DNA from: a virus
DNA length: 20,168 nucleotides
Reading direction: 5' to 3' (one strand)
Virus record (IMG/VR): IMGVR_UViG_3300008448_000878
Coordinates: 1-20,168 of that record
The translations under genes were made by a program, and so were the position numbers. How positions within the stretch are numbered: the stretch's first letter is position 1; every line of letters begins with the position of its first letter. The notes beneath the pieces are model-generated. The model made no database searches and was not told the DNA's origin. It was given only the letters and a program-made list of their open reading frames with translations. Positions 1 through 20,168 of the stretch are shown piece after piece.

Positions 1-1544
1 GGAAATATTTGATTATAGATAACTGCTTCAATTTCTGTTCTAGACCTAAACTTAAATCTAAAACTGTCTTGGTAAGTTTCTTTATACAATGCTCCGTCGT
101 CAGCAAACAAATTTGTCTTGCTGTATTTTCCTGTTGGATCTACAAGATCAAAATAACGGCTAATGCCGCTGCTTGTTCTATTGATTGCTTTAATTTTAAC
201 AATTTCTTGATTAACGCTTAACGGACTAATGTTGTAATCTTCAGCAGTAATCATTCTATTTTGTGTATAGTATGTAGCAGGTGCTCTAGATTTTATACTA
301 GCATTTTCTTCTGCAGGACTACTATTTGTAACAGAACTTTGTAAACTTAAACTTACTGTCAGTCTTTCTTGCTGACCTAAATTGCTAGTGTAAGGAATAT
401 CAATAGTAACATTCCTAATATCTCTAGGATTAACTGTGTAACGAAGTCCGTTACTTACTCTATAATAAACACGGAATGTTCCTTGAGGTAAATTACCAAA
501 TACTCCATCACTAAAGATTAAACTAGCTTGGTCGTCAGTACGTGTTACAACTCCATAGAAATTTTTAATAGACTTGTTTAAACTATTATAGATAACGTTG
601 TTGCCTTCAAAGTTAGGAACTTGTGTCCAATACTCTGATTCTGCTCCATTTTTATCTAGTCTATATAACCAAATATCACTGTTGTTGATGTTAACTGCAT
701 CAATGTCTACAGTTTCATCTGTACTAGGTTGTGTGATGTTAAATCTTCCTTGAGCAACAGTACCTTGCTTAAAGTGTAGGAAGAAACCTGTGTTTCCGCT
801 GCCGTTACCTTTGCCGTCATCTCTATATAAGAAAGCCAGCTGGTTTCCAATTTTAGGAGGTTCTTCAACTATAGCATTGCCGTTTTCAAACGCTGTAGAG
901 ACTATTTCAAAATCCATTGATCTTCCGTCAATAGTTTTATTAAACTTAAAAATAGGAAGTGCAGTAGACAACGTTTGAAATCTATATTGCTCTGTTGGAA
1001 TACCTAATACAAAATCTTTATCGTCAGGATTTCCAAATTTTCTTAATTCAGGAAGTGCAGAGTTAATAACACGAATAAACTGATCGTACCAGTCGCTGTT
1101 GGAGGGGTCGTTCCAACCAATAACTTGGCCTGTTAGATTACGTCCGTTACTATCTAAAATATTTTCAGTAGTAGTAACTGTGTTAAATTTTAGTAGGCCG
1201 CTTGCAGGAATATTTCTTTTAACTTTGTAGCTTAATAATCGAGCTAAACGTAGTACACTTTCACGACGTTCTGCTAAATCTAAGAAGTTTTCACGAGAAT
1301 TTAAATCAACTCGAAATGCAAAACTTTGTCCTAAAAAGGCAATAAGATCAATAAGAGCCAAGTATTCGCTTGACTCAATATAATCGTTAAAATCTTCTGG
1401 ATAGTTTTCTCTAATGTAGTTAATCATCACGCGGCGAAGGTTTTCAAAGTCGTAACTTTGAAAATCGGCGTTTTGAAAGCTCTGGTAAATTCTTTTCCAG
1501 TCTTCTGCTACTAGTAATCTATTTTGTCTATCGGTTGCTGACAT
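1..1544 (-). CDS. gp6: Baseplate wedge protein gp6, 3'-truncated by window edge
   Basis: The frame is open from the ATG at 1544 to the left edge, giving the first 514 residues (start MSATDRQNRL). T4 gp6 forms the inner ring of the baseplate wedges with gp25 and gp53, and it is about 660 residues long, so the C-terminal fifth or so is probably missing here. The stretch ITAEDYN, followed by a long V-K-I-K-A-I-N-R-T segment and a DPTGKY motif, is the kind of conserved block I know from gp6 of marine T4-like phages. It lies last in the visible baseplate operon, 49 bases after gp25, right after the expected partner. A late-promoter-like AATAAATA lies in that gap, so gp6 and genes beyond the window may also be transcribed separately. 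Family assignment comes from recalled sequence similarity and synteny. Confidence 0.85.
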   Translation of the reverse strand, partial: MSATDRQNRLLVAEDWKRIYQSFQNADFQSYDFENLRRVMINYIRENYPEDFNDYIESSEYLALIDLIAFLGQSFAFRVDLNSRENFLDLAERRESVLRLARLLSYKVKRNIPASGLLKFNTVTTTENILDSNGRNLTGQVIGWNDPSNSDWYDQFIRVINSALPELRKFGNPDDKDFVLGIPTEQYRFQTLSTALPIFKFNKTIDGRSMDFEIVSTAFENGNAIVEEPPKIGNQLAFLYRDDGKGNGSGNTGFFLHFKQGTVAQGRFNITQPSTDETVDIDAVNINNSDIWLYRLDKNGAESEYWTQVPNFEGNNVIYNSLNKSIKNFYGVVTRTDDQASLIFSDGVFGNLPQGTFRVYYRVSNGLRYTVNPRDIRNVTIDIPYTSNLGQQERLTVSLSLQSSVTNSSPAEENASIKSRAPATYYTQNRMITAEDYNISPLSVNQEIVKIKAINRTSSGISRYFDLVDPTGKYSKTNLFADDGALYKETYQDSFRFKFRSRTEIEAVIYNQIF

Positions 1545-1565
1545 ATCTGCGTCCCATTATACAGA

Positions 1566-1573
1566 TATTTATT
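1566..1573 (-). promoter_or_regulatory. Late-promoter-like element AATAAATA before gp6
   Basis: The minus strand reads AATAAATA, one base from the T4 late consensus TATAAATA and fitting the NATAAATA form described for cyanophages. The last base is 22 bases from the gp6 ATG, so a start about 6 bases downstream leaves a short leader containing GGGA as a possible ribosome site. It would be an internal promoter of the baseplate operon. AT-rich DNA makes chance matches possible. Confidence 0.45.
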
Positions 1574-1593
1574 GAAATTTATAATGTGAGTGT

Positions 1594-2040
1594 TTAATTG
1601 CTAACTAGGCCGTTAGCTTGGTCAAACTTAAATCTAATAGATTCTTGTATGTTGTAGGGCAAATATGTTAACTTGCACTCTATTTGTAAACCGCTTTCAT
1701 ACTGTGTGATAACAACTGTATCAGAAGTAATTCTAGGATCGTAATTAATAATGGCCTCAACGTCTTCAACAATAGCTTGTTTAGATTCTTCTGTTAAAGG
1801 TTCAAAAATATAGTCCCATATAACAGTGCCAAATAAAGGATTTTCAAGTCTTTCTCCTTGACGAACATGAAAATGATTTATAAGATCTTGTTTGATTAAA
1901 GCAAAATCATACAGACTAAAACTTTTACTATCGTTGCTAACTGTGCTAAAACCTTTATATGTTTTAGACATAGGAGCATTAGGTCTTCCGCTAGGACCTT
2001 TTAATACAATCTTATCGTATAATTTTTGGCTTGCTGTCAT
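1594..2040 (-). CDS. gp25: Baseplate wedge protein gp25
   Basis: This is a 148-residue protein of the gp25/GpW lysozyme-like fold family (T4 gp25 is 132 residues). These proteins sit in the baseplate inner ring and nucleate the contractile sheath; the same fold serves as TssE in type VI secretion. Visible family traits are a mid-protein N-P-L-F-G-T-V-I-W-D-Y segment, then FEPLTEES where the family EPR-like turn is expected (here EPL), and a YDPR motif about residue 100. The N-terminus is about 15-20 residues longer than in T4. It lies 14 bases after gp5 and 49 bases before gp6, an order typical for contractile tails. The assignment is firm; the exact start is less so, because no strong ribosome site precedes the ATG. 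Confidence 0.88.
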   Translation of the reverse strand: MTASQKLYDKIVLKGPSGRPNAPMSKTYKGFSTVSNDSKSFSLYDFALIKQDLINHFHVRQGERLENPLFGTVIWDYIFEPLTEESKQAIVEDVEAIINYDPRITSDTVVITQYESGLQIECKLTYLPYNIQESIRFKFDQANGLVSN

Positions 2041-2054
2041 AATAATATTTAACC

Positions 2055-3854
2055 TTATTCGTCGGCGCCGCTTACCTTGGCAAACGTATCTGTAGCAGTA
2101 GAATATTTAGACCAAGCTGGCGCAGGTTCACTTAGTGTTTTTGTTTCTAAGTCTGAATATGCTCCGTCAGTTTGATTCACAGTATTAGTTCTACCGTCTA
2201 AATCTCTATCAAGTTTTTCTCGTTTAAACATTTTTGGATCAAGATTCTCATGGTGAGGCCATGGCTCATGTGTAGGAACTCTACGCAATATAGAATCAAT
2301 CTCAGGATTTCCTATTTCATTAGGAAGAATATTTACTTTAAGCTTTGGCGGTAAAACTGCCAACGCTGCTTCTGCAGGTGCTGCTGCACCGGCGGCACTT
2401 GCGGCGCCTGGCCCGTTCATATGAATAACTCCGGCGGATTCAATATGACTTCCTCCAGATTTAATATTAGTAGACCCGCTTGCTGTAAAATTATTACTGC
2501 CCGTTGTTAATAAGTTAAAAGAGCCGCCTACTTTAATTTTTGTTGTTCCGTTTATAGACGAATCTAAACTGCCTTTTACTAAAGATTTTGAGCTACCGTT
2601 AGTTACAGAATCCGTACTGCCTTTTGTAAGAGTTTTATAGTCGGCATCGTTTTGAATGTCAATGTTACCTACAACATGTTTTGTTAACTTTGCTCCTAGA
2701 GTTATGTTAACGTCTTGTTTAATGTGTAGATTTTGTCTGCCGTCTACTATTAAAACTTGATCTTTAGTCACTTCAGTTTGCATACTTCCGCCAACTTTAA
2801 GATTGAAGTTGCGTTTTGCTTCTAGATTAATATCTCTATCAGCTAAAACATTAAAATCTGTTTTTGTATGCATAGTGATAGAGTCTTCAGTGTAGATGTC
2901 CATTTTTCCATCACTGGTTAATTCGATCCAAGCTGTTCCTCTAGCGTTTCCAATATAGATTAAATCTTCACTGTTATGCAATAATATTTGATGTCCTGTT
3001 CTAGTACGAATACGAATTAATTCGTTATGCGGTATTTCTTTTTGACCGTCAGTTTCGCCTTGTTCAACCGCAGCATATTCTGGAGGGCCGTCAGTTGCAG
3101 TTGTTTTGCGAATAAACTTATCGTCACCGTCGTCCATTACAAAACTAGATCCGCCTAATCTGCTTACATACGCTTGATCAATAGGGCTTTCTTTTTTACC
3201 TATTTTTCCCCTTTTACCTTTTTTATCAATAGGACCAGGAGTGCTTATACCAAAAACTGCACTAGGAATTTCTCTACGAGCACTAGAAGTAGTAATGCCT
3301 CTGATATCATCTTGTAATAATCCTTGGGTATCTAGCGTGCCTTCAAACGGAGTTGCTGGTTTTTTAAATTTTGTTGGGTCTACGCTGCTGTCATTTTTAA
3401 TTTTATTGTACTCAGCAACCGGCACTCTAGCTTTATCAGTTTCTTTACTTGTAGCAAAACTTGTTGCAGCATAGCCTGGCATCATAAAGTTCATATATTG
3501 ATCTTGAGCACAACCTATCCAATATCCTTTTCTAGGATCTCCGTCAATAAAAATAACAACAACAATGCCGCCAATATCGGGCGGTATCATCCACATTCCA
3601 TAACTTTTTTGTGTATTGTTATAATCTTCATCACCTTCATCAATATGCCTAATACTAGTTTGTCCTGCAAACGGACTTAGATATTTTACTTGATGCAATT
3701 GACCTGTTGAGTCTGTGTCGTTGCCAGACTCGTGCATTAGTTGCACTTCTAGAGTGCCCATGTATGTAGGATCTAAATGACTTACAATTTTTGCAAGGTA
3801 CGGTCCTGGACTCGGAAGCGAGTAATTCGTGCCTTTTCTTTCTTCGATAGCCAT
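2055..3854 (-). CDS. gp5: Baseplate central spike protein gp5 (VgrG-like), without T4-type lysozyme domain
   Basis: This 599-residue protein forms the needle at the centre of the baseplate. In order it shows: an OB-fold-like N-terminal domain (about 15-120, including the GDPRKGYWIG turn near 105-114); a basic linker (about 125-225, with a K/G-rich run near 211-221); then about 275-482 of short repeated beta segments rich in G, T, S, N and D (KVGGS, TKGST, VKGSL and similar), as expected for a trimeric intertwined beta-helix. An Ala/Gly/Pro hinge follows (about 481-500), and then a tail with a striking HEPWPHHENLDP motif (529-540). T4 gp5 has a lysozyme domain between OB fold and helix; I see no counterpart of it or its E-D-T catalytic set. 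It is 3 bases after the 668-residue protein and 14 bases before gp25. Confidence 0.85.
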   Translation of the reverse strand: MAIEERKGTNYSLPSPGPYLAKIVSHLDPTYMGTLEVQLMHESGNDTDSTGQLHQVKYLSPFAGQTSIRHIDEGDEDYNNTQKSYGMWMIPPDIGGIVVVIFIDGDPRKGYWIGCAQDQYMNFMMPGYAATSFATSKETDKARVPVAEYNKIKNDSSVDPTKFKKPATPFEGTLDTQGLLQDDIRGITTSSARREIPSAVFGISTPGPIDKKGKRGKIGKKESPIDQAYVSRLGGSSFVMDDGDDKFIRKTTATDGPPEYAAVEQGETDGQKEIPHNELIRIRTRTGHQILLHNSEDLIYIGNARGTAWIELTSDGKMDIYTEDSITMHTKTDFNVLADRDINLEAKRNFNLKVGGSMQTEVTKDQVLIVDGRQNLHIKQDVNITLGAKLTKHVVGNIDIQNDADYKTLTKGSTDSVTNGSSKSLVKGSLDSSINGTTKIKVGGSFNLLTTGSNNFTASGSTNIKSGGSHIESAGVIHMNGPGAASAAGAAAPAEAALAVLPPKLKVNILPNEIGNPEIDSILRRVPTHEPWPHHENLDPKMFKREKLDRDLDGRTNTVNQTDGAYSDLETKTLSEPAPAWSKYSTATDTFAKVSGADE

Positions 3855-3857
3855 TTA

Positions 3858-5864
3858 TTAGGCTCCTTTGCTGAATTCTTGGTTTAATGGCGATTCCGTT
3901 GCAATTGGACCGCCTTCTCTATTTGTAGATTCTTGGTTTCTTCTTCTTACAAGATTTAAAGTTTGAGAAAATTTTCCTTTAGAAAAATTATTCTCTAATG
4001 TAAGAACTTGATACAATCCGCTAAATGCTTTTAATAATTCAGTACCTGATGGGAATTCGTATAGTCCATTAGGTTTTCCATTGTCAACTGGCACTCTAAA
4101 GTTTATAATGACATCAACTTCTCCGCTTTGGTAATCCATAGAGCCATCTGAATTCATATTCATGTATTCTGTTTGTTTTGCAGAATAGTTTCCAAACCCG
4201 CTGTCTGCCAAATAATAAGGATCTCCGATGATTGTTAAATCAAGTTCTAATATATCTGACTGTGATGTTACTGCTTCCATAAACTGTCTAGCTGCACGAG
4301 ATTTAAAATCTTCTAAAGCGCCGCCGCCTCGATTTGCTAAAGGAGTTTTTATTCCTGTAGCAAGAAGTTTATTAGGTAATTCTACTTTAGACAAATCTTC
4401 ATTCTTTAAAACAAACTCTTTAGTTGCAGGAGCAGTACCTACTGCTGTACTAGATTGAGCACCAATAGCAGCGTCGCCGCCAGTTAAATTTCTATCAGCA
4501 CTCATAGCAGTATAAAAACCTGCTTTAAATTGTAAATCAAAATCTAGTACATCAACGTTTTTGCCAGTATAGATATAGTTGTATTCTTTTAGTGCTTGAC
4601 GTTTTAGATTAGTCTTACCTTTAAGACTAGTACCAGGCGCACTTAATTTAGATACGTGAACTTTGTAAGGTATAACCCTATATCGAATATTCTTAGGATA
4701 TGTACCGGATGAGTTAACTTGATTATCTACTTGTATAACCCTTGCTTCAATTCTCCACCAATCTACCATACCGTTTTCATCAACTGTTTCAAGTGCAGCA
4801 CGACCATATTCACTCATTAAAATAACTTGGTTAATAACGTTGATGATATCACTGCCTTGTGCAAACTTAAATTCTGTTTTCTGGGGATCAATAACTGATT
4901 TACTTCTTTTAAAAGTTCCACTAGCTGCATCGTACACACTGATTTCTTGACCAAAAGGTTGCATACCCATACGCTTAGTATCAAATCCCATACTGGCTAA
5001 CGCAATTTTATTGAACCCGCCGTCTTGATCAGGAGACTCGGGAAAATCTATTGAATATGTATCTGCGGCGTTGTCATCTCCTGACTTTTGAATAATTTCT
5101 GCTGCTCTAGCATTTAAAACATTTTCAAGCGTTTTGTTTGCATCAGGTCCTGCTGCTCCGCCTTTTAACATTTCTAAAACTGTTTTACCTACAATAGCTA
5201 CATCAGTTTTAAGCTCTGCATGAACAGTTGTAAATGCTTTATCAGTCCAAGGATATGCTTCTATTTGATAAACTGAACCAGCTGCTGTAACTTTCATATC
5301 AAGCGTTTGAATACGCATTGGAATGTATTTTGTTGTGTTAGGAATTTTTATGTTTTGTTCATTAGGAGTCTTGTGTCCATAAAATTCAATTGTTAGTAAC
5401 AAAGGAACTTCTGTGTAATTGGTGTTCCCATTTTCTAAAGCTGCAATCTGCAATACTTGGAAAAGCATTCCCATACTGTAAGGTTCAGTAACTTTAAAAC
5501 TTATAGAAGTTGCATTTGTATTTCCGCCTGCGGCTTTGAATCCAACAGCAGAAGCAAGACGTAAATCATCCATATAGAAATCATACTTGCCTGAAGGATT
5601 AACAGCAGTAGTATAAACTGTAGATACTCGATTATCAGGTTGTCCGCTAGCACTTCTTAAAATAATTTTTTTATCACTTAGACTTTGTTTTCTATAATCA
5701 GAACCGTTGATGTCATTGTTTGACATAACTGATAAAGTAAAGACATAGTTATACAAAGCATAATCATGAAGAACATTAATAAATGGAGGTGATCCTGAAA
5801 CAGGAGCTGCTGATTTTGGTGCTGATGATCCGGCGCCTTCGCTTGTTACTTTTGTCGTAGCCAT
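3858..5864 (-). CDS. Large hub-like baseplate/tail structural protein (668 aa)
   Basis: I do not recognise this as a named T4 gene. It is 668 residues without cysteine. It opens with a flexible Ser/Ala/Pro/Gly segment (about 2-28). A later stretch has the I-I-G-D-P-Y-Y-L form, and near the C-terminus there is a G-L-Y-Q-V-L-T-L-E-N-N-F-S-K-G-K-F-S-Q-T-L block. Endings of the type 'GxYxVxxVxxxFxxGxFxQxLxxxR' are common in phage hub proteins of the gp27/gpD group. It sits directly upstream of the gp5 spike with a 3-base gap, and in T4 gp27 is the trimeric ring that holds gp5. I infer a hub-ring role, as functional analogue or enlarged relative of gp27 (391 residues in T4). Another virion structural role remains possible. 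Confidence 0.6.
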   Translation of the reverse strand: MATTKVTSEGAGSSAPKSAAPVSGSPPFINVLHDYALYNYVFTLSVMSNNDINGSDYRKQSLSDKKIILRSASGQPDNRVSTVYTTAVNPSGKYDFYMDDLRLASAVGFKAAGGNTNATSISFKVTEPYSMGMLFQVLQIAALENGNTNYTEVPLLLTIEFYGHKTPNEQNIKIPNTTKYIPMRIQTLDMKVTAAGSVYQIEAYPWTDKAFTTVHAELKTDVAIVGKTVLEMLKGGAAGPDANKTLENVLNARAAEIIQKSGDDNAADTYSIDFPESPDQDGGFNKIALASMGFDTKRMGMQPFGQEISVYDAASGTFKRSKSVIDPQKTEFKFAQGSDIINVINQVILMSEYGRAALETVDENGMVDWWRIEARVIQVDNQVNSSGTYPKNIRYRVIPYKVHVSKLSAPGTSLKGKTNLKRQALKEYNYIYTGKNVDVLDFDLQFKAGFYTAMSADRNLTGGDAAIGAQSSTAVGTAPATKEFVLKNEDLSKVELPNKLLATGIKTPLANRGGGALEDFKSRAARQFMEAVTSQSDILELDLTIIGDPYYLADSGFGNYSAKQTEYMNMNSDGSMDYQSGEVDVIINFRVPVDNGKPNGLYEFPSGTELLKAFSGLYQVLTLENNFSKGKFSQTLNLVRRRNQESTNREGGPIATESPLNQEFSKGA

Positions 5865-5867
5865 ATT

Positions 5868-6167
5868 TTATAAACCTAAAGAAGCAAATAAATTTTCTTT
5901 TCTTGGAAGGTATAATTCAACTCCTGGAACAAAGTCAAAGATAGGATCTTTAATTCTGTCCATATTACGTTGAGCAAAAACCCACCACAACTTAGGAGTA
6001 CCGTAAAGTGCCTGTGATGCAAGATCCGGCCTGTGTATAAAAGGAGTAGTAATAGTCCACCTGTCGTCATCAGGATCGGCTGCTATAGGACGAATTGCTA
6101 ATAAATCAAGATAGTCTTCAGTTATTGGAGTAGTAAACCAAGGACTGGTTGAACTGTACAATGCCAT
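5868..6167 (-). CDS. gp53: Baseplate wedge protein gp53, short form
   Basis: This 99-residue protein shows the gp53 signature: HRPDLASQALYGTPKLWWVF (about residues 46-65), then an N-x-D-x-I-x-D-P segment and a closing P-G-V-E-L-Y-L-P. In T4 gp53 (196 residues) bridges neighbouring wedges and is the last wedge protein added. This copy keeps roughly the LysM-like core and lacks the rest. Its ATG overlaps the stop codon of the upstream gp48-like gene by one base (TAATG), which suggests translational coupling. The next gene follows after 3 bases. The W-W-V-F core makes the family call strong; whether the short form does the whole T4 job is inference. Confidence 0.82.
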   Translation of the reverse strand: MALYSSTSPWFTTPITEDYLDLLAIRPIAADPDDDRWTITTPFIHRPDLASQALYGTPKLWWVFAQRNMDRIKDPIFDFVPGVELYLPRKENLFASLGL

Positions 6168-6913
6168 TATACATAACCTCCAGTTTTAACATAGCCGCCA
6201 CTAACAAATTTTGTTAAGCTAAATTGTCTAGCTGCTTCTCTACTATAAACAGGTTGTAGTTGCAAAGTTAATGTGCTTTTTGTAGGAACTCTAGAAGTTT
6301 TAGCACTACCTAACAGTCCTCCTATAGCACTGCCTACTGCACCTCCAAGTGCTCCTGCAACTGATCCTAACACACTATCATCAGCAGGAATATAATCTGC
6401 ATCTGAAGGTAGATCCATGCTAAAACTTTTTACTACCACAGGAAGATTATTAAATACATGCTCTCCATATGCATTGAATTTTAATATGGGAGGAGGATTG
6501 CCGGCATCTGCATCTGTTCCTGCAAACATTTTTGTAGCAGATCTTAAAAAATGCAGAGTCGCAACCCAATAAAGTGCTTGCTGTCCGTCTTCAACGTTGA
6601 AAGGACCTGACACTGTAATAGTATCTGCTCTAGAGTTTTCATAAGCAATAAATTGATAGTTTTGGTGAGTTACTGCAACATCACTATAGTTTGCTGTATG
6701 ACTTAATTGAATAGTAGGAGTATAGGGAAATATCAATCCGCCAACGTCTCTCAAAGGTTTTAGAACTGTGCTATCATTAAATCCTTTAATATCAGGAATG
6801 CTAAGTCTAACACGCCAGTCTTTTGATGAGTCCGATGGGCCAAAAATTGCAGCGATTCCTCCAGAAATCAAACTAGCTGGGTTAAGGGATGGCAATTCAA
6901 TTTTGGGTAGCAT
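6167..6913 (-). CDS. gp48: Baseplate tail-tube cap/initiator, gp48-like
   Basis: This is the first gene of the leftward baseplate operon. The start at 6913 (MLPKIELP, 248 residues) is preferred over an in-frame ATG at 6934, because a GGAGA ribosome site lies 7-8 bases before 6913 and the ATG at 6934 directly abuts a late-promoter-like element, so it would lie upstream of the message start. The body contains D-W-R-V-R-L-S, then F-P-Y-T-P-T-I, a G-P-F-N-V-E-D-G-Q-Q-A-L-Y-W segment, F-L-R-S-A-T-K-M-F and a P-x-D-A-D-Y-I block, a pattern I associate with marine-phage gp48. T4 gp48 (364 residues) caps the baseplate and starts the tail tube. Near the C-terminus is a Gly/Ala zipper-like stretch. gp54, the T4 partner of gp48, is an alternative identity. 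Confidence 0.62.
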   Translation of the reverse strand: MLPKIELPSLNPASLISGGIAAIFGPSDSSKDWRVRLSIPDIKGFNDSTVLKPLRDVGGLIFPYTPTIQLSHTANYSDVAVTHQNYQFIAYENSRADTITVSGPFNVEDGQQALYWVATLHFLRSATKMFAGTDADAGNPPPILKFNAYGEHVFNNLPVVVKSFSMDLPSDADYIPADDSVLGSVAGALGGAVGSAIGGLLGSAKTSRVPTKSTLTLQLQPVYSREAARQFSLTKFVSGGYVKTGGYV

Positions 6914-6934
6914 TATATATCTCCATTTATCCAT

Positions 6935-6942
6935 TATTTAGT
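6935..6942 (-). promoter_or_regulatory. Late-promoter-like element ACTAAATA for the baseplate operon
   Basis: The minus strand reads ACTAAATA, six of eight bases as in TATAAATA, with its last base 22 bases before the preferred gp48 start. The implied transcript start near 6929 excludes the ATG at 6934 and leaves the GGAGA site at the right distance. It touches the -35 box of the divergent sigma70 promoter at base 6942. Confidence 0.4.
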
Positions 6943-6970
6943 TGACAAAATAAACTGCATATATTATAAT
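6942..6970 (+). promoter_or_regulatory. Perfect sigma70 promoter for gp55
   Basis: TTGACA (6942-6947) and TATAAT (6965-6970) are separated by exactly 17 bases, identical to the bacterial housekeeping consensus. The start would be near 6977, giving a short leader with TTGGAG before the gp55 ATG at 6992. Host polymerase should therefore read gp55 strongly without phage factors, as expected for an early gene. Confidence 0.85.
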
Positions 6971-6991
6971 GCGCTAACCCCTTGGAGTAAT

Positions 6992-7813
6992 ATGAAAGTT
7001 AACTATTTAAATAACAAAGATCTACTAGAAGAAATTCACAAAAGCAAAAACACATTCTGTTCGTTTAACGATCCGTCTTATCACCAATATGATATTATCT
7101 TGCCCAATGTTGATAAAATCAACATTAGAACTATTGCAGAAGCTAAAAGAAATAAAGCCAAGCGATTAGGGGATCAAGAATATGCAAGACGTAAAGCTGC
7201 CGGCGAAAAAGTTAAGCAAGCAGAGTGCGAAGTAGATTATAAAAAAATCACAAAACAAGAACTAGTGTTTAGAATCATGACATTCGATCATATTCCGCTA
7301 AATGGCACTAGAAAAAAGAATCCCAAAAGTGTAGCTGATCATAGAGATAAAGTAAATTTTCCTCCATTCCAACATTTTAAGTTTAACGATCAAGATATTT
7401 TAGAATGTGTTGGAAAAAGTCACTGGAAGGGTCCGTTAGATACTGGTAAATTTAATAAAGATCACGGACAGATTACAAATACACTAGCACGGATGTATAT
7501 CAAACTGTGCGAGCGTTATGCTACTAGGGGTAACGTTAGAGGTTACACTTACAACGACGAAATGAAGGGGCAGGCTATTTTACAACTTGCCCAAATTGGT
7601 CTACAGTTTGACGAGTCAAAGTCTAATAATCCGTTTGCTTACTTTACAGCCGCTGTAACTAATAGCTTTGTTCGTATTATTAACTTGGAAAAACGCAATC
7701 AAAACATTCGAGATGATCTGCTTGAAATTAATGGTATGAATCCTAGCTACACTAGAACTAGCGACGGCGATCATGCTAACGCTATGAAAAGATTTGATGC
7801 CGAAACCGAGTGA
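6992..7813 (+). CDS. gp55: Sigma factor for late transcription gp55, enlarged
   Basis: gp55 is a minimal sigma-family protein that directs host RNA polymerase to late promoters. Residues 4-15 (NYLNNKDLLEEI) match the T4 N-terminus (NYVNNKELLQAI), and the core from residue 159 contains an F-D-E-S-K-S-N-N-P-F-A-Y-F-T-A block close to T4 F-D-E-T-K-Y-K-N-P-H-A-Y-I-T, followed by an A-F/F-V-R-I-I-N-x-E-K-R helix. T4 gp55 is 185 residues; this one is 273. The extra length is an insertion of roughly 135 residues (about 20-158), basic in its first half and rich in aromatic residues and His in its second half. The C-terminus (AMKRFDAETE) lacks the hydrophobic-acidic sliding-clamp-binding motif of T4 gp55. 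It is first in the block and followed by gp47 and gp46, the T4 order. Confidence 0.85.
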   Translation: MKVNYLNNKDLLEEIHKSKNTFCSFNDPSYHQYDIILPNVDKINIRTIAEAKRNKAKRLGDQEYARRKAAGEKVKQAECEVDYKKITKQELVFRIMTFDHIPLNGTRKKNPKSVADHRDKVNFPPFQHFKFNDQDILECVGKSHWKGPLDTGKFNKDHGQITNTLARMYIKLCERYATRGNVRGYTYNDEMKGQAILQLAQIGLQFDESKSNNPFAYFTAAVTNSFVRIINLEKRNQNIRDDLLEINGMNPSYTRTSDGDHANAMKRFDAETE

Positions 7814-7838
7814 CTTTCAGTTTACAATACGTTATACT
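7810..7838 (+). promoter_or_regulatory. Possible sigma70-type promoter before gp47
   Basis: GTGACT (7810-7815, 4 of 6 to TTGACA) and TATACT (7833-7838, 5 of 6 to TATAAT) stand 17 bases apart, overlapping the gp55 stop codon. The 45-base gap it occupies is long for this block, which otherwise overlaps its genes, and supports a separate promoter for gp47/46. Confidence 0.4.
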
Positions 7839-7858
7839 GTGTCAGTAAGGATATTATC

Positions 7859-8872
7859 TTGAGTAATTTATTTAAAAAAACAGCCTGTTTTACTGACATT
7901 CATTTCGGATTGAAGTCAAACAGTCAAGTACACAACCAAGACTGCAACGATTTTGTAGATTGGTACATTGCAGAAGCCAAGAAAGAAGGGTGCGATACAG
8001 GCATCTTTCTTGGCGACTGGCATCACAACCGCAACAGTTTGAACATTACTACAATGGATCACAGCTTGAGGGCTTTGGAAAAATTAGGTGCTGCCTTTGA
8101 TCAGTTCTTTTTCTTTCCTGGCAATCATGATTTGTACTACAAAGACAAACGTGATATTCACTCAGTAGAGTTTGGCAAGTATATTCCCGGCGTTACTATT
8201 GTACACAAGCCTATGACAATAGGTGATGTTACTATGTGCCCATGGTTAGTAGGCGATGAGTGGAAAACTATCGGCAAGAAAGGTGGCAAATATATATTTG
8301 GTCACTTTGAACTGCCCAGCTTCTTTATGAATGCCATGGTGCAAATGCCGGATCATGGTGAAATTCAATTAGACAGCTTTAAAGGTTACGAACTAGGCTT
8401 TAGCGGACACTTTCACAAACGTCAAGTTAAACAGAACATGCACTACATTGGCAATGCATTTCCCCATAACTATGCAGATGCATGGGATGATGACCGCGGC
8501 ATGATGATATTAGAATGGGGCAAACAACCTGTTTACAAAACTTGGCTAGATGCTCCTAAGTTTAGAACTGTAAAGCTCAGCAAGTTGATCGACGAAGCTG
8601 ATGATTTATTGTTGAGTAAGATGCATCTTCGTGTAGGACTTGACATTGATATCAGTTACGAAGAAGCTAGCTTTATCAAAGAAAAGTTTATTGCCGACTA
8701 CGACATTAGAGAACTTACACTGATTCCTGAAAAGAAAGAAGTTGAGATCAATACTACTATTGATATTCAAACTTTTGAATCAGTAGATCAAATTGTATCC
8801 AATCAATTGGTCAATATTGAAAGCGACACTTACGATAACAAAGTGTTGTTGAGCATTTATAACAGCCTATGA
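7859..8872 (+). CDS. gp47: Recombination endonuclease subunit gp47 (SbcD/Mre11-like)
   Basis: A 337-residue calcineurin-like phosphoesterase (T4 gp47 is 339). All metal-binding motifs are visible: D13-x-H15, G52-D53, G88-N89-H90-D91, a GHFE with H149, and G-H184-F-H186. With gp46 it forms the Mre11/Rad50-type complex that resects DNA ends, feeding recombination-dependent replication, and in T4 helps degrade host DNA. The start is TTG at 7859, chosen because an AAGGA site lies 7 bases upstream and the N-terminal strand before D13 would otherwise be lost; no ATG is nearby. Its stop overlaps the gp46 start (ATGA), so the two subunits are probably translationally coupled. Confidence 0.95.
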   Translation: MSNLFKKTACFTDIHFGLKSNSQVHNQDCNDFVDWYIAEAKKEGCDTGIFLGDWHHNRNSLNITTMDHSLRALEKLGAAFDQFFFFPGNHDLYYKDKRDIHSVEFGKYIPGVTIVHKPMTIGDVTMCPWLVGDEWKTIGKKGGKYIFGHFELPSFFMNAMVQMPDHGEIQLDSFKGYELGFSGHFHKRQVKQNMHYIGNAFPHNYADAWDDDRGMMILEWGKQPVYKTWLDAPKFRTVKLSKLIDEADDLLLSKMHLRVGLDIDISYEEASFIKEKFIADYDIRELTLIPEKKEVEINTTIDIQTFESVDQIVSNQLVNIESDTYDNKVLLSIYNSL

Positions 8873-10650
8873 CTATAAAAATTAAAGAATTAACCGTTAA
8901 GAACTTTATGAGCGTGGGTAATCAAACCCAGGCTGTGGACTTTTGTAAAGAAAACTTAACATTAGTGTTAGGTGAAAACTTAGATCAAGGCGGAGATGAC
9001 AGCGGCAGTCGCAACGGTACAGGTAAAACAACTATTGTCAATGCCTTAAGCTTTGCATTGTTTGGCACTGCACTGACTAACATTAAAAAAGACAACCTTA
9101 TTAATAAAATTAACAATAAGGGCATGTTGGTTACACTGAGTTTTGACAAAGACGGCAACAAATATAAGATCGAACGTGGTCGTAAGCCCACTGTTATGAA
9201 GTTTTATGTCAATGATCAAGAACAAGCTGCCAACGACAACGATGACAGTCAAGGTGACATGCGTGAAACGCAAAAGGATATTCACGAATTGTTGGGCATG
9301 ACACATGATATGTTCAAACATATTGTAGCCTTGAACACTTATACTGAACCGTTCTTGAGCATGAAAGCCAATGAACAGAGAGAAATCATTGAGCAGTTGT
9401 TGGGCATTACCTTGCTAAGTGAGAAAGCCGAAGCTCTCAAAGAACGAGTTAGAGAAACTAAAGAAGCAATCATACAAGAAACTTCAAACATTGAAGCAAC
9501 TAAACGTAGCAACGACAAAATTCAAATCAGTATCGACAGTTTGATTACAAGGCAACGTGCTTGGAACAAACAACGAGATCTAGATTTAGAAAAGATTGCC
9601 GGCAGTATTGCAGAATTACAACAAGTTGACATTGAAAAAGAATTAGAGCAACATGCTAAACTAAAAACATACGACGAGTTGGCTGCAAGAATTAAAAGTC
9701 TAAGCAAAGAAAAAGCAACTCTTGAAAATGCACTAGGGCAAGCTGATAGGTCTGTTGCAAAATATCAAAAAGAAGTTGAACAGCTTAAAGATAACAAGTG
9801 TCCTGCTTGTGAACAAGACTTGCACGATCACAAACACGACGAATTAAAAGCTCGTGCTGACAAAAATTTAGAAGAATCAGGCGTATATCTTTCTAAAGTC
9901 ACTCATGACTTGAGTAAAGTTGTAGGCGAGTTAGATAAAATAGGCGACATTAACGGACGCCCAAAGGTATATTATGAAACTCTCGAGGAAGCTCTACGGC
10001 ATCAAAACAATTTGGCTACGCTTGAAAGTGCGTTGGTGGCTAAGGCGGGCGAACAGGATCCTTACCAAGAACAAATTGAAGAACTCCAACAAACTGCACT
10101 CCAAGATGTAAACTGGGATGCTGTTAATAATTTGAACACACTCAAAGACCATCAAGAGTTTTTGTTAAAATTGTTGACAAACAAAGACAGTTTTATTCGT
10201 AAAAAGATTATTGATCAGAACTTAGCTTACTTAAACAACAGGCTAACTTATTATCTTGACAAGATGGGCTTGCCTCATACTGTTACATTCTTAAACGACT
10301 TAACTGTTGAGATTATGCAGTTAGGTCAAGACTTAGACTTTGACAACTTGTCACGTGGTGAACGCAACAGATTGATTTTAGGATTGAGCTGGGCATTCCG
10401 TGATGTATGGGAAAGTTTATATCAAAGTATCAACTTGTTGTTCATTGACGAATTAATCGACAACGGTTTAGATGCTAACGGTGTTGAAAATGCACTGAGT
10501 GTACTTAAGAAGATGGGCAGAGAACGCAAGAAAAACATTTATCTAATCAGTCACAAGGATGAATTGATTGGGCGTGTTAACAATGTTCTCAAAGTTATTA
10601 AAGAAAATGGTTTTACCAGCTACGCTAATGATCTTGAAATTGAAGAATGA
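8869..10650 (+). CDS. gp46: Recombination endonuclease subunit gp46 (SbcC/Rad50-like ATPase)
   Basis: A 593-residue SMC-like ABC ATPase (T4 gp46 is 560). Motifs in order: Walker A S-R-N-G-T-G-K-T-T (47-55), preceded by a Gly/Asp/Ser-rich loop; coiled-coil arm 185-310; zinc hook C311-P-A-C314; returning coiled coil to about 440; ABC signature LSRGE (494-498); Walker B LLFIDE (523-528); D-loop N-G-L-D (532-535); and the switch histidine in S-H562-K-D. It partners gp47 in DNA-end processing. The arm is short, as in T4 and unlike cellular Rad50. The start overlaps the gp47 stop and its stop overlaps the next start, both as ATGA. All catalytic elements are intact. Confidence 0.95.
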   Translation: MTIKIKELTVKNFMSVGNQTQAVDFCKENLTLVLGENLDQGGDDSGSRNGTGKTTIVNALSFALFGTALTNIKKDNLINKINNKGMLVTLSFDKDGNKYKIERGRKPTVMKFYVNDQEQAANDNDDSQGDMRETQKDIHELLGMTHDMFKHIVALNTYTEPFLSMKANEQREIIEQLLGITLLSEKAEALKERVRETKEAIIQETSNIEATKRSNDKIQISIDSLITRQRAWNKQRDLDLEKIAGSIAELQQVDIEKELEQHAKLKTYDELAARIKSLSKEKATLENALGQADRSVAKYQKEVEQLKDNKCPACEQDLHDHKHDELKARADKNLEESGVYLSKVTHDLSKVVGELDKIGDINGRPKVYYETLEEALRHQNNLATLESALVAKAGEQDPYQEQIEELQQTALQDVNWDAVNNLNTLKDHQEFLLKLLTNKDSFIRKKIIDQNLAYLNNRLTYYLDKMGLPHTVTFLNDLTVEIMQLGQDLDFDNLSRGERNRLILGLSWAFRDVWESLYQSINLLFIDELIDNGLDANGVENALSVLKKMGRERKKNIYLISHKDELIGRVNNVLKVIKENGFTSYANDLEIEE

Positions 10651-10895
10651 GTACAAACGATAACCATCGTCAACTATTACAACTAGTTCACGAATACGTC
10701 AAGTTGAATCTTAGTTTAGAACTTAAACCTACACTAGACAAAACTATTGAAGTTCGAAAAGTTCTTTCGGACATTAGACGTTGTGCTTCTACACGCCGTG
10801 AAGAAGTAATGGAAGTACAACGAGAAAGACGAGCATACTTAGACACATTAAAAGGCAACTCAGATTTAACAGAGGCACAAGACCAAGACGACTAA
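10647..10895 (+). CDS. Small helical protein of unknown function after gp46
   Basis: 82 residues, no family recognised. The ATG overlaps the gp46 stop (ATGA), so it should be co-translated with the nuclease genes. The protein looks wholly helical and highly charged: a mid segment with R-K-V-L-S-D-I-R-R-C-A-S-T-R-R-E-E-V (about 38-55) followed by E-V-Q-R-E-R-R, and an acidic tail ending in D-Q-D-D. In T4 small genes (45.1, 45.2) also lie between gp46 and the clamp gene, but I cannot equate them. A role with gp46/47 or as a small nucleic-acid-binding protein is only inferred from position and charge. Confidence 0.75.
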   Translation: MSTNDNHRQLLQLVHEYVKLNLSLELKPTLDKTIEVRKVLSDIRRCASTRREEVMEVQRERRAYLDTLKGNSDLTEAQDQDD

Positions 10896-10903
10896 CTAAG
10901 TGC

Positions 10904-11341
10904 ATGTCATGGTATTATCAAAACGCAATAGTTGAAACTCTTCCAGAAGAATGTATAGGTTTCGTCTATTGTATCACTAATAACATCACTGGTCGCAAAT
11001 ATATAGGCAAAAAATTAGCTAAATTCTCTAAAACCACTTATAAAACAGTAAAACTCAAAAACGGCAACAAGAAGAAAAAGAAGATTCGTTCTAAAATTGA
11101 TTCTGATTGGCGTGAATACTATGGCTCAAGCGATCATTTAACAAAAGATATAGAAACTCTAGGCGCAGACAATTTCACAAGAGAAATACTTTACTACTGC
11201 AACTCAAAGGCTGAATGCTCTTACATAGAGGCAAGAGAACAATTTACAAGACGTGTTCTCGAAAGTGACGACTACTACAACGGACACATAGCTGTTCGTG
11301 TACACGGAAGTCATATCAAAGGCAAACAATTAAACGGTTAA
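10904..11341 (+). CDS. GIY-YIG family nuclease
   Basis: 145 residues. The N-terminal half carries the family's two-strand signature: G-F-V-Y-C-I-T-N (19-26, the GIY strand) and K-Y-I-G-K-K (32-37, the YIG strand). A lysine-rich insertion follows (about 47-62), then D-W-R-E-Y-Y-G-S-S (68-76), G-A-D-N-F-T-R-E-I-L (87-96), a likely catalytic glutamate in Y-I-E109-A-R-E, and Y-Y-N126-G. The domain cleaves one DNA strand with a single metal ion. Many T4-like phages use it in homing endonucleases of the Seg or I-TevI type, and T4 EndoII (DenA) uses it for host DNA breakdown. No separate C-terminal DNA-binding domain is visible, so it could be either a degradative enzyme or a compact homing enzyme. 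It starts 8 bases after the preceding gene and is followed by a long structured non-coding region. Confidence 0.75.
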   Translation: MSWYYQNAIVETLPEECIGFVYCITNNITGRKYIGKKLAKFSKTTYKTVKLKNGNKKKKKIRSKIDSDWREYYGSSDHLTKDIETLGADNFTREILYYCNSKAECSYIEAREQFTRRVLESDDYYNGHIAVRVHGSHIKGKQLNG

Positions 11342-11543
11342 AGCTCGCACAGGCTAATTTCGTGTGCCCAGCATTCAGACAACGGGTTTAACTACACCGG
11401 GACGGAAATCTCTTGCCGTTAAGAGTACTCAGCAACTATCCTTAACAGGACGACGACTAGATATGCCTTCATAGAACTAGTTTTGCTGTTTGAAGATCTT
11501 TAATTTAATAAGGCTAATGATGGGGAACTAACCATAACCCCAC

Positions 11544-11576
11544 GCTTTGCAAATGTGATAGTGTACATTTGCAAGC
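11544..11576 (+). other. Strong hairpin within the structured region
   Basis: GCTT-(T bulge)-GCAAATGT pairs with ACATTTGC-AAGC around the 8-base loop GATAGTGT: twelve Watson-Crick pairs with one bulged T. It is too long to be a likely chance event in 490 bases and has no U-run, so it is not a terminator. Confidence 0.7.
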
Positions 11577-11600
11577 CGCCGTTGTAACAAGACAGAATGA

Positions 11601-11623
11601 GCAGGTACCGGACAACCGCCTGC
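11601..11623 (+). other. Bulged GC-rich hairpin within the structured region
   Basis: GCAGG, a TAC bulge, CGG, loop ACAA, then CCG and CCTGC: eight pairs, seven of them G-C. A one-sided three-base bulge within a GC-rich stem is a common design in folded RNAs and protein-binding RNA sites. Confidence 0.65.
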
Positions 11624-11648
11624 GATACAATAATTCTAACACTATGTG

Positions 11649-11677
11649 ACTGTGCTACTCAGATAATGCAGTTTTTT
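11649..11677 (+). terminator. Weak terminator-like hairpin with T-run
   Basis: ACTGTG pairs with TGCAGT (two G-U pairs, 12-base loop) and runs straight into six T (11672-11677). It could end transcripts coming from the gp46/GIY-YIG side, or the 3' end of an RNA made from 11342 onward. The stem is weak and the next strong hairpin starts at once. Confidence 0.3.
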
Positions 11678-11697
11678 CTTAGCCCGCTAGGGCTAAG
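11678..11697 (+). other. Perfect 8-bp hairpin with GCTA loop
   Basis: CTTAGCCC-GCTA-GGGCTAAG. It is preceded, not followed, by T residues, so on neither strand does it have terminator form. The hexamer GGCTAA of its 3' arm also occurs at 11352-11357 and 11512-11517, giving possible alternative partners for its 5' arm. Confidence 0.65.
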
Positions 11698-11810
11698 TGT
11701 GACCGCTTAATCTAGATAATACTTAATTCACTGCTTCGCTATCGCTACGCAGCTTCTTTTAAAACATCGTTTAAAAAAAAAATTAGTTCGAGCTGACAAG
11801 CGAAGAACTG

Positions 11811-11827
11811 GATGTACGAAGTACATC
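11811..11827. other. 17-base inverted repeat next to a late promoter
   Basis: GATGTAC-GAA-GTACATC is a perfect 7-base inverted repeat around a 3-base centre, ending three bases before the late-type element at 11831. As DNA it would occupy about -33 to -17 of that promoter. It could be an operator, or the final hairpin of the upstream structured region. Confidence 0.5.
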
Positions 11828-11830
11828 TCT

Positions 11831-11838
11831 AATAAATA
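11831..11838 (+). promoter_or_regulatory. Late-promoter-like element AATAAATA
   Basis: AATAAATA, seven of eight bases to the T4 late consensus and of NATAAATA form. A start near 11844 gives a 13-base leader with GGAAGA before the ATG at 11857. It marks the switch from early/middle genes on the left to late genes on the right. Confidence 0.6.
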
Positions 11839-11856
11839 ACATACATTGGAAGACCT

Positions 11857-12876
11857 ATGAAAGTAAGTGAAATTATCTTAGAAGCACCTCAAACTGGAAC
11901 AAATGCCTTTTCACAGATGGCTGGTCAGTTAGGTGGCGGAACATCTAGTACAGGTGGTACAACTAAATCTACCTCTACTGGACAAACACATAAATCAAAC
12001 CCTAATAATCCTAACAATGCTTCTCCTAAGAAGCCTGGATCTACTAAGAAAACTGGCACTAAACTTAGTGCTGGACCTAAAGGTTTAGTTTCTAATGCAG
12101 GAGGAAAATCAACTTCTGTTAGTCCTAAAGATGCACTTAAAACGGCTGCTCCTGATAAGGTTGCTGTAGCAGAAAAAGTATCTGGAGGAAAGTGGGAAAA
12201 GTTTAAAGCTACTAAACCTTTTAAGATGTTTGGATTAAAAACTTTAGGGCCATTTCTTATTTGGTTAGACGACATGTCTAGTATTAACGAATTGTGGGAT
12301 GCTGGAGCGTTTAATGATCACGGTGATAAAGCCGGAGAAGTTGTCCAACAGTTAAGAACTTACTATACTCAACTATTAATCACTAGAATGGGAACAATGT
12401 GGGTTGTATGGGGATCAGCTAGTTTTGTTACAGGTATGGCTGTTAGAGCTCTCGTAGCACTGATTCCTGGTCTAGGATGGCTGGCTAACTTAGCTGCGGT
12501 AGTAGCGCAAGGTGCGGTATACTTATTATTAAACAGTGAAGTTGTTCAAAAATATTTAACTTTTACTATATTAGAAAATCTAGCACCTGACTGGATGAGC
12601 AATTCAGCGTATGGTATTGCTAGAGTGTTTGGCGGAGTTGGCGGCTTAATAGGACCTTATATAACTAAACTAAAAGATAAATTTGCAAAAGAAGCCCCTG
12701 AAGTTGCAAAAGCTGTTCCTGGAGCAGCTGCCAATGTAGCAAAAGACGCAGCAAATGCTGTAAAAAATACAGGATCTACTGTTGCTAAAGACGGTGCAAC
12801 CGCTGTAAAAAATATAGGATCTGCCCCAGCAGCCGAACCGTTAGGCGCTATGTCTGACCTAGCTAAAGATCTTTAA
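11857..12876 (+). CDS. Putative internal head (ejected) protein with membrane hairpin
   Basis: 339 residues, no named family recognised. The N-terminus MKVSEIILEA resembles the capsid-targeting sequence of T4 internal proteins (MKTYQEFIAEA), which the prohead protease gp21 cuts after hydrophobic-x-E; here I7-L8-E9 followed by A10 fits. A Ser/Thr/Gly/Lys/Pro-rich flexible region follows (about 20-110). Two long hydrophobic segments at about 180-202 and 205-225, separated by P-G-L-G, look like a membrane hairpin. The C-terminus is Ala/Lys-rich with two 15-residue tandem repeats (293-307 and 308-322). A late-type promoter precedes it. I infer a virion protein packed in the head and possibly delivered to the host membrane at infection. 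A holin or membrane-assembly factor is the main alternative. Confidence 0.7.
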   Translation: MKVSEIILEAPQTGTNAFSQMAGQLGGGTSSTGGTTKSTSTGQTHKSNPNNPNNASPKKPGSTKKTGTKLSAGPKGLVSNAGGKSTSVSPKDALKTAAPDKVAVAEKVSGGKWEKFKATKPFKMFGLKTLGPFLIWLDDMSSINELWDAGAFNDHGDKAGEVVQQLRTYYTQLLITRMGTMWVVWGSASFVTGMAVRALVALIPGLGWLANLAAVVAQGAVYLLLNSEVVQKYLTFTILENLAPDWMSNSAYGIARVFGGVGGLIGPYITKLKDKFAKEAPEVAKAVPGAAANVAKDAANAVKNTGSTVAKDGATAVKNIGSAPAAEPLGAMSDLAKDL

Positions 12877-13088
12877 ATCAATGCTAGTCTAGAAGCTTTA
12901 GTAGCTTCTATATTATCTTTAATAATATTATTGATAATAGTTCTATCTTCATACGAGTACACATGAAACAACTCATAGCTGGTTACGCCGCCTCGCATGT
13001 ACCAGCTAATCCTAAAGATTTCATCTTTTAGTTGCTTTGCTTCTCCGTCGATTTGTTTGATATATTGTTCGATATCAGAGTTCGACAT
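12873..13088 (-). CDS. Small conserved-looking protein after gp26, unknown function
   Basis: 71 residues, no named family recognised. It is predicted helical with a distinctive I-S-W-Y-M-R-G-G-V-T segment (27-36) and a C-terminal helix rich in I, N and D. It starts 11 bases after the gp26 stop in the same direction, so it is in the gp26 operon and is probably involved in baseplate hub or tail assembly. Its stop codon overlaps the stop of the convergent gene at 11857-12876 by two bases. T4 has a hub-assembly factor gp51 near this functional class, but it is much longer, and I do not equate them. Confidence 0.75.
   Translation of the reverse strand: MSNSDIEQYIKQIDGEAKQLKDEIFRISWYMRGGVTSYELFHVYSYEDRTIINNIIKDNIEATKASRLALI
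12890..12910. terminator. Possible terminator hairpin at the convergent junction
   Basis: TAGAAGCT-TTAGT-AGCTTCTA is an 8-base perfect stem 14 bases past the plus-strand stop, followed on that strand by TATTATCTTT. It lies within the end of the opposing 71-residue gene. The U-tract is imperfect, so termination is only plausible. Confidence 0.35.
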
Positions 13089-13099
13089 ACTCTGAATCT

Positions 13100-13924
13100 T
13101 TAGACGAAAAAATTTGATTGATCCAATGTAACTGAAACTTTTTCGCTATGCTCACAACTGCCGCATTTGATATCTTGTTCAGGAATAGACCATGTTTCTT
13201 TATTCTTTTCAAGTTGGTCTTTGATTATTTTGTAAACTGAACTGTCGGCATTTTTCAACCATTCTTTAATTTGTTCTTTATCAGTAACAGTAGACTCCGG
13301 AGTCTGAACATGTTCAATACTGGTCATAAACAAGTTAACCTGTATATCAGCTAGACGTCGATATACTTCATTTAAGTTTTCATTCTTTTGATCTTCTGGC
13401 AAATCATTAGTTTGGTAAAGCATACGTTGTAGTTTAAAATTTTCTAATGACACTTCACTAGATTCTTTATAGCTCAACGGGCGTAGTTTTACAGTAATTT
13501 CGTCGCTAATTTTTACTTTAGATACAAACTCAATATTACTAAAATATTCTATTAAAGTTTGTAGTGGAATATCAAAATTGTTTTCTTCTCCGCAGGCTGT
13601 ACAGTTATGTACGATGCTCATATGATCGCCAAATGTTGCTATTCTTATAGCAATTAACACAGCATCAACATCAATGTTAGGCATTTCTTTAGCATCAGCA
13701 ATAAACGGACAGCAACTTTCGATTACTTTTGTAGATGCTTCTCCGGTAAAAAGTGCATCAGGAGTTTTAAAAATAATCTCATCCATGCCAGTCATGCCAA
13801 AAATTGGCACATTATTATAGTCTCCCTTTAATGCACCTGGTGGGTAGTGTAGACCTTTACTAGGCAATTGAATAAAGATTTTAGGTTGTCTAAAATACTT
13901 TGTTAGTGGGTTAGATTGACTCAT
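13100..13924 (-). CDS. gp26: Baseplate hub assembly protein gp26
   Basis: 274 residues from the ATG at 13924 (MSQSNPLTKYF), of the T4 gp26 baseplate-protein family (T4 gp26 is 208). The N-terminal block with Q-L-P-S-K-G-L-H-Y (19-27) and F-x-M-T-G-M-D-E-I (42-50) is characteristic. Two C-x-x-C pairs, C108/C111 and C254/C257, suggest a zinc ribbon closing from two distant segments. An in-frame ATG at 13996 would add 24 residues rich in Tyr, Phe and Lys, but it lies upstream of the exact late-promoter octamer at 13950-13957, so the message would not contain it; it would also overlap the start of the divergent gene. gp26 takes part in building the central hub. The small gene 12873-13088 follows in the operon. 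Confidence 0.82.
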   Translation of the reverse strand: MSQSNPLTKYFRQPKIFIQLPSKGLHYPPGALKGDYNNVPIFGMTGMDEIIFKTPDALFTGEASTKVIESCCPFIADAKEMPNIDVDAVLIAIRIATFGDHMSIVHNCTACGEENNFDIPLQTLIEYFSNIEFVSKVKISDEITVKLRPLSYKESSEVSLENFKLQRMLYQTNDLPEDQKNENLNEVYRRLADIQVNLFMTSIEHVQTPESTVTDKEQIKEWLKNADSSVYKIIKDQLEKNKETWSIPEQDIKCGSCEHSEKVSVTLDQSNFFV

Positions 13925-13935
13925 GGTTTTTGTCC

Positions 13936-13943
13936 GATAAATA
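13936..13943 (+). promoter_or_regulatory. Late-promoter-like element GATAAATA for the tape-measure gene
   Basis: GATAAATA fits NATAAATA and has seven of eight bases of the T4 late consensus. A start near 13949 gives a leader of about 34 bases with AGG 9 bases before the ATG at 13983. It faces the opposing element at 13950-13957. Confidence 0.55.
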
Positions 13944-13949
13944 TATGAG

Positions 13950-13957
13950 TATTTATA
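13950..13957 (-). promoter_or_regulatory. Exact late promoter TATAAATA for gp26
   Basis: The minus strand reads TATAAATA, identical to the T4 late consensus. A start near 13944 leaves about 20 bases before the gp26 ATG at 13924. This is the best late-promoter match seen in the window and it decides the gp26 start. Confidence 0.65.
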
Positions 13958-13982
13958 TACGCATTTTTCCAGGTAAAAAAAT

Positions 13983-16900
13983 ATGGCACTAGACACAAAA
14001 GACCAAATAATAATGCGAGATGCATTTTATGATGCACTTGACAAATGGAGCGGCAAAAAAGGCGGCAGCCTCGGCGGTGGTGGCGGTGGTGGTGGAGGTG
14101 GCGGTGTTGATGCAAAAGCATCATTAGCTGGAAAAGCATTTGAAAATGTATCAAATGCAATTAAAGGTACTGCCGGTGCAGCTCTTGATTTTAGCGGAAG
14201 ATTAGCTAAAGGTGGTGTTAGCGTAACAGATGCTACAAAAATATTAGGAAACAATCTTGAAAGAGCAGGCGGCGCAGGCGGAAACTTAGTTAGTTCAATA
14301 GGAAAAACAGTAAACGCTTTTGGAGACATTATCAACTATGTTGAAGAAGGCGTAGATGTTTTTAGAGAATTAAGTAAAACTGGAGCAACTTTTAACAACA
14401 GCGTAGTTGATATGCGAGCAGCCGCAGCAGGTAGCAGGCTAACTATGCAAGAGTTTGGGAATATTATTAAAGATAATAATACCAGTTTTTTATCTCTAGG
14501 ACATGAAGGAGAAAAAGGTGCAAAGGCATTTGCAAAACTCAGCAAAGGGTTCTTTGACAGCGGATTTGGAGACAAACTAACTCAGTTAGGCTATTCAAGT
14601 GAAGATTTGAATAAGTTAATGGCCATACAAATGACCAACATGTCAGCTAGAGAACTTAAAGAAAAAGGTGGAGCAGAAGCACAATATGCATCAACTGCCA
14701 AGCTAGCTGAAGAAATGGACTTGATGGCCAAGATAACTGGTAAAAGCCGTAAAGAACAAGAAGAAACACTAGCTAAAGCTAAAGCTAGTGGACAAGTACA
14801 AGCTGCTATTCAGCTTGAACAAATGAACGGTAATGCCAAAGCAGGTGAAGCATTTGATGCTGTAGCAACTTCTACTAGCGGAAAGTTTGGAGAACTAGTT
14901 CAGCAAATGGTATCATCTGGTCGTCCGTTAACAGAAGAAGGCAGAAAATATATGGGTATGCTTTCTCAAGACACACAGAAAGCTATTCAAGAAGCTAGAG
15001 ATGCTTACAAGCGAGGTGACGTAGAAGGTGCAAGAGAAGCTGCCAAACGTGCTCAAGCATTAGAGTCTGCTGAAGCTGCTACAAATAAAAGTAGATTAGC
15101 GTTAGCTGCACAAGGTGTCAAAGGATTTGAAGAATCTACACAAGAAGGTATAAGATACGGGAAATTGTTAGCAGAAAAAGCTAAAGAACTTGGTACAAAT
15201 ATAACTGATCCAAAAGCCATTGAAGCTGCAAGAAAGGCTTTAGAAACTGAAGCAAAGAAAGAACAGGCAGCTCGCTCAGGAGAAACTGCTAGTGTAATTG
15301 AAGCACAAAATCGTATTAAAGATATGGGCAGTGCTATTCAAGAAAGTATTATTGTTCCTTTAAAAGACGAAGCAAACAAAAAAGCACTTAATGATTTTTA
15401 TAAAACTCTTGCAGATTTAAATCAAAGCAAAGCTAAAGGCGGAACAGCAACAAGCGACAAAGGATTTGCTGGAGATGTTAGCAAAGGACTTGATACTGTT
15501 AAAGCGGAATTAACAAAAGCTATAAGCAGAGTAACCAGTGAAACAGGTCCAGACCAAAAATTTAGTAGTGATGCAGCTAAAGCAACAAACCAAACACAAT
15601 TAGATGCGCTTAAGAAAGCAGTTTCTGAATCCTCCAGAAAAGATGTTAGTAAAGCTGAAGGAGAAGAAATAAAATCATTGGCAAAATCTTTAAAAGGAGT
15701 TGATGGCGAAGTTATATCTAAGCGTATCGCAGACATTGCAGAAAAATCTGGAAAAACACAAGAACAAGTTATTAAAGAAGCAGTAAACAAACCTGGAGGT
15801 ATTGGAAATTTAAACAAACAAATAGGTGAAGATCCTGCTGCTAAAAAAATTACAGAGCTATCTGCAGAAGCTACCAAAAGAGAAGCAGATGCTAAAACTG
15901 GAACAAAAATTGCACAAGAAAAAGGAAGAGATACTTCTGGAACTGGTGCGGAAGCAATAACTAAAGGACTTAAATCAGGATTAGAGACTTTAGGCTCATT
16001 GACAACTGGAACTATTGACTTGTTTAAAGTTGAAGGTGATTTAAAGATAGAAGGCGTTAACATTAATAAACGTGCTACAGGTGGTTTTATTGGCAAACCT
16101 GAAGTAAGTTTAATCGGTGAAGAAGGTCCTGAATGGGTTCTCAATAAAGAACAAATGGCTGCTACATTAGAAGGCGCTGCTAATAGAGGTATGGAACAAA
16201 TGGGCAAACTATTGCCTCCTCCTGAAGAAGGTTCTAAATCTTCATTTGCAGAAAGTATGGCAGAGTCTGTTAGAAAAGGAATGGAAACTGTGGGAGTACG
16301 AGGAAATCCTACAGGCGGTGCCGACGGCCTTGATCTAAGCAGTATTTCTAAAGAAATTTCTACAACTATTAGTAGTGTATCTGGAGGCAATGCTACCACT
16401 ACTAGAAGTGTACAAAATGAAGAAAGTTTAGCAGCTTCTAAAGAACTTGCGGCAGTAAAAGAACAATATGCTGCCGAACGTGAAGCACTATTACAAAAAA
16501 CTAAAGAACAGTTAGGACCCAATGCTGGCTCTAGGCAGATCCGCAACGCAATGCGAGAAGGGGACGAAGGTAAAGCACTAGAAGAAAAGTATTCAGCAAT
16601 ACGAGCTTCGTTAGAGAAGAAGATAGAAGATGGTATCAAATGGGAAACAACTGAAAAACTAAATGCTACCGAAGAGACTAAAAAAATATTAGATGAAGAA
16701 TTAAACATTCTAAAACTACATGGAATGGAAAAACTTGCTATAACAGAGTTTAACGAAGAAGAAATTGCTAAACTTCTTGAAGAAAGCAGTTCTGATCTAA
16801 ATGATTTCTATGTAGATATGAACGGAGATTTGCAAAAATGGGCAGAAGACTCTACTAAAACATTAGAGCAAAAACAACAAGAAGCACAAACCCAATTAAA

Positions 16901-17255
16901 TGATCTAAAAGGTGAACCTACTAAAAATGTAGTAGGAGGATTGAATTTTGAAGATATGTTCAAGCCCGTTAGAACCAGCGCCCAGGGCATGATGGAAAAA
17001 TTTGGCAAAGAGAATGAACAGAAAAAAATTGCTGAACAAAAGGCTTCTGGAAAACCCGAAACTAAAGATCCTAAAAAAGAAGGCGAAACTAAAGACATAG
17101 TTACTAAAAGTAACAAAGCTGCTACTCTAGATGATGTAGTATCTAGTTTAGATCGATTAAATAAGCATATGGGACAATTATTGTCACAGAACGAAGATAT
17201 AGGTAAGAAACAAATTAGAGCTACAAAAGCTACTAGTAACAGTGTTCAACCTTAA
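13983..17255 (+). CDS. Tail tape-measure-like protein (1090 aa)
   Basis: 1090 residues, the largest protein here. It starts with a short acidic helix, then an 11-residue glycine run (31-41). Long Ala/Lys/Glu-rich helical stretches dominate from about 200 to 680 and from 800 to the end. At 697-719 lies R-A-T-G-G-F-I-G-K-P-E-V and S-L-I-G-E-E-G-P-E-W-V, the 'GGxxxxGxPxxxGExGPE' motif often found in tape-measure proteins of many tailed phages. Length, helical character and position between gp26 and gp20 fit. T4 uses gp29 (590 residues), which is not recognisably similar by eye. A tape-measure protein sets tail length and can help pass DNA into the host. An alternative is another large tail-lumen protein. 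The ATG at 13983 has AGG 9 bases upstream and a late-type promoter at 13936. Confidence 0.68.
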   Translation: MALDTKDQIIMRDAFYDALDKWSGKKGGSLGGGGGGGGGGGVDAKASLAGKAFENVSNAIKGTAGAALDFSGRLAKGGVSVTDATKILGNNLERAGGAGGNLVSSIGKTVNAFGDIINYVEEGVDVFRELSKTGATFNNSVVDMRAAAAGSRLTMQEFGNIIKDNNTSFLSLGHEGEKGAKAFAKLSKGFFDSGFGDKLTQLGYSSEDLNKLMAIQMTNMSARELKEKGGAEAQYASTAKLAEEMDLMAKITGKSRKEQEETLAKAKASGQVQAAIQLEQMNGNAKAGEAFDAVATSTSGKFGELVQQMVSSGRPLTEEGRKYMGMLSQDTQKAIQEARDAYKRGDVEGAREAAKRAQALESAEAATNKSRLALAAQGVKGFEESTQEGIRYGKLLAEKAKELGTNITDPKAIEAARKALETEAKKEQAARSGETASVIEAQNRIKDMGSAIQESIIVPLKDEANKKALNDFYKTLADLNQSKAKGGTATSDKGFAGDVSKGLDTVKAELTKAISRVTSETGPDQKFSSDAAKATNQTQLDALKKAVSESSRKDVSKAEGEEIKSLAKSLKGVDGEVISKRIADIAEKSGKTQEQVIKEAVNKPGGIGNLNKQIGEDPAAKKITELSAEATKREADAKTGTKIAQEKGRDTSGTGAEAITKGLKSGLETLGSLTTGTIDLFKVEGDLKIEGVNINKRATGGFIGKPEVSLIGEEGPEWVLNKEQMAATLEGAANRGMEQMGKLLPPPEEGSKSSFAESMAESVRKGMETVGVRGNPTGGADGLDLSSISKEISTTISSVSGGNATTTRSVQNEESLAASKELAAVKEQYAAEREALLQKTKEQLGPNAGSRQIRNAMREGDEGKALEEKYSAIRASLEKKIEDGIKWETTEKLNATEETKKILDEELNILKLHGMEKLAITEFNEEEIAKLLEESSSDLNDFYVDMNGDLQKWAEDSTKTLEQKQQEAQTQLNDLKGEPTKNVVGGLNFEDMFKPVRTSAQGMMEKFGKENEQKKIAEQKASGKPETKDPKKEGETKDIVTKSNKAATLDDVVSSLDRLNKHMGQLLSQNEDIGKKQIRATKATSNSVQP

Positions 17256-17266
17256 AGGCAAAATCA

Positions 17267-19012
17267 ATGAGTTGGAAAAAATATTTCACACCAGTTAATG
17301 TAGACAATAATCCGTCTGCTTCTGGTCCCTTATCCGGTACCAGTAGGCCTGGACCAGCACGAAAAAACTATAGCAGTTTCTTACCTGATGTCTACACTGG
17401 AGCTCCAAACCGTATTGAAAGATATAATCAATACGACACTATGGATATGGACAGTGAAGTTAATGCTGCCTTAGATATTTTAGCTGAGTTTTCTAGCCAA
17501 AAAAATAAAGAAAACTACACTCCGTTTGCTTTGCATTTTAAAAGCAAAGCTACAAATAGTGAAGTTAGTATTCTAAGAGAATACTTGCAACAATGGACAA
17601 AGCTACAAAAATTTGAAACAAGAATTTTTAGAATAGTTCGCAATGTATTCAAATACGGTGATTGTTTCTTTGTTAGAGATCCAGAAACTTACAAATGGTT
17701 TTACATCGATCCTAGTAAAATTGTTAAGATTATTGTAAACGAAAGTGACGGTAAACAACCTGAACAATATGTTATTCGTGATTTAAATCCAAACTTTATG
17801 GATCTAGTTACTACTACAATTCAACCTAGCAATTTAAACACAAACAACAGAGGCACTAACTATGCTGGACCTAATGCCAGCGGAGCAGCGAGAGGCATGA
17901 CTGGAAGTTATCCTCAAGGCGGAACAGTAGGAACTAGATTTGATCTACAACAAAATGAACTAGCAATTGATGCAAAACATGTAATTCATCTAAGTCTAAG
18001 CGAAGGTCTTGACAACAACTATCCTTTTGGTAACAGCTTATTAGAAAACATTTTTAAAGTGTTTAAACAAAAAGAATTGCTTGAAGATGCTATCTTAATC
18101 TATCGTATACAACGTGCTCCAGAAAGACGTATTTTCTATATTGACGTAGGTAACATGCCAAGTCACTTGGCTATGGGATTTGTTGAACGTGTTAAAAATG
18201 AAATACATCAACGACGTATTCCTAGTTCAACTGGCGGAGGCCAAAATGTTATCGACTCAGCTTACAATCCTTTAAGCATTAACGAAGATTATTTCTTCCC
18301 AACAACTGCTGAAGGTCGTGGTTCTAAAGTAGAAACTTTACCGGGCGGTACTAACTTGGGTGAAATTGATGATTTAAAATATTTTACCAACAAGTTGTTC
18401 CGCGGTTTAAGAATCCCAAGTAGCTATCTGCCAACTGGTGCAGATGATGGTCAAGCTTCATATAATGACGGTCGCGTCGGCACAGCATATATTCAAGAAC
18501 TGCGTTTTAACAATTACTGTATGCGTTTACAAAGTTTAATGCAAGACGAATTTGATCAAGAATTTAAATTATATCTACACGATAGAGGTGTAAACATTGA
18601 TTCAAGTCTTTTTGATTTACAGTTTCAACCTCCTCAAAACTTTGCTTCATATCGTCAAGCAGAGCTTGATAACCAACGTATCAACACATACGGTACTATC
18701 AGTCAGCAAACTTATATCTCAAAGCGTTTTGCATTGAAGCGTTACTTAGGACTAAGCGAAGAAGAAGTTGCAGAAAACGAACGCCTATGGGCAGAAGAGA
18801 ACGGCAAAGGACATCCTGCTGTTACTGATGCCAGCGGAGAACTTCGTGGAGTTGGTGTAAGTCAAAGTGGATTAGAAGCTGATACCGAAGCTATGACAGA
18901 CACAGAAGCTCCTCCAGGAATGGAAGTACCAGGAGCTGAAGGAGCCGCAGGATCACCAGTACCTCCTGCAGGAGCCGCAGCTCAACCTGCAGGTACACCG
19001 CCAGCAGCATAA
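17267..19012 (+). CDS. gp20: Portal vertex protein gp20
   Basis: 581 residues (T4 gp20 is 524). The portal is a dodecameric ring at one head vertex; it nucleates the prohead and is the channel for DNA packaging and release. Recognisable features are the M-D-M-D-S-E-V-N-A-A-L-D-I block near residue 62, V-F-K-Y-G-D-C-F-F near 128, the R-I-Q-R-A-P-E-R-R-I-F-Y-I-D-V-G-N-M-P block near 280, and N375-K-L-F-R-G-L-R-I-P-S-S-Y-L. These fall in the regions that make gp20 a marker for marine myoviruses. The last 45 or so residues are an Ala/Pro/Gly/Glu-rich tail absent from T4. It follows the tape-measure gene by 11 bases, whereas in T4 gp20 follows the tube gene gp19. Confidence 0.93.
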   Translation: MSWKKYFTPVNVDNNPSASGPLSGTSRPGPARKNYSSFLPDVYTGAPNRIERYNQYDTMDMDSEVNAALDILAEFSSQKNKENYTPFALHFKSKATNSEVSILREYLQQWTKLQKFETRIFRIVRNVFKYGDCFFVRDPETYKWFYIDPSKIVKIIVNESDGKQPEQYVIRDLNPNFMDLVTTTIQPSNLNTNNRGTNYAGPNASGAARGMTGSYPQGGTVGTRFDLQQNELAIDAKHVIHLSLSEGLDNNYPFGNSLLENIFKVFKQKELLEDAILIYRIQRAPERRIFYIDVGNMPSHLAMGFVERVKNEIHQRRIPSSTGGGQNVIDSAYNPLSINEDYFFPTTAEGRGSKVETLPGGTNLGEIDDLKYFTNKLFRGLRIPSSYLPTGADDGQASYNDGRVGTAYIQELRFNNYCMRLQSLMQDEFDQEFKLYLHDRGVNIDSSLFDLQFQPPQNFASYRQAELDNQRINTYGTISQQTYISKRFALKRYLGLSEEEVAENERLWAEENGKGHPAVTDASGELRGVGVSQSGLEADTEAMTDTEAPPGMEVPGAEGAAGSPVPPAGAAAQPAGTPPAA

Positions 19013-19015
19013 ATA
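19008..19015 (+). promoter_or_regulatory. CATAAATA octamer at the gp20 stop
   Basis: CATAAATA fits NATAAATA, but it overlaps the gp20 stop and stands only 5 bases before the next ATG, so a transcript would start at or just inside that codon. It might serve genes further right, or be a chance product of an AT-rich stop region. Confidence 0.2.
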
Positions 19016-19020
19016 AAGTT

Positions 19021-19263
19021 ATGATACTTAGAGAGCTTTTTTATATTGATCAAGATACCAAAATGGTATCTAACGACTTGCGTTATGACGGCAGTAATGA
19101 TCGACTTATGCCTTTAAAAAGAAAAGACACTAGAAAAACTCGGTTAACTTTAAAACAAATTAACGAACTTAGAAAAGCCTCTGAGCAACACATTCTTGAA
19201 CAAGAAAAAGAATTGGAATTTATAGAACAGATGTACAAAGCACCTGAAGCACCTCCTGCTTAA
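19021..19263 (+). CDS. Small conserved-looking protein between portal and core genes
   Basis: 80 residues. The N-terminal half reads like a short beta segment (M-I-L-R-E-L-F-Y-I-D, then D-L-R-Y-D); the second half is a basic-to-acidic helix with K-D-T-R-K-T-R-L-T-L-K-Q-I-N-E-L-R-K-A-S-E (about 36-56) and an Ala/Pro tail. I recall similar small genes beside gp20 in other marine or alphaproteobacterial T4-like phages, without a proven function. T4 has an 80-residue core protein gp67 at this position, but gp67 is very acidic and this protein is not, so I do not equate them. A part in head assembly is inferred from location. Confidence 0.78.
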   Translation: MILRELFYIDQDTKMVSNDLRYDGSNDRLMPLKRKDTRKTRLTLKQINELRKASEQHILEQEKELEFIEQMYKAPEAPPA

Positions 19264-19355
19264 ATAAAATCCTTAAAAAAACACCATTTTTAATACCATT
19301 TTTACATATATATGTAAATATACTAGACAGCCTTGCACATATAAAGGAGAAACAT
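19264..19355 (+). promoter_or_regulatory. Control region with direct repeats, 18-bp palindrome and late-type element
   Basis: This 92-base gap holds ACCATTTTTA twice (19283-19292, 19295-19304; 12-base spacing), a perfect 18-base palindrome TTTACATATATATGTAAA (19301-19318), and TGTAAATA (19313-19320), one base from the T4 late consensus, overlapping the palindrome's right arm. A strong AGGAG site (19345-19349) lies 6 bases before the ATG at 19356. The palindrome could be an operator, or a hairpin near the end of the upstream message. Confidence 0.5.
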
Positions 19356-20168
19356 ATGACTGATCGAAGCAAGTTCGAGCAGATGCTCGAATATCTAATT
19401 TCCGAAGAACAGGAAAAAGCAAAAGAAATTTTTCACCAACTAGTGGTTGAAAAATCTCGCGAAATTTATGAAACAATCTTAGCTGAAGATTTTAACGAAG
19501 CTGAAGACGAAGAAGTCGAAGAAGGAATGGAAGTTACCTTCCGTGAAACTGACGACGAAATGGACATGGGCGAAGCCGATGACGAAATGGACATGATGGG
19601 CGGAGAAGACGATGGCGACATCGGCGGCGACGCAACAGATGACTTCATGGGAGACATTGAAGGCGGCGACGAAGAAGGTATGGACGGCGCAGAAGGTGAA
19701 GGCGATATTGAAGATCGCGTTATGGACCTAGAAGACGCACTTGACGACCTACGTGCAGAATTTGAACAAATGATGGGCGACGAAGAAGGCGGCGAAGAAG
19801 CTGACGACGAAATGGGCGCAGACGACGAAATGGGTGCCGATGACGAAGAAGGTGAAGAAGACGAAGAAGAAATCAAAGACAGCTTTGATGTAAGTGACAA
19901 CTTCATGCGCGAGTACATTGAAAAAGTAACTGGCGGTCACGGCGCAGAAAAGAAAAGCAGCGGCGACAACGGCGACAATGTCCGTAGTCCAGTAGCTGGT
20001 AAGAACGATATGGGCGGTACAACTGCCAACATCGCAAAAGGTGGTGAAGCTGGCGGTAAAGGCGTACAAAGCGGTTTACTAAAGCCAAACACTACAGAAG
20101 AAAATTTCGGCAACATTAACGTTCCAGGCGGCAATGCTGGTAAGACAGCATTCAAGAAGAAAGAGCCA
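19356..20168 (+). CDS. Acidic prohead core (scaffold) protein, 3' end beyond window
   Basis: Open from the ATG at 19356 to the right edge: 271 residues without a stop. The first 45 residues form a charged helix (E-Q-M-L-E-Y-L-I-S-E-E-Q-E-K-A near the start, then V-V-E-K-S-R-E-I-Y-E). About residues 48-180 are extremely acidic and rich in D, E, G and M, with repeated D-D-E-M-D and D-D-E-M-G units and one coiled-coil-like insert (R-V-M-D-L-E-D-A-L-D-D-L). The rest is Gly/Lys/Asn-rich. In T4 the small core proteins gp67 and gp68 follow gp20 and are cut up by gp21 during head maturation; place and composition fit that group. Codons end in C much more often (GAC, GGC) than in the neighbours. The ribosome site is the best in the late block, which suggests high expression. 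Confidence 0.72.
   Translation, partial: MTDRSKFEQMLEYLISEEQEKAKEIFHQLVVEKSREIYETILAEDFNEAEDEEVEEGMEVTFRETDDEMDMGEADDEMDMMGGEDDGDIGGDATDDFMGDIEGGDEEGMDGAEGEGDIEDRVMDLEDALDDLRAEFEQMMGDEEGGEEADDEMGADDEMGADDEEGEEDEEEIKDSFDVSDNFMREYIEKVTGGHGAEKKSSGDNGDNVRSPVAGKNDMGGTTANIAKGGEAGGKGVQSGLLKPNTTEENFGNINVPGGNAGKTAFKKKEP

Follow-up and report, generated by a model that had tools for sequence, protein, structure and literature searches.

Polynucleobacter-1 as the apparent 5' third of a conserved, pseudoknotted RNA of T4-like phages that carries one seven-nucleotide element twice

The locus

The stretch of DNA analysed here (the window) is a 20,168-base virus record, a fragment of a genome with the gene content of a T4-like myovirus. 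Its late sigma factor gene and the SbcD- and SbcC-like genes, which we take to be the counterparts of T4 gp55, gp47 and gp46, lie on the upstream side of the region of interest, and structural genes lie on its downstream side:

6992-7813, late sigma factor gene
7859-8872, SbcD/gp47-like gene
8869-10650, SbcC/gp46-like gene
between the gp46-like and GIY-YIG genes, a small ORF
10904-11341, + strand, SegE-like GIY-YIG endonuclease gene (PF19835, 113.9 bits against a cut-off of 25)
11342-11830, RNA-bearing gap between the GIY-YIG gene and the ORF at 11857-12876
11333-11830, + strand, proposed extent of the whole structured RNA
11342-11491, + strand, match to Rfam RF01718 (Polynucleobacter-1), model positions 1-141 complete
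11492-11830, + strand, 3' two thirds of the RNA, outside Rfam, conserved in relatives
11831-11838, + strand, T4-late-promoter-like AATAAATA
11857-12876, + strand, downstream gene without a family match, opening with the short N-terminal leader MKVSEIILEA
13100-13996, minus strand, T4 baseplate protein gene
17267-19012, portal protein gene

The original prediction placed a new, hairpin-packed phage non-coding RNA in a gap of ~490 bases without a credible gene, ahead of a late promoter. The gap was borne out, as no ORF longer than 42 aa lies within 11342-11830 on either strand (ORFs of at least 40 aa were listed), and a late-promoter-like AATAAATA is indeed present at 11831. T4 late promoters read TATAAATA and need the phage sigma factor gp55, according to PMC3014915. 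The strict form of the box, [GC][AC]TAAATA, precedes only 2 of the 18 ORFs in the phage window, and the TAAATA-like box is AT-rich. No sigma-70-like promoter was found on the + strand near the RNA in the window, nor any late-type motif between 10600 and 11830, and the 20-kb genome fragment holds no tRNA genes.

The RNA includes the whole of Polynucleobacter-1

We scanned the RNA with the covariance models of Rfam release 15. Bases 11342-11491 match the full RF01718 model at 87.9 bits, far above its gathering cut-off of 37 (E 7.3e-18), and the other ~340 bases (11492-11830) match no Rfam family, even at E 5. The scan confirmed that GOLLD, ROOL, manA, wcaG, tmRNA and group I intron models do not match, in line with the original prediction, but the RNA can be matched to a known family: with a complete RF01718 match in its first 150 bases, it is already partly on record. 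The candidate is therefore a structured RNA, with compensatory changes in its homologues (below), whose 5' third is not new.

Polynucleobacter-1 is named once in the main text of Weinberg et al. 2010, in a table, where it is marked 'y' as an RNA, 'y' (tentatively) as cis-regulatory and '?' as a switch, with Burkholderiales and fresh water/estuary as its sources (PMC2864571). In the literature searched, that paper is the only one in which we found the name or the accession. No description of the 3' part, of the twin repeats or of the bacterial cassettes presented below was found in a search that drew mostly on texts outside subscription journals and preprints.

Folding energy alone is weak evidence for structure here: the z-score is -1.69 for the + strand and -2.21 for the - strand, and for each strand 4 of 100 shuffles were at least as stable. 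Comparison of relatives provides strong evidence. With loci too near a contig end left out, there were 143 full-length sequences, of which 115 remained after removal of 28 near duplicates; we aligned 100 non-redundant relatives with covariance models; such alignments are fitted to the modelled structure and hence lean towards the modelled pairs. In the nested helices, 95.1% (5' part) and 91.0% (3' part) of cells are paired, and 474 and 611 cells, respectively, carry changes on both sides of a pair, against means of 128 and 171 in shuffled alignments; none of 500 shuffles was as high on any of five measures. A home-made test resembling R-scape, a G-test with APC run on 115 sequences against 40 tree-based null alignments, picked out 54 column pairs distributed over 11336-11827. 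Of these, 36 are at least 78% standard; the other 18 include three pairs between the twin repeats as well as non-standard or misaligned pairs. G-U cells (667) greatly outnumber A-C cells (177), which identifies the + strand as the RNA strand, and GNRA-like loops can be seen by eye on that strand. Thus the compensatory changes that were to be sought in homologues were found by both routes, and the possibility that the gap holds a decayed protein gene is refuted by this covariation; nor is there any ORF above 42 aa.

Taken together, the comparisons show a single conserved + strand RNA of ~490 nt, of which Polynucleobacter-1 makes up the 5' third. The motif, catalogued in 2010 with no function attached, proves to be a third of a large RNA that is frequent across a widespread T4-like phage group. 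The predicted limits of 11342-11830 are roughly right; the conserved unit begins at 11333, with a pseudoknot strand in the last codons of the GIY-YIG ORF, and its last covarying pair ends at 11827. No U-rich intrinsic terminator was found at the RNA 3' end.

Hairpins and pseudoknots

The main elements of the RNA are:

11333-11337 with 11416-11420, + strand, pseudoknot PK1, its 5' strand overlapping the end of the GIY-YIG ORF
11342-11344 with 11353-11355, + strand, short pseudoknot PKa, crossing the stem 11347-51/11363-67
11546-11575, + strand, 11-pair hairpin (11546-56/65-75)
11558-11564 with 11639-11645, + strand, pseudoknot PK2, seven pairs formed by a hairpin loop
11581-11585 with 11612-11616, + strand, pseudoknot P7, crossing the stem 11601-05/11619-23
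11656-11668, + strand, twin repeat copy 1, T-ACTC-AGATAAT-G
11678-11697, + strand, 8-pair hairpin between the twin repeats (11678-85/90-97)
11709-11721, + strand, twin repeat copy 2, A-ATCT-AGATAAT-A
11786-11808 and 11811-11827, + strand, two terminal hairpins, the second of 7 pairs (11811-17/21-27)

The hairpins drawn by eye in the original prediction are real, three large ones having 11, 8 and 7 pairs; a description in terms of hairpins missed the pseudoknots and the twin repeats. All 11 pairs of the longest hairpin change on both sides (95.8% of cells paired), 87.9% of cells are paired in the hairpin between the twin repeats, and six covarying pairs fall within 11811-11827.

The four pseudoknots are absent from the Rfam RF01718 structure and from our models, and their support is therefore freer of alignment bias. 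In PK2 and P7 together 97.2% of 1185 cells are paired, with both-side changes in 172 cells against 55 in shuffles (0 of 500 as high), and sliding one partner by 1-3 columns lowers the pairing to 24-54%. Each of the seven PK2 pairs has changed on both sides; P7 is paired in 99.2% of cells, one of its pairs being UA in 56 relatives and CG in 44, and the next GC in 59, AU in 33 and GU in 8. PK1 and PKa are paired in 79.9% of 782 cells, with 114 both-side changes against 46 (again 0 of 500). The inner four pairs of PK1 are standard in 82.5% of cells and each has changed on both sides, while its outermost pair is standard in 36.8%; PKa is paired in 89.0% of cells, with both-side changes in two of its three pairs. 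For each set, two of the five measures were reached by some shuffles, namely the number of both-side-changed pairs (13 of 500 for PK2/P7 and 18 of 500 for PK1/PKa) and the number of further pair types (6 and 111 of 500).

Two other possible contacts were noted. The loop UGCCU at 11464-11468 is apparently complementary to AAGGC at 11510-11514 and, judged by eye, co-varies with it in several relatives (GCC/GGC, ACCT/AGGT). Positions 11439 and 11451 covary strongly as a non-standard pair, U-C exchanging with C-U (ACTATCC..GGACGA versus ACTACCC..GGATGA).

Twin repeats

The hairpin at 11678-11697 is flanked by ACTC-XYZTRAW and ATCT-XYZTRAW. We set this pattern without demanding identity between the copies, and it matches 110 of the 115 RNAs. 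In all 110 the XYZ, R and W positions are each equal between the copies, so that the 7-mer is identical, where independent copies would be expected to agree in 47.8, 56.8 and 72.0 RNAs, respectively. The base before each copy is equal in 87 of 110 (48.2 expected), the window being among the exceptions. The element itself varies: the twin types are AGATAA, GGATGA, GGATAA, AGATGA, GCATAA and AGTTGA, with ACTTAA in one bacterial RNA and ACATGA or GCATGA in the divergent type-B RNAs described below. On the RNA tree the 7-mer requires 37 parsimony changes in each copy, and the copies always agree. No identical twins occur elsewhere in 3.05 Mb of the same loci.

Three of the five RNAs missed by the pattern have identical 7-mers behind a varied prefix and are recovered by a looser pattern, giving 113 of 115; the two without twins lie on one 327-kb contig. 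Applied to all RNAs, the looser pattern gives identical copies in 109 of 113, and in the other four it starts from a different, earlier CTC.

The comparison thus shows two identity-locked 7-nt elements in the RNA. For a large orphan RNA, a pair of short elements that never change independently is an uncommon clue to its binding partner, and one that can be tested directly. The covariation test on 115 sequences gave no third column inside the RNA that covaries with the twins as their target; the twins covary with each other only, so any partner is a matter of conjecture. Pairing of the two copies with each other, judged by eye, would fit the AGAT and GGAT types and fails for GCAT, ACAT and ACTT. 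A reading as a translational hop was dropped because, by eye, no open frame runs consistently into the repeats.

Distribution among phages

A short pattern for the 5' (Rfam) part found at least 120 stretches in IMG/VR, and among the matches listed 87 of the 120 records found in this way score above the RF01718 cut-off (34/50, 25/30 and 28/40). Sequence conservation continues ~300 bases beyond the Rfam motif. A pattern for the 3' part only likewise found at least 120 stretches, 89 of them new among the matches listed. From 45 sequences each we built models of the 5' part (R1) and of the 3' core (R2). R1 matches 82 of these 89 new loci, among the matches listed, and the seven that it misses all have 104 bases or fewer before the pattern. 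Both models match 100 of 100 non-redundant phage loci (of the 115), a set that includes many of the model-building sequences.

A second sample was chosen by the presence of a gp26-like protein nearby (80 loci kept from at least 597, some on contigs already seen). R2 matches 58 and R1 55 of the 80; among the 57 loci with enough sequence (at least 2 kb beyond gp26), R2 matches 50, and five of the remaining seven (L241, L250, L251, L279 and L293) carry identical twin repeats at the same place, four of them with weak R2 matches there (E 0.006-0.03). Neither R2 nor the repeat pattern found an RNA or twin repeats in the last two, L281 and L283. Comparison of the RNA with named phages by blastn gave short chance-level matches or none, and for this reason we know of no named phage with the RNA.

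By eye, a divergent 'type B' RNA lies behind the GIY-YIG gene at L293:2020-2500, L241:7830-8330 and L296:8000-8390 and, judged by its twin repeats, also occurs in L250, L251 and L279. Its 5' part differs, the twin repeats (ACATGA, GCATGA) are kept, and so are the terminal hairpins where these were read by eye. The two RNAs without twins, L202 and L214, are two copies on one 327,256-base jumbo-phage contig (IMGVR_UViG_3300044644_001125), score 57 and 69 bits with R1 and 98 and 93 bits with R2, and both lack a GIY-YIG neighbour.

Neighbouring genes

No neighbouring gene is constant across loci. Of the 152 loci with enough sequence, 137 have a GIY-YIG gene at most 420 nt upstream, at an estimated median gap of 6 nt. 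In another seven (L086, L139, L144, L167, L209, L048 and L219) the gene stops 0.78-0.93 kb short of the 5' core motif, and the stretch examined holds none in the remaining eight. The intervening stretch of L086 encodes, by eye, a second GIY-YIG-like protein, and in L010, with no GIY-YIG gene in the stretch examined, the RNA is preceded (L010:3963-4484) by the gene of an unrelated protein of 173 aa, nuclease-like as judged by eye. The stretch before the RNA is perhaps a hot spot for nuclease genes.

On the downstream side, by our ORF rule, 63 of 105 non-redundant loci have an ORF on the same strand next to the RNA and 42 do not (10 of the 115 loci were too short, and some of the 63 ORFs look spurious). 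A leader like MKVSEIILE opens 40 of these 63 ORFs, against 10 of 723 other ORFs, and in 33 of the 40 (I/L/V)xE stands close behind it. T4 internal head proteins are diverse and have a capsid targeting sequence in common, as described in PMC3012670. We infer that the MKxxEIIxE leader resembles it; this likeness is our own reading, and it is only through it that the RNA would be linked to heads.

Copies in bacterial genomes

A pattern search of 84,980 species genomes gave one match, on a 152,914-base contig of a Methylococcaceae MAG, where by eye pilin, SDR and sensor-kinase-like genes lie beside the copy. RF01718 scored above its cut-off in 3 of 151 genomes drawn from the family and 4 of 35 of the genus; a class-wide draw of 369 genomes returned only the starting genome itself. 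In all, the RNA was found in five distinct genomes. We read six copies (L304, L305, L306, L307, L329 and L330), all matched by R1 and, at E up to 1, by R2 (L307 in part, 28 bits). Mis-binning is possible, because some of the genomes are metagenome-assembled and three copies (L305, L306 and L330) are on contigs of 4.4 to 14.5 kb; those of L304, L307 and L329 are longer, at 48 to 229 kb.

Five of the six copies are preceded by a divergent basic protein that starts MRISELL, MRINELL, MKIQELL or MKISEII, and five are followed by a protein of 51-64 aa, RHH-like in our view, one of which has no Pfam match; in L306 and L330 one side is truncated or interrupted. All 10 of the 10 cassette genes have the motif [GC][AC]TAAATA within 60 bases of their start, compared with 2 of 50 other ORFs in these sequences, and five of the six RNAs have it upstream. 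The RNA of phage L240 is 92.5% identical to that of bacterial L304 over 414 nt, and the flanks differ. Bacterial genomes thus appear to carry a near copy of the phage RNA behind late-promoter-like sequences. If phage late promoters switch such cassettes on, these would be satellites or defence elements that act through RNA; we know of no precedent for either.

Defence-type genes are found in L306 (MmeI-like and TIR) and L329 (NYN/HEC-09), and a resolvase (PF00239) in L305, with another far off in L306 by eye. No integrase was recognised in the cassettes, and no relatives of the cassette leader protein were found in named phages (E up to 0.1) or IMG/VR. Empty-site comparison defined no cassette ends; it is uninformative here because the homologous contigs end too soon or differ at the site.

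Interpretation and alternatives

We consider it fairly probable that this is a trans-acting structured RNA of late T4-like phage infection, with Polynucleobacter-1 as its 5' third, that is imitated by phage-responsive bacterial cassettes. Trans action, late timing, a repeated partner, a link to heads or packaging and the triggering of the cassettes by phage are what we infer from the comparisons above. In the phage, read-through from the gp55-gp47-gp46-GIY-YIG side would produce the RNA, and processing would then set it free; in the bacterial cassettes, it would start at its own late-type promoter once an infecting phage supplies the late sigma factor gp55. The folded body would display two copies of one 7-nt element with a single hairpin between them, and the two copies may meet two copies of one partner, either a dimeric protein or two nucleic-acid targets. 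Both copies would change together because this partner differs among phages. That leader-bearing proteins accompany the RNA in many phages and in the cassettes suggests a partner from late head assembly or packaging. Set off by the phage, the cassettes in bacteria would be hitch-hikers or decoys, mimicking its RNA. More tentatively, and with the odds somewhat against it, the RNA may be a late phage RNA of new architecture, a pseudoknotted scaffold offering a repeated partner two copies of a phage-specific 7-nt element, between which selection maintains identity; the cassettes may then form a new, minimal phage-triggered class with a counterfeit RNA and a leader-bearing protein behind a phage-type late promoter, either hitch-hiking or sabotaging.

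Among the other explanations, a function at the DNA level or as a primer transcript, with the conserved element serving as a replication origin or packaging site copied by bacterial elements, is unlikely. T4 R-loop origins are a precedent, and the element is common to phage and bacterium with different flanks, but G-U cells lie far above A-C cells and GNRA-like loops are seen on the + strand, from which we conclude that selection acts on an RNA fold, though a primer transcript might have such a fold too. The RNA might instead serve the GIY-YIG nuclease as partner or guide, as omega RNAs serve TnpB and IscB; the close spacing of the two genes and the overlap of the 5' pseudoknot strand with the end of the GIY-YIG ORF speak for it. 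The neighbour count makes this rather improbable: the obligate linkage expected of a guide is missing, as 15 of the 152 loci are non-adjacent. Inspection by eye shows no GIY-YIG ORF immediately next to any of the six bacterial copies. Of the 508 records with a tblastn match, ten named phages that carry the nuclease homologue were checked, and none has RF01718 or, in the stretch examined, an R1 or R2 match.

Control of the next gene in cis, by a leader or riboswitch, would fit the tentative cis-regulatory mark in the 2010 table (PMC2864571; the mark is not an Rfam requirement) and the 63 loci with a same-strand ORF next in line. It is made quite improbable by the 42 of 105 loci with no such ORF, a count that also speaks for trans action, by the late-promoter-like sequence between RNA and gene in the window, and by the different neighbour beside the bacterial copies. 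GIY-YIG genes can ride in group I introns, so an intron or ribozyme relic left by such an element might be considered, but this seems very improbable: Rfam gives no match besides RF01718 up to E 5, the window shows neither a group I model match nor an interrupted gene around the RNA, and the base pairs are maintained. Chance folding or a decayed protein gene, to which the modest + strand energy z-score might point, is hardly conceivable in the face of the covariation and the absence of longer ORFs.

Among known systems, the closest is Polynucleobacter-1 itself, whose record of 141 positions is contained here in a ~490-nt RNA with four pseudoknots and twin repeats; its 2010 sources (PMC2864571) were other than the phage contigs and Methylococcaceae genomes in which we find it. 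GOLLD and ROOL are likewise large, ornate phage-associated RNAs, ROOL with multiple pseudoknots (PMC12286853), but the window RNA is shorter and matches neither model, and they often, not always, lie near tRNA genes, of which this fragment has none. Phage satellites such as PLE of Vibrio cholerae are chromosomal and answer to infection (PMC7145576), as the cassettes may do; the cassettes differ in being ~2 kb, in having no recognised integrase or replication gene and in carrying a copy of a phage RNA. As in the internal head proteins of T4 (PMC3012670), diverse proteins here have only a short N-terminal leader in common.

The GIY-YIG gene is most likely a homing endonuclease gene that has settled next to a conserved RNA gene. 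Freestanding homing endonuclease genes often lie beside essential genes, a known pattern in phages (PMC10448857); in the present case the gene alongside codes for an RNA. PHROG 447, like many phage records, labels the SegE-like GIY-YIG protein 'NAD synthetase', which is probably a propagated error.
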